Positions 1 through 64,000 of a DNA stretch of 64,000 nucleotides are shown here, one piece after another (positions within the stretch are counted from its first letter, which is position 1; every line of letters starts with the position of its first letter). The notes under the pieces were generated by a model. The model saw nothing but the letters and a program-made list of their open reading frames with translations. It was not told the origin of the DNA and searched no databases. The stretch is from Planctomycetota bacterium. Lineage in GTDB: Bacteria; Planctomycetota; UBA1135; GCA-002686595. Location of the stretch: contig NYYZ01000032.1 of assembly GCA_002686945.1 (NCBI GenBank), positions 55,406-119,405 on the forward strand, in the 5' to 3' direction. Both the position numbers and the translations under genes were made by a program.

Positions 1-524
1 TCGGACACAGGGTCTTCACTCTCGACCTGTTCGGTCTCGGTATTCTCAGCCTTCTCTTGTTGTGCCTTGGGCGGCCTGGGCATTGACTTCACCAACTCAT
101 CCGCCAGCGCACCAAGACCACGGTCCAACGCTAACTGCACCTCTGGTTCAGGTCGGCGATAGGGCAGGTACTGATCTTCAAGCTCGAAACGATCGGTCAT
201 GCTCCGCACCGCATCAAGGGCAGCCTTGTCAGCGCCGTCCTTCTCCATGGCCTTGAGAACCGTCGTTCGACGACGATCGAGTTCCACTAATTCCTCGCGT
301 CGCTGACGCAGCCGACGGATATGGGCTTCGGTCAGACCGTGAGTCTGATCACGCCGAAAGCGTCCGACAAAGGGAACGGAAAGGCCGGCATCGAGCATGT
401 CGAAGACGGCGCGCACACAGTCGACCGAGGACTTCGCTTCGCGGGCGAGGGTCTCGAGAATCAGGGAATCTGTCACGGCTCGAAGAGGGAGCTTGGTGGT
501 GGGAATGGCCAGGGCAGACGCCAC
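1..524 (-). CDS. tex: Tex-like transcription accessory protein, N-terminal part (runs off left edge)
   Basis: Manual minus-strand translation from a GTG at 524 (alternative GTG at 476): ...VTDSLILETLAREAKSSVDCVRAVFDMLDAGLSVPFVGRFRRDQTHGLTEAHIRRLRQRREELVELDRRRTTVLKAMEKDG...FELEDQYLPYRRPEPE..., which matches the Tex N-terminal pattern (VPFIxRYR..., LEDLYLPYK). Not in the ORF track because it has no stop within the window. Confidence 0.8.
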   Translation of the reverse strand, partial: MASALAIPTTKLPLRAVTDSLILETLAREAKSSVDCVRAVFDMLDAGLSVPFVGRFRRDQTHGLTEAHIRRLRQRREELVELDRRRTTVLKAMEKDGADKAALDAVRSMTDRFELEDQYLPYRRPEPEVQLALDRGLGALADELVKSMPRPPKAQQEKAENTETEQVESEDPVS

Positions 525-830
525 AGGGGGTCGACGCCGCTGGACATGGGAAGAAGATTGAAGAACAAATCCTACCCCCTGCATGGAGGGGCGGGGGGGG
601 ATCGCAGGAATCAAGAGCCTCCGTCAGACAAGGCTTGGTGCCCAAAGCGGGCGAAAAGGACCTCTTGAGAACAGAAAGCCAGAGAACTTCAGCAACCGGG
701 CGCCCAAGTCGTCAGCGGTTGGGCGAGGCGCGCCCAGAATGGACCAAGGTCCGGAGCCTGCAGCGGATAGCAGAGAAAATCCCACAGGAAAGCCGCTGGA
801 AGAGCCCCACGAGTCCAGTCAAGCGGTGCC

Positions 831-1403
831 TCAGCCACGCATGGCCTGCACGAGAGCCTGACCAAAACGCATGCCAGACGACTCATCCTGAGCGGTCACC
901 AAGTGACCCGCCACCTCGACCTGGCGCGAGGTGAACTTGCCACCGGCTTTGCGCGCATCTTCCTGACAGATCCTGGCGCCGGTGACCCGACTGCCCTTGA
1001 CTACCCCCGCATTGGCAAGAGCACAAAGAGCATTGCCCCAGCTCGCGACCATTTTTTCGTCAGCGTGGGCGTCACGGATCAGGCGCGCAACACGCTCGTC
1101 CTGGACCAGAGGATTGGCCCCATCGCAACCGCAAATCACAATGCCTTGGTAGGTATCCATGGCCTCGCCTTCGATAGTGCCATCCACGACCACCTCGTCC
1201 TGTAATCGGCCCAGCGCGGCACCATCGGATCCCAAAGTGACCGCACGAGAACCGATGGCCTCGTTGTAAAGACTTGAACGTGCATAGCGCAGAATCTGGT
1301 CCCCGAAGTTCTCTTGCGGAACGATGAAAAGCACATTTTCTTCGTGGGTGTGAATCGAAAGACCGTCCGCGTCGAGTTTCGGTTCCGTTTCTTCGTTTCC
1401 CAT
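831..1403 (-). CDS. DJ-1/PfpI family protein
   Basis: 190-aa ORF with QGIVICGCDGANPLVQDERVARLIRDAHADEKMVASWGNALCALANAGVVKGSRVT, a DJ-1/PfpI (class I glutamine amidotransferase-like) pattern. Confidence 0.8.
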   Translation of the reverse strand: MGNEETEPKLDADGLSIHTHEENVLFIVPQENFGDQILRYARSSLYNEAIGSRAVTLGSDGAALGRLQDEVVVDGTIEGEAMDTYQGIVICGCDGANPLVQDERVARLIRDAHADEKMVASWGNALCALANAGVVKGSRVTGARICQEDARKAGGKFTSRQVEVAGHLVTAQDESSGMRFGQALVQAMRG

Positions 1404-1485
1404 GGTGTTCCTATTGTTGCGCTCGACTCGAAGGCGTCAAGCATGTCTGATGGGTTGGGGTGGTGAACCTCTGAAAAAGAAGGCC

Positions 1486-2565
1486 TCAGGCCAAGAACTC
1501 AAAAACCGAAAGCCGTCCCTCTTCGGCCAACAGGCCCGCCCCATCTGCCACGTTCCAATCCACTCGCTCATCCAGACCGGGAACTGTCCAAACCCCGAGA
1601 GGTCGGCCCGTGAGGGCATCAAGGGCGTTGAGCTGGTTGCCCCGCTCCAAGTACAACTTGCCCGAGTCAGCGGAAATCGAAGCCTCGGGAAACTCGTCGT
1701 GATCCTTGGTTTCAAGTACCTCAATCCACTCGGGCGCGCTCATAGAACTGCCTGTGGCAGGCATGGCGATCAGGGAAAGCGTATCCCGGATGCCTCCGGA
1801 GGGATGCAAGGCAACCGAGCGCATCAGGTCCGAGGCCGCTTCGCCCTCCAAGACCTCATCGAGGCTCTCGGTCAAGAGCACGGCCACCGTACCGGTGGCC
1901 ACCAGGCCATGGATCACTGGCAAGAGGGGTGGAATCATGACCTCCAAGAAGTTGCCGCTCTTGCTGTCGATGGCCAAGAGGCCCTGGCCCCCTGCTCGGG
2001 TGGAGAAGACCACCAGCACCCGATCGTCCAATGGCATGCACTGGTGATAGCGCTCTCCTTCGCGGCTGTAGCTCCAGGCCTCTACAAGACCATTGGTGTC
2101 CATACTGAAAATGCGGCCGGCAGAACAACAGTACACGGACTCGTTGTCAAAGCTGGCCTGATCAAAAACCGGAATCGTGGCCACATCAAGAATCTCGCCA
2201 CTCTCGACCGACATGCGCACGACGCGATGTCCATGGGCCGTGGGCCCCAGCACGAGCACATGGCTGCGCGCTCCGAAACCCACTGCGAATCCCCTGCCAT
2301 AGCCAACCTCGCAAGGGACCATCCAGCATTGCTCGCCGGTGGCGCGGTCCATCGCGCCCAGCTTGCCAGGGATCACATCATCCGGCCACTTGCCGCCAGG
2401 AGGGGCATCATAGCCGTGGACCAGAATCGGTCCCTGGGAAGAGATTCCGATTCCATCAACGATGGTCGCCAGCTCGCGACTCCATCTTCTCTTGGCTGTA
2501 CTGGGCATCTGTTGCAAGGATAGCATCCCGCCCCAGCAAGTTCTCATGCCAAAACATGAGGGCAC
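1486..2565 (-). CDS. PQQ/WD40-like beta-propeller repeat protein (start uncertain, possibly 2508)
   Basis: 359-aa ORF with recurring blade-like segments (LAIDSKSGNFLEV, LNALDALTGRPLGVWTV, GAMDRATGEQCWMV). Confidence 0.6.
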   Translation of the reverse strand: MPSCFGMRTCWGGMLSLQQMPSTAKRRWSRELATIVDGIGISSQGPILVHGYDAPPGGKWPDDVIPGKLGAMDRATGEQCWMVPCEVGYGRGFAVGFGARSHVLVLGPTAHGHRVVRMSVESGEILDVATIPVFDQASFDNESVYCCSAGRIFSMDTNGLVEAWSYSREGERYHQCMPLDDRVLVVFSTRAGGQGLLAIDSKSGNFLEVMIPPLLPVIHGLVATGTVAVLLTESLDEVLEGEAASDLMRSVALHPSGGIRDTLSLIAMPATGSSMSAPEWIEVLETKDHDEFPEASISADSGKLYLERGNQLNALDALTGRPLGVWTVPGLDERVDWNVADGAGLLAEEGRLSVFEFLA

Positions 2566-2597
2566 CCTGAGACGGTCGATTGAGTGAGTGCTGCCAG

Positions 2598-4700
2598 CTA
2601 CTCTCCCAGAATCTTCTTGGCGATCCCCACAGGCACATCCCGGTACTCGAGGAACTCCATTGAATACTGGCCACGGCCCTGGGTGGCACCCCGCAGGGCC
2701 GAGGAATAGGCAAACATCTCAGCGATGGGCACAGCGCCGTGCACCATGCGCAAGTCGGCCTGGCTGTCTACCTCGGAGATCTCGCCCCGGCGGGAGTTCA
2801 AGTCCCCCACAACCGAACCGAGGAACTCCTCGGGCACGGTCACCTGGACCTTCATATAGGGCTCAAGCAGCACCGTGTTGTTGGCGGACGCCTGACGATA
2901 GGCCAGAACGCCTGCAGCTTCGAAGGACTTCTCGCTGGAGTCCACATCGTGGGCCTTGCCATCAACCAAGGTGGCACGGGTATTGACAAAGGGGATGCCG
3001 CTGCGTCCACCGCCATCGTGATAGTTGGCCAGGCCTGCACCCACCGCGGGGATGTACTCCCGAGGAACCGCGCCGCCCTTGATGGCGTCAACAAACTCAA
3101 AGCCATCGACCTCCGCATCATGCTCAATCTTCAACACGGCCACCGCGTAGGCGCCAGAGCCGCCAGACTGACGGATGTAGCGGGCCTCTGTTTCAACGCT
3201 CTTCTTGATTCGCTGCTTGAAGGCTACCTTGGGAGCACCCGTACGCACTCCGCAATTGTGGTCGTTACGGATTCGATTGATGATCACTTCCAGGTGCAAC
3301 TCACCCATGCCAGAGATCACCAGCTCTCCGGTTTCCTCAACGGTTTGTGCCCGGAAAGAAGGGTCCTCACGCATGGTGCGCCCGAGGATTTCTGAGAGCT
3401 TGTCCCTGTCCGGATTCTTCTCCGGCTCAATGGACATGGAGATCACCGGCTCGGGGAAGGTCATCTTGGCCAGGGCAATGGGGTTATCTTCGTCGCACAA
3501 GGTGTCACCGGTGATGGTGTTCTTGAGACCCACCACTGCAGCGATGTCACCAGCGGGCACGGACTCAAGCGCCTCCTGCTTCTCAGCATTCATGCGCACG
3601 ATACGGCCTATGCGCTCTGTCTTGCCCGTGCGCGGATTCAACAAGCGCGTGCCTTTCTGCATGACGCCTGAGTAGACCCGCACAAAGGTCAGGTCACCTG
3701 TAGGCTGGGCGATTGTCTTGAAAGCCATCATCGATACGGGCTCGCTCGGGTCCGAATTGCGGCTGATCACATCGTTCTTGTGAGGCAGAGTGCCCTGCAC
3801 CGGGGGAATTTCCACCGGGGCTGGCAGATAGTCGATCACTGCATCCAATACGAAACGTACGCCCTTGTTCTTGAGGGCAGATCCCGACAGAACGGGGCAA
3901 GCCTGCAGGTTCAGGGTCGCCGCGCGCAGGGCACGCATGAGCATGGCCTCGGGGACGTCCTGGTCCTCAAGGAAGAGGTCCAGCAGCTCATCATCGCTCT
4001 CGGCGGCAACCTCAACCATATCATGACGCGCCCGGTCCGCTGCTTCTTGGTGCTCGGCGGGAATCGGGCCCTCCATGTATTCGCGCCCGTTTGTGTCCTC
4101 CACGAACTTGATGTACACCATGCGCACGAGATCTACGAAGCCCTCGTACTCCTTCTCAGTGCCAATAGGCAACTGGATGGGAACCGGGCGCGCCCCCAGG
4201 CGATCGCGGATTGTGCCCACGGCGAATTCAAAGTTCGCGCCGATCTTGTCCATCTTGTTGATGAAACAGATGCGCGGCACCTTGTAACGATCGGCCTGAC
4301 GCCAAACGGTCTCCGACTGGGCCTCGACACCGTTCTTGGCGTCAAAAACAGCGACCGCGCCATCAAGTACGCGCAGGGAACGCTCGACCTCGATGGTGAA
4401 GTCCACGTGACCAGGGGTGTCAATGATGTTGACCGAATGCCCAAGCCACTCGCAGGAGGTTGCGGCAGACTGAATAGTAATACCCCGCTTTTGTTCCTCT
4501 TCCAGATAATCCATGGTCGCGGCGCCATCGTGGACTTCGCCGGTCTTGTGAATCTTCTGGGTCAGGAAGAGCACCCGTTCAGTGACGGTGGTCTTGCCTG
4601 CGTCGATGTGCGCCATGATCCCGATGTTGCGGTGATGCTCGGGGCCTCTGGTCTTGATCTTGGTAACGCGGGGGGACTCGCTCTTGAGGGTGGCGGTCAT
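2598..4700 (-). CDS. fusA: Elongation factor G
   Basis: 700 aa; [79 protein letters not shown]; full-length EF-G. Confidence 0.98.
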
Positions 4701-4915
4701 GGCTGGCTCTGCCTCACTTCGGGCAGCGTCGGGATGGGGAACAAATGCAGGTTCAACCCTCTGGGGAGCAGAACCGGCGGAAATCAGGCCAATGCCTGGT
4801 ACCTACAGGGGCATCAAATGCTTTCCCCACGGTATTTTCAAGCCAACCAGAATAGGAGCATCGCGATCCCCGTCAACCCCCGAGGTGCATGATTCCCGTT
4901 CTCGGGGCTCCGAAG

Positions 4916-5956
4916 TCACTCCACTGGTCGAATCACAGGCCCACGGGGGCTTCCATTCCAATCCACCCCACCCTGGGGCATGCCAGGACCTTTTCGGCGG
5001 CCCCCCTGGTTCCAGGCCTCCAACTGCCAGGGAATTCCCTCCGCCAGATCAGGGTCCGGGGAACTGGCCATGAAAATGGCCAGATGAGGCTCAGCGGTTG
5101 GTCTACGGGCTGCGGAAGCCCCGACGGAGGCCAGGGGGTCCCCTGCCGCGATGCGATCCCCCATCTCGGGCAGCACCGAATCACGCTTGAGGCCTGACAA
5201 CCAGAAGTACTCCCCAGCGGCCACCCTGATGACCACATAGTTGCCCAGAATTGGAGCCCGGCGTTCAAAGTCATCCGGCAGGGACTCGAGCAATCCAGCA
5301 ATGATTCCGTCCACAGGGGACAGAACCGGCAAACCAAAGCCCAAATGGTCTTGGGGAGCAGCAGGTCGGCCGGGATCGGTGCCGGGCAGGAGCATCGAAC
5401 CCGCTTCCTCGCGCACCAGTACCAGGCCAAAACGCCGTGCAGGTTCAAGCACCAGCGGATTGTTCTCAACTCCCTCACCAGCCCAACGCACCCGCCAGGA
5501 ACCCTGCAGCGGAAACCGAACACTCGCGTGACTCGGAGCGCGCTCACGCGGAGCGGGATAGGGCACAGGAAAGGGTGCCAGCCCGATGGTCCCCGCCAAT
5601 GCCACCAGGGGCCAAAGGCGCTTGTGCTGGATCACCGGCTTACGCCGCAACACAGTAACCAGAGCCCAGACGGCCACGCCCAGAGCTATTGGTACCAAGA
5701 AAAACCGCCCTTGTGAATACAGCCAGATCGGCAGTGCACCGCCGGGACGGAAGGCAAGAACTCCCCAAACCGCCAAAGTCAGAGCCAGCAGCACAAAGGA
5801 GATCAGGCCCCAGGATTCAAGGGACTGATCCCCACCAAACAGCAGGCTGCGTAAAGCCGGAGCTGACGGCTTGGGAGAAGCGCTGGTTTTGGTCCTGCCT
5901 TTCTTGCGGTCTCTTTGGGCCTTGGCCTTGGCCTTGGCCTTGGCCTTGGAACTCAT
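4916..5956 (-). CDS. Membrane protein with M23-like (LytM/lysostaphin fold) C-terminal domain
   Basis: 346 aa; Lys/Ala-repeat N-terminus, TM segments, then SPVDGIIAGLL...GNYVVIRVAAGEYFWLSGLKRDSVLPEMGDRIAAGDPLASVGASAARRPTAEPHLAIF. Confidence 0.6.
   Translation of the reverse strand: MSSKAKAKAKAKAQRDRKKGRTKTSASPKPSAPALRSLLFGGDQSLESWGLISFVLLALTLAVWGVLAFRPGGALPIWLYSQGRFFLVPIALGVAVWALVTVLRRKPVIQHKRLWPLVALAGTIGLAPFPVPYPAPRERAPSHASVRFPLQGSWRVRWAGEGVENNPLVLEPARRFGLVLVREEAGSMLLPGTDPGRPAAPQDHLGFGLPVLSPVDGIIAGLLESLPDDFERRAPILGNYVVIRVAAGEYFWLSGLKRDSVLPEMGDRIAAGDPLASVGASAARRPTAEPHLAIFMASSPDPDLAEGIPWQLEAWNQGGRRKGPGMPQGGVDWNGSPRGPVIRPVE
5918..5947. repeat. (GGCCTT)5 hexanucleotide microsatellite at the start of the M23-like gene
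   Basis: Five perfect ggcctt units; encodes KAKAKAKAKA on minus strand. Confidence 0.9.
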
Positions 5957-7158
5957 ACCGAACTCGATCCCGCGGGTCGATTGCGCCCAAGCTGCTCGTG
6001 AGCAGCGATGAATTCATGGGAACAAAAAGCCGCCAAGAGAGAAATGTCCCCTGCCAGGACGGTGGCCCCCAGAATCTCCGCAAAGGGCCGTGCACCCCCG
6101 TCTCCGCTGCACCCGAGCAACTCCAAGCACTCCAAGGCCGTGCCCTTTTGACTGCCACCGCCCACGGTGCCCAGAATCAGGGAGGGCATGCTGACCGAGG
6201 CGTAGAGATCTCCTTCGCTGGTCAAATCAAGGTCCAGCTGACCGGTGGCACTCTCTGTCAGATAAGCCATGTCCTGGCCGCAGGCCAACATGACCCCCGC
6301 CAGACCGTTGGCCGCCTGTACCAACCAGTTCTGGGTTCCCAGTTGGGCAAAACCCACCGCGTAGCTGCGTGCAATACGCACCAATTGTTCGGGCGTAGTG
6401 CGCGCTGCTTCCAGTAGCACATCACGAGGGACCACCCCCTCGGCGATCACCGACCGGCCGCGGCCTTCCTGTTGGGCCCGAGCGTTGGCGCGTTTCTCCA
6501 CATCCTGGCCATGCACAAATCGCTCCAAGGCCGAGGTCATGCTGGCCAGATCCGCGCTGATGCGTTCCGTGGCCTCAGCAGCCATGTTGATACCGATGGC
6601 GTCACCCGTTTCAAACACGAGCCGCAGGATCAACCGTCGGCCGAGCAGTTCCGGTTCCACTCGCAACAAGGCACCGTGACTCGTGTGCTCCTGAGCCAAG
6701 ACCTTGTAGCGCTCTGTCTCCTTGAGGGCCACTTCCCGGGCAGCGCTGGCCGCCGCCAGGTTCTGGTAGGTCAGCATGGGGTGTTGCGAGAGCCCTTCCG
6801 CCACTACTCGCGCACTGGTCACCCCCCCCGCGTTGAGCAGCCGCATGCCCCGGGAATAGCTCGCCACCAAGGCACCCTCATTGGTCGCAAAAGGGACATA
6901 GACCTCGCGCCGGCCGGTCTCCCCGTCCAGCACCAAGGGCCCGGCGATGCCCACGGGCACCTGGGCATAGCCAATCAGGTTTTCTACGTTGCCCTGGGCC
7001 GATTCCAGAGGCACGGGGGCTCCCCCCAGGTGAACCAATTCGGCCTTGGCCACGCCCTCGCACAGGGCTCGCCGCCGTTCGACGATTTCGGCGTTGAAGT
7101 CATTAGGACGCTCGCGCGGAATGCGGGGCAACCCCGCGGCAGATGATTGGCCAGCCAT
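5953..7158 (-). CDS. Hydroxymethylglutaryl-CoA reductase
   Basis: ORF 5953..7329; start placed at MAGQSSAAG (7158). NVENLIGYAQVPVGIAGPL, FATNEGALVASYSRG, GDAIGINMAAEAT, AAHEQLGRN are HMGR signatures. Confidence 0.9.
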   Translation of the reverse strand: MAGQSSAAGLPRIPRERPNDFNAEIVERRRALCEGVAKAELVHLGGAPVPLESAQGNVENLIGYAQVPVGIAGPLVLDGETGRREVYVPFATNEGALVASYSRGMRLLNAGGVTSARVVAEGLSQHPMLTYQNLAAASAAREVALKETERYKVLAQEHTSHGALLRVEPELLGRRLILRLVFETGDAIGINMAAEATERISADLASMTSALERFVHGQDVEKRANARAQQEGRGRSVIAEGVVPRDVLLEAARTTPEQLVRIARSYAVGFAQLGTQNWLVQAANGLAGVMLACGQDMAYLTESATGQLDLDLTSEGDLYASVSMPSLILGTVGGGSQKGTALECLELLGCSGDGGARPFAEILGATVLAGDISLLAAFCSHEFIAAHEQLGRNRPAGSSSV

Positions 7159-7315
7159 GGGACCAAGGGTAACGATCCGATGGCGCTGGGGGAACCGCTG
7201 GGAACAGATGGGGCCGCTTGGGATAGACTGGGCCCCACCTGCGCCAGGCGCGGGATGATCCAAGAATTTTGTCAGGCCCTCCTTGCGGCCCGAGCACACC
7301 CCAGCAGCAAACCCC

Positions 7316-8095
7316 ATGTCCCTCGACATTTTTGGCGCCCTGACCGGCCTCTTCGTAATCGTCTATGACGGCCAGCACGCTCTCCGTTTCACTTTGGGCC
7401 GCGCCCAAGCAGTGGTCGGCCCCGGCATCCACTTCAAGGTCCCGCTCTTGCAGGTCTTCAAAGTAGAAGAGACCAAACACACCACTCTCGACCTGGAACC
7501 CCAAGTCATTCAGTTGGACGACAACCTGATCTACGAGGTGGATTGCAAGGTGCTCTATCAGGTGGTGAACCTGCGCAAGGCGATCATCGAGGTGGACGAT
7601 CTGGTGACAGGCTTGCAGAACAGGGTGGTGATGGCGGTGCAGCGCGTGATCTCGCGCCGGAACCGCCACACGGTCACCGATGTAGACGGAATGTGCAAAC
7701 AGATCCAGGGCGAGTTGAAGGGTATGGAGGATCAGTGGGGCGTGCGCATCTTGGAACTGGGCTTCTCGAACATCTCGCCCTCCCCCACCACCCTTGAAAT
7801 CACCCAGCTGGAAATGCTGGCCCGAGAAAAGCAGACACTCTTTGGCAGCCTGCGCTCGGATGGACTCTCCGAAGAATCCGCAGTGGCCCTGATCGCCGGC
7901 GCGGTAATCAGCGTACACCCGGACGAGCACCTGCCCCCCAATCGAGCAGGCGGCCCAGGGGAAGATCTCTTGGTAGAAAATCTCGAAGCGGAGTTGGAAG
8001 AGGACGAAGCCGACCGAGCCCACCGACAAGCCCAGCGCAAACTGCAGGACGAGAACCCGCAAGACCCGGAAGGCCAAGAACCAGATGAGATGTAG
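7316..8095 (+). CDS. SPFH/Band 7 domain protein (first of tandem pair, acidic C-terminus)
   Basis: Start MSLDIFGALTG; FVIVYDGQHALRFTLGRAQAVVGPGIHFKVPLLQ...LDDNLIYEVDCKVLYQVVNLRKAIIEVDDL; prohibitin/stomatin-like. Confidence 0.85.
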   Translation: MSLDIFGALTGLFVIVYDGQHALRFTLGRAQAVVGPGIHFKVPLLQVFKVEETKHTTLDLEPQVIQLDDNLIYEVDCKVLYQVVNLRKAIIEVDDLVTGLQNRVVMAVQRVISRRNRHTVTDVDGMCKQIQGELKGMEDQWGVRILELGFSNISPSPTTLEITQLEMLAREKQTLFGSLRSDGLSEESAVALIAGAVISVHPDEHLPPNRAGGPGEDLLVENLEAELEEDEADRAHRQAQRKLQDENPQDPEGQEPDEM

Positions 8096-8122
8096 TCCCC
8101 GTGGCTTCAGGCGCCAGGCGCG

Positions 8123-8932
8123 ATGATCAGAGACCTATTGCTGGAACTTGGCGACGACCTGGTCGTCATCCTGTTGGTATCCCTGTCGGCCATCGTGCGC
8201 GCCATGTTCCGCACGATCGACTCAGGCCATGAAGGGCTGCGCTTTACCTTCGGCCGGGCCAGCAACCGCTTGGGACCGGGGCTACATTTCTTTGTACCCT
8301 TCGTTCAAACCATGCGCATGCTGCCCTCACGGGCACGAACCCTGGACCTGCCAGCTCAGCGGGTGAACACCCAGGAAGGGCTTGTCTATCAGGCCGATGC
8401 CAACATGGTCTACCGGGTAATCGACATCAGAAAAGCCCTGATCGAAGTGGACCAACTCGAGAAGGCCATGCTGCAGATGCTTGGTCTTTCGGTCCAAGAT
8501 GTCCTACGAGTAGCCAGACGCGATCAGATCCGTGACACGGACCGCCTGAACCAGGAACTGCACGAATCCCTGCAAGAACGGCTCTCCCAATGGGGAGTGC
8601 AAGTGGAACACGCGGGCTTCCCCTCCATCGCACCCAGCGCACAGAGCATCCGAATCACACAATTGGATGAGGTCACCCGGGAACGCCAAGGCGCCCTCGC
8701 CCAACTCACAAGCATCACCGGTAGCCCCAGCCTGGCCACAGCCTTGGTTGGCACCAGGCAAATGCCAGTGCGCCGCACCCGCGCCCTGCAACGCATGGCC
8801 TTCGCCCGTCGACGGGTCAACCGCATCCGCAAGGTGCTACGCAAGCGAGGCTGGTCCCCAGCACAGGTTCGCCGCGCGGAATGGCACCTGCGCTCGCGCC
8901 TGCCGATCAAGCAGAAGCAGCGACTGCGCTAG
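8123..8932 (+). CDS. SPFH/Band 7 domain protein (second of tandem pair, basic C-terminus)
   Basis: TIDSGHEGLRFTFGRASNRLGPGLHFFVPFVQTMRM...EGLVYQADANMVYRVIDIRKALIEVDQL; paralogous to upstream ORF. Confidence 0.85.
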   Translation: MIRDLLLELGDDLVVILLVSLSAIVRAMFRTIDSGHEGLRFTFGRASNRLGPGLHFFVPFVQTMRMLPSRARTLDLPAQRVNTQEGLVYQADANMVYRVIDIRKALIEVDQLEKAMLQMLGLSVQDVLRVARRDQIRDTDRLNQELHESLQERLSQWGVQVEHAGFPSIAPSAQSIRITQLDEVTRERQGALAQLTSITGSPSLATALVGTRQMPVRRTRALQRMAFARRRVNRIRKVLRKRGWSPAQVRRAEWHLRSRLPIKQKQRLR

Positions 8933-11328
8933 GGAACTGGGTTCCGAGCCAGACCCTGTTGAGCCACGAGGGCCAGCAGGTAACAAGCGGCACCGGCAAG
9001 CAGCACATTGGAGAAGCCCAATTCCATGGAACCGATCGCGGCGATGATCGCTCCAAGCACGGTGCCCGCAGCGTTGATCGCCCAGGCCCATGGGACAAGG
9101 TCCGGGCCGCTCTTGTGCAGCAACGCGATACCGTGAGAAAAGGGAATGCCCAAGACCAGGCCGAAGGGCACCACCACAAGGCCACCCATCATCAGCCGCA
9201 AGCCGCTTGGCAAGTGACCAGCGAAACGCACGATCTCGGGGCCCATTTCATTCCAGGCAACAACGAGCAAAAGCAACGCGGCGGGCACCAGCCAGAAGGG
9301 GGCCCGGGCATGACAGAACCAGCGTCTGCTGATCAAACTGCCGACGCCCGTGGCGATCAGGATCGCAGTCAAGGTGATAGCGATGGAAAAAACCGGATGC
9401 CCGACGATCAGCACCAGTTCCTGCATCAGGGTGACCTCAATAAAAATGAAACCCAGCCCGAGGCTGAGAAAATAGCCCAGTACTGCGAGGCGTGGACCTC
9501 CACTTGCTCGTCTCTTGCCGAGCAAAGGCAACCCCAATAGCAGGACCGACATCACAAGAGCGAAGGCCAACTGGATAAGCATGAATAGCGGGTTGCCCTG
9601 AACCTGGGAAGCGGGCGCATCGATCAGTTCTCTGGCAGAAGCCCAGTCGGTGAAACGCGTGAAATGAAAGAAGAAGGGCCTGTCGTCCCCCACGGGATCA
9701 ATACGAGCGGAAGCGCCGGCTTGGAAAGCTGGCTTGTCCTGAGCAAGTACCAGTTCCTCCACCAGGCCCCCGACACGCTGACCTGGGAAGTAGGAAGCGT
9801 CCATACCCGCATCGGCGAGATAGACCAACAAACGATCCAGCTGCCCACGGGTGAAAGGTTCCCGTCGGCAGAGGATCGCAGCAAAATCCGCCGCATGGAC
9901 CACGGCCACGCAGTCCTCAAAGGCCCCGCTGCCGACCTCTTGCCAGGCGTCGTGCACGGTGCCAAGCAGACGCAACACTTCCACATCCCCCGACAGGCGC
10001 GTCAACTGAACACTGCCACCTTGATTCAAGACGGCGAACATGTCGCGCACCGCGTCACTGGTGTAGAGGAAGTTCTCCGCCAACATGTAGGCCCCAGATG
10101 CGAGAGCGGTCCAGGTGTCGATACCGGACATCTGCAGCAGGTCAAAGCGCTCCTCTTCCCGGATCAGGGCCGCGCGACCTTCCGCGTGCACGAGTTCGAC
10201 TCCGGGCTCATTCAAGAGGTCTTCTGAATACCCTGAATAGACGCTCTCGTGCAAATCGACAATCTGACGGTTGAGTTCCACCGCCTTGATGCGCGTGGCC
10301 CCCCCCTCCAGCGCTCCCCACAAGTCGCAACCACCACCGGCACCGATGATGAACACGCTCTTGGCTCCCAACACGGTTGTGCCCAGGGAATAGAGACTGC
10401 GGCTCAGATTCGCACGACCTTCGGGACTGCCGCTGAAGTCATGCATGAAGGTGCCTGAAGAGGAATCCTGGGCGATGAACAGTTGCTCCTCGGGATACCC
10501 GGTCACCTTTCGCCCGGGCATGAACATGCTGCGCTCTTCAGGCTCCACCTGATAGACATCCACCCGCGAGAGGGCGCTCCAGCGGGAGTAGACCTTTTTC
10601 TCTCCCAGCCGAACCTCCTGGCCGCGCGCCAGGCGGACCTCATTGGACGAAGGAATCGGCAGCAGACGCTCGGCGCTGGGGGTCAAAATGATCAATCCCA
10701 AGAACCCCACCCAGGGAACCAATGCCCGACCGCGAATCACCTGAGAAATGGAATGCGGTCCATAGGCGAGCACCAGGGCCCCAAAGAAAATCGCCGCCGC
10801 GACACAACCAGCGCCGCCCGCGCCCACCCACCACAGAAGCAGGGGACAACTCAATGCCCCCACGGCCGCTCCCAGTAGGTCCGCGCAATAGGCCTTGTGA
10901 ATGCGCGACCCATGCCGAACCAACAACAGCCCAATAACCAAGCCGCCGGTGGCAAAGGGCAGGGCTGCACCCAGGTTGTAGAACAGGAACGGCAGGGCCG
11001 CGCCCATGGTCCCGAAGCGCACATCCGGATCGATGGGAAAGCGCACCATCCACAGGTATGCCAATGGCAGGGAGAGAGCCGACAGCCACAGAAACCTCCG
11101 CAGCCACAGATCCTCGCGGCCTTGGATGCGGGTGCGTAGAGCAAACAACAGGGACCCGGCCGCGCCCAGACCCAGCAGGCCGTTGGACACGATCAGGAAT
11201 CCATAGTGAAAGGCCAGGCGCAGGGCACAGATGCGCGTGACCAGCACCTCCCATAGGAGTGTCGCCGCCGCCGCCAGAGCGAGGATCAGGAAGTCACGCC
11301 GGATCGACGAGGAGTTGACTTGGGTCAT
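8929..11328 (-). CDS. Multi-TM fused spermidine-synthase-like (SAM fold) membrane protein
   Basis: 799 aa; many TM segments and central Rossmann segment KSVFIIGAGGGCDLWGALEGGATRIKAVELNRQIVDLHESV. Confidence 0.75.
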   Translation of the reverse strand: MTQVNSSSIRRDFLILALAAAATLLWEVLVTRICALRLAFHYGFLIVSNGLLGLGAAGSLLFALRTRIQGREDLWLRRFLWLSALSLPLAYLWMVRFPIDPDVRFGTMGAALPFLFYNLGAALPFATGGLVIGLLLVRHGSRIHKAYCADLLGAAVGALSCPLLLWWVGAGGAGCVAAAIFFGALVLAYGPHSISQVIRGRALVPWVGFLGLIILTPSAERLLPIPSSNEVRLARGQEVRLGEKKVYSRWSALSRVDVYQVEPEERSMFMPGRKVTGYPEEQLFIAQDSSSGTFMHDFSGSPEGRANLSRSLYSLGTTVLGAKSVFIIGAGGGCDLWGALEGGATRIKAVELNRQIVDLHESVYSGYSEDLLNEPGVELVHAEGRAALIREEERFDLLQMSGIDTWTALASGAYMLAENFLYTSDAVRDMFAVLNQGGSVQLTRLSGDVEVLRLLGTVHDAWQEVGSGAFEDCVAVVHAADFAAILCRREPFTRGQLDRLLVYLADAGMDASYFPGQRVGGLVEELVLAQDKPAFQAGASARIDPVGDDRPFFFHFTRFTDWASARELIDAPASQVQGNPLFMLIQLAFALVMSVLLLGLPLLGKRRASGGPRLAVLGYFLSLGLGFIFIEVTLMQELVLIVGHPVFSIAITLTAILIATGVGSLISRRWFCHARAPFWLVPAALLLLVVAWNEMGPEIVRFAGHLPSGLRLMMGGLVVVPFGLVLGIPFSHGIALLHKSGPDLVPWAWAINAAGTVLGAIIAAIGSMELGFSNVLLAGAACYLLALVAQQGLARNPVP

Positions 11329-11337
11329 CGATGATTC

Positions 11338-12039
11338 TCAGTTCGATTCCTTGGGGACGCCCACGGCAGGCTCTGATTCTGCAGGCCACCAGGCTGAGGT
11401 CCAAGTGGGGGGCTCTGATTTCCATCGCTGCCAGGCCCCATCCATCCGCCCGTCCAGATAATTGCCGCGCCTGGCCAGAGCTCCTCCTGGGTAATGGTGC
11501 GTCCACGCGCCCTGCTTCATGCCACGCTCATAGAAACCCCCATGGGACAGGCTGCCGTCCGGGTGAAAGTGAGCCCATTCCCCTTGCTTGACCCCCCGCA
11601 AGGCCAATCCTTGGGCACTGACCGTGCCATCTTCGAAAAAGAACGCCATGTTGCTGGGCTCTGGTCCGTGGGTCACGTGCATTTGCAGGGAACCGCTTGG
11701 ATGAAAAGCGCGCCAACGGCCCGCAGGTTCTCCCTCCACCCAGTTTCGCTCTGCACGCATGGTTCCATTTGGCCAATAGAGCCATTCGGGACCATCACGA
11801 AACGCACGGCCATCGGGAGCGTACCGAATAGTCCAACGACGAAGCACGTTTCCCGTGTCCTTGTCCGTTCGCTCAATGACCCGCTGACCCGTAGGAGGCT
11901 CCTGATGCATGGGCGGCGGCGCCCAACGGGTGGTATCCCCGGCGCAGGAAAAGAGCAGAAGCAAAGGCGCGAGCGAACGCACCGCACCCCAGTTCCTGCT
12001 CCTGACAATCAAGCCCAAGACCAGCAGACGGCAACCCAT
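11338..12039 (-). CDS. MORN-repeat/YwqK-like lipoprotein
   Basis: Start MGCRLLVLGL... at 12039 overlaps the stop of the upstream gene; repeats GRAFRDGPEWLYWPNGTMRAERNWVEGEPAGRWRAFHPSGSLQM, GVKQGEWAHFHPDGSLSHGGFYERGMKQGAWTHHYPGG. Confidence 0.75.
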   Translation of the reverse strand: MGCRLLVLGLIVRSRNWGAVRSLAPLLLLFSCAGDTTRWAPPPMHQEPPTGQRVIERTDKDTGNVLRRWTIRYAPDGRAFRDGPEWLYWPNGTMRAERNWVEGEPAGRWRAFHPSGSLQMHVTHGPEPSNMAFFFEDGTVSAQGLALRGVKQGEWAHFHPDGSLSHGGFYERGMKQGAWTHHYPGGALARRGNYLDGRMDGAWQRWKSEPPTWTSAWWPAESEPAVGVPKESN

Positions 12040-14567
12040 CAATGCTCCCGATTCAAGAACATGGCACGCATCAACAAACCTGAAGCCTGCTGAGACCATC
12101 CCCGGTAATGGGGCTGAAAACCAAACAGATGCACCCTGCCCTCCCCATAGGAAGCAGTCACCCAGGCCCCACGACCAGCCACCACCTCCGGATGCTCGAC
12201 CCAACCTGACAGAAGCGTGCGCCGAGGCGCATACACCAGGGGCATCTCCAAGTCTCCTGCTTCGGCAATACGCGCCTCTGTACGTTCCTGCTCGGTCATC
12301 AAGCGGAAGGCCGAACTGGAAGAGAAAAACACCGCCTGACTCGGCTCCAGACCCGCGGTCCAGAAACTCGTCGCGGGAATCCCCCGCAAAATGCTGCCGG
12401 GGCAGGAGAAATCCGTCCCTTCCCGGGTCACATCCACCAGGGGCAAGGCCAGGAGATCGAGGGCCCAGCCCGAAGAAGCTCCGCAGGCCACCAACACCCC
12501 ACCCACGCGCACAAATTCTTCCACGGAGGCCGCGCCCTCGGGATCAAGACCCCCCGCGTAGCGGTCCATCACCGTACCTTGCGCTCGGCCCCCGTCGATC
12601 TGCCGTGCCCGATTGCCAGGCAGCACGAGTACATCGATCATCTCCGCCACACGCCCGGCACGTAGATCTTCGTTGCGCACGGTCACATAGGGGATCGCCC
12701 AGGTATCGAACAGCCAGCGCATCCAACCCTCGGGCTTGAAACCACTCCAGGGAGCGTACAGTCCGATGCGCGGCATCTGATTCAGCACAAGAGGTTCTTC
12801 ATCCGTATTCGCCGACTGTCCGCCGGGCACCAACAAACCTCCACGATCCCCTGCACCCAAGTAGGACACCGTATCGCCAGCCTTCAGTTGCGCAGCGAGC
12901 TGACTCCAGGAGTGACTGTGGGACACAGACATCCAACCCCGGGGGATCCCTGCCAGCCGCGGATCGCCGCTGAACGCACCCTGGGCTTCGACCTGGGTTT
13001 TCACAAGTTCCAGGTTGTCCGGCGCTTCTTCAAAGAATTCCACCCGTCGCACGCCAAGCAACAACGGCAGGGTCCAACCCGCCACGTCGTAGGGCGGATC
13101 TCCCTCAGGATAACGCTGCAATTGCATCAGGTCCTGCAAATGGGCCCCGTAGGGTTGATCCCGACGAACAAGCAAAGTCCCGGCGGGAAACTCGCGCCCG
13201 CTTGCGTGGAACGGCTCCGTGGTTCGATGCACTTCAAGCCCCGAGTCGAGCAGAATACGCACCAAGCGCAAGGCCGCATCGGGATCGGGGGTGTTCTCAG
13301 GCAGAATCCAACCGCGCACACCTTCACCCAGGCCCTCTTCAACCGTACGCAAGGAAGCGGCCAATTGATTGCGGCGCCAAAGGTTGGGCTCACGGCTCAA
13401 ACTGCCCAAGAGGCTCTCCCCAAAGGCCAATTCGTAGCGAATGATGTCCGCCAACCGCCACCAGCCTCCCGGCCAGGGCGCCGGAAAGCGATTCGAAGGC
13501 ACATAGGCGCCCAAACCCCGGGGCGCGCTGAGTTCTTGACGAGGAAGAAAAATCGGCGTGGCCAGATCGCAAGAAGCTGCTTCGGTCAAGAGCCCCACCA
13601 CATTGTGGCGCACAGGCACATTGCGGTTGCCTCCATTCCACCACATGTCATAACTGACCCCGGTAGAAATCCCCGTCAGCCCCTTGACGGTCAAATCAAA
13701 AAGAGTGCGCGTGCCCAGCAGATCAATGCCTGTGATAATGCCCGGATCGAGATTCGGATTGAGGGGGTCTCGAAAAGGCGGCACAAAGAAGCGCTCGCGA
13801 TTCGAACCCTGCTGATGCACATCCCAATAGACTTGGGGGAACCAACGCTTATAGAGTTCCCGAGTCACCAACTGGGTTTCTGGTTGGGTCAGCATGAACC
13901 AGTCCCGGTTGTTGTCGTGACCGGTGTAGAGTTGGTAGAGCCGCAGGAGAGACGAGCTTTCGAACTCCGTGCCCACCGTGCGCCGATACCAGTGCACGAC
14001 CGTGTCGAGGCCATCGGGATTGAGCGTCGGGAAGAGCACTACCAGGCACTTGTCACGGGCGCTCTTCCAGGGCTCGGCTTCGCTGGTAGCCAACAACCAC
14101 GCGAACTCCATGCCGAGTTCGGTCCCCGCCACCTCGGTCGAGTGCATTGAGCAGGAAACCGCCAGAGTCACCGGCGCGTTCTCCACTGCTCTTTGCCTTG
14201 ACTCCTCGTTCCAACCCCGGGGGTCCGCCAGGATTCGATTCAATTGCTGGATTTCATCCAGACGAGCGAGGTTCTCTTCACTGGAGATCACGATCTCCAG
14301 GAAATCCCGGCCCTCTGCGGTGGTCCCCAACTTGCGCAGCATCACATGGGAGCTGTGCTGGGCCAGTTGCTCATGAAATGAGCGGGTCTGGTCCCAGTCA
14401 GCCAGTTCGAAATCCGTGCCCACGGGTCGACCCAGGTGCTCGGCGGGGCTCTTGAGGCCGTCTGCATGAACGGCTGCCTGAGCGAGGGCCTGGGGAGCGC
14501 CTGACAGGGCCGCCAAGAGACCGAGGACAAAGAAACTCGAAGAATGGAGACTGGCGATTGGGGACAT
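12039..14567 (-). CDS. M14-family zinc carboxypeptidase-like secreted peptidase
   Basis: Start MSPIASLHSSSFFVLGLLAALSGAPQALAQ (signal peptide) at 14567; SCSMHSTEVAGTELGMEFAW, FPTLNPDGLDTVVHWY, YWDVHQQG. Confidence 0.85.
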   Translation of the reverse strand: MSPIASLHSSSFFVLGLLAALSGAPQALAQAAVHADGLKSPAEHLGRPVGTDFELADWDQTRSFHEQLAQHSSHVMLRKLGTTAEGRDFLEIVISSEENLARLDEIQQLNRILADPRGWNEESRQRAVENAPVTLAVSCSMHSTEVAGTELGMEFAWLLATSEAEPWKSARDKCLVVLFPTLNPDGLDTVVHWYRRTVGTEFESSSLLRLYQLYTGHDNNRDWFMLTQPETQLVTRELYKRWFPQVYWDVHQQGSNRERFFVPPFRDPLNPNLDPGIITGIDLLGTRTLFDLTVKGLTGISTGVSYDMWWNGGNRNVPVRHNVVGLLTEAASCDLATPIFLPRQELSAPRGLGAYVPSNRFPAPWPGGWWRLADIIRYELAFGESLLGSLSREPNLWRRNQLAASLRTVEEGLGEGVRGWILPENTPDPDAALRLVRILLDSGLEVHRTTEPFHASGREFPAGTLLVRRDQPYGAHLQDLMQLQRYPEGDPPYDVAGWTLPLLLGVRRVEFFEEAPDNLELVKTQVEAQGAFSGDPRLAGIPRGWMSVSHSHSWSQLAAQLKAGDTVSYLGAGDRGGLLVPGGQSANTDEEPLVLNQMPRIGLYAPWSGFKPEGWMRWLFDTWAIPYVTVRNEDLRAGRVAEMIDVLVLPGNRARQIDGGRAQGTVMDRYAGGLDPEGAASVEEFVRVGGVLVACGASSGWALDLLALPLVDVTREGTDFSCPGSILRGIPATSFWTAGLEPSQAVFFSSSSAFRLMTEQERTEARIAEAGDLEMPLVYAPRRTLLSGWVEHPEVVAGRGAWVTASYGEGRVHLFGFQPHYRGWSQQASGLLMRAMFLNREH

Positions 14568-14685
14568 GGGCTCTCTTGGAATCAGACTCGACAGGATGGG
14601 GTGGGAAGAGCCTACAGCACAGGTCCTGCCAAGGGATCCTTCCATCTGGCCCCCCCGCAGACGATGCTTGGGGCCCAGGTATCGG

Positions 14686-16173
14686 ATGACCCCGCCCAAC
14701 GAACAAGCAGACCCTGAAGGCTCCAGCTTCTCAGCTGAGAGCTCTGGCATTCCCGCCGAGGCAGAAGCGCAGACTTCAAGCCCCGGCACCCTCGACGATG
14801 GCAACCAGGCGCCCATGCAGAATCCACCGAGCATGGATTTCTGGCAAGCCATCTACACCCGTCGCTCGATCCGCCGCTTCAAACCCGATCCGGTCCCGCG
14901 CGAACTGATTGACCAGGTCCTGCACGGGGGCATCTGGGCCCCCAGTTCCTGCAACTACCAGATGTGGGATCTGGTGGTCGTGGACGATCCAAAAATCAAT
15001 CAAGAGCTGGCCCAGATCTCGAGCCAGATGGGCAACGCACCGGTCAACATCGTGGTGGCCTATGGTCGCGGCTTCAGTGAAGAGAACTTCGCCAATGTGC
15101 AATCCGCTGCCGCGCTGATCGAGAACATGAGCCTGGCCGCGGGGGTCCTGGGCCTGGGCAGTTTTTGGATCACCCAGGTAGGCGATGCGGATGCTCTACG
15201 GGCCAAAGTGGGCCTGCCCATCGATCGCTGGGTGGTGGCCGTCCTTGCCTTGGGCTATCCCAAGTCCGTGCCCCAAAAGGGACCCAAGCGCCGACCCTTG
15301 TCCCAGGTGACGCACTACAACCACTACGCGGGCAAGCCAATCCCTTCCAGCGCGGATCCCGCTGCATGGGAGCCAGAGTTGCTGACCATCTACCAACGGG
15401 CACGGGTACTCAATGGTCTGCGCCACAACAAACCCCGGGCCTGGGAAGTCCACGCCCTGGATCAGGCTCTGCAAGACCTGCTCCCCCAGAGTGAGGAGGC
15501 CACCGAGCAATGGCTCGATGTTCTGCCCTGCACGGGCATCCTGAGCGACCGCATGGCACGGAAACGAAAGGGAACTGAGTGGTCCGTGGTCGAGCGCTCG
15601 AACGATGTGGCCGCCTGGTGCGCGCGCAGGATCAAGCCCGCTGCCAGTTCCTACCTCTGGCCCGCAACAGGCACGGACCCCACGCCAACAGAAAGCCAGT
15701 TCGACACCCTGACCTGTTTCTTCCGGCTGGAGGGACTGCGCGCAGCAGAACGAAGCGAGTTGATGGCTCAGATGTTCCACTGGCTCAAGCCCGGCGGCCG
15801 CTTGCTGCTTGGCTTTGTCTCCAAGAACTCCTACCACAACTGGACCGAAGGCCTGCGTTCGAAAGGCAAGGGCCCCGGTGGAGTGGAATACGTGCTCTCC
15901 CCCGATCCCAACATCGGTCCCTTTGAAGCCCTGGCCCCCTCTGAGGTCTCGGCTCTGGCCAAGGCAGCTGGTTTCACAACCAAGGGAACCCTCGGCCTGC
16001 AGGCGACCCCGACCGCGGAAGAGCTCACCTTCCGCACACGCAACTTCAATCCGCGCCTGGGCAGCCTGGTGCGCGGGGTGGGATCTGTGCTGCGCCTCTT
16101 GGAATTTCTGCCCGGCTTGAGCAGACACCGAGGTCGCTTCCAGTATCGGCTCTACACGCGGCCCAAGAGTTGA
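14686..16173 (+). CDS. Nitroreductase-family domain fused to a methyltransferase-like domain
   Basis: N-half: FWQAIYTRRSIRRFKPDPVPRELIDQVLHGGIWAPSSCNYQMWDLVVVDD...; C-half: WLDVLPCTGILSDRMARKRKG...FDTLTCFFRLEGLRAAERSELMAQMFHWLKPGGRLLLGFVSK. Start uncertain (14566/14686/14833). Confidence 0.75.
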   Translation: MTPPNEQADPEGSSFSAESSGIPAEAEAQTSSPGTLDDGNQAPMQNPPSMDFWQAIYTRRSIRRFKPDPVPRELIDQVLHGGIWAPSSCNYQMWDLVVVDDPKINQELAQISSQMGNAPVNIVVAYGRGFSEENFANVQSAAALIENMSLAAGVLGLGSFWITQVGDADALRAKVGLPIDRWVVAVLALGYPKSVPQKGPKRRPLSQVTHYNHYAGKPIPSSADPAAWEPELLTIYQRARVLNGLRHNKPRAWEVHALDQALQDLLPQSEEATEQWLDVLPCTGILSDRMARKRKGTEWSVVERSNDVAAWCARRIKPAASSYLWPATGTDPTPTESQFDTLTCFFRLEGLRAAERSELMAQMFHWLKPGGRLLLGFVSKNSYHNWTEGLRSKGKGPGGVEYVLSPDPNIGPFEALAPSEVSALAKAAGFTTKGTLGLQATPTAEELTFRTRNFNPRLGSLVRGVGSVLRLLEFLPGLSRHRGRFQYRLYTRPKS

Positions 16174-16177
16174 GCGC

Positions 16178-16804
16178 TCAAGCGCGCGAGAAGGTCAACC
16201 AACGCTCCTGCCAACTGCGCTTGGAGACTCCCGTGGAAACCAGCTCGTCCTGGTTCAGGACAAAGTCATTGCCCAGGACTTCCAACATGTCCGGGGCCCC
16301 GTAACGGTGAGGCGGGCCTCCTTCTTCCACGGGCTTGTCTGCCGGGAACAAGAGCACAGCCAGATGCCCGCCGGAAACCAGAACCCTTTGAACCAAGGCC
16401 CCCCACGCTGGCCGGGCGCTGGGTTCAAGAGCGCAGAAAAAAGTGTGCTCAAACACCAGGTCGAATTCCTGTTGCCCAGAAAACGCCAGAGCATCGCAGA
16501 TTTCCAGGGACCCCCCTGCCTGCGCAAGTCCCTGACGCAGCTGCGCCCCGGGACTCCCCTCTGCCGCAACCAACTCCACGCAATCCAAGGCGGTCACAGA
16601 CCAACCCGCCGCACAAAGGGCCAGGGCATCGTGCCCATGACCACAGCCGGGGACAAGAGCCCGGGCTCCGGCCCGCGGCGGTGCCAGTTCACCTGCCCGG
16701 ATCCGGGCCTGCAATTCTGGATGGGGCGCCCCCAGATCCCAGGGTGTGTCAGCGGACTCATAGCGCTCGCGCCAGTCTTCCTGGGTCATGCTCATTCTGC
16801 GCAT
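16178..16804 (-). CDS. Thiopurine S-methyltransferase-like SAM methyltransferase
   Basis: WRERYESADTPWDLGAPHPEL...ARALVPGCGHGHDALALCAAGWSVTALD...FDLVFEHTFFCALEPSARPAW. Confidence 0.85.
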   Translation of the reverse strand: MRRMSMTQEDWRERYESADTPWDLGAPHPELQARIRAGELAPPRAGARALVPGCGHGHDALALCAAGWSVTALDCVELVAAEGSPGAQLRQGLAQAGGSLEICDALAFSGQQEFDLVFEHTFFCALEPSARPAWGALVQRVLVSGGHLAVLLFPADKPVEEGGPPHRYGAPDMLEVLGNDFVLNQDELVSTGVSKRSWQERWLTFSRA

Positions 16805-16837
16805 GCTGCCATATTCCCAAGGGCTGGATGCGCGATT

Positions 16838-18529
16838 CTAGTGCTTCGATCGCCTGCCCTTCTTAGTTGGCAGCTTCTTCGCAGCCGCCAACTTGACCGA
16901 AGTCAGAGTCCCGCCGGTCTGCTCTGCCAGATTTTTCCAGTGCGCGGTCACACGCTTCCCCGCATCCACCAGCACCAGATCAAAACTCACCGGCGCAAGG
17001 CGCACCCGCTCCAGGGTCAGCTGCACAAAGAGCCCCAGGTCCCAATGAAATCCTCCAGTGGGCGCCCCATCCGAAAGGATCAGCACACTGTCCAGCTCTC
17101 CCCCAGCCAGAGTCAATTCCAGGGCCTCCCACAAATCTCCCGTACCGGCCAGATGCAGGTCGTCGTAGTACTCTTGAGCGCGCTGCCCCATGCGCCGGTC
17201 AGCGACCTCCGGCTCAGCAGGCCAAGGATGGGGTTGGGCCGCGTAGGGCACCAACTGAAACAGAGTCCCCACGGGCAACACCTTCAAGGTGTTCCGGATG
17301 TACTGATCCAAGGCCTCCTTGCGCGTGCTGCCGGCCTTGAGTTTCTGCTGCACCGACCCGGAGAGGTCAATCAGCAATGCCACACGATCACTGTTCAGGG
17401 GCAGACGCAGACTACCCGCTGCCGCAGTACGCCCCTCTGCCTGGGGCGTTTTGCTGCCCCTTTGTGGTGTCGGCAGGGGCCCAGGTTTCAACTCCCCCAG
17501 CCAGGCCTGCCAAGGACGCGGATCTCCGCGGTAGCGCAAGCCAGAGAGTTCCTGCAGAGCCGCGATCACTTGCTGGCGCAAACGCATGGCTTCCTCAGTC
17601 TTGAGGGCCGCAACCAACAACTCCACCGAACTGCGCCGGGGAAAGCGTCCCAGCAGCGAATAGAGTGCACGCCGCACGAGCACACTGTCGTCCCCTGCTA
17701 AACGCCGGCATCCCTCTTCCAACTGGGAAACGCCAACTCCATTCCTGCCATCTGATTGGCTCTGAGCCACCCACTCCTCCAGAGCCAGGAGCGCCCCCAC
17801 CCTCAGCTCCGGTTTCTTGGACCGAATAGCTGGCAAGGCCAACGACCCCAACTGAGGCGCGTCCACCTGTGCCAGGGCCAACAATGCGCCCCCATTGACC
17901 GCCCCCGATGCCCGCGAGGAGCGGGCCAAGGACGCAAGTCGACTGACCAGCCGATCCGACCCTCCGACAATACAGCCGCGCTGCGCCAGTCGTTCCACCG
18001 AGCGAAGAAGGAGCCTTGTGGTTTCATCATCCCCCGCCCGTAGCCAGGCGGCGAGTTCGTGCGCTTCAAACGGCCCCTGCAACCAACCTGTGGTCTCCGC
18101 CAGACGCCAACGACGCCCCAGGTCCTTCGAGCGCAGCCCATCGCGCCCGGCCCACTTCTTCAACACCCGTTCCGCATCACAATTCCGCAGGGCCAACTGG
18201 GCCGCATCCGCCGCCTCGGCCTGACCATCGTCCAACACCTCCCAAATCAGCTCCCAGGCCTCACGAGTGCCCAGCTTGCTCAACTTGCGCACGGCGCTGG
18301 CCCGGGCCGAAGGGCTGGGATTCGACAGTTGGCTCTTGGCCTCTTTGAAAAAGGCGCGCTGCTCACGCAGGCTGGGTTCCTGGGCACGAAGACCTGGCAG
18401 AAAAAAGAGAGCCAACCCCAGGGCGAGAGCCCCGCCCCACAAACCTCGATCCGCAATCTTCACAACTCGAGAACGCACCCAAGGCCCCCCGGGTTTCACC
18501 CCAAGTCTGTAGGCTTGGGACTCACCCAA
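16838..18529 (-). CDS. HEAT-repeat plus VWA-like domain secreted protein (start uncertain)
   Basis: 563 aa; signal-like WGGALALGLALFFLPGLRAQE, HEAT-like helices, DRVALLIDLSGSVQQKLKAGSTRKEALDQYI...LDSVLILSDGAPTGGFHW (MIDAS-like DxSxS). A GTG inside the ORF (VKIADRG...) is a likely alternative start. Confidence 0.75.
   Translation of the reverse strand: MGESQAYRLGVKPGGPWVRSRVVKIADRGLWGGALALGLALFFLPGLRAQEPSLREQRAFFKEAKSQLSNPSPSARASAVRKLSKLGTREAWELIWEVLDDGQAEAADAAQLALRNCDAERVLKKWAGRDGLRSKDLGRRWRLAETTGWLQGPFEAHELAAWLRAGDDETTRLLLRSVERLAQRGCIVGGSDRLVSRLASLARSSRASGAVNGGALLALAQVDAPQLGSLALPAIRSKKPELRVGALLALEEWVAQSQSDGRNGVGVSQLEEGCRRLAGDDSVLVRRALYSLLGRFPRRSSVELLVAALKTEEAMRLRQQVIAALQELSGLRYRGDPRPWQAWLGELKPGPLPTPQRGSKTPQAEGRTAAAGSLRLPLNSDRVALLIDLSGSVQQKLKAGSTRKEALDQYIRNTLKVLPVGTLFQLVPYAAQPHPWPAEPEVADRRMGQRAQEYYDDLHLAGTGDLWEALELTLAGGELDSVLILSDGAPTGGFHWDLGLFVQLTLERVRLAPVSFDLVLVDAGKRVTAHWKNLAEQTGGTLTSVKLAAAKKLPTKKGRRSKH
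18371..18500. repeat. Direct repeat copy A, 5' region of the HEAT/VWA gene
   Basis: Core acaaacctcgatccgcaatcttcacaactcgagaacgcacccaa at 18439-18482; gapless match to 19500-19629 at offset 1129. Confidence 0.9.
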
Positions 18530-18540
18530 CGACCATTCCC

Positions 18541-19482
18541 ATGGACCTGCGCATCACCCCCTTCCTCGCCCTCGCGCTCTTGAGCGCCGCGCCCCTCGCG
18601 ACCACAGCGAAGCAGGTCCCACTCAAGGTCTTCATCCTCGCCGGGCAGTCCAACATGGTCGGGGCCGGTGAAGTCAAGGCCAACCCCGACCGCAACGGCG
18701 GCCAGGGGACCCTCGAGCACCTGGTGAAGTCGAACTCGAAGAGCAAGAAATACAACCACCTCGTCGACGGAAACGGCGACTGGGTCGTGCGCGACGATGT
18801 GTGGATCTCCTACTTCGAGCGCGGAGGGCTGCTGTCGGTGGGCTACGGCGGGGACGAGGGCAAGATAGGACCCGAGTTGGGCTTCGGACATGTGGTCGGC
18901 GAGTTCTTCGACGAGCCCGTGCTGCTGATCAAAGTCGCCTGGGGAGGAAAAAGCGTCGGCAAGGAATTCCGGCCGCCGAGCGCGGGGGGAGAGGTCGGCG
19001 AGGCCTACACGGCCCTGTTCGCCCAGGTCCGCGAGGTCCTTGATGACCTCGACGGGCGCTTCCCCGACCTCAAACACGATGGCTACGAGATGCTGGGCAT
19101 CGGCTGGCACCAGGGCTGGAACGACCGGGTCAACCAGGCCTTCAACGACGCCTATGAGCACAACCTCTCCTGCTTCATCCGCGACGCGCGCAAGGAGCTT
19201 GACACCCCCGACCTACCCTTCGTGATTGCCGAAACCGGCATGAGCGGACACGAGGAGCGCCACCCCCGGGCCCTCTCGCTCATGAAGGCCCAGGCCGCCG
19301 TCGCACAGCGCGAGGAGTTCCGCGGCAACGTGGCCTTTGTCGGAACCAAGGACTTCTATCGTCCCAAGGAGGTCTCGCCCTCGGGCCAGGCCTACCACTG
19401 GAACAACAACGCCGAGACCTACTACCTGATCGGCGAAGGCATGGGACAGGCGATGCTCAAGTTGTTGGAATCGGAACAGTGA
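18541..19482 (+). CDS. SASA-domain (sialate O-acetylesterase-like) carbohydrate esterase
   Basis: 313 aa; LKVFILAGQSNMVGAGEV, VLLIKVAWGGKSVG, GIGWHQGWNDRVN; signal peptide. Confidence 0.88.
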   Translation: MDLRITPFLALALLSAAPLATTAKQVPLKVFILAGQSNMVGAGEVKANPDRNGGQGTLEHLVKSNSKSKKYNHLVDGNGDWVVRDDVWISYFERGGLLSVGYGGDEGKIGPELGFGHVVGEFFDEPVLLIKVAWGGKSVGKEFRPPSAGGEVGEAYTALFAQVREVLDDLDGRFPDLKHDGYEMLGIGWHQGWNDRVNQAFNDAYEHNLSCFIRDARKELDTPDLPFVIAETGMSGHEERHPRALSLMKAQAAVAQREEFRGNVAFVGTKDFYRPKEVSPSGQAYHWNNNAETYYLIGEGMGQAMLKLLESEQ

Positions 19483-19499
19483 CACGCCGGCCTCCTGGT

Positions 19500-19629
19500 A
19501 TTGGACTCCTGGGCCCAAAGCCCTGGCGGACACCAAAAAGCCAACCCCAGGACCAGAACACCGCCTGACAAACCTCGATCCGCAATCTTCACAACCCGAG
19601 AACGCACCCAAACACCCTCGGGTACCACC
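19500..19629. repeat. Direct repeat copy B, residual copy of the HEAT/VWA gene 5' end
   Basis: Core acaaacctcgatccgcaatcttcacaacccgagaacgcacccaa at 19568-19611 (43/44 identical to copy A); minus-strand reading VWVRSRVVKIADRGLSGGVLVLGLAFWCPPGLWAQE versus PWVRSRVVKIADRGLWGGALALGLALFFLPGLRAQE. Confidence 0.9.
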
Positions 19630-19659
19630 CTGCGTTCCCTGGAAAGCTAGACTGCCCCA

Positions 19660-20148
19660 ATGAGCAAGAAGGAAATCACCCTGACCCTGGCGTCGTTCAT
19701 GGATTCGGAGCACTCGAAGAAACTCGAGACCTCCCCCGAAGACCAACGCCGCATCGCCGCTGCCTTCTTGGCGGTCTGCTATGAGGAGATCGGCAAGGCG
19801 CCTCACCTGCTCGATGGACAGGACATGCACGCGGCCCTGGGGCACTGTCTCCCCGGTCGGCTCAAGCGCAAGGACCCCCTGGCAGAGGAGGTACCCCCGA
19901 TCTTGCATGCTCTGGTCGATCACCTGACCGAAGAACATGTACTGGCCCACGCCTTCGAAATCCGCGCGGCCATCGAGTCCACCCGGGGCGAATTCATCGA
20001 AACCGTGCGCACAGGCAACAACCCTCACCACCACGGGGGCCCAAAACAAGAAACCGTGGTGCACAAGGCCGCGAAACTGGGCCGCAACGATCCCTGCTTT
20101 TGCGGCAGCGGCAAGAAGTTCAAGAAATGCTGCGGCAAGAATTCGTAA
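19660..20148 (+). CDS. SEC-C motif protein
   Basis: C-terminal [24 protein letters not shown]. Confidence 0.85.
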
Positions 20149-20181
20149 GACCTGTTCAGCCCCCAGCCCTTCCCCCTGCCC

Positions 20182-20835
20182 ATGACCAATCAAGTCTGTT
20201 CCAACTGCGGTGCTGCGATCCCGGACTCAAGACACACCACTTGTGAGTTCTGCGGTCACGAGCTACCACGACAAGAGAACGCTCCGTCTGAAATCCACAG
20301 CCTGTCCGACCGCATTCAACGGGACCTGCCCCTGGTGCGCGAGGCACCAGAATTCGCAGCCCTGCAACGACGCGTGCCCCCCGCCCCGCCGTCCTTTGCC
20401 GCCTTCAAAGTGATCTCAGGCATTGGTACGGTGATCGCCTGTGTAATTGGCTTGGGGATGCTGGCCTTCGCGATCACCGTCACCTCCTTCCTCCCCGAAT
20501 CCATGAAACTGTTTGCAATCGTCCCTTTGCTCGGATTGGCCATGGTCGGACTTTTCATCCGCATGTCCATCAAGGCCAGAAGCAAGGTGAGCGACTACCA
20601 GACAGGACCCCTCGAACGGCGGGTCGTGGGAGTCCTCGATGAACGCACCGAAGTCCGTGGCGGGGGCGATTCAATGACCAGCACCTCCTATTTCATCACC
20701 TTCCTCGACGAGGAGGGTCGACGGGAAGAATTGCCAGTTGTAGGCAAGACTGCGGGAGAAGTCACCAATGGCGATGTGGGCGTTGTTTTTGTACGCGGTG
20801 GCTTCGCCCTGGACTTTCAGCGAGTGAATGTCTGA
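20182..20835 (+). CDS. Zinc-ribbon membrane protein with DUF2500-like C-terminal region
   Basis: MTNQVCSNCGAAIPDSRHTTCEFCGHELP, two TM segments, YFITFLDEEGRREELPVVGKTAGEVTNGDVGVVFVRGGFALDFQRV. Confidence 0.7.
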   Translation: MTNQVCSNCGAAIPDSRHTTCEFCGHELPRQENAPSEIHSLSDRIQRDLPLVREAPEFAALQRRVPPAPPSFAAFKVISGIGTVIACVIGLGMLAFAITVTSFLPESMKLFAIVPLLGLAMVGLFIRMSIKARSKVSDYQTGPLERRVVGVLDERTEVRGGGDSMTSTSYFITFLDEEGRREELPVVGKTAGEVTNGDVGVVFVRGGFALDFQRVNV

Positions 20836-20904
20836 TTCAGATCGAACCACTTGATCAGGCACCCAAAGTGCCCTGGTCATTCACCCAGCCCGTCTCCACC
20901 CCCA

Positions 20905-21402
20905 ATGCTTCTGATCATCACCGCCAGCAACGGCAAGAACCTCGAACTGGCTCTGCACCTCGCGTCCATGGCTGCCCCCATGGACTGCCCAACCCAGGTG
21001 CTGGACCTGACTGAACTCGACCTGCCCCTTTACACGCCCCAGGCCCACGCCCACGCCCAGGGCACGCCCGCAACAGTTGAAGACCTCGCCGCCAGATTCC
21101 GGGCCGCAGACACCTTCTTCTTCTGCGCCCCCGAATACAACGGTTCGATTCCCCCGACCCTGACCAACGCCGTTGCCTGGCTTTCCGTCAGCACCGACGA
21201 TTTCCGCGAGTTGTTCAACACCAAACCAGTCGCCATCGCCACGCACTCCGGAGGCGGCGGATCAAAGCTGCTTGTAGCCCTGCGCTTGATGCTTGGACAC
21301 CTGGGTTGCAATGTCATCGGCCGAGAACTATTGACCAGTCCCAAACGGCCCCTCAACGACGAGAGCGCAGTGGCGATCTTGGAGCAGCTGGCGGGAGCCT
21401 GA
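20905..21402 (+). CDS. NADPH-dependent FMN reductase family protein
   Basis: MLLIITASNGKNLELALHLAS...FFFCAPEYNGSIPPTLTNAVAWLS. Confidence 0.85.
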   Translation: MLLIITASNGKNLELALHLASMAAPMDCPTQVLDLTELDLPLYTPQAHAHAQGTPATVEDLAARFRAADTFFFCAPEYNGSIPPTLTNAVAWLSVSTDDFRELFNTKPVAIATHSGGGGSKLLVALRLMLGHLGCNVIGRELLTSPKRPLNDESAVAILEQLAGA

Positions 21403-21419
21403 CTCAACTCACTCCAAAC

Positions 21420-23063
21420 TCAACCCTTCGTCGCGTCCGTCATCGCCTTGGTGGCGTCGGAGCGCTCATTGCCTGCCGTTCCCGTCTTGTGTCCCGGGTC
21501 TACCCAGGAGCGGGGCAGGTCATCGGGACGCAGGAGCTTGCGGCGCACCTTGTTGTAGAGGCCGAAGATCTTGCTCTCAAGGTGGCCGTTTACAAAGCTG
21601 CCGTCATTCAAGCGTTCCTCTGCGCGCTTCTCCCAGAAGCCACGGCGACGACCGCGGGCGAGACCCCAGTTCAGGGTCGCGAAGTGCTGGTACATCATGC
21701 GCGCTTCGGTCACGCTGGGGGGGATGTTGCCGGGCCAGGTCTCTTCCAGGTGGTACTCGCCGATGGAGCCCCACTCGGGAATCGTTTTCGGGCCCTCGTA
21801 GCCCAGCTTGATGGCCTGCTCCCACATGACTGTTCCCGGAATCGGGCGGAAGGGCCAGACATTGGGGCGCGCGTGGGGCGCGGCCATGTGCAGACGGCGG
21901 CATTGATCGATGGTGGCCATCATGGACTCTTCGCTTTCGCCGGGGAAGCCGATGATGTAGGTAATCGAGCCCTGAATACCAAGGCGATCCATCTTGACAG
22001 CGGCTTCAATGTTGTCATCCCCATGGATCGGCTTGCCGATGTCCTTCATCATGGAGTCGGTGCCGGTTTCGGCACCAATCTCGGCCACATACATGCCTGA
22101 CTCGGCCATCAGATCCAGCGTGTCTTGCTTGTATTGCAAAATCGAATGGGTTTCGATGAACGCATTCCAGCCGATCTTGATCTTGCGGTCGATGAGCCCT
22201 TGGGCAAATGCACGAGAGCGCTTTTCCTGCACCCCGAAGTTCGCGTCATGGAAGCGAATGGAATCAAATCCCCAACGATTGTAGATCTCTTCGATGTCGT
22301 CGAGCATGCGCTCGGCGGGCACGGGCTTCCAACGGCGGTCGGTGACCAGCGGAGAGCAGCAGAAAGTACAGGGCTCTGGACAGCCATAACTGCCAAAGTA
22401 GGTGATTCCAAAGTAGGGCTTGCCGTAACCGATCCAAGGGGGCGTGGGCAGACGCAGCACATCGCGGGCGCTGTCTTCGCGCATTTGATGGCGGCGATAG
22501 GGCTCGATGTCGAGCAAGTGCCAGGGCATGGCAGCGATCTCGTCCCAACCCACCACGGCTCGCGCACCGGTGCGGATCACTTGACCCTCGCGCATGATCG
22601 AAAGACCAGGCACACTGTCCAATGGCTCGCCGGAATCGATGGCATGCACCACATCCCGGAAAGTCAGTTCTCCCTGGCCCATGATCACCGCTTCGTACAG
22701 GCCGGTCTCCAGTTGAAGATCCGGCCGCACACTGGCAAACCAACCACCGATCACAGCGGGCAGGTTGGGATGATGAGCCTTGACCTTGGTCATGGCCTGC
22801 CACCCATCGTTGACCATGTAACCCAAGATGCCCGTAGTAGCAACCAGCATCGCGCCTTCGCAGGCGTCGACCAAGGCCTTGTGGCCGGACTCACCACGGT
22901 AGAGGGAGCCGTCGATGATTAACACCTCGTACCCTTCCTGGTCCGGATAGGCCGCGATAGTCAACATCTCCAAGGGCAGCATGTCCTTGCTGGACTCAAG
23001 ACCCAGGGTCTCATCCACCTGCTTGGGCTGGTAGAGAACGATCTTTTTCTTGCGTTGAATCAT
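21420..23063 (-). CDS. B12-binding-domain radical SAM protein
   Basis: Start MIQRKKKIVLYQPKQ at 23063; GYEVLIIDGSL, YFGSYGCPEPCTFCCSPLV (CX3CX2C cluster). Confidence 0.9.
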   Translation of the reverse strand: MIQRKKKIVLYQPKQVDETLGLESSKDMLPLEMLTIAAYPDQEGYEVLIIDGSLYRGESGHKALVDACEGAMLVATTGILGYMVNDGWQAMTKVKAHHPNLPAVIGGWFASVRPDLQLETGLYEAVIMGQGELTFRDVVHAIDSGEPLDSVPGLSIMREGQVIRTGARAVVGWDEIAAMPWHLLDIEPYRRHQMREDSARDVLRLPTPPWIGYGKPYFGITYFGSYGCPEPCTFCCSPLVTDRRWKPVPAERMLDDIEEIYNRWGFDSIRFHDANFGVQEKRSRAFAQGLIDRKIKIGWNAFIETHSILQYKQDTLDLMAESGMYVAEIGAETGTDSMMKDIGKPIHGDDNIEAAVKMDRLGIQGSITYIIGFPGESEESMMATIDQCRRLHMAAPHARPNVWPFRPIPGTVMWEQAIKLGYEGPKTIPEWGSIGEYHLEETWPGNIPPSVTEARMMYQHFATLNWGLARGRRRGFWEKRAEERLNDGSFVNGHLESKIFGLYNKVRRKLLRPDDLPRSWVDPGHKTGTAGNERSDATKAMTDATKG

Positions 23064-23228
23064 GAAGAAGTTGCTCGGAAGGGCAGAGGGCACCGGGAGA
23101 ACGCCCCCGGAGGCACAAACCTGCCATCCAATAGCCCCTTCGGAAGTCTACCCGGCATGGCTGGAGTTCGCACGGAGAGTCGAGGCTGAAATCGGGGCTC
23201 GAAAGGCACTAGGGGCCTCCCCAACCCA

Positions 23229-24245
23229 TCAGCCGCCCTGGGCCGGACACCCCAGACGGGGTTCTGCCAGGAGGGGCTGTGCCTTCTCAAGCCCCTCGGA
23301 CTGGTCGCACCAATCCACCGCCGTTCCAATTGCCGCCAGAAGGTTGCTCGCATCCGCACGGCCCTTGCCAGCGATGTCATAAGCCGTGCCGTGCACCGGA
23401 GAAAGACGCAGGAACGAAAGCCCCGCAATCCAGGTGACGCCCGCCCCACGGGAGAGCAACTTGAGGGGAATGAAGGCCTGATCGTGGTACAAGGCCAACA
23501 CGCCATCGAAGCGACCGTCGGCAGCCTCCAGGAAGACCGTATCGGGAGATCGAGGGCCGCGCACATCGATACCTCCCTCCCGAGCCCTGCTGACCGCCGG
23601 AATCAGGAGGTCAAGTTCCTCCGTTCCCAGAATACCGCCCTCACCCGCATGGGGATTGAGTCCCGCCAGGGCAATGCGCGGGTGTTCAATGCCGATCCCA
23701 CGCAGGGCCTCGTCGAACAACTCAAGATGCCGCAACACGCGCACAGGGGTGATGCTGGCAATCGCCTCCTTGAGGGGCAGGTGGCGGGTCAAGAGCATGA
23801 CCCGCAAGCTGCCACTCAGTCCCACCATTTCAAAGCGCGAGGTCCCATCCAGGCGGGCGAGCAACTCGGTTTGCCCTTCGATTTCTTCCCCGGCAAGGTG
23901 CATGGCTTCCTTGCTGACCGGCGCGGTGACCAGGGCAGCCACCTGATGTGTGCGGGCCAACTCAACGCCCTGATGCAGAGCAGCCAAGGCTGCGGCGCCG
24001 CAGGACGCCTGCACCTCCCCCATGGTCCATTCCTCTGGTCCCGGGGTTTCAAGCCAACGATGTCCCGGCTCATTGTCTGCTCCCGTGTTGAGCAGTTCCT
24101 CCGGGCGCAGGGCCCGAGGGCCGATCACCAGCAGACGCACCCGCCGGGCGAGAGCCTTGTCCTGAACCGCCACACGCACGATCTCTGGCCCGATGCCCGC
24201 TGGATCTCCCACGGTCAAGGCGATCAAGGGCAGGCGCTGGGTCAT
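23229..24245 (-). CDS. pdxA: 4-hydroxythreonine-4-phosphate dehydrogenase
   Basis: Start MTQRLPLIALTVGDPAGIGPEIV at 24245; LVTAPVSKEAMHLAG, ALAGLNPHAGEGG, DGVLALYHDQAFIPLKLLS. Confidence 0.95.
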   Translation of the reverse strand: MTQRLPLIALTVGDPAGIGPEIVRVAVQDKALARRVRLLVIGPRALRPEELLNTGADNEPGHRWLETPGPEEWTMGEVQASCGAAALAALHQGVELARTHQVAALVTAPVSKEAMHLAGEEIEGQTELLARLDGTSRFEMVGLSGSLRVMLLTRHLPLKEAIASITPVRVLRHLELFDEALRGIGIEHPRIALAGLNPHAGEGGILGTEELDLLIPAVSRAREGGIDVRGPRSPDTVFLEAADGRFDGVLALYHDQAFIPLKLLSRGAGVTWIAGLSFLRLSPVHGTAYDIAGKGRADASNLLAAIGTAVDWCDQSEGLEKAQPLLAEPRLGCPAQGG

Positions 24246-24541
24246 CGCAAACTCCTCCTGATTTTGCGCGCTGGTCATAGCGGGATCATACGCCTTGGCC
24301 CTTGGGGGGGCTGGAGGAGCCCTGCCCGGGGCCCCGGCAACGAGCCCCGGAGGCTCCCTGGGCCTGACAGAAAGAACCCTGGACCGTCTCCCCAGTCGAA
24401 AATGCAAGTGAGAAAACAGCTGCCCGCGAGGAGCTTCGGGGCAGCTCGCCTCGCAGTTCGCAGACTGAATGCAACTGCAGTTGGTCCGGATCTTCCAACA
24501 CGGGAATCCAATGCAAAGCAGCGGGGTGCTAGGCTGCCCCG

Positions 24542-26194
24542 ATGGCCCCGTCGTTCCGCCCTCCCCAAGCCCTGTCCCTTGGAGAAGACTCGAGCCCCCT
24601 GCACAGACCTCAGTTCCTGGGGCCCCTGGGCCTGGCCATTCTGTGCGCCTGCAACCCCCAGGTGAATGATCCCCCGCGGCCCCATGTGCTGCTGATCAGC
24701 ATCGACACCCTGAGGGCAGATCACCTTTCGAGCGCAGGCTATCCCTTCGAAACCACTCCGGTACTGGACGAGGTCGCGGCTCAGGGCATGCGCTTTGAGC
24801 GCTGCGTCTCCAGCACCTCCTGGACCCTGCCCGCTCACATCACCATGCTCACGGGCCTGCCCATCAGCGCCCACGGTATCGATGATGATCGTCTCTGGCG
24901 TCGGCGGGATGCCGAGGGTCGAGCCATCGCGCCGGATCTCCGTGGCCGGTTCCTGGCCGAGAGCCTGCAGGCCTCTGGCTATGACACGGCGGGCTGGTTC
25001 ACCTGGAAGTACCTGGACGCACGCTTTGGCTTTGGGAGGGGCTTTGATAAGTGGGAGCGGCTGGGGCACAACTTCTACAGTCACCCACTGGTGGGGCCCG
25101 CTTGGTTGGCAGCCAAAGAAGCAGACGACGCAGATGCCATGCGCGAGTTGTATGCCCAGCATCCGGATCTCTTTGGAGTCATTCATTCCACCCCAGAGGT
25201 TGTGGATCACGCGATCAGTTGGCTGGAAGAGAGGGCGCCCGGGGACGCTCCCTTCTTTCTCTTCCTGCACCTCTTTGATGTACACAACCCCTATGTGAGC
25301 CCCGAGCCTTTTCACTCCCAGTTCGATCCGGACTACACGGGAAGCATCGATGGCACGCGGGTTACAGCGCCCATTTCTCCTGTGCAGCCGGACATGGAAC
25401 CGCGCGACCTGCAGAATCTCATCGCACGCTATGACGGGGGTATTCGCCATGTTGACGACGAGTTGGGACGCTTGCTCAAGACGCTCGGGGACCTGGGGCT
25501 TGAGCAAGACACCCTGATAGTGGTGACCAGCGACCACGGGGAAGAGTTTTTTGAACACGGGGGAAAGACCCACCGGGGCTCGGTGCACATGGAGAGCATT
25601 CAGGTGCCCCTGATCCTGCGCTGGCCTGCGGGACTGAAGGGGGGCGCGGTGATCGAGGACACAGTGGGTCTGGTGGATCTGGTCCCCACGATCCTTGCGG
25701 CCACGGGAAGTGACCACGGGGCACCCCTGGGTGGACGTAATCTGCTGCCACTCGCCAAGGGCGCAGAGGCCAGTCCTCGCACCTACCTGTCGGAACTTGT
25801 GGTCTTTGAAGAGGGTCAAAGAGTTCCCTTGCGACGCAGCAGTTGGATCCGCGGCACGCAACAGATCACCTGGGATGTGCGTGGCAGGGAGGCGGGACGG
25901 GTGCTGCACTTTGACCTGAGCAAGCCACAGGGAGGCTATGGCCCGGGAGTGCTGCTCCCCGAAGACGATCCACGCAGGGCAGAGTTCGAACGCGAAGTGG
26001 CTCGCATGCGAGAGAGTCTGCTGCGACTACGGCAGGCGTCCCCGCGCCTGGAGAGCGACCTGCCCCCTTTGACTGCCTTCGAATTGCAGGACCTGAGCAG
26101 CATGGGGTACGGCGGCGGCGACGACAATTTCCAAACAGAGGGGACTGAAGACCGCCTGCCTCTTGATGGGGGCGTCTGGCCCGATCAGGAGTAG
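24542..26194 (+). CDS. Sulfatase-like (alkaline phosphatase superfamily) protein
   Basis: PHVLLISIDTLRADHLSSAGYPFETTPVLDEVAAQGMRFERCVSSTSWTLPAHITMLTG...IVVTSDHGEEFFEHGGKTH. Confidence 0.88.
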   Translation: MAPSFRPPQALSLGEDSSPLHRPQFLGPLGLAILCACNPQVNDPPRPHVLLISIDTLRADHLSSAGYPFETTPVLDEVAAQGMRFERCVSSTSWTLPAHITMLTGLPISAHGIDDDRLWRRRDAEGRAIAPDLRGRFLAESLQASGYDTAGWFTWKYLDARFGFGRGFDKWERLGHNFYSHPLVGPAWLAAKEADDADAMRELYAQHPDLFGVIHSTPEVVDHAISWLEERAPGDAPFFLFLHLFDVHNPYVSPEPFHSQFDPDYTGSIDGTRVTAPISPVQPDMEPRDLQNLIARYDGGIRHVDDELGRLLKTLGDLGLEQDTLIVVTSDHGEEFFEHGGKTHRGSVHMESIQVPLILRWPAGLKGGAVIEDTVGLVDLVPTILAATGSDHGAPLGGRNLLPLAKGAEASPRTYLSELVVFEEGQRVPLRRSSWIRGTQQITWDVRGREAGRVLHFDLSKPQGGYGPGVLLPEDDPRRAEFEREVARMRESLLRLRQASPRLESDLPPLTAFELQDLSSMGYGGGDDNFQTEGTEDRLPLDGGVWPDQE

Positions 26195-26202
26195 ACCTGG
26201 CC

Positions 26203-27717
26203 TCAGCTGCTGCGCACGCGCGCCACAGCCGCAGCCCACTCAACCAGACGCCGCTCCCGTTCAAGGGCATCGAGGCCGGGCAGGAATTCCCGGGCCCCGG
26301 CTTGCATGCCTGCCGCTTCAGCGGGGTCCACGATCAAGCCGGCCCCCACCGCCGCCAAAGCCGCAGCTCCACGAGCGGTACTCTCCAAATCGGCAGGGCG
26401 GCGCACGCGCACCCCCGCCAGATCGGCCTGCAACTGCATCAAGAGGTCATTGGCCGCGGCTCCGCCGTCCACCAGCAACTCATCCACCGCCAACCCAGTG
26501 TCCTGGCGCAAGGCCTCGATCAACTCCGTGCACTGAAATGCGATGCCCTCCAAGGCCGCGCGGGCGATATGACCGCGGCCGGTTCCTCTGGTCAGACCGA
26601 GCAGGGCCCCGCGCGCTTCGGGATCCCAATGGGGTGCCCCAAGCCCTGCGAATGCCGGCACCAGGAACACTCCCCCCGTATCGCTCACCGAACCTCCCAA
26701 GGACTCTGACTCCGCCGCGTTGGCCAGGATCCCAAGCTCATCGCGCAACCACTGGATCGTTGCTCCCCCCATGAACACGGAGCCCTCGAGGGCAAAGCAA
26801 GTGCTCCCCTTGCGATCGGCCGCCAGGGTGGTCAAGAGCCCATTGCTCGAATTCACCCGCCGGTTGCCGGTGTTGAGCAGGAGGAAACACCCGGTGCCAT
26901 AGGTGTTCTTCAAACTGCCCGCTTCAAAGCAACCCTGACCAAAAAGCGCGGCCTGCTGATCTCCAGCGATGCCGGTCAAGGGAACTTCTCGGCCGCCGGG
27001 CAGGCGCGCCATGCCAAAGTCCCCGGCGGAGGGCCGGATCTCCGCCAGTTCCGCAGCCGACACCCCAAACAACTCTCCCATCTCAGAGCACCAGCCGCCT
27101 CCCTCGATGTGCATCAGCATGGTTCGCGAGGCGTTGGTGGGATCGGTCACGGCGCCCGCCGGTCCAATCAAGTGCATGGCAATCAGGGTGTCCACCGTGA
27201 CAAACAAAAGGTCTCCCGCCGTGCGGGCGCGAGCAACTTCAGGGAACTGGGCCAACATCCACTCGATCTTGGTGGCGCTGAAATAGGGATCGAGCACCAG
27301 CCCCGTGCGCTGCTGCACATTAGGCTCGATTCCCTGCTGACGCAGCTCTTCGCAGCGTGCGGAGGTGCGCCGGTCCTGCCAGACAATTCCCGGAGCCAGC
27401 GCCTCCCCATCGGAACGGCGCACAGCAAAGACCGTCTCCCTTTGGTTGGTCAGACCCAGGGCCGCAATCGGACCAGAGTACGAGGCCAGCACCTGGCCCA
27501 CGGTTGAATCCACTGCGGCCAGAATCTCGTCTGCTCGGTGCTCCACTTCCCCGGGTCGGGGAAAATGCTGGGGAAACTCAGCGCCTGCACGGGCTACAAC
27601 GCGCAGATTGGAGTCAAAGAGCAGAGTGGTGACACCGGTGGTGCCCGCGTCGATGGCCAGGATGTGAGCTTGCTGCACAGTCCGATGCTGAGAGGCTGGG
27701 ACACCCAACGCAAGCAC
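26203..27717 (-). CDS. glpK: Glycerol kinase
   Basis: LAIDAGTTGVTTLLFD...LGLTNQRETVFAVRRSDGEALAPGIVWQDRRT...GDQQAALFGQGCFEAGSLKNTYGTGCF. Confidence 0.93.
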   Translation of the reverse strand: MLALGVPASQHRTVQQAHILAIDAGTTGVTTLLFDSNLRVVARAGAEFPQHFPRPGEVEHRADEILAAVDSTVGQVLASYSGPIAALGLTNQRETVFAVRRSDGEALAPGIVWQDRRTSARCEELRQQGIEPNVQQRTGLVLDPYFSATKIEWMLAQFPEVARARTAGDLLFVTVDTLIAMHLIGPAGAVTDPTNASRTMLMHIEGGGWCSEMGELFGVSAAELAEIRPSAGDFGMARLPGGREVPLTGIAGDQQAALFGQGCFEAGSLKNTYGTGCFLLLNTGNRRVNSSNGLLTTLAADRKGSTCFALEGSVFMGGATIQWLRDELGILANAAESESLGGSVSDTGGVFLVPAFAGLGAPHWDPEARGALLGLTRGTGRGHIARAALEGIAFQCTELIEALRQDTGLAVDELLVDGGAAANDLLMQLQADLAGVRVRRPADLESTARGAAALAAVGAGLIVDPAEAAGMQAGAREFLPGLDALERERRLVEWAAAVARVRSS

Positions 27718-27748
27718 CCGCTCCGAGATCTCAACCCCTGAAATGCAA

Positions 27749-27774
27749 CAAGCCCCGCCGGAGGGCGGGGCTTG
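27749..27774 (-). terminator. Intrinsic terminator hairpin downstream of the 27823..28419 gene
   Basis: caagccccgcc-ggag-ggcggggcttg, perfect 11-bp stem, T-rich flank on minus strand (ttgttgcattt). Confidence 0.7.
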
Positions 27775-27822
27775 CCTGGAAGTTCATGGGGTCTCGCCTC
27801 CCCACAGGATCCAACTTGGGGC

Positions 27823-28419
27823 CTAGAACATCAGCTGGGAGATAGTCACCGTGTTGGCCCCATAGGTCACGCGATGCAGGGCACGACCGAGGTTGGGCAC
27901 CACGGAGACAACCTCAAAATTCATCGGAGGGGCCGTTCCCAGCAGGGCGTGCTGGATACCCATGTTCAGGATCGAATTGGGGGCCACGGTCACCGGGGGC
28001 ACCAGACTGCCGACATAGTGGAAAGACGCCAGCATGCTGTCGAGTTGGCTGGAGAGGACTCCAACTTGCACCAGACCAGACTGCAGGGCAGTCGCATCCA
28101 AGGTGATCTCGAAGTCCCCGCGAATCTCAAGGACCCACATCCCCTGCAGGGCAATGTTGCGGCCCAGGTAGAAGCTTGCTCCCTGATCGCGGAAATCGAG
28201 CACCGCATTCAGGACAGCCTCATGGGGGCCCGCAAGGAACAGGTTCTGGTCAACGCGCAGGGGGGCCTGCGCACCAGGCCCGTTCCCCATGGTGGGCATA
28301 GTGCCCACGCTGTTGCCTCCACCCAGAGGCGCAAGGCCTTGGGCAGTGGGAAGGCTCAACACGCCCACCAAAAGGGCGGTGCTGAGAAGGATAGGTTTGG
28401 CGAGAGTGTTGAGTTTCAT
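27823..28419 (-). CDS. Secreted protein of unknown function
   Basis: Start MKLNTLAKPILLSTALLVGVLSLPTAQG (signal peptide) at 28419. Confidence 0.65.
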   Translation of the reverse strand: MKLNTLAKPILLSTALLVGVLSLPTAQGLAPLGGGNSVGTMPTMGNGPGAQAPLRVDQNLFLAGPHEAVLNAVLDFRDQGASFYLGRNIALQGMWVLEIRGDFEITLDATALQSGLVQVGVLSSQLDSMLASFHYVGSLVPPVTVAPNSILNMGIQHALLGTAPPMNFEVVSVVPNLGRALHRVTYGANTVTISQLMF

Positions 28420-28535
28420 GGGATTGCTCCCTCTTGGTTTGATCCGCCGAACGACTGGGTCCGGCACAAGGTTTGAGGTTTCTTGGTTCGTGATTAGGTT
28501 CGTGATTAGGTTCGAATGGTTCTGTGCTGCCATGT

Positions 28536-29627
28536 TCAGGCAGCAGGACTGGCAAATAACTCGGGACAGCGTGTAATCAGGTTGTTGGCAAAGTCCGGGT
28601 ACTGCTCGAGGACTTCCTGAAGCAAGGGTGCCTGGGTTGCCATGTGGGCCATTTCAGCCACATGCTGGGGCTGGGAATCGATCAGGCCCTTGAAGTAGTC
28701 CAGGCAGCGCTCGCGGTCACCCATCTCCAGGTAAGTCATGGCGATGTTGAAGCGCACGACCCAGAAGCGCTCATCCTGCTCGAACAGGCCGCTGATCAGG
28801 ATCCAGCGATACCAGCGCAGGGCCTCCCTGTGATTGCCCTCTGCCTGGTGCAGACGGCCGATTTGAATCGCCGCATGGCCCCGGTTGGCGGGCTGCAGTG
28901 CGGTATCGAACAGATCGGCCCAGCGCTCCCGTGCCAGCAGCTTGCGGCCCTCTTGAGCGTCCAGGTAGGCACGGTAGAAGCGTGCTTCTTCGTGATCCGG
29001 GGCCACGGCTATGGCCTGCTCCAGCAAACGACTGGCCTTCTTCAGGGGCTCTTCGATGCGCTCAAGTCGGCCATTGAGCATGGCGCGCGCGGTCTGCCAG
29101 TCCACTCCTTCCTGGCTACTGGACTCTTGCCCGTTGGCAGTCTCACGATCGGAGCCAAGCAGCACCCCATCGACGAATCCGCGGCCTTTGACCCGGGTCT
29201 GTTCCACAGCCACCGGCTCCTCAAATGCGCGCTCCACGACTCGATCGGGATCAAGAGCCGAAAGCAGATAGGCCTTGCCCAACTGATAGAAGATCGTGGC
29301 CAGACGGTTCTCCAGGTCGGTGCACAGGTGCGAGGCACCGGTCATCATGGCCATGCGGGCCATCAAGCGATCAGGATCGGCCATGTCCCGGTGCATCTTG
29401 GCGCAACGGGTGAGGTCCTGGAAAAAGGCCGAGGCCTCTTCGTCCGACTCAAGCTTGAGCATCACATTGGCCGCAAGGCCCTCGTCGAGCTCGCCATCGG
29501 CGAGGCTGGAGAGGTCCTGCTGCAGGGCCAACTGGGCATCACTGAGGGGTTGTCCGCCGACTCCCACTTCCCAAGCATCGAACCCGCTGGCGGGTCCTTG
29601 GGCACCAAATCCATCAAAGGAACTCAT
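28536..29627 (-). CDS. TPR-containing, anti-sigma-factor-like protein
   Basis: Start MSSFDGFG at 29627, overlapping the sigma gene stop; LSSLADGELDEGLAANVMLKLESDEEASAFFQDL (anti-sigma-like) then TPR-like helices. Confidence 0.6.
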   Translation of the reverse strand: MSSFDGFGAQGPASGFDAWEVGVGGQPLSDAQLALQQDLSSLADGELDEGLAANVMLKLESDEEASAFFQDLTRCAKMHRDMADPDRLMARMAMMTGASHLCTDLENRLATIFYQLGKAYLLSALDPDRVVERAFEEPVAVEQTRVKGRGFVDGVLLGSDRETANGQESSSQEGVDWQTARAMLNGRLERIEEPLKKASRLLEQAIAVAPDHEEARFYRAYLDAQEGRKLLARERWADLFDTALQPANRGHAAIQIGRLHQAEGNHREALRWYRWILISGLFEQDERFWVVRFNIAMTYLEMGDRERCLDYFKGLIDSQPQHVAEMAHMATQAPLLQEVLEQYPDFANNLITRCPELFASPAA

Positions 29628-30493
29628 AGCTTGTCCTCCTCGTTGCATAGGTCCAGGCCGCTTCGGCCAAGGGACATCCGAGACTCGTTGCTCGGCTCGC
29701 GGGCCGGGCGGCAATCGTGGGGCAGACCGTCGAAGGTACGACGCATTGCCCGATGGATCTTCCGCCGTGCGCGGAAGATGACCATCTTCAGGTTTTCGAG
29801 ACGGATGCCGAGATCGGCCGCCGCATCGCGATAACTGGCCCCGTCAACTTCCACCAGCGTCAGGGCGCGTTGCTCGCGCTCACCCAACAACTGGAAGAAG
29901 GTCATGTAGAGGGTCAGGTAGGTGACATAGACCTCAGCGCATTGCTCGCGGTCTTCCGCGTTGATGGCTCCCTGAACTGGGGTCATCTGGCCGTCGGTGG
30001 GTTGGTCGGAAAGGTCTTCGAAGGGGATTTCCTGACGACCGCCGCGACCCTGGGAACGCAGGTGCTTGAGTACCGTGTTGCGCACGATCATCGCAGACCA
30101 GACCCGGAAGGCATCGTCTCGGCTGGAGTCAAAGCGATGGGGATAGCGATAGACGTTGAAGAAAACTTCTTGCAGCACGTCCAGGGGATCAGCCTGACTG
30201 GAGTAGCGTCGCAAGCGAGCAGCAACCTGGATCACCAGATGGCTGGCATTGAGTTCGTAGAGCAGGCCAAAGGGACCACGAGCTCGCTCGCCCTTGAAGG
30301 CCTCCATCAGGCGGGTGGAAACCGCATCCCGCAGTTCATCGAGATTGCGCTCCTCGTCACCCAGAATCTCAGCAATCCGGCGGACCTCTGCCCGGGGAAT
30401 CTCACGACCAAGCTGCTTGACCCTTCCCAGCAGCCTCTCACGGGCGTCTGGACCAGTCAGAGGACTGGCAAGGAGGGTGTCCTGGATCTGCAT
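29624..30493 (-). CDS. Sigma-70 family (ECF-type) RNA polymerase sigma factor
   Basis: Start MQIQDTLLASPLTG at 30493; SQADPLDVLQEVFFNVYRYPHRFD (region 2) and LLGEREQRALTLVEVDGASYRDAAADLGIRLENLKMVIFRARRKI (region 4). Confidence 0.85.
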   Translation of the reverse strand: MQIQDTLLASPLTGPDARERLLGRVKQLGREIPRAEVRRIAEILGDEERNLDELRDAVSTRLMEAFKGERARGPFGLLYELNASHLVIQVAARLRRYSSQADPLDVLQEVFFNVYRYPHRFDSSRDDAFRVWSAMIVRNTVLKHLRSQGRGGRQEIPFEDLSDQPTDGQMTPVQGAINAEDREQCAEVYVTYLTLYMTFFQLLGEREQRALTLVEVDGASYRDAAADLGIRLENLKMVIFRARRKIHRAMRRTFDGLPHDCRPAREPSNESRMSLGRSGLDLCNEEDKL

Positions 30494-30752
30494 AGGAGGA
30501 AGAAGGACCGGTGGGTGGACGCTGGAGCCTTCCAGGGGGAACAAAGGCATCCAGAGCCGCGGAGAAGGGGGAGTTCACCGGCTAGCATCCATTGTAGTCC
30601 CTGAAACCGGCCCGGTTTCGGGTTTGGGTCAAGGGGGTGCACCCAGCAACCGAACAGCCCTGCAGGAAAGAACCCAAGTCCTTGCCGAATCACGACTTAG
30701 ACCCCCATTATTATTTTGTCAAAGACCCTCGGAGGGGGCAAAATCTGGCCTC

Positions 30753-31877
30753 ATGTCTCAAGCTGATAAGATCCTCGGAATGGCCCTGGAAGCAGGGTTC
30801 GATCTGGCCGGCCTGACACCGTTTCGTGCCCCCCAGGAGGCCGAGCACTATCGCTCCTGGATCGCCCAGGGTCGCCACGCCTCCATGGGCTGGATGAAGA
30901 CCAATCTTGCAGTCATCGACGATCCGAAGCTCTTCGTGCCCAAGGGGCGCACCCTCTTGATGGTAGGCCTCTCCCACGCCCGGCCACCCCTTGAGCTCCC
31001 CGGTGGCGGGCGGGTGGCGCGCTACGCGGCGGGCCGGGACTACCACAACTGGATCGACAAGCGACTCAAGCGGCTGGCGCGTCAAATGGTGACCGCCGGA
31101 CTGATCGATGGTGCCCGAAGCGCAGTGGATGCTGTGCCCCTGATGGAACGCAGCCACGCGCAGGAGGCGGGCCTCGGCTTTGCCTCCAAGGCTGCCAATC
31201 TGCTGCACCCACGACTGGGGCCCTGGTACTTCCTGGGGGAACTGATCCTGGATATCGAGTTGGACCCCACCCCAGCGGACCTGCCCACGGGCTCCTGCGG
31301 GACCTGCACCGCCTGCCTGGACGCCTGCCCAACGGGAGCCCTGGTAGCACCAGGTGAACTGGACGCCGGGCGCTGCCTCTCGTGGGCCACCATCGAACAC
31401 CGGAGCAGCGTGCCCCATGACCTGCGGGAAAAGCTGGGGGACTGGGTCTTTGGTTGCGACATCTGCAGCGAGGTCTGCCCCTGGGGCGAGGGGGTACCCT
31501 CCCAAGAAGAGCGCTTTCCCGTGCATGCGGAAATCAGCGCTGGCAGCCTGGTGGATTGGTTGGGCCTGGACCCCGATCCCGACGCCTTCAAGCAGAGGTT
31601 TCAAGGTACGGCCATTCGACGAGCAGGGCGAGAAGGGCTGTCGGCCAACGCGGCTCTGGTCCTTGGCAACCGGCCCAGTGAGGAAGGTCGAGTGGCCTTG
31701 CAATCAGCTCTGGAAACGGACCCCAGCCCCAAGGTGAGAGAGTCCGCTGCCTGGGGGCTCCTGCACGGCCACGGCCAGGATGAAGGTGTGCGCGATCAAG
31801 TGGCGGGTGCCCTGCAGCAGGAGCAGGACCCAGATGCCCGAGCAGCCCTGCGGACTTCCTTGGAGTTGGAGGGCTAG
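30753..31877 (+). CDS. queG: Epoxyqueuosine reductase
   Basis: Start MSQADKILGMALEAGFDLAGLTPF at 30753; GTCTACLDACPTGALVAPGELDAGRCLSWATIEHR, GCDICSEVCPWG. Confidence 0.95.
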   Translation: MSQADKILGMALEAGFDLAGLTPFRAPQEAEHYRSWIAQGRHASMGWMKTNLAVIDDPKLFVPKGRTLLMVGLSHARPPLELPGGGRVARYAAGRDYHNWIDKRLKRLARQMVTAGLIDGARSAVDAVPLMERSHAQEAGLGFASKAANLLHPRLGPWYFLGELILDIELDPTPADLPTGSCGTCTACLDACPTGALVAPGELDAGRCLSWATIEHRSSVPHDLREKLGDWVFGCDICSEVCPWGEGVPSQEERFPVHAEISAGSLVDWLGLDPDPDAFKQRFQGTAIRRAGREGLSANAALVLGNRPSEEGRVALQSALETDPSPKVRESAAWGLLHGHGQDEGVRDQVAGALQQEQDPDARAALRTSLELEG

Positions 31878-32026
31878 GCCCTCTCGAAACGAGTCACTTC
31901 CACAGCAGATTCGCGACTCATTTCGTTGCACATCAAAGAACTGCAATCGGCCTTGTGAAGGTTTCGGCTTCCTGGTGTCGAGGGGATAGTAGCCCCTCTC
32001 TCTGCACAGCTCACCCTCACCGCACC

Positions 32027-32326
32027 ATGGAAAGCAACAACTTCTACGACGACCGCAAGTTCTGCACGGACTGCAACGACTACGTCCCCTATCTCGCCAG
32101 CATCGACCGTAGCTACTGCGTGCAATGCGGTGCGGAAGTTCGACTCTTCTCCACTGAAGACTGGGAGCGTTTTCAGAATGGCCTCGGCAACCGCCCAATG
32201 GCGGATCGCAAGTCAAAGACCCAGGGCCGGGCCGGTGCCATCCGTGACACCCAGGCGGCGGAGGCGGAAGAAGCCTCCCAACGTGACGAAATTGAACAGT
32301 CCGGCGATCAGCGCGAGTCCGCCTGA
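32027..32326 (+). CDS. Small zinc-ribbon (CxxC...CxxC) protein
   Basis: MESNNFYDDRKFCTDCNDYVPYLASIDRSYCVQCGAEVRLF. Confidence 0.65.
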   Translation: MESNNFYDDRKFCTDCNDYVPYLASIDRSYCVQCGAEVRLFSTEDWERFQNGLGNRPMADRKSKTQGRAGAIRDTQAAEAEEASQRDEIEQSGDQRESA

Positions 32327-32402
32327 TCTTGATCGAACCGCTTCTGCGCCCATGCGCACGGAGCAACCGCACGCTTGAGGGGCAACGCCTTGGGACCCGA
32401 CT

Positions 32403-33314
32403 TCAAGCTCTGAGAGCCTCGACCATGCGCCTGTGCACATCCTTGAGGCGCTCCTCGCCCCCACCGGAAACCTCTGCCGTGGCCCAACCGGTGTAACCAA
32501 TCGCAAGCAGGGCAGCGCGAACCGCGTCCCAGTCCACATCACCCTCGCCGATCTTGCAGAAGCCCGACTGCGTGCCCCAGTCCTTCACATCCAACTTGAC
32601 AATGCGCGGACCCAGGGTGCGAATCCACTCAGCGGGCCGGCCGTACTTTTGGTGGTTGCCGATATCGAAGTAGCTGCCCACCCAAGGACTGTTGATGGCG
32701 TCAAGATAGTCTCTTAGGAGTTCTGCCCCCTGATCCGCTGGGCCGTTGTGCTGGTAGCAGAAACCGTTCCAGACATTCTCGATCAGAATGCGAATGCCCA
32801 GGCGTGCACAACTAGGCAGCACCTGCCGCAAGCCTTGAATCGAGCGCTCCCAGACATGTCTTTGGGTCTCTTCCTTGCCACGCACTGTTCCCGGCACAAG
32901 CAGCACCGCGGAGCCCCCATAGGCATGGGCGTGCACCACCGCGCCGGCAAGATTCTTGACCCCCTGGGCGCGCACATTTGGATCGGGGTCGGACAATCGC
33001 ACCTGCCAGTGGGCTGAGTCCACAACTCCATGAACTGGCAGTCCGGTGGCCTTCTTGGCCTGGGCGACTTCATCAGGGCCGTAGCCGTTGGGGCTGTCCA
33101 ATTCAATGCCATCAAAGCCCAGGCGTTGCACCTGGGTGAATTTCTCCGTCAGGTTCGCGCCATCTCGGACCATGCCGATCTTGAGAGAGAAGAAAAGGTC
33201 CAGGGACTCGCTCGCTGGGCTCACAGCTGAACTCATCCGAGAGACAGCCGGCAAAGGCGCAGCCAGGCCAAGAGGCGCAGCCTTCAAAAGGGAGCGTCGA
33301 TTGAATTTCGTCAT
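32403..33314 (-). CDS. Sugar phosphate isomerase/epimerase (xylose isomerase-like TIM barrel), Tat-like signal
   Basis: Start MTKFNRRSLLKAAPLGLAAPLPA at 33314; GFDGIELDSPNGYG, ILIENVWNG, VGSYFDIGNHQKYG, VKLDVKDWG. Confidence 0.85.
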   Translation of the reverse strand: MTKFNRRSLLKAAPLGLAAPLPAVSRMSSAVSPASESLDLFFSLKIGMVRDGANLTEKFTQVQRLGFDGIELDSPNGYGPDEVAQAKKATGLPVHGVVDSAHWQVRLSDPDPNVRAQGVKNLAGAVVHAHAYGGSAVLLVPGTVRGKEETQRHVWERSIQGLRQVLPSCARLGIRILIENVWNGFCYQHNGPADQGAELLRDYLDAINSPWVGSYFDIGNHQKYGRPAEWIRTLGPRIVKLDVKDWGTQSGFCKIGEGDVDWDAVRAALLAIGYTGWATAEVSGGGEERLKDVHRRMVEALRA

Positions 33315-33393
33315 GGGTTGAACCCTAGCGCGGGACCAGGCGCAGTGCGTTCCGCTTCTTGGGCTTTGTTTGGCAAGCAGGAGTGCCGCACCC

Positions 33394-34410
33394 TCAACGG
33401 AAGGGGTTCTGCTCCTGCTGCTCGGCGACCCAGGCGAGAACCTGCTTGTCCCCCACCCGTTGGGCGGCGCGTCCAAGACGCGAGAGCACACGCATGGCGG
33501 CAGGCCGGTCCCCCGAGCTCTGATGGGCTCGCACCAAACGGGTCAGCAGATCGAGATTCCAGGGATCGATCAGGAGTTGTCCTTCCAGGGGTCGCAGCAC
33601 AGAGCGCTCAAGCTCAAGGGTCTTGAAGATCTGCTCCATGGTGCGCGCCTTTTCCTCTTCTCCCAACTCAAGCAGGATCCGCGCCAACAGGAATGCTGGC
33701 TCGGGATCCCGGGGCCGCAGATTCCTTGCGCGACCCACTGCGACCCGGGCCTTTTCCAGTTCTTCCATGTCGTACCAGATCGTTGCACGCAAGAGCCAGG
33801 CCTGGCCCTGCTCGGGATCCAACTGCACGACCTTTGAGAGATCCGCCAGGGCCCGCTCTGCATGCCCCGCACGCCAATGGGCCACCGCGCGACCACGCCG
33901 GGCCTGCAAGTCCCCCGGTTCGGCGGCGAGTACCAGGTCATAGTGCGCCAGAGCCTCAGCGGTGCGCCCCAATTGACCCAATGAGTGCCCCAGGTGCCGG
34001 GTGCGCCCCACCAACTGGGGCGCAACGCGCAAGAGGCGCTGCAGGAGCAGAACACACTGTTCATGCCGTCGCAGACGGAATTGGGCGTGGCCAAGAAGAT
34101 GCAGGCAGGCGGGATAGTCCGGGACTGTCTTCAGTGCTGGCACCAGGGCCAGGACCACTGCGGGATAATCCTCTTGGCGCCAGGCTTTCAAGGCTTCCAG
34201 ATATTGAGCTTGAACACGCTCATCGATGCCCGCCTCCTCGTCCCAGTCCTTCCAGGCGCCCTGCCTGGCCTGGGGCAGTTGCTCCATGGACTGAGCCAGG
34301 GCGATGCGCGCTTGCAGACCGGGTTCAAGCGCCGGGGTCTGGCGGGCAGGAAGCGAAGCGCTGGCAGTGCAAGAAAGTGCGATCAACAGCGCGAAGAACC
34401 GGCACCTCAT
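33394..34410 (-). CDS. TPR-repeat secreted protein
   Basis: Start MRCRFFALLIALSCTASAS at 34410; TPR-like repeats (HYDLVLAAEPGDLQARRGRAVAHWRAGHAERALADLSKVVQLDPEQGQAWLLRATIWYDM). Confidence 0.8.
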   Translation of the reverse strand: MRCRFFALLIALSCTASASLPARQTPALEPGLQARIALAQSMEQLPQARQGAWKDWDEEAGIDERVQAQYLEALKAWRQEDYPAVVLALVPALKTVPDYPACLHLLGHAQFRLRRHEQCVLLLQRLLRVAPQLVGRTRHLGHSLGQLGRTAEALAHYDLVLAAEPGDLQARRGRAVAHWRAGHAERALADLSKVVQLDPEQGQAWLLRATIWYDMEELEKARVAVGRARNLRPRDPEPAFLLARILLELGEEEKARTMEQIFKTLELERSVLRPLEGQLLIDPWNLDLLTRLVRAHQSSGDRPAAMRVLSRLGRAAQRVGDKQVLAWVAEQQEQNPFR

Positions 34411-36071
34411 GATCCCTGCTCCACGCGCACCAACAGCCGCGAGCCGTTCTGGGAGGCGTCGCCTTCTGAATCTTTGCCGCCCCGCACCACACTCCTGCCG
34501 CCTCCAGGCCAAAACACTTCCAGCGTCCAGTCCTCTTCAGGTCCAGGCAGAGCAAAGTGTACCTCTGCGGGCCGCGCTGCCTGAAACCCCGCGCAGGTGC
34601 TCACCAGTCGCGTGCTGCGCTGCTTTCCAATGGTCAGTTCCACTCGCGCCCCGGGAGCATCCCGATCCCCCCGGCGGGCCACCAGCTGCACCACCAAAGC
34701 CTTGCCCACCCCCGGCGCAGCGTTGCGCAATACGCGCACGCCACCATCGAGGGTCAAGACCACCAGATCCTGATCCCCATCCCCGTCAAGATCTCCCATC
34801 ACCCCGGCGCGGGACACGAAGCTCTTGCCGTTTGTCAAAGGCTGCACCCCAAAGCCCACGCCCTGGCCCACATAAAGGTGATCCGCCTGGGCATAAGAGG
34901 TATCACTGCCCGCGCCATCCGCCTCCGGATAGACGTGACCGTTGAGCACAAAGGCATCGAGCGCCCCGTCCAGGTTCGCGTCCAAGAACCCTGCGCCCCA
35001 ACCCAGGGAAGTCAGACTCGGCCCTGCTATGCCCGCCCGACTGGACTTCTCGCGATAGGTCCCAGGCCGCCGAGCAGGCAGATAGAGGGCATTGGGCTCG
35101 CCCGAGAAATTCGTCACCAAGAGCGCCGGCCTCCGATCCCCGTCCAGGTCCGAGCAGGCTATGCCCATGCCCGCCTGCTCGCGCCCGTTGGCCCCATACC
35201 CAAGCCCCCACGCAAAAGCCTGCTCCAAGAACCCCCCATCTTCCTGCGCCACCCAAAGATGATTGGGGTGGGAATCATTCGACACATAGAGATCCATGCG
35301 CCCGTCCCGGTTCACATCCAGAGTCACTGCCCCGAGCCCAAAAGCCGCCGGCGCAGGACCGAGTTGCCCTGTGCAATCCTCAAAACGCCCATCCCCCAAC
35401 CCGCGCAGCAACAGGTCCGCCCGGGGCTCCAGTCCCTCGGGCCCGGCCATGACCGACTGCCCTCTCCAGGTGGCTCCCGCCTCCCCGCGAGGTTTTTGCT
35501 CTCCAAAGTCAAAGTCCAGGTAGCGCACCAAGAACAGGTCCAGGACCCCGTCGGAATCAAAATCCAGGAACGCAGCGCTTGTGTGCCAGCCCTCAACGGG
35601 CAAGCCCGCGCGCCCGGTCCACTCCTCAAGACCCTGGCCACCGGAATTGTGGAACAAGCGCACGCGCCCCCACTGGGTCACGAGCAAGTCACTCCACCCA
35701 TCCCCATCCACATCCCCAACGGCGCAGCCCGTACCCCAACCATCCCCGTCCATGCTCCAGGCCTCGCCCGCCGCCTCAAACGACCCACCAGCCTGTCCCA
35801 GGAAGACGCGCGGTGGCAACCCCTTCTTGCCCTCCAGCACCCGCTCCCTGGTGGAACCATCCACCACCACCAGGTCGAGCCGTCCATCCCGATCCAGATC
35901 CACCAATGCCAGCCCGCCCCCATTGACCTCCAGGATCCAGTCCTTGGTCACAGAACCACAGGTCACATGCACCCCGGGCAGAACCTCGTCAGTCACATCC
36001 GAAAACCACGGTTCCTGCTGGGCCTGTTGGGCCAGCAGGAGAAGGGTCAGGGGCACAAAGAGGGCGGTCAT
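34407..36071 (-). CDS. CRTAC1-family FG-GAP/VCBS protein with ASPIC/UnbV-like C-terminal domain
   Basis: VGDVDGDGWSDLLVTQWG, VTLDVNRDGRMDLYVSNDSHPNHLW; C-terminal GKALVVQLVARRGDRDAPGARVELTIGKQRSTRLVSTCAGFQAARPAEVHFALPG. Confidence 0.88.
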   Translation of the reverse strand: MTALFVPLTLLLLAQQAQQEPWFSDVTDEVLPGVHVTCGSVTKDWILEVNGGGLALVDLDRDGRLDLVVVDGSTRERVLEGKKGLPPRVFLGQAGGSFEAAGEAWSMDGDGWGTGCAVGDVDGDGWSDLLVTQWGRVRLFHNSGGQGLEEWTGRAGLPVEGWHTSAAFLDFDSDGVLDLFLVRYLDFDFGEQKPRGEAGATWRGQSVMAGPEGLEPRADLLLRGLGDGRFEDCTGQLGPAPAAFGLGAVTLDVNRDGRMDLYVSNDSHPNHLWVAQEDGGFLEQAFAWGLGYGANGREQAGMGIACSDLDGDRRPALLVTNFSGEPNALYLPARRPGTYREKSSRAGIAGPSLTSLGWGAGFLDANLDGALDAFVLNGHVYPEADGAGSDTSYAQADHLYVGQGVGFGVQPLTNGKSFVSRAGVMGDLDGDGDQDLVVLTLDGGVRVLRNAAPGVGKALVVQLVARRGDRDAPGARVELTIGKQRSTRLVSTCAGFQAARPAEVHFALPGPEEDWTLEVFWPGGGRSVVRGGKDSEGDASQNGSRLLVRVEQGS

Positions 36072-36083
36072 GCGCCCTTCAGC

Positions 36084-38291
36084 CTACTGAAACTGAATCT
36101 CGATCCCGTCGGTGAAGTTGCTCGTGGGGCCTGGATTGACATCCCTGAACCAGGCGGTGAAGTTCCAGGTGTCCCCGGGCAAGACCGCCACGGGAGGCGC
36201 TGTGGGCAGGGCGTTGAGGTTCACGGGAATCGAGAAACTCCCCGCAAGACCAGAATTCTGCACCTGGGTCACGAAACGACCAATGGGTGAGCTCAAGCAA
36301 AGCGTTCCCTGGGAACCGCCCGGTTGCACGATCGCGCCCTGGTTGGCTCCAACGAGAAAGTAGCCGAACTGATTGCTGGGTAGGGCCGTCGCGATCAGGG
36401 TCAGGTTCTGGTCAACCACCGCAGCGCTGCCTGTGGCCTGAATGGTTGCTGGCTGGCCCGTGGAATTGAGGGCCGCAGGCGAACAATAGGCCGTGCCCAG
36501 AGAGCCTGACCCGGCGAAAATGTCCGTCAAGGCGCTGGCGTTGCCGGGCCAGTCGCTGACCATCATCTGCAAGCCCCACAGGCTTCCCTGGCCAGGGGGC
36601 AACTGGGGCACCTCGACCCGGAACTGTTGGCCACCCTGCGCCAGCACATCGCACGCAGTTGCGCCCTGCCCGACGGTGATGGTGCAAGAAGCTCCTTGGC
36701 CCAGAGCGGTAAGAGTCCATGTACCAGGGAACAGCCGGAGCACGGACTCGCTCTGGCCGGCCCCCAGGCTGAACTGCTCGGTCCAGAGTCCCGAGAGCTC
36801 GAAGTCAACGGAAGCTCCAGTAGCATTGATAACCTCGACCAGCTCGCCGGGGGTGATGCTTGTGTTGGGAGTGGAGAAACCGCCCGGAGTCAGATCCACA
36901 GCCCAGACCGCGTCCGAGATTCGAGCCGCCAGGGCCTCAGCTCTCAGATAGTCCACACCGTCGTCCAGGACCTGGTCGCGCACCTTCACATGCACCACCG
37001 CAGGCCAGAAGGGGAAACTCGCGTTCGGCGAATCAGCGCCGACGATGACAGGAGGCAGGGTGTCGGGCGCGCCCTGGTTGCGGTAGACCTTGTTGCGCCA
37101 CTGGGACGAGTTGGACTCGCCCTGGACGGTGATCAGATCATAGTCCCCGTCGTTGTCAAGGTCAGCAACAGTTGCATCGAGGGTCGAATCGGAAACCGCA
37201 GATATCGCACTGGCCGCGTTGCTCCAGCTCAGGTTGCCGTTGTTGCGCCAGAGGTATTCGCGACTGCCCAGGGATCCGATCAGAGCGTCATAGTCTGCAT
37301 CGTTGTCGTAGTCGATCAGCACGACCTCGTTGTCGTCACCTGAGCCGGAAAGACTGCCACCCGCAGCCCAGCTGGGAGGATTGGCGGTGGGATTGGTGTT
37401 TTCGATGTGCCCCTCATTGAAGCCTGAGAGGCTGACAAAGAACAGATCGATGTCCGTGTCCCCATCAAGGTCCCCCGCTTCAGCCTCATAGACGGTGGAG
37501 GAATTGTTGGGCAGGCTGCCCGAGACATCGGTGAAGGACCCAGTTCCATCATTCAGCATCAGATAATGATTGCCGCCGCTGTTGGAGGAACGGTTGGGAC
37601 CAAAGAAGTCCAGATCGAAGTCTCCATCCAGGTCCACCAACTGAACATCCATCTGAGCACGTTTGATGGGAGCGTTGAGGCTGGCCGCATCTTCCGTAAA
37701 AAAACCGTTGCCGTCGTTACGGAAGAAGCGCGGCCTTCCGCCGCCGCCCCCCAGATAGCTGCTGCCCGAATCACTGATGATCAGATCCAGGTCGCCGTCA
37801 TCGTCCAGGTCGCCGAAAGCCGCGCCGCCTCCATTGAAGACCTCGGTCAAGCCGCGGGTGGCGCTCTCCATGTCAAAGAAACCGGGCTGACTGGCGCCGC
37901 GGTTGATAAACAGATACGGCACCTGGGTGTTGAACGCGTTGACATACAGAAGATCCGGCCAACCGTCCCCGTTCACATCGCCTGTGATCACGTTCTTGCC
38001 ATTGGCCAGTCGTACGCCGAGGCGCGCAGTGCTCTCGTCGGTGAAAGTCATGTTCCCGCTGGGAATCTGCTGGTTGATGAGCAGGCGGCATTGGCGCTGG
38101 GCTCCGGCAGAGGAAAAGCCGTCGCCTTCTGAGAACAACAGATCCAGGTCCCCATCGAGGTCCACGTCCTCAGCAGTCACTCCCTCCGTCCAACGGTGGG
38201 GACTCGGCAACAGGTTGTTTTGATGAACAAACTGCTGGGAGAAAGCACTCGTGAGCAGACAGAAGGGCAGGGTGCAAGAAATCAAACGCAT
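36084..38291 (-). CDS. Secreted FG-GAP/VCBS-repeat protein
   Basis: Start MRLISCTLPFCLLTSAFSQ at 38291; repeated calcium-loop-like DVDLDGDLDLLFSEGDG, DVNGDGWPDLLYVNAF, DLDDDGDLDLIISDSG. Confidence 0.85.
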   Translation of the reverse strand: MRLISCTLPFCLLTSAFSQQFVHQNNLLPSPHRWTEGVTAEDVDLDGDLDLLFSEGDGFSSAGAQRQCRLLINQQIPSGNMTFTDESTARLGVRLANGKNVITGDVNGDGWPDLLYVNAFNTQVPYLFINRGASQPGFFDMESATRGLTEVFNGGGAAFGDLDDDGDLDLIISDSGSSYLGGGGGRPRFFRNDGNGFFTEDAASLNAPIKRAQMDVQLVDLDGDFDLDFFGPNRSSNSGGNHYLMLNDGTGSFTDVSGSLPNNSSTVYEAEAGDLDGDTDIDLFFVSLSGFNEGHIENTNPTANPPSWAAGGSLSGSGDDNEVVLIDYDNDADYDALIGSLGSREYLWRNNGNLSWSNAASAISAVSDSTLDATVADLDNDGDYDLITVQGESNSSQWRNKVYRNQGAPDTLPPVIVGADSPNASFPFWPAVVHVKVRDQVLDDGVDYLRAEALAARISDAVWAVDLTPGGFSTPNTSITPGELVEVINATGASVDFELSGLWTEQFSLGAGQSESVLRLFPGTWTLTALGQGASCTITVGQGATACDVLAQGGQQFRVEVPQLPPGQGSLWGLQMMVSDWPGNASALTDIFAGSGSLGTAYCSPAALNSTGQPATIQATGSAAVVDQNLTLIATALPSNQFGYFLVGANQGAIVQPGGSQGTLCLSSPIGRFVTQVQNSGLAGSFSIPVNLNALPTAPPVAVLPGDTWNFTAWFRDVNPGPTSNFTDGIEIQFQ

Positions 38292-38500
38292 GGCAGGGAA
38301 GAAGCGGTTGCGGGAGGCGCTGGAGTGGGAAGTCCGTGCCTGAATAGCTGCAACAAAAGGCAGGTGCAGGGTGCTGGCAGCAACGCGACACCCCAGGAGG
38401 ACACCGCTGCGCCCAGAATATCGCAAACCAGGCAATTCAGGGGAGGTCTGGCGGCAGATCTCTTGGGCAGAAACGGCCAAAACTGGCCAAAGGAAGGCCA

Positions 38501-39271
38501 ATGCACAGAGTGAACACAGCTGCCCCATTCCGAGACAGCTGGGGCCGTGGGGACCCGCGCAGGAAGGTATTCTCTCCACCAAACTACCCCGACGCCGTGC
38601 CCGCCCTCGACCCCTTCATCCTGCGCCAACGACTGGAGCATGCCCGCCTGCTTCTGGTGTTCTCCCCCAGTTCCCTTCAAACAGGTCTGGCCGCCCTGGA
38701 AGAAGCCCTGCCCCATGTGGATCTGGTGCAGGTGCGCCCCAAGCAGGCGCGAGAGGAGGGCTCATCCTCCGCTCTGACGCGAGATTGGACCCGAGCGGTG
38801 CTCGAACTCGTGGCCCGCGCCCCGGATGTGGCACCTCTTGTAATGGTCAATGACCATGTGGATGTGGCGGCGCTCCTACGGGACGAGGGCTGCGCGGGAG
38901 TTCACCTGGGCCAAGGAGACTGTCCCGTGCAAGATGCTCGCGCCTTCCTCGGAGCGGACCCCTTGATCGGCCTCTCAACCCACAACAACGAGCAGGTCGC
39001 CGCCTCCTGGAATGAACCCGTGGACTACCTGGGCTTCGGCCCGATCTTTCCATCTTCAACGAAAGCCACAGGGCCAGCACTAGGCCCTGATCGCGCGTGG
39101 ATCGCGGCATCAGCCACCACTCGGCCCCTGTTTCCGATCGGCGGCATTGATAGGAGCTGCGCTGCCGAGCTCGCCCAGGTAGGTCGCGCGGCGGTGTCCT
39201 CGGCAATCCTGACCGCCGAGGACCCGGGTATCGCGGCGGAGACCCTACGCGCGATGCTCAGCCCCGACTGA
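38501..39271 (+). CDS. thiE: Thiamine phosphate synthase (start uncertain)
   Basis: VDLVQVRPK...VMVNDHVDVAALLRDEGCAGVHLGQGDCPVQDARAFLGADPLIGLSTHN...VDYLGFGPIFPSSTKATGP...PLFPIGGID. Confidence 0.88.
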   Translation: MHRVNTAAPFRDSWGRGDPRRKVFSPPNYPDAVPALDPFILRQRLEHARLLLVFSPSSLQTGLAALEEALPHVDLVQVRPKQAREEGSSSALTRDWTRAVLELVARAPDVAPLVMVNDHVDVAALLRDEGCAGVHLGQGDCPVQDARAFLGADPLIGLSTHNNEQVAASWNEPVDYLGFGPIFPSSTKATGPALGPDRAWIAASATTRPLFPIGGIDRSCAAELAQVGRAAVSSAILTAEDPGIAAETLRAMLSPD

Positions 39272-39273
39272 GT

Positions 39274-40365
39274 TCAGCTCTCACGCCGCTTGCCAAAGAG
39301 CAGCATGGTGTCGCCGTAGCTATAGAAGCGATAGCCCCGTTCGATCGCCTCGCCGTACAAGCGCAGCATGCGCTCAGTGCCGATGAAGGAAGCCACCAGC
39401 ATCAACAGGGTCGTGCGCGGCAAGTGAAAATTCGTCAAGAGGACGTCCACCACCTGCGGACCATGAGGAGGACGCAGAAAGATGCGCGTCTCCCCCGCTC
39501 CGGCGGCCACGAGCCCACCAGGTTGGGCGCAGGTCTCCAGTACCCGGGCAGCGGTAGTTCCAACGCAAACCACACGCCCACCGGCCTCGCGGGTTTGTGC
39601 CACAAGCTCTGCCGTGCGTTGGGGCAGAGAGTAGGTCTCCACATGCATGGGGTGCTGTTCGGGATCGTCCAACTGCAGCCGCTGAAAGGTGCCCAGCCCC
39701 ACATGCAGAGTCACCACAGCCCGTTGCACACCTCTGTCCTCCAGGCGCTCCAGCAATTCCCGGGTAAAGTGCAGGCCAGCTGTAGGCGCAGCCACGGAAC
39801 CGGTCTGGGCGGCGTAGACCGTCTGGTAGCGGGTCGCATCCTGCACGAGTCGCGGGTCATCCGGGGCGCGCTCGATGTAAGGGGGCAGAGGAATCGCGCC
39901 ATAGGACTCCAACAACTCTTCATCCGGCCGCCCTTGCGCCCGATCCCCCTCCAGAGCAGCGATCCAGGTGGCGATTGGCTGGCCATGGGAGTCTGTTTCG
40001 CGCTCCAGCAAGCGGACCCCCAAGCCCTCCGCCACCTTCAACAGGGAACCAGCCCGTTGTTTTTTTCCAGGTCGCACAAGGACGCGCCAGGCGCCAACAG
40101 GCTTGGCCAAGGCCTCAAGAAACAGCAACTCCACCTGCCCTCCGCTCGCTCGCTGGGCCATGACGCGCGCATGCCTCACGCGACTGTCGTTGACCACCAG
40201 AAGGTCTCCTGGCTCAATCCATTGAATCAGGTCGCGCACATGCCCGTGCTCGGTTTCATCCTCGAAAACACGGTGCACCAGAAGGCGCGCCGAATCCCTC
40301 GGTTCTGCCGGAGTCTGGGCGATCCGATCCGGGGGCAGTTGGTAGTCAAGGTCGCTGAGTTTCAC
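39274..40365 (-). CDS. queA: S-adenosylmethionine:tRNA ribosyltransferase-isomerase
   Basis: MKLSDLDYQLPPDRIAQTPAEPRDSARLLV...GSVAAPTAGLHFT...TNFHLPRTTLLMLVASFIG. Confidence 0.97.
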   Translation of the reverse strand: MKLSDLDYQLPPDRIAQTPAEPRDSARLLVHRVFEDETEHGHVRDLIQWIEPGDLLVVNDSRVRHARVMAQRASGGQVELLFLEALAKPVGAWRVLVRPGKKQRAGSLLKVAEGLGVRLLERETDSHGQPIATWIAALEGDRAQGRPDEELLESYGAIPLPPYIERAPDDPRLVQDATRYQTVYAAQTGSVAAPTAGLHFTRELLERLEDRGVQRAVVTLHVGLGTFQRLQLDDPEQHPMHVETYSLPQRTAELVAQTREAGGRVVCVGTTAARVLETCAQPGGLVAAGAGETRIFLRPPHGPQVVDVLLTNFHLPRTTLLMLVASFIGTERMLRLYGEAIERGYRFYSYGDTMLLFGKRRES

Positions 40366-40477
40366 GCGCCGCAGAGGATAGAGTCCCGCCCGCGGGAAAG
40401 CAGGTCCCTAACAGAACCCGTTTCTACAGATGCGCGCCGCGAATGCCGTAGATGGGCCTAGGGCCGTTAGGCTCCCC

Positions 40478-40572
40478 GATTCAACCCACGCCCGGGGGGG
40501 CCGTGAGGTTGAGTCGAGGCCTTCTGTAAAGAAGTCTGGGTCGTCGAGGTCAAACTCGGCGACCCTTTTTTT
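40478..40572 (+). ncRNA. Candidate small RNA: two hairpins followed by a rho-independent terminator
   Basis: gattcaacc(40478-86)/ggttgagtc(40507-15); cttct(40521-25)/agaag(40530-34); gggtcgtcgag(40538-48)/ctcggcgaccc(40555-65) then TTTTTTT(40566-72). No annotated + strand gene precedes it. Confidence 0.35.
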
Positions 40573-40577
40573 GGCGC

Positions 40578-43073
40578 TCACTCGATCTCGGCGCGCTTGA
40601 GCCGGGAACTGACGGTCGCCTTGTCCCAGCCCATCAGGCGCGCGACCCCGGCCACGTTGACCCGCCCCTGGGTTGTGCTGGTCTCGGCGCAGGCGGCCTT
40701 GAGGGCAGGGTAGCTGCGCGCATCAAGGGGCAACTTGCGATCCCGGGGTATGCCCATGGGCCGCAGCAGGTCCATGATCTGCTCCAGGTCCAGGTCAATT
40801 CCATTGGCCTGGATCACCAGGGTCGACATGGCCTCGCTCAGCTCTCGCAGACCTCCTTTCCAGGGCAGACGCCAAAGCCAGGCAAAGGCCTCTTCACTGA
40901 CGCGAGGCGGATCACAGGACTCCTCGCGGGCATGCAATTGCAGCAAGCCGGGGATCCATGCGAAGAGTTCATCCCGACGTCGATCCAGGCCCTCCACATC
41001 TACACGGCAGCGCAACACCAGATCCAGCAGATCCGAGTTCCACTTCCAGTTGTTCGGCTCGCTGCTGGTGGACAGGATCAGATTGCGGCCCTGGTCCGAA
41101 CAGATCAAGTCCAACAACAGCGCCTGCCCTTCCCTGGACAGGAACTCCGGCTGGGTCAGGAATATGGGGCCATCTCCGACCTCGGACCTTCGGAAATTAC
41201 GTCCATCGAAACGGCGAGCGACACCCAGGCCCCGCAGATAAAAACCCCAGCGCGAGAGAGTGGCCTTCCCGCATCCCGTTGGACCCACCAGAAGAATCGG
41301 CCCCTTGCTGGCGGAAGCCCGGGACAAGCGGTCCAAGAGGCCAACGAATCCAGGCACACGAGAAGGCAGGTACAAGGAGCGGTGAAACCGTTCCCGATGA
41401 AAGCGGCAAAAACGCATGACTTCCAGTTCACGGGCCGCACCGGACGCGCACTCCGCAAGTACCTCAAGCAAGTCCGCGTCAATGCTCTTTGCGCGAACCG
41501 CTTCCAGACAGAAGAACCCGATCAGCAAGTTCCCACGCTTGAGGGGCAGTGCAACACCACCTACTGAATCCACGTGAACCGAGAGCTGAGGATCGGCACC
41601 CTCAAAAGTGCTGACACCACCCAGGCGCTGAGCGCGGTCCAGAATCCCAGCGCCTCCTTTCCACTTGCCCTTGAGGGGCAGAGGCTTGCCTGAGGTGGCA
41701 ACCAACCGGGGCTCACCGTCCTCAATCACATAGCCAAACCAGCGGCGACGGCCAAGGCCCCGTTTTGTGGCTTGCATCAGATTGTGGAAGGGAGCGTGAA
41801 GTTCAAGATCATCGAGCCGGGTTTCGGCCGTGTTGTCCTCATTGGGCGCGACCTCTCCATTGTCGACAATGGACTTCTCCACCTGGGGCAAGGACATGTG
41901 TTCTGCCCAGGGAGCGGCGATGCGTTCCAGCCGACTGGCGCACACGTTGGGAGCCTGGGGCCACTCCACATGCAGCCACCCGCAGACACCCACTTCCTCG
42001 GCCACAATCGGCACCACACCAACTGAGCGGGTATCCGGATGGAGGGCCGCAGTAGGTTTGGAGACGCTGCGGTGATCGAAAACCATGCTACAGCTCTCCA
42101 TGGCTTCCCGAGCGGGGTCCGCTCCACTGCGCCAGCCTCTGCGCCTGGCGGCGCCCCAGACAGACAGCTTGGTCTGGACTCCGGGTTCCACGGCAGCGAA
42201 TTCCAACTGGGAATGACCATCGCGCAGGGAGTGCACACTGAGCACGAGAGCACCCAGGTCCTCGGCGCTGCGGACCAACCCCTTCTCAGGGCGCACGAAG
42301 GAACCCGGTGTGCGCGGAATCCCCGCCAGGGCAAGAGAAAACTCAGGCTTACGCTCGCGCAGGGCCACCAGGAAAGCGGGCACGGGCCAAGGCTGGGAGT
42401 GCATGGGCTCAGCGCCGTCGTGATCAGTCCCAAGCAATGCATGAGCCCAGGCAGTGAGGCGTGCACTACCCGGCAAGCCCCCCGCAAACCGCAAGTCCTG
42501 CAAACACTTGTTGGGTTGGCCGCGCTCCAGTTCAACTGCCGCCCTTTCAATGCGCGCCTGGGCGGCAAACGGCCTCTTGTGTTTGAGCAGGGTGCCCCAG
42601 CTCGCCATTGCGCGCTCGTGCAGACCAAGCACATGCTCCAGGCGCGCCCTCCAGATAGCAGCACGATCTGCGTGCATGCCCATTTCGCAAAGGCCCTTCA
42701 AAATACGCGTACCGATCTGCTCGTAGCTCTCCCCAAGATCAGGTTGGTTGATAGTGACCTTGGGATCCACAGCCCATTGAGCCCAGCCCTCGTGCCAACT
42801 CACATTCGGTTGACCTACAAAAATCACCGCATCCTCGTGCTGCAGACCGCCCACCAGATGACGCATCAGATCCTCACCCACCTGCAAACGACGGCCTGCG
42901 AGATGATCTTCCAGAATCTTCCCCATGTCGCGCCGGGGAGGCTGGGCATCCAAGGGCCGCACGGTCAGTGAGCGCACGGCCCGCACCGCGCTCAAGATGT
43001 CCCGCGCCCGGGCAAATGCGCTCTCATCGGGCTCGCCAAAGGAAGCCAAGAGGTTTTCCCGATGGTGGCTCAT
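40578..43073 (-). CDS. GAF/degenerate AAA/Fis-type HTH regulator-like protein
   Basis: 831 aa; GAF-like regions, GPILLVGPTGCGKATLSRW, GDGPIFLTQPEFLSREGQALLLDLI, C-terminal NVAGVARLMGWDKATVSSRLKRAEI HTH. Confidence 0.7.
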   Translation of the reverse strand: MSHHRENLLASFGEPDESAFARARDILSAVRAVRSLTVRPLDAQPPRRDMGKILEDHLAGRRLQVGEDLMRHLVGGLQHEDAVIFVGQPNVSWHEGWAQWAVDPKVTINQPDLGESYEQIGTRILKGLCEMGMHADRAAIWRARLEHVLGLHERAMASWGTLLKHKRPFAAQARIERAAVELERGQPNKCLQDLRFAGGLPGSARLTAWAHALLGTDHDGAEPMHSQPWPVPAFLVALRERKPEFSLALAGIPRTPGSFVRPEKGLVRSAEDLGALVLSVHSLRDGHSQLEFAAVEPGVQTKLSVWGAARRRGWRSGADPAREAMESCSMVFDHRSVSKPTAALHPDTRSVGVVPIVAEEVGVCGWLHVEWPQAPNVCASRLERIAAPWAEHMSLPQVEKSIVDNGEVAPNEDNTAETRLDDLELHAPFHNLMQATKRGLGRRRWFGYVIEDGEPRLVATSGKPLPLKGKWKGGAGILDRAQRLGGVSTFEGADPQLSVHVDSVGGVALPLKRGNLLIGFFCLEAVRAKSIDADLLEVLAECASGAARELEVMRFCRFHRERFHRSLYLPSRVPGFVGLLDRLSRASASKGPILLVGPTGCGKATLSRWGFYLRGLGVARRFDGRNFRRSEVGDGPIFLTQPEFLSREGQALLLDLICSDQGRNLILSTSSEPNNWKWNSDLLDLVLRCRVDVEGLDRRRDELFAWIPGLLQLHAREESCDPPRVSEEAFAWLWRLPWKGGLRELSEAMSTLVIQANGIDLDLEQIMDLLRPMGIPRDRKLPLDARSYPALKAACAETSTTQGRVNVAGVARLMGWDKATVSSRLKRAEIE

Positions 43074-43693
43074 TCAGAGCTGCCCTCAGCCGAAAGGTCG
43101 GGATCATCGAGGGAACCGATGGCCCGGGCCACATCGCGCAGGATGACTTGAGTTTCAAAACGGTTGAGAGGAAACTCCTCAACCACCTGCTCGAAAGCCA
43201 CCCCATCCAGAAATGCTCGGTGCACCACTTCACGCTCCAATTGCTCCAGGCGATTGATGATCTCCACCGCCTGCCAACAGACCTCGGGTTTCATGCCCAC
43301 GTCCTTCCAGGCCACCGACCACGCGCCCAGGGGCTTGCAGTTCTTCTTGAGGATGCCACGCACAACCCGGTCCACCAGCTCAAGCAGGAACTCCTCCGAG
43401 TCGGAATACTCATCCAAGCCAACCGACTCGGCAATCGCCACGCAGACCTCGTCGTGCACGACCTCCGAATCAAGCAACAGGGTGTGCTCGTCGATGTAGG
43501 CCCGCACGAGTCGGTGCAGACGCAAAGGATCGCCGCTCAGCAGCCTCTTGAGGACCTGGCGCGGTGTACCGCGCAGGGAAACCCAGCGAGGCACGTTGAG
43601 GGGCTTGGCGGTGTCGGGAGTGGTCGAGTCCACCAACGGCTCAGAAGACCCGTTCTCGGGATCAGGCTGATTGCCGGCGAGCGAAGAGGACAT
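43070..43693 (-). CDS. Sigma-factor-like small protein (region-4-like C-terminus)
   Basis: Start MSSSLAGNQ at 43693; INRLEQLEREVVHRAFLDGVAFEQVVEEFPLNRFETQVILRDVARAI resembles sigma region 4; 4-nt ATGA overlap with the downstream gene. Confidence 0.45.
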   Translation of the reverse strand: MSSSLAGNQPDPENGSSEPLVDSTTPDTAKPLNVPRWVSLRGTPRQVLKRLLSGDPLRLHRLVRAYIDEHTLLLDSEVVHDEVCVAIAESVGLDEYSDSEEFLLELVDRVVRGILKKNCKPLGAWSVAWKDVGMKPEVCWQAVEIINRLEQLEREVVHRAFLDGVAFEQVVEEFPLNRFETQVILRDVARAIGSLDDPDLSAEGSSE

Positions 43694-43961
43694 TCTTGGG
43701 GGGCTCCGATAAGAAGCGGCCCTTGGGACCTTCGGAAGCCCCCTGAGCCTAGAAGTTCCCATTGTGAACAGGGTCTTGGAGCGCTCCCACAGACCAGAGA
43801 CATTGCAGCTTCTTTGATTCAGCCTCACGAGGCTGGTCTCGGTGAGGGGGTTCCTCCTAGCGAACTAGGGGTTGTCCCAGTCTCATGAATCGCAGGGCCA
43901 GCACCCCGAGGCTCGACCTTGCCTGCCTGAATGCGTACCGTCTGCCTTCGGAGTACTCCCT

Positions 43962-44732
43962 GTGACAAGATTTCTAGAAGGTAAGACCAGTTTGGTTCTG
44001 GGTGTCGCCAACAAGCGCTCCCTCGCTTGGGGCTGCGCCCGTTCCCTCGCCAATGCGGGCATGCGGGTCGCCCTGACCTATGCCAGCGAGCGCTTGGAAA
44101 AGAACGTGCGCGACCTGGCGGAAGAGCTTCCCGGATCGATCTGCGTGCCCTGCGACGTGACTCAGCCTGAGGAGATCGACTCGGCTTTCGAGACCATCGG
44201 CGCTGAGTTCGGCGGCCTCGACTCCCTGGTGCACGCCATTGCCTTCGCCAAGCGGGAAGAGTTGCAGGGAAACTTCTTTGAGACCACAAAAGAAGGCTAC
44301 ATGTTGGCCCACGAGGTCTCGGCCTATTCCCTCACCGCAGTAGCACGCAGAGCACTGCCTCTGATGAAAGATCGAGAAGGGTCCATCGTGACACTCTCCT
44401 ACCTGGGATCGGAGCGCGTCATCCCCAACTACAACATCATGGGCATCGCCAAGGCAGCCCTCGAAGCCAGCGTTCGCTATCTTGCTGCAGACTTGGGTCC
44501 GCGCGGAATTCGCGTCAACGCGATCAGCGCAGGCCCCATCAAGACTCTCTCAGCTGCGGGTGTGGGCAACTTCTCTGAACTGCTTGCAAGCATCGAGGGC
44601 AAAGCGCCCCTCCGACGCAATGTGACATCGGAAGAAGTGGGCGACACCTGCCAGTTCCTGTGCGGACCCCAATCCCGGGGCATCACTGGCTCGGTGATCT
44701 TCGTGGATGCGGGCTTCCACATCATGGGTTAG
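43962..44732 (+). CDS. fabI: Enoyl-[acyl-carrier-protein] reductase (NADH)
   Basis: FLEGKTSLVLGVANKRSLAWGCARSLANAGMRVALTY...LSYLGSERVIPNYNIMGIAKAALEASVRYLAADLGPRGIRVNAISAGPIKTL; GTG start assumed at 43962. Confidence 0.95.
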   Translation: MTRFLEGKTSLVLGVANKRSLAWGCARSLANAGMRVALTYASERLEKNVRDLAEELPGSICVPCDVTQPEEIDSAFETIGAEFGGLDSLVHAIAFAKREELQGNFFETTKEGYMLAHEVSAYSLTAVARRALPLMKDREGSIVTLSYLGSERVIPNYNIMGIAKAALEASVRYLAADLGPRGIRVNAISAGPIKTLSAAGVGNFSELLASIEGKAPLRRNVTSEEVGDTCQFLCGPQSRGITGSVIFVDAGFHIMG

Positions 44733-44777
44733 GAGAGCCTGACAACAAGACAGGCCCCGCCCCACAGGACGAGCCCT

Positions 44778-45938
44778 ATGACTGAACCTCAGCCGAGCAG
44801 CAAGCAGGAGCCCCCCAAGTCTCCCCTCCTGGGGCGCATCGCACGCATCCTCGCTGCCTCCCTGCTGCTGCTGCTGATCGTGGTGGAATTGGGCACACGC
44901 ATTGTCTCGCTGCCCGGACTGAGCCAGAGCGACCTCAATCCCAGTCAGGAGCAGGCCGACGGACATCTGCGCACCATCGGCCACCCCTATCTGGCCTACG
45001 TGGGGCGCCCCGATTGGAGCCGCGAGGCAGATGAAAAAGACGGCCAGAAATCCCACGGGGCAAGAGGATTCCGGAACCCGGAACCGCCCCTCCAGAAAGC
45101 CCCGGGGGCCTTCCGCATCGCCTGCCTGGGAGGCTCCAGCACCTATGGCAGCAGTCCCAGCAGTGACGCCGCCACCTGGCCGGCGCAGTTGGAAACGATT
45201 CTCAATGCCAGCCATCAGCGCCCGATCGAGGTGCTCAACGCGGGCCTCATGGGCTGGAGCACCTTTGAGAGCCTGATCAACTACTCCCTCAGGGTGAGCG
45301 ACTATCAACCGGATCTGGTACTGGTCTATCACGGGATCAACGACATGCGCTGCGCCCTGTATCTGCGCGGCGGGGACCCCCAGGCTGACAATACCCATTG
45401 GCGACTGGGATGGCCCCGGCTTGTGCGCACGCCCGGGGAGTCGTTGCTTGAGGTCAGCCAGACCTATCTGATCTGGCGCAGATACATGTCAGACTATGGG
45501 GTCGGTCAGAAATCCCTGGGCTTCTATGGCATCAAGAACTACCGCGCAGATGACAAAGATCCCTTCTGGCGCGAAGAGCCCCCGAGCATTGGGTTCGAGA
45601 ACTTCCAACGCAACCTGATCAGCCTGCAGGCGGTAGTCAAGGCTCACGGAGCCCAGATCATGTTCGGCACCCAAGGCTGCAAGCGCAGCGACATCCACGC
45701 CAAGTCCAAGCATCAGCAATGGGCCGGACTCGATGAAATCGAGACCATCACCCGTCATGTGGCGGCCAAGCGTGGAGTTCACCTGTGCGAGTCCCGCCTG
45801 GCCCTTGAAGGCCAGGCCCAGGAGCGCGGAGTGGAGGTGATTTTCACCCGCGAGGTACACCTCACGGACGAAGGGGCGCGAGTCCTGGCCGCCGCCTTCG
45901 CCGACCGCATTGGACAACTGGGGTTGATACCCGAGTAG
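44778..45938 (+). CDS. Membrane-anchored SGNH/GDSL hydrolase
   Basis: RIACLGGSSTYGSSPSSDAATWPAQLE...LVLVYHGINDMR...VHLTDEGARVLA. Confidence 0.85.
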   Translation: MTEPQPSSKQEPPKSPLLGRIARILAASLLLLLIVVELGTRIVSLPGLSQSDLNPSQEQADGHLRTIGHPYLAYVGRPDWSREADEKDGQKSHGARGFRNPEPPLQKAPGAFRIACLGGSSTYGSSPSSDAATWPAQLETILNASHQRPIEVLNAGLMGWSTFESLINYSLRVSDYQPDLVLVYHGINDMRCALYLRGGDPQADNTHWRLGWPRLVRTPGESLLEVSQTYLIWRRYMSDYGVGQKSLGFYGIKNYRADDKDPFWREEPPSIGFENFQRNLISLQAVVKAHGAQIMFGTQGCKRSDIHAKSKHQQWAGLDEIETITRHVAAKRGVHLCESRLALEGQAQERGVEVIFTREVHLTDEGARVLAAAFADRIGQLGLIPE

Positions 45939-45956
45939 GTTGTTCGGTAGCGCACA

Positions 45957-46760
45957 TCACTGTCCTCGCGGCAACACAATCGGTCGCCCGGAATCAGGGA
46001 ACGCACCAAACCAAAGACGCGCGCCATAGACCGGCGTCAAGACCTCCGGGCGCAGGACCTCCTCCGGCGTACCCTCGGCAGCAACCCCGCCCTCCGCCAA
46101 CAACAACACGCGCGAGGCATACTGGCTGGTCAGGTTCAAGTCATGGGTCACAACCAGCACCGCCGTGCCCGCTTGTGCCTGTAGATGGATGAGGTCAAGC
46201 ACCGCAACCTGATGTTCTGGATCCAAGGCGGTGGTGGGCTCATCCAGCAAGAGCGCCGGAGCCTCTTGTGCCAGCGCCCTCGCCAGCAATACCCGCTGGC
46301 GCTGGCCACTGGAAAGTTGCCCCACCATGCGCCCCGCAAACTGGGCACCGTCGGCCTGCTCCAGGGAACGCAGGACCAGCTCTTCATCGTGCGCACCTGG
46401 AGAACCCCAAACAGGCACATGGGCATAACGCCCACCCATCACAAAGCGCCTGACAGGAACACCATTGACCCCGTCAATGCTCTGGGGCACCACCGCCATG
46501 TGCCGCGCCAATTCGCGAGGAGTCAGGCTTGCCGTCGCCTCTCCGCCCAATTCCACAGATCCGCCCCCGGGCGTCAAGCTGCCGGACAACAAGTTCAGCA
46601 AGGTGGTCTTGCCCGAGCCATTGGCTCCCAGGACGAACAGCATTTCCCCGCTACACAAATCCAGATTCACACCACTCAGCACCGGTGTGTCGCGCTCGTA
46701 TGCGAAATTCAAATCCCGGGCTCGCACCAGCGGGTAGTCAACACCTCGCTGCTCTACCAC
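45957..46760 (-). CDS. ABC transporter ATP-binding protein, iron-siderophore/B12 (FecE/BtuD) type
   Basis: MLFVLGANGSGKTTLLNLLSG, QLSSGQRQRVLLARALAQEAPALLLDEPTTALD. Confidence 0.93.
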   Translation of the reverse strand: MVEQRGVDYPLVRARDLNFAYERDTPVLSGVNLDLCSGEMLFVLGANGSGKTTLLNLLSGSLTPGGGSVELGGEATASLTPRELARHMAVVPQSIDGVNGVPVRRFVMGGRYAHVPVWGSPGAHDEELVLRSLEQADGAQFAGRMVGQLSSGQRQRVLLARALAQEAPALLLDEPTTALDPEHQVAVLDLIHLQAQAGTAVLVVTHDLNLTSQYASRVLLLAEGGVAAEGTPEEVLRPEVLTPVYGARLWFGAFPDSGRPIVLPRGQ

Positions 46761-47821
46761 GACCGGTCCCTGGTTTGAGTCAGCAAAATGAACAGAAAGA
46801 AGGGCCCGCCCAAGAGCGCCGTCAACGCCCCCGGGGGCAAGATTGCGCTCCCCATGATTACGAGTTGCAAGAGATCCAGGGTCGGCAGCAGCAGGGCACC
46901 GATCAAAGCCGCAGCAGGCAGCAGGCGCGCGTGCCCCGCACCCACGAACTTACGCGCTATGTGGGGCACCACCAATCCGACAAACCCTATGGCGCCCACC
47001 GCCGAAACGGCACAGGCCGTGGCCCCACTCGCCACGCCCACCACCAGCCAACGCATGGCGCGGGTGGAGACCCCAAGCCGCCGAGCGTCAACCTCTCCTC
47101 CTGCAAACAAATCCAGCGCAAAGGCCGCTCGGGGAATCACCAGCAGGGCCGGGATCAGGCCTGCCAGGATCATGCCCACATGGTATGGCTCCCGATCTCG
47201 CAGGGTGCCGAAGCTCCAAGCCAACATGGCCTGAGCTACTTGCCAGTCGTCGAGCACCAGGGCTTGAATCGCCACAAAGATCCCACCCAGGGTCGCGTTG
47301 ACCGCCACCCCAACCAGGATCAAGGTCGCTGCTCCCGAGCGCCCCGGCCCCTGGGCAATACCCAGCACCAAGGCCACCGTGACCACCGCCCCCAGGAATG
47401 AACAGAACGAAAGGGCATAGGGCGTCCAACTGCGCGTGCCCTCCAACAGGAGCTCGGGTCCATACCCACCCACCAGCAGGATGGCCAAAGTCGCCCCCAG
47501 AGTCGCCCCCGCTGAAACTCCCAGCACACCGGGAGCCGCCAGGGGATTGCGGAACAGTCCCTGCAAGTAGACCCCGGAAATCGCCAAGGCCGCACCAGCA
47601 AGGCTGGCACAAAGAGCTCGCCAAAGCCGCAGCTCATGAATCGCCTGCTCGGCCCCAGGCAGAGCCTCGCCCAGGTTCATCAGACTGGCCAAGGCCCCCA
47701 GCACCTGACCAAGCCCACTGACCCCGGTACTGCCCACGGCCACCTGACAGAGGATCAGGCCAACAAACGCAATCGATCCAAGCAGCCAGAGAGGTAGGAG
47801 GGATCGCTGGGGGCCGGGCAT
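46754..47821 (-). CDS. FecCD/BtuC-type ABC transporter permease
   Basis: Start MPGPQRSLLPLW at 47821; LRLWRALCASLAGAALAISGVYLQGLFRNPLAAPGVLGVSAGA, VGAIGFVGLVVPHIARKFVG. Confidence 0.93.
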   Translation of the reverse strand: MPGPQRSLLPLWLLGSIAFVGLILCQVAVGSTGVSGLGQVLGALASLMNLGEALPGAEQAIHELRLWRALCASLAGAALAISGVYLQGLFRNPLAAPGVLGVSAGATLGATLAILLVGGYGPELLLEGTRSWTPYALSFCSFLGAVVTVALVLGIAQGPGRSGAATLILVGVAVNATLGGIFVAIQALVLDDWQVAQAMLAWSFGTLRDREPYHVGMILAGLIPALLVIPRAAFALDLFAGGEVDARRLGVSTRAMRWLVVGVASGATACAVSAVGAIGFVGLVVPHIARKFVGAGHARLLPAAALIGALLLPTLDLLQLVIMGSAILPPGALTALLGGPFFLFILLTQTRDRSW

Positions 47822-47987
47822 GAGCAGCAGAGTAGAGGCCGGGGGCAAGGGTGTCGAGCCGGGCTTGCAGGCGAGCGGCAAGAAACCTGCGCTGGGGGCA
47901 GGTGCCTTCGGCTCCCTGGGGCTCCCCATGGGCTACCCTCCTCGGATTGTCCCTCTCGGCCAGACCCCAACAACACCTTCATTCCTC

Positions 47988-49184
47988 ATGCTTCAGACCC
48001 TGCTGCCCGCGCTCCTGATTCTTCTGTTCAGCGTTGCTGCCGCCGCTCCCGCCTCGACCTTGGAAGACCCCAAGATCCCAGAAGACACCCAGATCATCAC
48101 CCTGCCCTCGGGGCTCCAGTACTCGGCCCTGGCGACAGGCGGCACCGATGAGTCCCCCAAGAAGGGTGACAAGGTGCTCGTGCATTACACCGGCTGGACC
48201 ACTGAAGGCAAGGTCTTTGATTCCTCACGCTTACGTGGCGCGCCTGCTGAATTTGCCGTGGGCCAGCTGATTGCTGGTTGGAACGAGGCCCTGGTCCTCA
48301 TGCACCCGGGCGACCGTTGGAAGCTGACCATCCCGGCGGCCCTGGCCTACGGGGAGCGTGGCGCGCCGCCGCGCATTCCCGCCAATGCGACACTGATCTT
48401 CGACATGGAACTGATCGAAGTAACCGTACGTTCCTTGCCCTTCGTGCCTTTCATGAACACCCCCGAGAGCAAGGACCTCAAGTCGGGAAGCAGGTATCAA
48501 CCCCTCGTGCAGGGCTCAGGCGAAGAACCCGCCAGTTCATTCGACTACGCCAAAATCGACTGGGCCATCCACACGGAGGACGGTGAACTGCTCTTCAATG
48601 CGGCCATGCTGGGCCAGGATCTGAGCGGCAAGGTCAGCGGGATTCCATTCAGCTTCTTCCAGGAAGCCCTGGGAATCATGAAGCCCGGCGGTAGTTGCAA
48701 CCTGAAGGTGCCCAAGTCTGCAGGCCAGGAATGGTTGAGCAAGCTGCGCATTACCAAGGAGTATGAGCACACGATCTGGCAGTTGCACTGCAAGTCCGCT
48801 CGGAGCTACCCAAAGCCGGAGTTCATTCTGCCCCCCCAAGAGGAACTGACCAGCACTCCCAGTGGTCTGAAGTACAAGATCCTGCGTCAGGGCGAGGGCA
48901 AGAAGCCATCCGGGCCCCAGTCCCGGGTCACGGTCCACTACTGCGGCTGGCTCACCAGCGGTACACAGTTCGATAGCTCCTATGACAGAGGCGATCCGAT
49001 CTCCTTTGGCCTCAGCCAGGTGATTGCTGGTTGGACCGAAGGCATGCAGTTGATCGGCGAAGGTGGCGCGCTGATCCTGGTGATCCCCTCGGATCTGGGC
49101 TACGGCGACCGCGGCTCGCCCCCTACCATCCCCGGTGGAGCAACCCTGGTCTTCTATGTGGAGACCTTGGCGATCAGCGACTGA
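47988..49184 (+). CDS. FKBP-type peptidyl-prolyl isomerase with two clear and one degenerate FKBP-like domain
   Basis: Start MLQTLLPALLILLFSVAAAAPAS; TLPSGLQYSALATG...KKGDKVLVHYTGWTTEGKVFDSS and STPSGLKYKILRQGEGKKPSGPQSRVTVHYCGWLTSGTQFDSSYDRG. Confidence 0.9.
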   Translation: MLQTLLPALLILLFSVAAAAPASTLEDPKIPEDTQIITLPSGLQYSALATGGTDESPKKGDKVLVHYTGWTTEGKVFDSSRLRGAPAEFAVGQLIAGWNEALVLMHPGDRWKLTIPAALAYGERGAPPRIPANATLIFDMELIEVTVRSLPFVPFMNTPESKDLKSGSRYQPLVQGSGEEPASSFDYAKIDWAIHTEDGELLFNAAMLGQDLSGKVSGIPFSFFQEALGIMKPGGSCNLKVPKSAGQEWLSKLRITKEYEHTIWQLHCKSARSYPKPEFILPPQEELTSTPSGLKYKILRQGEGKKPSGPQSRVTVHYCGWLTSGTQFDSSYDRGDPISFGLSQVIAGWTEGMQLIGEGGALILVIPSDLGYGDRGSPPTIPGGATLVFYVETLAISD

Positions 49185-49211
49185 GGCCAAGGGTCACTGC
49201 GACTTTTTTCA

Positions 49212-49249
49212 AGCGCCCCGCTGAGCCGCTCTCAGGCCAGCGGGGCGCT
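49212..49249 (+). terminator. Hairpin terminator after FKBP gene
   Basis: agcgccccgctg (49212-23) / cagcggggcgct (49238-49), perfect 12-bp stem. Confidence 0.65.
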
Positions 49250-49280
49250 GCTGTCTTAGCCAAGGCCTCGCCCAAGGACT

Positions 49281-50309
49281 ATGCTCGGCCCCATGCAGAC
49301 TATCGACCCCCAAGACGAGTTGCGCGTGTACGACGCCTATGTGGCTGGACGCTTGTCTGCTGGATTGGCGGCAGGAGTACGCACGGGACTGTTTGATGTG
49401 CTTGATTCTGATGGCCCCTTGAGTTGCGCCGCCCTGGCCGAGGCATCAGGACTCCATGAACGGGGAGTGCGCGCCTGGCTCGCAGCCATGCAGGCCGGTC
49501 AGTTGGTGCAAGAAGTCGGATCTGGTGATTTTGCCCTGACTCCCGCGGCTGCTCGTGATTGCGTACGCAACAAGCCGGGCTCTCTCGCGGGCCTGATCGA
49601 CATGGAGATCGAGAACTTCCTCTCTCCAGCATTGGTGATCGAAGGCCTGCGGGGTGGCGGCCCCTGTGTTTACGGAGACGGCGACCCCTGGGCAGAACAC
49701 GCAGCCGACCCTGCCAAGGCGCGCGCTTTCAGTGACGCCATGCACGCGATTGCCTGCTCCCCAGCCCTGGCCCTGGCAGAAAAAGCACCATTGGAGAATG
49801 CACGCCGCCTGCTCGACGCAGGGGGCGGTTCCGGCACAATTTCTGTCGCCCTGGCCCGCGCCTTCCCCCAGTTGCACTGCACCGTACTTGAGATTCCCGC
49901 GGTTCTGCCCCACATCGAAGAACGGGCCCATGAAGAGGGCCTTGAACAGCAGATCAGCGCACTGCAAGGAGACCTCTTCGCGCAGGCGTGGCCCACCGGC
50001 TTCGACGCGGTCCTGCTCTCTCAGATCATGCACGACTGGAGCGATGATGAAGGCGCGCGCCTCCTGCGTCGGGCCTACAACGCCCTCAACCCTGGCGGCA
50101 CGGTCCTGATCCACGAGAAACTCATCGAGCCCGACGGTGGCCCTTTGGCCAACGCGCTGGTGAATCTGGACATGCTGGTCTGGACCGAAGGGCGCCAGTG
50201 GAGCGCAACGGATTTGGAGCAACTGATGCAACAAGCAGGCTTTGAGGGAGTGCAAGCCCAAAAGACCTACGGCTACTGGTCCCTTGTGAGCGCAACCAGG
50301 CCGGGCTAG
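49281..50309 (+). CDS. SAM-dependent O-methyltransferase (Methyltransf_2-like)
   Basis: ARRLLDAGGGSGTISVALARAFPQLHCTVLEIPAVLPH...FDAVLLSQIMHDWSDDEGARLLRRAYNALNPGGTVLIHEKL. Confidence 0.88.
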   Translation: MLGPMQTIDPQDELRVYDAYVAGRLSAGLAAGVRTGLFDVLDSDGPLSCAALAEASGLHERGVRAWLAAMQAGQLVQEVGSGDFALTPAAARDCVRNKPGSLAGLIDMEIENFLSPALVIEGLRGGGPCVYGDGDPWAEHAADPAKARAFSDAMHAIACSPALALAEKAPLENARRLLDAGGGSGTISVALARAFPQLHCTVLEIPAVLPHIEERAHEEGLEQQISALQGDLFAQAWPTGFDAVLLSQIMHDWSDDEGARLLRRAYNALNPGGTVLIHEKLIEPDGGPLANALVNLDMLVWTEGRQWSATDLEQLMQQAGFEGVQAQKTYGYWSLVSATRPG

Positions 50310-51058
50310 CGGACCGGAGCCTTCTCACCGCCCACCTCAGCCTCGCCCTTTTGAAAGATCAGCAGGTGATTGAACCCGCGCAGGAAGAAGTTGCCCTCTT
50401 CGGCGGCCTTGCGGTAGCGCACATCTTCGAGCTTGTTGCTGCCGCGCACCACAGCCACATGGTCCACCGCCCGGAAGCGACGCTCCAATAGACCTGACAC
50501 ACGCGCGCCGATGGGCACAAAGCCCTTCTTCTTCTTGAAAGTGTCACTGACCAGGATCGCGAGGAATGACCCGTCCGCCAGGACACGCTCGGCTTCCCGG
50601 AACACGCGGCCCAGGGCATCCATGTAACCAGCCTGAAAGGCATCGAGCTTGCCAATACAGCGGGGATCGTCAGAGTAGTCGAGGTGGCTCGACCAGGGCG
50701 GATCCATGAACAGGAAGTCCACGCTCGCGTCTTCGAGGGGCAGGTCCCTGGCATCCGCCAACTCGATATCCGCGCGCATGGGACGCAGATCAAAGCCGCG
50801 CGACTCGCGCCCCAGTTCCTTGGCCACATCCAAGGTGGTGCCGCCTCCGCAGAAAGGATCGACCACCAAGTCCCCTGGCTGGGTATAGCGCTGGAGCAGG
50901 TTCCAGATCACATAGGTCGGAGTACGACCTTCATAGCCAGGGGTTCCCAAAGGCTCGTCCCCGTGCTGTTGGGAGGGATGATGCCAGAGGGTCGTGGCTT
51001 GAATGCGCGGGGGGCGGGAGTGGCCGCGCCGCCGGGCCTTGTCATGGGGAAGGGTCAT
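50306..51058 (-). CDS. N6/N4-type DNA methyltransferase (solitary)
   Basis: GDLVVDPFCGGGTTLDVAKELGRESRGFDLRP and VDFLFMDPPWSSHLDYSDDPRC. Confidence 0.78.
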   Translation of the reverse strand: MTLPHDKARRRGHSRPPRIQATTLWHHPSQQHGDEPLGTPGYEGRTPTYVIWNLLQRYTQPGDLVVDPFCGGGTTLDVAKELGRESRGFDLRPMRADIELADARDLPLEDASVDFLFMDPPWSSHLDYSDDPRCIGKLDAFQAGYMDALGRVFREAERVLADGSFLAILVSDTFKKKKGFVPIGARVSGLLERRFRAVDHVAVVRGSNKLEDVRYRKAAEEGNFFLRGFNHLLIFQKGEAEVGGEKAPVR

Positions 51059-51060
51059 AG

Positions 51061-51792
51061 ATGCGTCTGGGAGTGTACGCTGCGCCCATGGCCACTCTGC
51101 AGGAGGAGATTTCTCTACCGGACAGCGATGGTCCGGTTGCTGCCGTCAGTGCTTGGTGGGATCCGGGCGATACGGGACGGGCGGCAATTCTGCTGGCCCA
51201 CGGGGCGGGTGCGGACTGCTTGAGTCCGTTCATGCTGGCGATTTCAAGGGCTCTGGTGACCCGGGACCTGGGAGTCCTGCGTTTTCGCTACGCCTACTCC
51301 GAACGCATGGCCAATGAAAAGCGACGCCTGCCTCCTGACCGCACCCCGCGCCTGGAAATGGTGCATGAACTGGCCCTGGAACGCTTGGCCCTCTTGGCTC
51401 CGAACCGCCCGCTGGTGCTCGGGGGCAAGTCGCTTGGTTCGCGAATGGGTTCTCATCTGGCGGCCAAGGGAGCGGATGTGCGAGCGTTGTTTCATCTGGG
51501 ATTTCCCCTGCACCCGGTCAAGAAGCCGGGGGTGGAACGTGCTCAACACTTTCGTGCCATACCGCAACCAGCCTTGTTCCTGCAAGGCACCCGAGATCCC
51601 CTTTGCGAATTGGAGCTGTTGCGCGGAGTACTTGACAATCACGGGGGACCGGTCAGCTTGACCCTGATCGAAGGCGCGGGTCATGACTTCAAGCTACGCA
51701 AGCGGGATCCGGCCTACCGTACTGAAGAGGAAACAGTTGAGTTCCTGGCCTCGACAATTGACAAGTGGATCGCAACCACACTTGGCGCCTAG
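51061..51792 (+). CDS. Alpha/beta hydrolase (KANL3/Tex30-like)
   Basis: AILLAHGAGADCLSPFMLAISRALVTRDLGVLRFRYAYSERM...LVLGGKSLGSRMGSHLAAKGADVRALFHLGFPLHP; start may be 51088. Confidence 0.83.
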   Translation: MRLGVYAAPMATLQEEISLPDSDGPVAAVSAWWDPGDTGRAAILLAHGAGADCLSPFMLAISRALVTRDLGVLRFRYAYSERMANEKRRLPPDRTPRLEMVHELALERLALLAPNRPLVLGGKSLGSRMGSHLAAKGADVRALFHLGFPLHPVKKPGVERAQHFRAIPQPALFLQGTRDPLCELELLRGVLDNHGGPVSLTLIEGAGHDFKLRKRDPAYRTEEETVEFLASTIDKWIATTLGA

Positions 51793-51811
51793 GACCTGGC
51801 GCTTCATCCAA

Positions 51812-51845
51812 AGCGCTCTGATCGACGCAATCGGATCACAGCGCT
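51812..51845. terminator. Bidirectional hairpin between convergent genes
   Basis: agcgctctgatc (51812-23) / gatcacagcgct (51834-45), 11/12 paired, between convergent stops at 51792 and 51889. Confidence 0.6.
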
Positions 51846-51888
51846 GAAACAGGGCAACTGAATTCACGCCCCGGGCAGAGGCCACCTC

Positions 51889-53103
51889 CTAGCCCAGATG
51901 CCCCTTTGCCCAGCGCACCAACTCCTCATGCTGGCGATGGAAATCGTGGGTGCCGCCCGCCACCGGGGCCTTGAAGAAGCACGCAGTAGCCTCCAGAGCA
52001 CCGCCCTCTCCAGCCCGCTGAGCAAAATCCACCAAGCGCACCAGATCCAGGACCAGGGGCGCCGCCAAAGCTGAGTCGCTGCCTGTCCAGGTCATCTGCA
52101 GAGTCATGCGCGCCCCCAGAAAGCCCTCAAAGTGGATCAGATCCATCGCGGTCTTCCAGTCCCCGAGGGAGGGCACATAGTCGATGCCGACTCCGGTGTG
52201 CAACTCGTCTCCGCCTCCCAGCAGTTCCCGCAGGGCGCGGTCCTTGTTCTCGATCTTGGTGGCCCGATGGGCACTGTCTGCCAGCACGGCCCCGTCTCGG
52301 TTGCCCAACATGTTGTAGCCCTGCCAGGCGTGCACCTTCAAAGCCCGATGGGTGAACATGGGAGCCAATGCAGTCTTCAGCAGCGTCTCTCCGGTCTTGC
52401 CATCGCGGCCCGCGTGAGCCACGTTGTTCTTCTTTGCCAACTCCATCAAGGCCGGAGCCGAAGCGGAAATGTTGGGAGTGAAGTTGACCAGCGGCCGCCC
52501 CGAAGAAAGTGCCGCATAGGCATAGAGCAAACTAGCTGGCTGGGGTCGTCCACCATCGAGCTCTTCTTCGAAAGCGGACAAGGACTCCCAGGCATCGCGC
52601 GATTCTTGACGGACTTCGGTGCTGGAGAGATCCACCACCACCATGCCATCCAGATTGTGTTCGGCCTCAAAGGCATCCCAATCTGCGATCACGTGCTTGA
52701 TCTGCTCACGGGGCAGGAGCGCGCCCAATTCCGCCGAGCGAGGATCCAGGTCCTGACCACCGACCTCGGTGGCATCAAGCATGCCGGGCCGGGTGGCTGC
52801 GGCGAAGAGGTCTCCCTCTTCGGCACAAGCCTGCACCAATTCAGGGGGCAGGACCCCAGCACTGACGAGTTCGGCCACCGAAGCGGAGAGATCCCTGGTC
52901 GAGATCTCGTGCCCCCCAAAAACAAGGTCATCTTCCGCGACCAGAGGCAGTTGGCTGAAGGGCTCACCGGCGGTGACTACGCCAGTGGCATCGTGCAGCC
53001 CCCGACGCAGGCCAAAGACCCCGTAGGCCAGACAGGTGCTGATGGCACCGCGGGCGCCGATCAACCAGATGCCCAGGGGCGCGCTGCGGGGAGTAACGGT
53101 CAA
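51889..53103 (-). CDS. Inositol-3-phosphate synthase family protein
   Basis: GIWLIGARGAISTCLAYGVFGLRRGL...LVNFTPNISASAPALMELAKKNNVAHAGRDGKTGETLLKTALAPMFTHRALKVHAWQGYNMLGNRDG. Confidence 0.88.
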   Translation of the reverse strand: MTVTPRSAPLGIWLIGARGAISTCLAYGVFGLRRGLHDATGVVTAGEPFSQLPLVAEDDLVFGGHEISTRDLSASVAELVSAGVLPPELVQACAEEGDLFAAATRPGMLDATEVGGQDLDPRSAELGALLPREQIKHVIADWDAFEAEHNLDGMVVVDLSSTEVRQESRDAWESLSAFEEELDGGRPQPASLLYAYAALSSGRPLVNFTPNISASAPALMELAKKNNVAHAGRDGKTGETLLKTALAPMFTHRALKVHAWQGYNMLGNRDGAVLADSAHRATKIENKDRALRELLGGGDELHTGVGIDYVPSLGDWKTAMDLIHFEGFLGARMTLQMTWTGSDSALAAPLVLDLVRLVDFAQRAGEGGALEATACFFKAPVAGGTHDFHRQHEELVRWAKGHLG

Positions 53104-53133
53104 GGCGGAAAGGGGTTGGTGGGTCGCGCGGGG

Positions 53134-54234
53134 CTACTGTTTCTTGAGGTGGTCCAGCCAAAGCTGGACCAGTTGGGCATCCCGCGCGGACTCAGGAGTT
53201 CCCCTTTGGACACCCACGGGGGGCAGAGGAGTCGTTCCGGCTTCTGCCGTCTGTTCAGAGCCCGGTATTGTGCCTTCTTGAGGGGTGGGCGTCTGCCCCG
53301 CAGACGAGGTCTGCGGATTGGAATTGCCCTCCACGGAAGCTGCACGGCCGGATTCAGGAGAGTCCGGAGATGTTGCTCCCCCAGCCAGGGCTTGGGAATC
53401 CTGCCCCGAAACGCCTGTAAGGGACTGGGCCATGGCCATCAAGGCCGCCTCCCCGGCCCGACGCGCTTGCGCCAGGGCCTCCTGCGCTGTCGGCTCACCC
53501 GCGACTTCCTGCTCCAGGGCCAAAGCCCTGTCCAGCCAGTTGCTGAGTTCCTCGACCGCCTCGGCGTCTGCAAGTTGTGTTTCAAGGCCACGAGCTTCCT
53601 GGGCCAGCGATGTGGCCTCCTCGGCCAGATCCTGGGTCAGACGCCCTTCGCCCACTGCAGTCAGAATCTGATCCGCCGCAGCAGTGGCCCCAGCACGCAC
53701 GGATTCCATGGTGCCCTGCTGGATGCTTGTGGTGACCGCTGGAGGGTGCGTTTCGCTGACCACCGAAAGCAGCACGCCACCAGCCAGCGGCGCCAGGAGC
53801 AGAGGCCAGGAAACCGGCAGAACCATTCGCCAGAGGCGGCGAGGGGGCACCCGCATGAGCACCCGCCGTGCGGCAAGTTCTGCCATGGGTTGAGGTACGC
53901 TGGGAGCCTGATCCTGACAGGCGGCGCTGACCTCAGCCATGCCAATCCGTTGACTCAATTCCTGGGCGACCTGGGGAAGGGTTCGCCGATGACAGAGTCC
54001 CCAGGCAATTCCAGCGCAAAGGCCTGCAAGTCCTGCGCTGAACAGAACCGGGACCGCGGCGGGGACCTGGCCGTCAATCACCGCCAAGGCGGTCAGGGCG
54101 AGATAGACACCGGACCCCAGGAGAAACCCCTCAGCCGTGCGCGCAGCACCCAGGGCGCGCGTGCCCCGCCTGAGAGCACTCAACAGAGCGCCGGTGTGGG
54201 CACCTCTCGCCCTTGTGCTCGAATTTTCACTCAA
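53134..54234 (-). CDS. Membrane coiled-coil protein of unknown function
   Basis: 366 aa; two hydrophobic segments, coiled-coil-like Ala/Glu-rich region, low-complexity tail; 4-nt start/stop overlap coordinates with neighbouring gene. Confidence 0.6.
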   Translation of the reverse strand: MSENSSTRARGAHTGALLSALRRGTRALGAARTAEGFLLGSGVYLALTALAVIDGQVPAAVPVLFSAGLAGLCAGIAWGLCHRRTLPQVAQELSQRIGMAEVSAACQDQAPSVPQPMAELAARRVLMRVPPRRLWRMVLPVSWPLLLAPLAGGVLLSVVSETHPPAVTTSIQQGTMESVRAGATAAADQILTAVGEGRLTQDLAEEATSLAQEARGLETQLADAEAVEELSNWLDRALALEQEVAGEPTAQEALAQARRAGEAALMAMAQSLTGVSGQDSQALAGGATSPDSPESGRAASVEGNSNPQTSSAGQTPTPQEGTIPGSEQTAEAGTTPLPPVGVQRGTPESARDAQLVQLWLDHLKKQ

Positions 54235-55034
54235 CGTCCACCACCTGGATCGGGGGCACTTGAGACCAAAGGCAAGGTCGCACTCTTGTCGAATCCCAAG
54301 GGCAGACGCTGCTTGGAAAAAATCAGCCGCACCTCACTACCCCGTTGGGGCAGCAGCCATGCGTTGGCCAACCAGGCGGACTGATCCACGCATTCCGGCA
54401 TAGCGGTCGTCAGAAGAGTATGCCCCTCACGAAAGAAACTTACATTGATCAGGTTGCCGTTGATCGCCGCGGCAAAAACTTCAGGTGCGTCTTCGCCGCG
54501 CTGAATCATCTTGGAGCCCAGATAGATCAATGCATGCCGCCGCAAAGTGCGCCCGCGGAATCGATCCCGCACAAGATCTTCAATGCGGAACAGATAGACC
54601 TCATCCCCCTCGCGCCAACCCACATACAGAAAGAAACCGTCCCCCTGGGGCAGGGTGACTTCATAGGGCAAGACTCCTGCGTCGATTTCCTCCTGACTGG
54701 GGAGAGGATCCTTGGACGCCCAGTCCGCATTGCTGCCTGGCCTGGCGCCGAGAGTCAGGAGCGCCGCGTTCAGCATCTCAGGGTCCACATCTGTCAGCAG
54801 CAGTGTCTCGTGTGCAGCTCCCTGAGGACCTACCAGCAGGTACTCCAAGAGATCATTGGTCACGGCCACTTCGGCGGGAATCGAAACGCGTCCATGGTCC
54901 AGGTCCAGGTCAATGCCCTGGGCCTCAAAGACATCCCGCAAGCCGGCAACGGGATCCGGGCCAGGGTCCTGTTCGTGGCTCAGCAAGAACGGCGCCAAAC
55001 TGGCAAGGGCAAGGAGGGTCAGGCGCATGGTCAT
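54231..55034 (-). CDS. Secreted YdjY-domain-like protein
   Basis: MTMRLTLLALASLAPFLLSHEQ; HGRVSIPAEVAVTNDLLEYLLVGPQGAAHETLLLTDVDPEMLNAALLTLGARPG. Confidence 0.65.
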   Translation of the reverse strand: MTMRLTLLALASLAPFLLSHEQDPGPDPVAGLRDVFEAQGIDLDLDHGRVSIPAEVAVTNDLLEYLLVGPQGAAHETLLLTDVDPEMLNAALLTLGARPGSNADWASKDPLPSQEEIDAGVLPYEVTLPQGDGFFLYVGWREGDEVYLFRIEDLVRDRFRGRTLRRHALIYLGSKMIQRGEDAPEVFAAAINGNLINVSFFREGHTLLTTAMPECVDQSAWLANAWLLPQRGSEVRLIFSKQRLPLGFDKSATLPLVSSAPDPGGGR

Positions 55035-55194
55035 AGTCGCTGGGGGTAACGGACTGCGGGTGGGTAGGGTTCAGGCCGGAATCCACTGCTAGCCTACCCG
55101 GTCCAAGACCACCAGATTCGCAGCATGACGCTAGACCCCTGTTTTCCGCAACCAGCCCGGTGGTCTTGAACCAGGCGCGGTACTGGCGGATTCA

Positions 55195-55992
55195 TCAATG
55201 ACCAGAGCGCAGGGCTTCAATGTCCACCCCAACACGCTCCAGCTCCGGCTGCAAGAGCTTCAGGATCGCCTCCGCAAATTGCCGGATTTCATACTGGGCA
55301 TCAACCGACAGGCGCTGGTCGAGAAAATGCAGCACACCCTGCAAGCTGACGGTCCAATAGGCTTGGGTGTAGAGGCTCTGGGGCAGGAGCATGCGAGCGA
55401 TTTCCTTGGCCACGCCGCGCTCGATGCGGTCTTCGTAGCGTTGGAACGCGGCCTGGCATTCGTCCAGCATCACCTGACGTTCGCCAGAATGGTCGAATTC
55501 CTCGGACAGATCCACAGAGGCCTGCTTGTTGCCATGCGAAGGATTCGAGCGCATGGTGCTGGGCACGTAGAACTCCGGGGTCCATTGCACATAGCGACCG
55601 CTGATTTCGTTCCAGGAACAGCCCTTGTCCGTGTCGAACATCACATCGAACACATCCAATGAGACGGACTGGCCATTGGCTTCATACTCACGCCAGCCTG
55701 ATCCGACCTGATACTTGAAGGCCTGCCGAAAGACAAACAGGGGGGCCTTCCAGTGAAAGGTAAAGAACGAATGACGAAAGGGCGAAGTATGCCCGTGCTT
55801 CCACAGAAAACCGCAGAGCTTTCTGTCCGCTTCACTGAACCCCTCGCTGCGCTTGTCGTAGGAGATGCGCGCAGCGTTGACCACCTTGAGGGAAGAATCC
55901 TCCTGCATACGATCCACAAGAGCGATGAAGCCGATGCCGTCGTCAAGAGTTTCGATAGCGCCATCTGGCAGGGAAACAGTGGTCGTGGTCAT
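55195..55992 (-). CDS. thyX: FAD-dependent thymidylate synthase
   Basis: Start MTTTTVSLPDGA at 55992; LCGFLWKHGHTSPFRHSFFTFHWKAPLFVFRQAFKYQVGSGWREYEANGQS. Confidence 0.93.
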   Translation of the reverse strand: MTTTTVSLPDGAIETLDDGIGFIALVDRMQEDSSLKVVNAARISYDKRSEGFSEADRKLCGFLWKHGHTSPFRHSFFTFHWKAPLFVFRQAFKYQVGSGWREYEANGQSVSLDVFDVMFDTDKGCSWNEISGRYVQWTPEFYVPSTMRSNPSHGNKQASVDLSEEFDHSGERQVMLDECQAAFQRYEDRIERGVAKEIARMLLPQSLYTQAYWTVSLQGVLHFLDQRLSVDAQYEIRQFAEAILKLLQPELERVGVDIEALRSGH

Positions 55993-56080
55993 GGTCAGAT
56001 ACTGTGCGGCAACAGGAAAAAGAAAAGGGTGCGCGATGAAGGGCGCATCTCCCGCAGTGTAACTCCCCCACCTCTGGCCA

Positions 56081-58639
56081 TCAACGCTGCAGCCGCCCAC
56101 GCTGTGACTGGGAAAGGGCACGCAGGGCCTGGCCCAAATGGCGCTCGATGACCAGCGCGTCGCCGGCTCCCATGCCCGCCTGCAGCCAACGCACCTGCAA
56201 GCTGGTCCGTGGGTTCTGCTCCCCCATCAAGGCCACACGGGCAGCGCTCAGGAGCCTGGCAGACACATCCCGGTCCTTGGCGCCAAAGTGCGCCAGCTCA
56301 TACAGCAGCCGCGCGTCCATGCGCCACCATTCTCCGGCGGCGGCCAATACCTGACCCCCCTGACCGTTCTTGGCAAGGACGCGAAAAGCCTCCAACTCGG
56401 GGCGCCAGGTGGAGAGGATCCCAGGTAGGCCCTCGCCACGAAACCGCAAGGTCAATTCAGCCTCGGCCCTGGCCATGGGACGCTCCAGGATCAACTCAAG
56501 CCGTTGGGCAGAGAGGGGTCCGTGACAGGCCAGGGCGCGCAGGAGGTCCAGCAGTTCTGCCGCCTCAAAAGAGTCCTTGGGCATTGCGTTCCCACCCACC
56601 AGACGCCTTTCAATCTCCCTACGCAGGACAGCACCGGCGCCTTCCAGATTGCACAACTGATCGACCACCGCCAGACGCAGATCCGGGGATGCCACCTGCA
56701 ACAGGGGGGCGAGTTCCGCCAGGGCTGCACGCTGTCCCAACGCCTCGATCGCCGCCACCTGCACCTCCTGCTGGCCTCCCTCTTCGGTGATCCACTGGAC
56801 GAAGTGCGCGTTGAGGAACTCGCCCTCCAGACTCTCCAGGGCGCGCACCGCCCGCAACTGCAGGACCTGATCCACCCGATCGAACAACGCGACCAGAGAG
56901 TCCGCGAACTCCCGGGGCTCAGACATGTGCTTCACGCCCTGCAGGGCCGCTTCGAATTGCACCCGCCGAGGGACCCCTTTCCCCATGGCACACACCAGGT
57001 CCGCGCGACCGGCCTCGCTCCTGGCGAGCACGACCAACGCCGCTTTCCCCAGTTCATGACGCGTGGTCGGGTGTTCTTCACTCGCGAGTTCCAGACCGCG
57101 CCGGGCCAGGGCGCGCCCTCTCCCAGGGTCGACCCGCGCAAGAGCTTGCAGGAGATCCGTTGCACTGGCTTCCGTACGGCGGCGCTCCTCGTCCGAAGCA
57201 TCGGCAACCTGATCAAGGGCGCTTGCGAGTTCCCCTTCCAAGACAGCGCTGACTTCTGCATCTCCCCGAAAGCGGCTGAGCAATTCGATCGCACCGGTTG
57301 CACCTGATGATTGAGCCACGAGCAAGCCGAGCAGATCATCCCGAAACGTTGGCAGGGCTCTGTTCCGGGGCAGATCGCGCAGTCGCTCCCAACGCACCGC
57401 CTGGGGCAAACCCGCCCAGCGATCCCTCAAGGCCTGCTCCTGTTCCCCATCGAGCTTCGCATCGGACAACCAACGAAAGGCCGCCAAACGCAAACCCGGT
57501 GCCTGGTCATGCACCAGTTCCAGGAACAACTCAACCCACTCCTTCCCATGGGGCCCATCCAGTTGTCCCGATGCAAAAAGGGCAATGTCAAAACGCAGGG
57601 CCGAGTCACGCTCAGAATGCAACCAGGGTGCCAGGTCCGCCGCTCGCCAACGGTGCCTGCGTGCGCCCAGGGTCTGCCACAAGATCAAGGCCCGCTCATC
57701 ATCCAGATCGCGCCCCAGCAGGGCAGCTTCCGTGGGCGACAAGCAGAGGGCCGCTCCCTCCAGCAAGAGGTCCAGTTGATCTTCATCATCCCCATCCAGA
57801 TCAATCCCCCGCGCCCGCTCAAGCAAACCGACTCCGAGGGCTCGACCCAGCTCAGAATCCTCGCGCGCCCCCAATAGGCGCGCCACCTCACGCCTCTGCA
57901 ACAATACCCTCCGACTTTCGATCCCTTCGCAAAAACCAGCCAGCAGCACATGGATGTCTGGATCGAGCCCGGCGCTGGTACACAGGCCTTCGATCAGAAC
58001 TTTTTCCGGATGGTCCGAAGCGCGCAGGGCCTGGGCCAGCTGCGGAGACACACCCCCAAGAGCCAAGGGTTCAAGTACGCTCCCCAAGTCCACCGTCCCC
58101 CACAGAACAGCGTCAAGCTGTTGTTCCCAGGCCTCAGGTCCAGCGACCATCAACCGCCAGCGGGCCACCGCCGCCACCTGCGGATCAGAGTCCCCCACCA
58201 ACACAGCCAAGACCCCTGGCAGATCGCAACGGGCTGCCGCCATGCGCACCAGGGGATGCACGTCCCCCGCCATGCGCAGCATGTCCACCTGCAAGGATCC
58301 AGCCAGCCCCGCGCGCACCAGAGCCTTGATCGCTCCGGCACGAACATTGGGCTGGGAATAGGCCAGACAGGCGCGAACATCGTCGAGCACTGGCCCGAGC
58401 AGACCAGAGGTCTCACAGCGTGCAAGAGCTTCCAGAGCCACCAGCCTCTCGGGCCAGGAATCCGAAACCAGGAGCGCATCAAGGCGCTCCGGTTGGTCCC
58501 CCTCCCCCAGGGCCAGGGCACGAATGCGAGCCTCACGCTCGATCGGTCCGGACTGGATCGGTGCCAACAGGGCCAGGCCCGGAGAGACCAGACCCAGCAG
58601 GAAGAGGACATCGAGCAGAGCACCCCTGACCCCTATCAC
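56081..58639 (-). CDS. HEAT-repeat protein
   Basis: GTG start at 58639 (VIGVRGALLDVLFLLGLVSPGLALLAP) overlaps the stop of the upstream gene; multiple HEAT-like helical repeats. Confidence 0.7.
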   Translation of the reverse strand: MIGVRGALLDVLFLLGLVSPGLALLAPIQSGPIEREARIRALALGEGDQPERLDALLVSDSWPERLVALEALARCETSGLLGPVLDDVRACLAYSQPNVRAGAIKALVRAGLAGSLQVDMLRMAGDVHPLVRMAAARCDLPGVLAVLVGDSDPQVAAVARWRLMVAGPEAWEQQLDAVLWGTVDLGSVLEPLALGGVSPQLAQALRASDHPEKVLIEGLCTSAGLDPDIHVLLAGFCEGIESRRVLLQRREVARLLGAREDSELGRALGVGLLERARGIDLDGDDEDQLDLLLEGAALCLSPTEAALLGRDLDDERALILWQTLGARRHRWRAADLAPWLHSERDSALRFDIALFASGQLDGPHGKEWVELFLELVHDQAPGLRLAAFRWLSDAKLDGEQEQALRDRWAGLPQAVRWERLRDLPRNRALPTFRDDLLGLLVAQSSGATGAIELLSRFRGDAEVSAVLEGELASALDQVADASDEERRRTEASATDLLQALARVDPGRGRALARRGLELASEEHPTTRHELGKAALVVLARSEAGRADLVCAMGKGVPRRVQFEAALQGVKHMSEPREFADSLVALFDRVDQVLQLRAVRALESLEGEFLNAHFVQWITEEGGQQEVQVAAIEALGQRAALAELAPLLQVASPDLRLAVVDQLCNLEGAGAVLRREIERRLVGGNAMPKDSFEAAELLDLLRALACHGPLSAQRLELILERPMARAEAELTLRFRGEGLPGILSTWRPELEAFRVLAKNGQGGQVLAAAGEWWRMDARLLYELAHFGAKDRDVSARLLSAARVALMGEQNPRTSLQVRWLQAGMGAGDALVIERHLGQALRALSQSQRGRLQR

Positions 58640-59532
58640 CCGCTCTCCCCTCCCATGGAACGGAAGGCGGCGGGCAAACCGTCGATCAAGTCGCTCGCGA
58701 TCAAACTCGCTTGTCCCAACTTCTCGCACTGCAGGTCCCCCGCGAGGCTGTGCAACTCCACCCCGGCGCAAACCGCATCAAAGATGCTGTACCCTTCGAC
58801 CTGATCGGATCCATCAGAGCAACGACACAACAGGGCCGCGACAACCCCGCTGAGAACATCCCCCGATCCCGCCGTGGCCATCCCCGGGTTGCCGCGCCGA
58901 CAAACAAACTCGCGCTCGCCTCGCACGACAACGGTGTGCTGTCCCTTCAGCACCACCGTTGCGCTGGCGAGCTCCGCCATTCTTCGCGCAACTTGCATGC
59001 GTTCGGCGTCACTGTTCCCGATCTCCTCCCCAAGCAGGGCACGGGCTTCACCAGGATGAGGAGTCAAGACCACTTCGCTCTTGGCCTGGGCCACCAGGCC
59101 AAGATTGCCGGCCAGCACAGCGAGTGCATCCGCGTCCAGCAGGAGCGGCGTGCCACCGTCTTCTTCCTCCAATAAACGATGCACCAATTCGCGGGTGCTG
59201 CCGGACTGGGTCAAGCCCGGACCCACCAGACGCACATCCTGGCGCTGATTGCGCAGGGCCGAGGGAATGCGACCGGCGAGCAGATCCCTCTTGGCGCTCA
59301 CATCCAGGTGCAGGGCCTCGGGACAGGCGCCCGCCACAACAGCCAGGGTCCCGGACCAAAGATGCGCCACCGTGACCAGACCCGCCCCAGCGCGCTGGGC
59401 TGCCCGGGCCGACAGGATCGCGGCCCCAGGCATGTCGCTGGAACCAGCGATGCACAGCACGCGACCCGCATCGCCCTTGTGGGCGTGAGGGGGCAGGGGC
59501 CCTGGAAGATGGGGTTCTGGGGGAGAAGGCAT
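58636..59532 (-). CDS. nnrD: ADP-dependent NAD(P)H-hydrate dehydratase
   Basis: Start MPSPPEPHLPG at 59532; GDAGRVLCIAGSSDMPGAAILSARAAQRAGAGLVTVA...LLLDADALAVLAG...VVLTPHPGEARALLG...NPGMATAGSGDVLSGVVAALL. Confidence 0.93.
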   Translation of the reverse strand: MPSPPEPHLPGPLPPHAHKGDAGRVLCIAGSSDMPGAAILSARAAQRAGAGLVTVAHLWSGTLAVVAGACPEALHLDVSAKRDLLAGRIPSALRNQRQDVRLVGPGLTQSGSTRELVHRLLEEEDGGTPLLLDADALAVLAGNLGLVAQAKSEVVLTPHPGEARALLGEEIGNSDAERMQVARRMAELASATVVLKGQHTVVVRGEREFVCRRGNPGMATAGSGDVLSGVVAALLCRCSDGSDQVEGYSIFDAVCAGVELHSLAGDLQCEKLGQASLIASDLIDGLPAAFRSMGGESG

Positions 59533-59650
59533 GGGGAGATGGGGTGCGGGCCCGAGGGGCCCACAACCTTGGGAGGCAGGTTTCGCCGGGGAGACCGACT
59601 CTAACCCGAGCGAGGCGGTCCTGGCGGCGCTATCCTCCCATCCGCAAGCC

Positions 59651-60031
59651 ATGACCATGCCCCGCCCCTCCGCCTGGATCCCATTCCTGGTGCCCCTGAT
59701 TCTTCTGGGCGCCATTGGACTGGCGGCGGCGGTGCTGGCCCTCAAGCCGGACTCGATCCTCTCCTGGGTCGGCTACGGAGTTGCCGGCCTGCTGCTCCTG
59801 TGGCTCGCGGGCACGACCTTCTGGCCAGCCCGAGCAGACCGCGCCTGCCCCGAATGCGGCCAAGAGGCGCTGGAGCGCATGGACCCCGCCACTACCATGG
59901 GGCTCTGCTGCACCCAATGCACCTACCAGGACCCCCTGGCCAGCGGCTGGTTCCTGGCAGAGGAAGAAGTAGAAGGTCTCGACGACCTCGTGCGCCAACA
60001 AAGGCAGACCATGCGTGACTCCAAACGCTGA
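59651..60031 (+). CDS. Small membrane zinc-ribbon protein
   Basis: MTMPRPSAWIPFLVPLILLGAIGLAAAVLAL, two TM segments, CPECGQ...CCTQC. Confidence 0.6.
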   Translation: MTMPRPSAWIPFLVPLILLGAIGLAAAVLALKPDSILSWVGYGVAGLLLLWLAGTTFWPARADRACPECGQEALERMDPATTMGLCCTQCTYQDPLASGWFLAEEEVEGLDDLVRQQRQTMRDSKR

Positions 60032-60064
60032 ATTCCCCTTCCCCATGGACCATACTGATCCCTG

Positions 60065-60535
60065 ATGGATTCAAACGACGAAACCCTGATCCCCATGCGA
60101 CTGAGCAATCTGGTCATGCGGGACAACTCCAACCAGCAATGGTTGCAGTTGGTTGAAACGGACGGGAACCGAGGCTTCCCCATCGTGATCGGCGCCACCG
60201 AGGCCCACGAGATCCAGCGCGTCTTGACCGGCACCGAGTCTCCGCGCCCCATGACCCATCAACTGACTCTCGATAGTATTCAGGCCCTGGGCGCCCAAGT
60301 GGAACGGGTTGCGATCACCACCCTCAAGCACAACACCTTCTACGCCGAGCTGATCCTGCGTACCCCCGACGGCAGCGAGCACACCCTCGACGCCCGCCCA
60401 AGCGACGCCCTGGCCCTGGGCCTGCGCGCTGGCGCCCAAATCCAGGTGGCGGAAAGCGTCCTGGAAGAAGTGCGCACAGACCAGAGCGGCCAAGATCCCT
60501 TGGACGATCCCCCGGAGTCATTGGATCCGGAGTGA
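60065..60535 (+). CDS. Bifunctional nuclease (BFN/DUF151) family protein
   Basis: RGFPIVIGATEAHEIQRVLTG, HTLDARPSDALALGLRAGAQIQVAESVLEE. Confidence 0.9.
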   Translation: MDSNDETLIPMRLSNLVMRDNSNQQWLQLVETDGNRGFPIVIGATEAHEIQRVLTGTESPRPMTHQLTLDSIQALGAQVERVAITTLKHNTFYAELILRTPDGSEHTLDARPSDALALGLRAGAQIQVAESVLEEVRTDQSGQDPLDDPPESLDPE

Positions 60536-60569
60536 ATGGCCCGGTGATCGCCGGCTTTCCACCAGACAT

Positions 60570-60624
60570 GGACCCACCACTCCCACTCCATGTCCCAGGG
60601 ACTTGGAATGAAAGTGGTGGGTCC
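60570..60624. terminator. Long-stem inverted repeat between convergent genes
   Basis: ggacccaccact (60570-81) / agtggtgggtcc (60613-24), perfect 12-bp arms, between convergent stops at 60535 and 60652. Confidence 0.55.
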
Positions 60625-60651
60625 TGGATCAAGTGAGGCCGCGCTTGCGCA

Positions 60652-63600
60652 TTAGCGCAGAGACTTGATCTCCTCGCGCAATTCGCGCAGGCTGGCGGCA
60701 ACCTCGCTTTCTTGCGCTTCGAGCCTCGCCTCAAGAGCCTGCATGCGCTCCTGCACTGCTCCCAGAGCGAGGGCGGCGGCCCGGGCCTGGTCGATGCCCA
60801 CGGCGGCGTTCACCAGCCCAATGCCGGGTCCAGTGAATGCCTCCCAGGCCGTGCCGATCACCTGTCCCACTTCATGGGCGTGCAAGAGAACCGGAGCCAC
60901 GGCGCGCGCGGTCCCATCACCGTTGGGCAGGAGCAGATCGCCAATGGCCACTTCCCCGCGCACCTTGACAGGCACCTGACCCATGAAGGCCACGCGCTCA
61001 TGACCCTCGCGGGTGTCCTGGTCCGCATCGAGGCAGTTGCCCACCACCACCGGGTTGGTGCTGATCACCATGATCTGCTGGGCGCCGGCAACAGACTTGG
61101 CTATCTGGCCTGCGAAGACGCCGACCACATCGCCAGGCTCGAAGACCTCGCTGGGATCCCGGCGCTCAAGCCACTCAGCATAGTCGGCCCCGCCGCCGTT
61201 GAAGGCGACGTCACAGTAGACGCTGCCAGAGTTGTCCACCCGAAATTCCAGGTCGGTACCGTTGGCCGCCTCGATGATGTTGACTCCAGCGGCGTTGTTG
61301 CTTTGGTTTGCCCTAATTGCAGCGCTTGTGCTCGCCGCGTTATTGTTATTGACCAGAATTCCATACCCTAACCCAGAATTAAACAACCGAATTCCAGGTG
61401 AGGTGCCGGAGGTGTTATTGTTGTGAGCAGCAATCGCTGCCCCTGTCCCATCATTAACTATATAAATGGCATGATATCCGGTGGTAGTAACACTCTGATT
61501 AATTTGGAGTGGATTCGCCGCATCGTTGCCGTCGACTAAGACCCCGCCGGTGAACTCACCCGCCAGACTCGTGCCACGTGCAACAATCCCAATTCCATCC
61601 GTCCCCAGTTCCGCATAGTTATTGAGCGGATCCCCTGAATACTCTCCTCGCACCCCAACGCCGTTGGAATGACCACGGACACCGTAGTTGTCTCCAGTCG
61701 AGGTGCCCGTGGAAATACCGGCGACACCGATCTCGTTTCCGGCCCAATCAGCAGTGAGGTCTCCTTCAAAGTCAGTGGTCCCTTGCACTCCCAGATAGCC
61801 CGCCGTATCATATGTGTTCAGCCCGCCGACCTTGTAAGGCCCAGAGCCATTGGACGTGACAGTGCCCGAACCGAAATCAGGAGTAATTTTAGTCCCTTCG
61901 ATAGCGGCGGAAGCGCTTATGTCAAGATTCGTAAGAGTGCCGTCGGCAATGTCCACACCAGTCACGGACCCGTCGAAGATTTCTGCGGAGCCCACCGCGT
62001 TCGTGGCGATCTCCGATAGGCCCACTGCACCATCAGCGATCTCAGCGGAGCCCACCGCGTTCGTGGCGATCTCTGATGCGCCAATAGCCCCGGTGGCAAT
62101 GTCCGCACCAGTCAAGGACCCGTCGGCAATGTCCACACCAGTCAAGGACCCGTTGAGGACTTGCGAGCTGCCCACTGCACCCGGAATAATTTCTGAAGAG
62201 CCAACGGCATTCGTAGCAATTTCTGCGGAGCCAACGGCATCCGTAGCAATTTCTGCGGAGCCCACCGCGTTCGTGGCGATCGCCGATGCGCCAACGGCAT
62301 TTGGAGCGATATTAACGGAGCCCACCGCGTTCGGGCCGAGCTCCGATGCACCAACGGAATCCGCGGCGATGTCGACTGCTAGAATGGAGTCATCAGCAAT
62401 CTCCGCGCTCCCCACCGCACCAACAGCGATTTCTGCGGAGCCAACGGCACCCGTAGCTATTTCTGCGGAGCCCACGGCACCCGCGGCGATCGCGGCTGAG
62501 TCCACAGCGCCAGCGGCCAGAGCAGCGGAATCCACCGCTCCAAGTCCGATATGTCCCGCACCCACTGCGCCCGCGGCGATCGCGGCTGAGTCCACGGCGC
62601 CAGCGGCCAGAGCAGAGGAATCCACCGCTCCAAGCCCAAGATGGCCCGCGCCCACTGCACCCGCGGCCAACTCATCCGAGCCCACGGCGTCCGTGGCGAT
62701 TTCGCTCGACCCGACGGAATCGTCGGCCAATTGCGCAGCAAAAATCGACGAACCAGCGAGATCCGAACCGGTCAGGGAACCATCGGCGATATCGGACCCA
62801 GTGATCGAGCCATCGATGATCTCGTCATGGCCCACGGAGTCGAGAGCAAGCTTGGGCTGAGTCACGGAGCCGTCCTCCAATTCCGCCGTACCGATCGTGG
62901 CTCCCAACTGGGAAAAGTCCGAGGCATGCAGGCCGTCGAGCAGGTCCGCGTTGAGGTTCGTATTCAAGTCCGCAGAGCTCACATTGAAGGGAGCGCCCAC
63001 ACTGGTCACGGTCAACTGGCCGTCCACCTGGGTGTCGCCAGCCACATGCAGCTTGGCCGTGGGCAAGGTCGTACCAATGCCCACATCTCCAGCTGCCGAC
63101 ACGAACCAATCTCCGCTGATGGGATAGAGCATGCCCAGAGTGGGAACCGTGGATGCGGGAATGCAGTTGGACGGAGCCGCCTGGTCACGGATTCCGCTCA
63201 AGCAGATGAACTGGGACTGGAGTGGGGGCGGATTGAGCGCACCGACGCCCCCGCCTCCGGAGACGCTTCCGACCGTACTGGCATCAGCCAAGTTTCCCGT
63301 GTTGCCGAATCCAGCCACGGGATTGGCGCGCAGCAGGGCCGCCAGCGCCGCAGGGCCGAGCGGACTGCCTACACAGGTAAAGTCCCGCCGCACCTGGAAC
63401 AGATGGGCTCCATCGGGGCCCGCCAGGAGCAACTCAAAGCGGCCGTCCCCATCCGTGTCGAGCCATTCAGCGCTCACGGTGGGTTGAATCTGACCCAACC
63501 CCGCGTGCTCGGTCACATCACGGAAGACAAAGCCGCCCATGTTGCGCAGCAGACGGTCCACGCCCACCAAATACAGATCCGGCGAGCCGTCCCCATCAAT

Positions 63601-63885
63601 GTCATTCCATAGGGCAGCACTAGCGCCGCCAAAGGCGCCCAAGCCACTGGCCCGGGTCACATCTTCAAAACTGCCGTCCCCTGCGTTTCGCAAGATACGG
63701 GGGGCCTCCCCGGGGGGCAAGGCAAAGAGATCGAGCAGGCCGTCACCGTCCACATCGGCCCAGGTCAGGGGCGAAGAGGGAGTCGTAGGCTGGACGTCGC
63801 CGGATCCTTCGGATTCGTGATCTGCGTACGCAGTTCCAAGTGAAGCCGTGCAAAGAAGAGAGAAGATGAGAGATAGATTGCGCAT
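60652..63885 (-). CDS. 1077-aa secreted FG-GAP + tail-fibre-like repeat protein
   Basis: Signal peptide; VDGDGLLDLFALPPG/DIDGDGSPDLYLVG; ADLNTNLNADLLDGLHASDFSQLG; tandem 10-residue repeats (AVGSAEIATD...); C-terminal GADYAEWLERRDPSEVFEPGDVVGVF and a coiled coil. Confidence 0.8.
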   Translation of the reverse strand: MRNLSLIFSLLCTASLGTAYADHESEGSGDVQPTTPSSPLTWADVDGDGLLDLFALPPGEAPRILRNAGDGSFEDVTRASGLGAFGGASAALWNDIDGDGSPDLYLVGVDRLLRNMGGFVFRDVTEHAGLGQIQPTVSAEWLDTDGDGRFELLLAGPDGAHLFQVRRDFTCVGSPLGPAALAALLRANPVAGFGNTGNLADASTVGSVSGGGGVGALNPPPLQSQFICLSGIRDQAAPSNCIPASTVPTLGMLYPISGDWFVSAAGDVGIGTTLPTAKLHVAGDTQVDGQLTVTSVGAPFNVSSADLNTNLNADLLDGLHASDFSQLGATIGTAELEDGSVTQPKLALDSVGHDEIIDGSITGSDIADGSLTGSDLAGSSIFAAQLADDSVGSSEIATDAVGSDELAAGAVGAGHLGLGAVDSSALAAGAVDSAAIAAGAVGAGHIGLGAVDSAALAAGAVDSAAIAAGAVGSAEIATGAVGSAEIAVGAVGSAEIADDSILAVDIAADSVGASELGPNAVGSVNIAPNAVGASAIATNAVGSAEIATDAVGSAEIATNAVGSSEIIPGAVGSSQVLNGSLTGVDIADGSLTGADIATGAIGASEIATNAVGSAEIADGAVGLSEIATNAVGSAEIFDGSVTGVDIADGTLTNLDISASAAIEGTKITPDFGSGTVTSNGSGPYKVGGLNTYDTAGYLGVQGTTDFEGDLTADWAGNEIGVAGISTGTSTGDNYGVRGHSNGVGVRGEYSGDPLNNYAELGTDGIGIVARGTSLAGEFTGGVLVDGNDAANPLQINQSVTTTGYHAIYIVNDGTGAAIAAHNNNTSGTSPGIRLFNSGLGYGILVNNNNAASTSAAIRANQSNNAAGVNIIEAANGTDLEFRVDNSGSVYCDVAFNGGGADYAEWLERRDPSEVFEPGDVVGVFAGQIAKSVAGAQQIMVISTNPVVVGNCLDADQDTREGHERVAFMGQVPVKVRGEVAIGDLLLPNGDGTARAVAPVLLHAHEVGQVIGTAWEAFTGPGIGLVNAAVGIDQARAAALALGAVQERMQALEARLEAQESEVAASLRELREEIKSLR
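62481..62660. repeat. 90-bp tandem direct duplication within the repeat protein
   Basis: 62481-62570 and 62571-62660 align gaplessly with 8 mismatches by eye (ccgcggcgatcgcggctgagtccac...). Confidence 0.9.
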
Positions 63886-64000
63886 GGGAGGATTGGCGCG
63901 ATCAGCGCCGAGTATTCAGAATTGGGGAAACAGGGCACCCGCCGGGAACAAGAGTCCCGCCAAGACTACGCAGGCAGACTTGATGAGGGCCAGCGCCCAA

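Follow-up and report, generated by a model that had tools for sequence, protein, structure and literature searches.

Very probable acquisition of a SASA-family esterase gene by transposase-free insertion with a long target duplication in Planctomycetota

The window analysed here is a 64,000-nucleotide stretch of contig NYYZ01000032.1 (assembly GCA_002686945.1), which belongs to a Planctomycetota genome referred to as G000 (2.82 Mb, 78.6% complete). Relatives are denoted G001 to G006; the closest genomes are all incomplete metagenome assemblies. The locus of interest contains an esterase gene between two neighbouring genes, with one copy of a direct repeat on either side of it, and its features are as follows.

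16838-18529, minus strand: HEAT-repeat/VWA-like gene, the left neighbour (Pfam HEAT_2 above the cut-off, VWA_3 just below it)
18373-18501: copy A of the duplicated target, consisting of the HEAT/VWA 5' end and intergenic DNA (81% to copy B; G001 and G004 have the ortholog of this copy, G005 and G002 a single copy)
18498-18505: junction of a secondary deletion of about 150 bp common to G000 and G004 (from alignment with G001 and the donor loci)
18499-18540, plus strand: donor-derived DNA from upstream of the esterase (83% over 42 bp to DNA upstream of the G005 esterase)
18541-19482, plus strand: SASA-family carbohydrate esterase, the inserted foreign gene (Pfam SASA, PF03629, E 1.7e-23; GC3 0.88; dN/dS 0.13-0.19)
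19468-19501: right junction zone (donor homology to about 19468, in the last esterase codons; clear target homology from 19502)
19502-19630: copy B of the duplicated target, a dead HEAT/VWA 5' stub that is now SEC-C upstream DNA (81% to copy A; from sister comparison)
19568-19611: 44-bp core of copy B (unchanged in G000, G001 and G004 though now outside any gene)
19660-20148, plus strand: SEC-C motif gene, the right neighbour (Pfam SEC-C; its first codons lie inside the duplication kept in G001)

The HEAT/VWA and SEC-C genes diverge, pointing away from each other. Matches to the HEAT/VWA gene were found in 59 of the 61 genomes searched, and the gene is intact, as an earlier reading of the window (hereafter the sequence-only reading) had proposed. 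The TTG start at 18529 that came with that reading is doubtful, however, because homology to the sisters runs from about residue 14 on and the first 13 codons lie across the deletion junction; translation probably begins at a conserved start near 18480-18490. Elsewhere in the window, at 61954-62703, a 30-bp unit is repeated in an array in which many of the copies are degenerate; if coding, it would give 10-residue repeats, and it probably lies within the gene of a repeat-rich protein. The DUF2500-like gene at 20182-20835 has a fourfold-site divergence to G005 of 0.21, well under the 0.39-0.63 of other neighbours.

The gene between the two neighbours scored 83.9 bits against Pfam PF03629 (SASA), above the curated cut-off of 24.8. 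It had been described as richer in GC and in C-ending codons than its surroundings, and the GC3 check agreed: 0.88 for the esterase compared to 0.70 ± 0.04 elsewhere (45 other ORFs of the window; mean 0.699, SD 0.040, maximum 0.775). Among G000, G001 and G004 the dN/dS of 0.13-0.19 shows that the esterase is a maintained, functional gene under purifying selection. It is the only gene in the insert, and neither a transposase nor a short terminal inverted repeat was found at the locus, in keeping with the first description.

A repeat scan of the window aligned 18373-18501 with 19502-19630 without gaps at a spacing of 1129, with 81% identity over 129 bp (E 1e-29). The constant offset and the ungapped alignment were thus as originally claimed, with the limits slightly adjusted. 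The 44-bp core (18439-18482 and 19568-19611) differs at one position, copy A lies in the intact HEAT/VWA gene and copy B is a stub beside the 3' end of the esterase, all of which the sequence-only reading had right; absent from it was the observation that the repeat also spans the upstream side of the SEC-C gene (19660). The repeat is longer in G001, where it measures 180 bp at 89% and extends beyond the SEC-C start codon. Judged by G001, the true boundaries of the duplication are wider than the repeat visible in the window.

The idea that the repeat recurs genome-wide as a hotspot was refuted. BLASTN with copy A against the whole of G000 returned only copy A itself (E 9e-79) and copy B (E 1.1e-29). 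When the core was searched for in seven genomes, allowing up to three mismatches, G000, G001 and G004 each had exactly two occurrences, and G002, G003, G005 and G006, which belong to the same genus, had none. With two occurrences per genome, the repeat is not mobile by itself.

The two copies share a common ancestry, and their tree (B clade 96/97; G000A with G004A 81/87; G001A near the base) indicates when they arose. Since A copies cluster with A and B copies with B across species, a single duplication before the split of G000, G001 and G004 is most likely. The core of copy B was invariant in the three genomes at 44 of 44 positions, versus 73 of 91 outside the core (Fisher p 0.0007). A possible reason is that the core serves the SEC-C gene as a promoter or regulatory site; alternatively, gene conversion with copy A would account for its invariance.

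A site with a single copy of the repeat was found in two relatives when synteny was compared, as the sequence-only reading had proposed. In G005 (locus L046) and G002 (L048) the HEAT/VWA and SEC-C genes lie next to each other with a gap of about 40 bp, a single copy of the repeat and no esterase, and the gene order of the neighbourhood is the same. G001 and G004 have the arrangement of the window, so that three independent assemblies (G000, G001 and G004) agree. The esterase is also missing from the HEAT/VWA to SEC-C gap of G006. A different small gene occupies that gap in G006 (L051 10743-11602), which suggests that the gap may take insertions repeatedly.

The esterase of G005 and G002 sits elsewhere, between a hydrolase gene and a sulfatase gene, and close homologs of these two flanking genes were not found in G000, G001 or G004. 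Among 80 related-esterase loci from named genomes, the gene was beside HEAT/VWA and SEC-C only in the two records of G001 and G004. The close named relatives are Planctomycetota metagenome assemblies. G005 and G002 carry relatives of the immediate donor.

Synonymous distances show that the gene moved horizontally. Between G000 and G005 the NG86 dS of the esterase was 0.25, far below the 0.83-2.6 of eight neighbour genes, and fourfold-site divergence was 0.15 compared to 0.39-0.63 for nearly all neighbours (the DUF2500-like gene being the exception). Within G000, G001 and G004, on the other hand, fourfold-site divergence of the esterase (0.07-0.15) was similar to that of the neighbours. Consistent with this, the five esterases formed one 100/100 clade with short internal branches, while the concatenated neighbours split the two groups by long branches. 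The GC3 of the esterase likewise departs from its surroundings in G005 and G002 (0.87 and 0.83, versus 0.60-0.77 for other genes around it), which makes the gene look foreign in both groups.

The junctions were read from alignments in which divergence has blurred the exact bases, leaving the right junction uncertain by about 35 bp and the left by about 40 bp. Past its 180-bp repeat, G001 continues into DNA matching the stretch upstream of the G002 esterase, a longer match than the one in the window. A deletion shared by G000 and G004 took the duplicated SEC-C start together with part of the donor upstream DNA, a stretch that G001 retains; that these two genomes share it fits the species tree, in which they are sisters. 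At the other end, the last esterase residues and the stop codon differ between G000, G001 and G004 and the donor-type version of G005 and G002. In a shuffle test, resemblance of the right junction zone to the target gave a p of 0.03 for G001, against about 0.2 for G000 and G004. A target-derived C-terminus for the esterase was rejected because the roughly 30 bp before copy B resembled the target only in G001, at that p value, and not in G000 or G004.

It is very likely, in our view, that the common ancestor of G000, G001 and G004 gained the esterase horizontally, as a single gene inserted by transposase-free recombination with a target duplication of about 180 bp; G000 and G004 later underwent a deletion. 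A cargo gene that landed with a large target duplication was the first of two alternatives in the sequence-only reading, and it is supported by the single-copy sites of G005 and G002, the low synonymous distance and the lack of a transposase. The incoming fragment would have been almost the whole esterase gene with about 120 bp of the DNA upstream of it. It would have entered the gap of about 40 bp between the divergent HEAT/VWA and SEC-C genes, with about 180 bp of target, reaching into both coding sequences, being duplicated to either side. About 150 bp was later lost at the left junction in G000 and G004. Because the target was duplicated on both sides, the HEAT/VWA gene keeps an intact 5' end (copy A) and the SEC-C gene keeps its upstream region (copy B).

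The recombination itself would have been illegitimate or homology-facilitated illegitimate. Its enzymology may have been one-sided homologous pairing or template switching of the incoming DNA, as is clearer in another insertion of the same genus (contig C30 of G001, described below). No homologous anchor could be identified for the esterase insertion, and its route may have been either homology-facilitated illegitimate recombination with a donor since lost, or template switching during repair. End joining by Ku was rejected as a candidate: PF02735 had no match in five genomes, themselves incomplete, and a control genome was positive. DprA, present in all five, would permit uptake of linear DNA, for example by natural transformation. 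A survivor effect probably explains why such insertions turn up at gene starts: an insertion is harmless only where the duplicated stretch contains the boundary that was broken.

Other routes to the same arrangement were weighed. A Campbell-type integration would start from a circular DNA with the esterase and a target-homologous piece of about 180 bp; one recombination inside that piece would leave the insert between direct repeats. The expected product is the same as that observed, and the model has been proposed for Arabidopsis transposed genes with flanking genic repeats (PMC2869330). We regard it as unlikely here because it requires a donor in which the target was already joined to the esterase, and none was found outside G000, G001 and G004. 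A decayed conventional transposon or integron would also account for a duplicated target, as transposition duplicates targets, but the duplications made by IS1 and IS5 are 4-10 bp (PMC3031569), the insert of about 1 kb holds the esterase only, and the five insertions that we describe have unrelated ends and unrelated duplications of 78-211 bp. These points make such an element very improbable as the carrier.

If the esterase were ancestral at the site, its absence from G005, G002 and others would reflect loss by recombination between the repeats, a process that does restore a single copy. Parallel losses would then be required in G002/G005 and in G006, and the low dS between differently placed esterases, the donor flank and the GC3 would be left unexplained. 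The synonymous distances contradict ancestral presence, to which we give very little credence. Finally, the second alternative of the sequence-only reading was a tandem HEAT/VWA paralog whose body gave way to the esterase. The nature of copy B, a HEAT/VWA 5' stub, is what such a replacement would leave. However, no relative examined has such a paralog at the locus, the insert carries its own upstream DNA from a sulfatase locus, and the duplication in G001 includes the SEC-C start, which is not expected of a paralog; replacement is thus unsupported, and we find it scarcely credible.

Insertion with target duplication is not confined to the esterase. Direct repeats of at least 60 bp, spaced 0.3-8 kb, were sought in stretches of G000 and G001, the window and the sister loci, about 1.77 Mb in all, partly overlapping or orthologous. 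The sampled stretches contained at least four further, unrelated insertions of this kind, with a different duplicated sequence each time; this count comes from sampled parts of two genomes, G000 and G001, with partly overlapping content. Other repeats that came up in the scan were ordinary and were rejected. By labels read from the sequence, these were tandem Dabb-type genes (L045), ParA/MinD-like motifs (L167 and L277), microcompartment-shell-like genes (L205), and internal repeats and tandem paralogs (L214, L265 and L272).

One further insertion (contig C32 of G000, 42953-44838; L155 4953-6838) has a sulfatase gene with dnaE on one side and, on the other, a stub copy of the dnaE 5' end (78 bp, 74%). 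It is present in G000, G001 and G004, while G005 and G002 have dnaE without the sulfatase or the stub, though the flank on the other side differs in them. In both G003 and G006, the best match to this sulfatase is on the contig of the esterase ortholog. In another (contig C14 of G000, 9340-10812; L165), a DUF697 gene lies between the copies of a 93-bp repeat. Of 31 genomes, only G000 and G004 had the gene; in G001 the site is empty, with one repeat copy. The DUF697 insert starts with about 97 bp resembling another conserved locus.

The remaining two are on contig C30 of G001. In the first (L208 651-4565), a sortilin/BNR-type gene opens with about 84 codons that are copied (211 bp, in frame) from the 5' end of the sulfatase gene next to it. 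The site is empty in G000 and G004, which have one copy, and in G002 a sortilin/BNR gene with its own, different N-terminus lies beside the same sulfatase. The gene in G001 has exchanged its own leader for the signal peptide and first residues of the recipient sulfatase. The copy fused to the sortilin/BNR gene resembles the G000/G004 sequence, mostly at 83-88%, whereas the copy on the sulfatase is G002-like for its first ~250 bp and then has 90-99% identity with G000. This switch between donor and recipient alleles inside the sulfatase indicates that one end was joined by homologous exchange and the other was illegitimate, a pattern that points to homology-facilitated illegitimate recombination as the probable route. 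Deletion between repeats at a later time could in principle have produced the single-copy states at the DUF697 and sortilin/BNR sites, although the duplication itself would still need an insertion.

The second insertion on this contig (L208 4916-6019) is a GNAT-type acetyltransferase ORF between divergent Rieske-type and phosphatase-like genes, all three labels having been read from the sequence and not from a family scan. About 160 bp of the 5' region shared by the two flanking genes is duplicated, the site has one copy in G005 and G002, and the anatomy is the same as that of the esterase insertion. We tentatively suggest that transposase-free insertion with an 80-210-bp duplication of a neighbour's 5' region might be a main, recurrent route of single-gene gain in the genus, one that would keep divergent promoters intact and would sometimes supply a ready promoter and signal peptide.

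The empty site, the donor-type locus and the junctions are rarely caught together for single foreign genes without mobile elements, and all three are available here, in uncultured Planctomycetota. The duplication explains how a gap of 40 bp between divergent genes could take in a gene with both neighbours left unbroken, and the sortilin/BNR insertion shows how an incoming gene can gain a secretion leader. With several independent insertions in one genus, the process becomes countable.

Homology-facilitated illegitimate recombination has been described in transformable bacteria, where linear foreign DNA is joined through homology on one side and illegitimately on the other (PMC3240628), and T6SS orphan gene arrays of Vibrio cholerae have been ascribed to it (PMC5361080). 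The sortilin/BNR insertion is similar in having a homologous switch inside the sulfatase on one side and an illegitimate joint on the other; the esterase insertion differs in having no identifiable homologous anchor, so that for the esterase the mechanism would be the same only by extension. Long flanking repeats from the target gene also accompany single genes at new sites in Arabidopsis, for which the circle model was put forward (PMC2869330), but those genes moved within the genome of a eukaryote while the present transfer was between bacterial species.

The esterase insertion has the features of insertion with long target duplication, a pattern already known from restriction-modification genes of Helicobacter pylori (Nobusato, Uchiyama, Ohashi and Kobayashi 2000, Gene 259:99-108, as presented in PMC1643837 and PMC3031569). 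As those two accounts describe the pattern, both systems have a foreign gene, long direct repeats of variable length, a single copy at the empty site of a relative, and no transposase. The repeats at the esterase are target-homologous and far longer than transposon target duplications (129 bp in G000, 180 bp in G001), and relatives have the single-copy site (L046 of G005 and L048 of G002). Restriction-modification cargo, typical of the published cases but not defining, is replaced by a SASA esterase, so that metabolic genes of Planctomycetota stand in contrast to the H. pylori genes, and the duplication here covers the 5' region shared by two divergent genes. The published bacterial cases in these accounts concern restriction-modification genes, in which the cargo might drive the event; the metabolic cargo seen here argues that it need not. 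The insertion pattern itself being known, what this case adds is the unusually complete evidence, the metabolic cargo, the duplication of divergent gene starts and the signs of recurrence in the genus, and it is the recurrence, together with the capture of a leader, that makes these insertions of interest.
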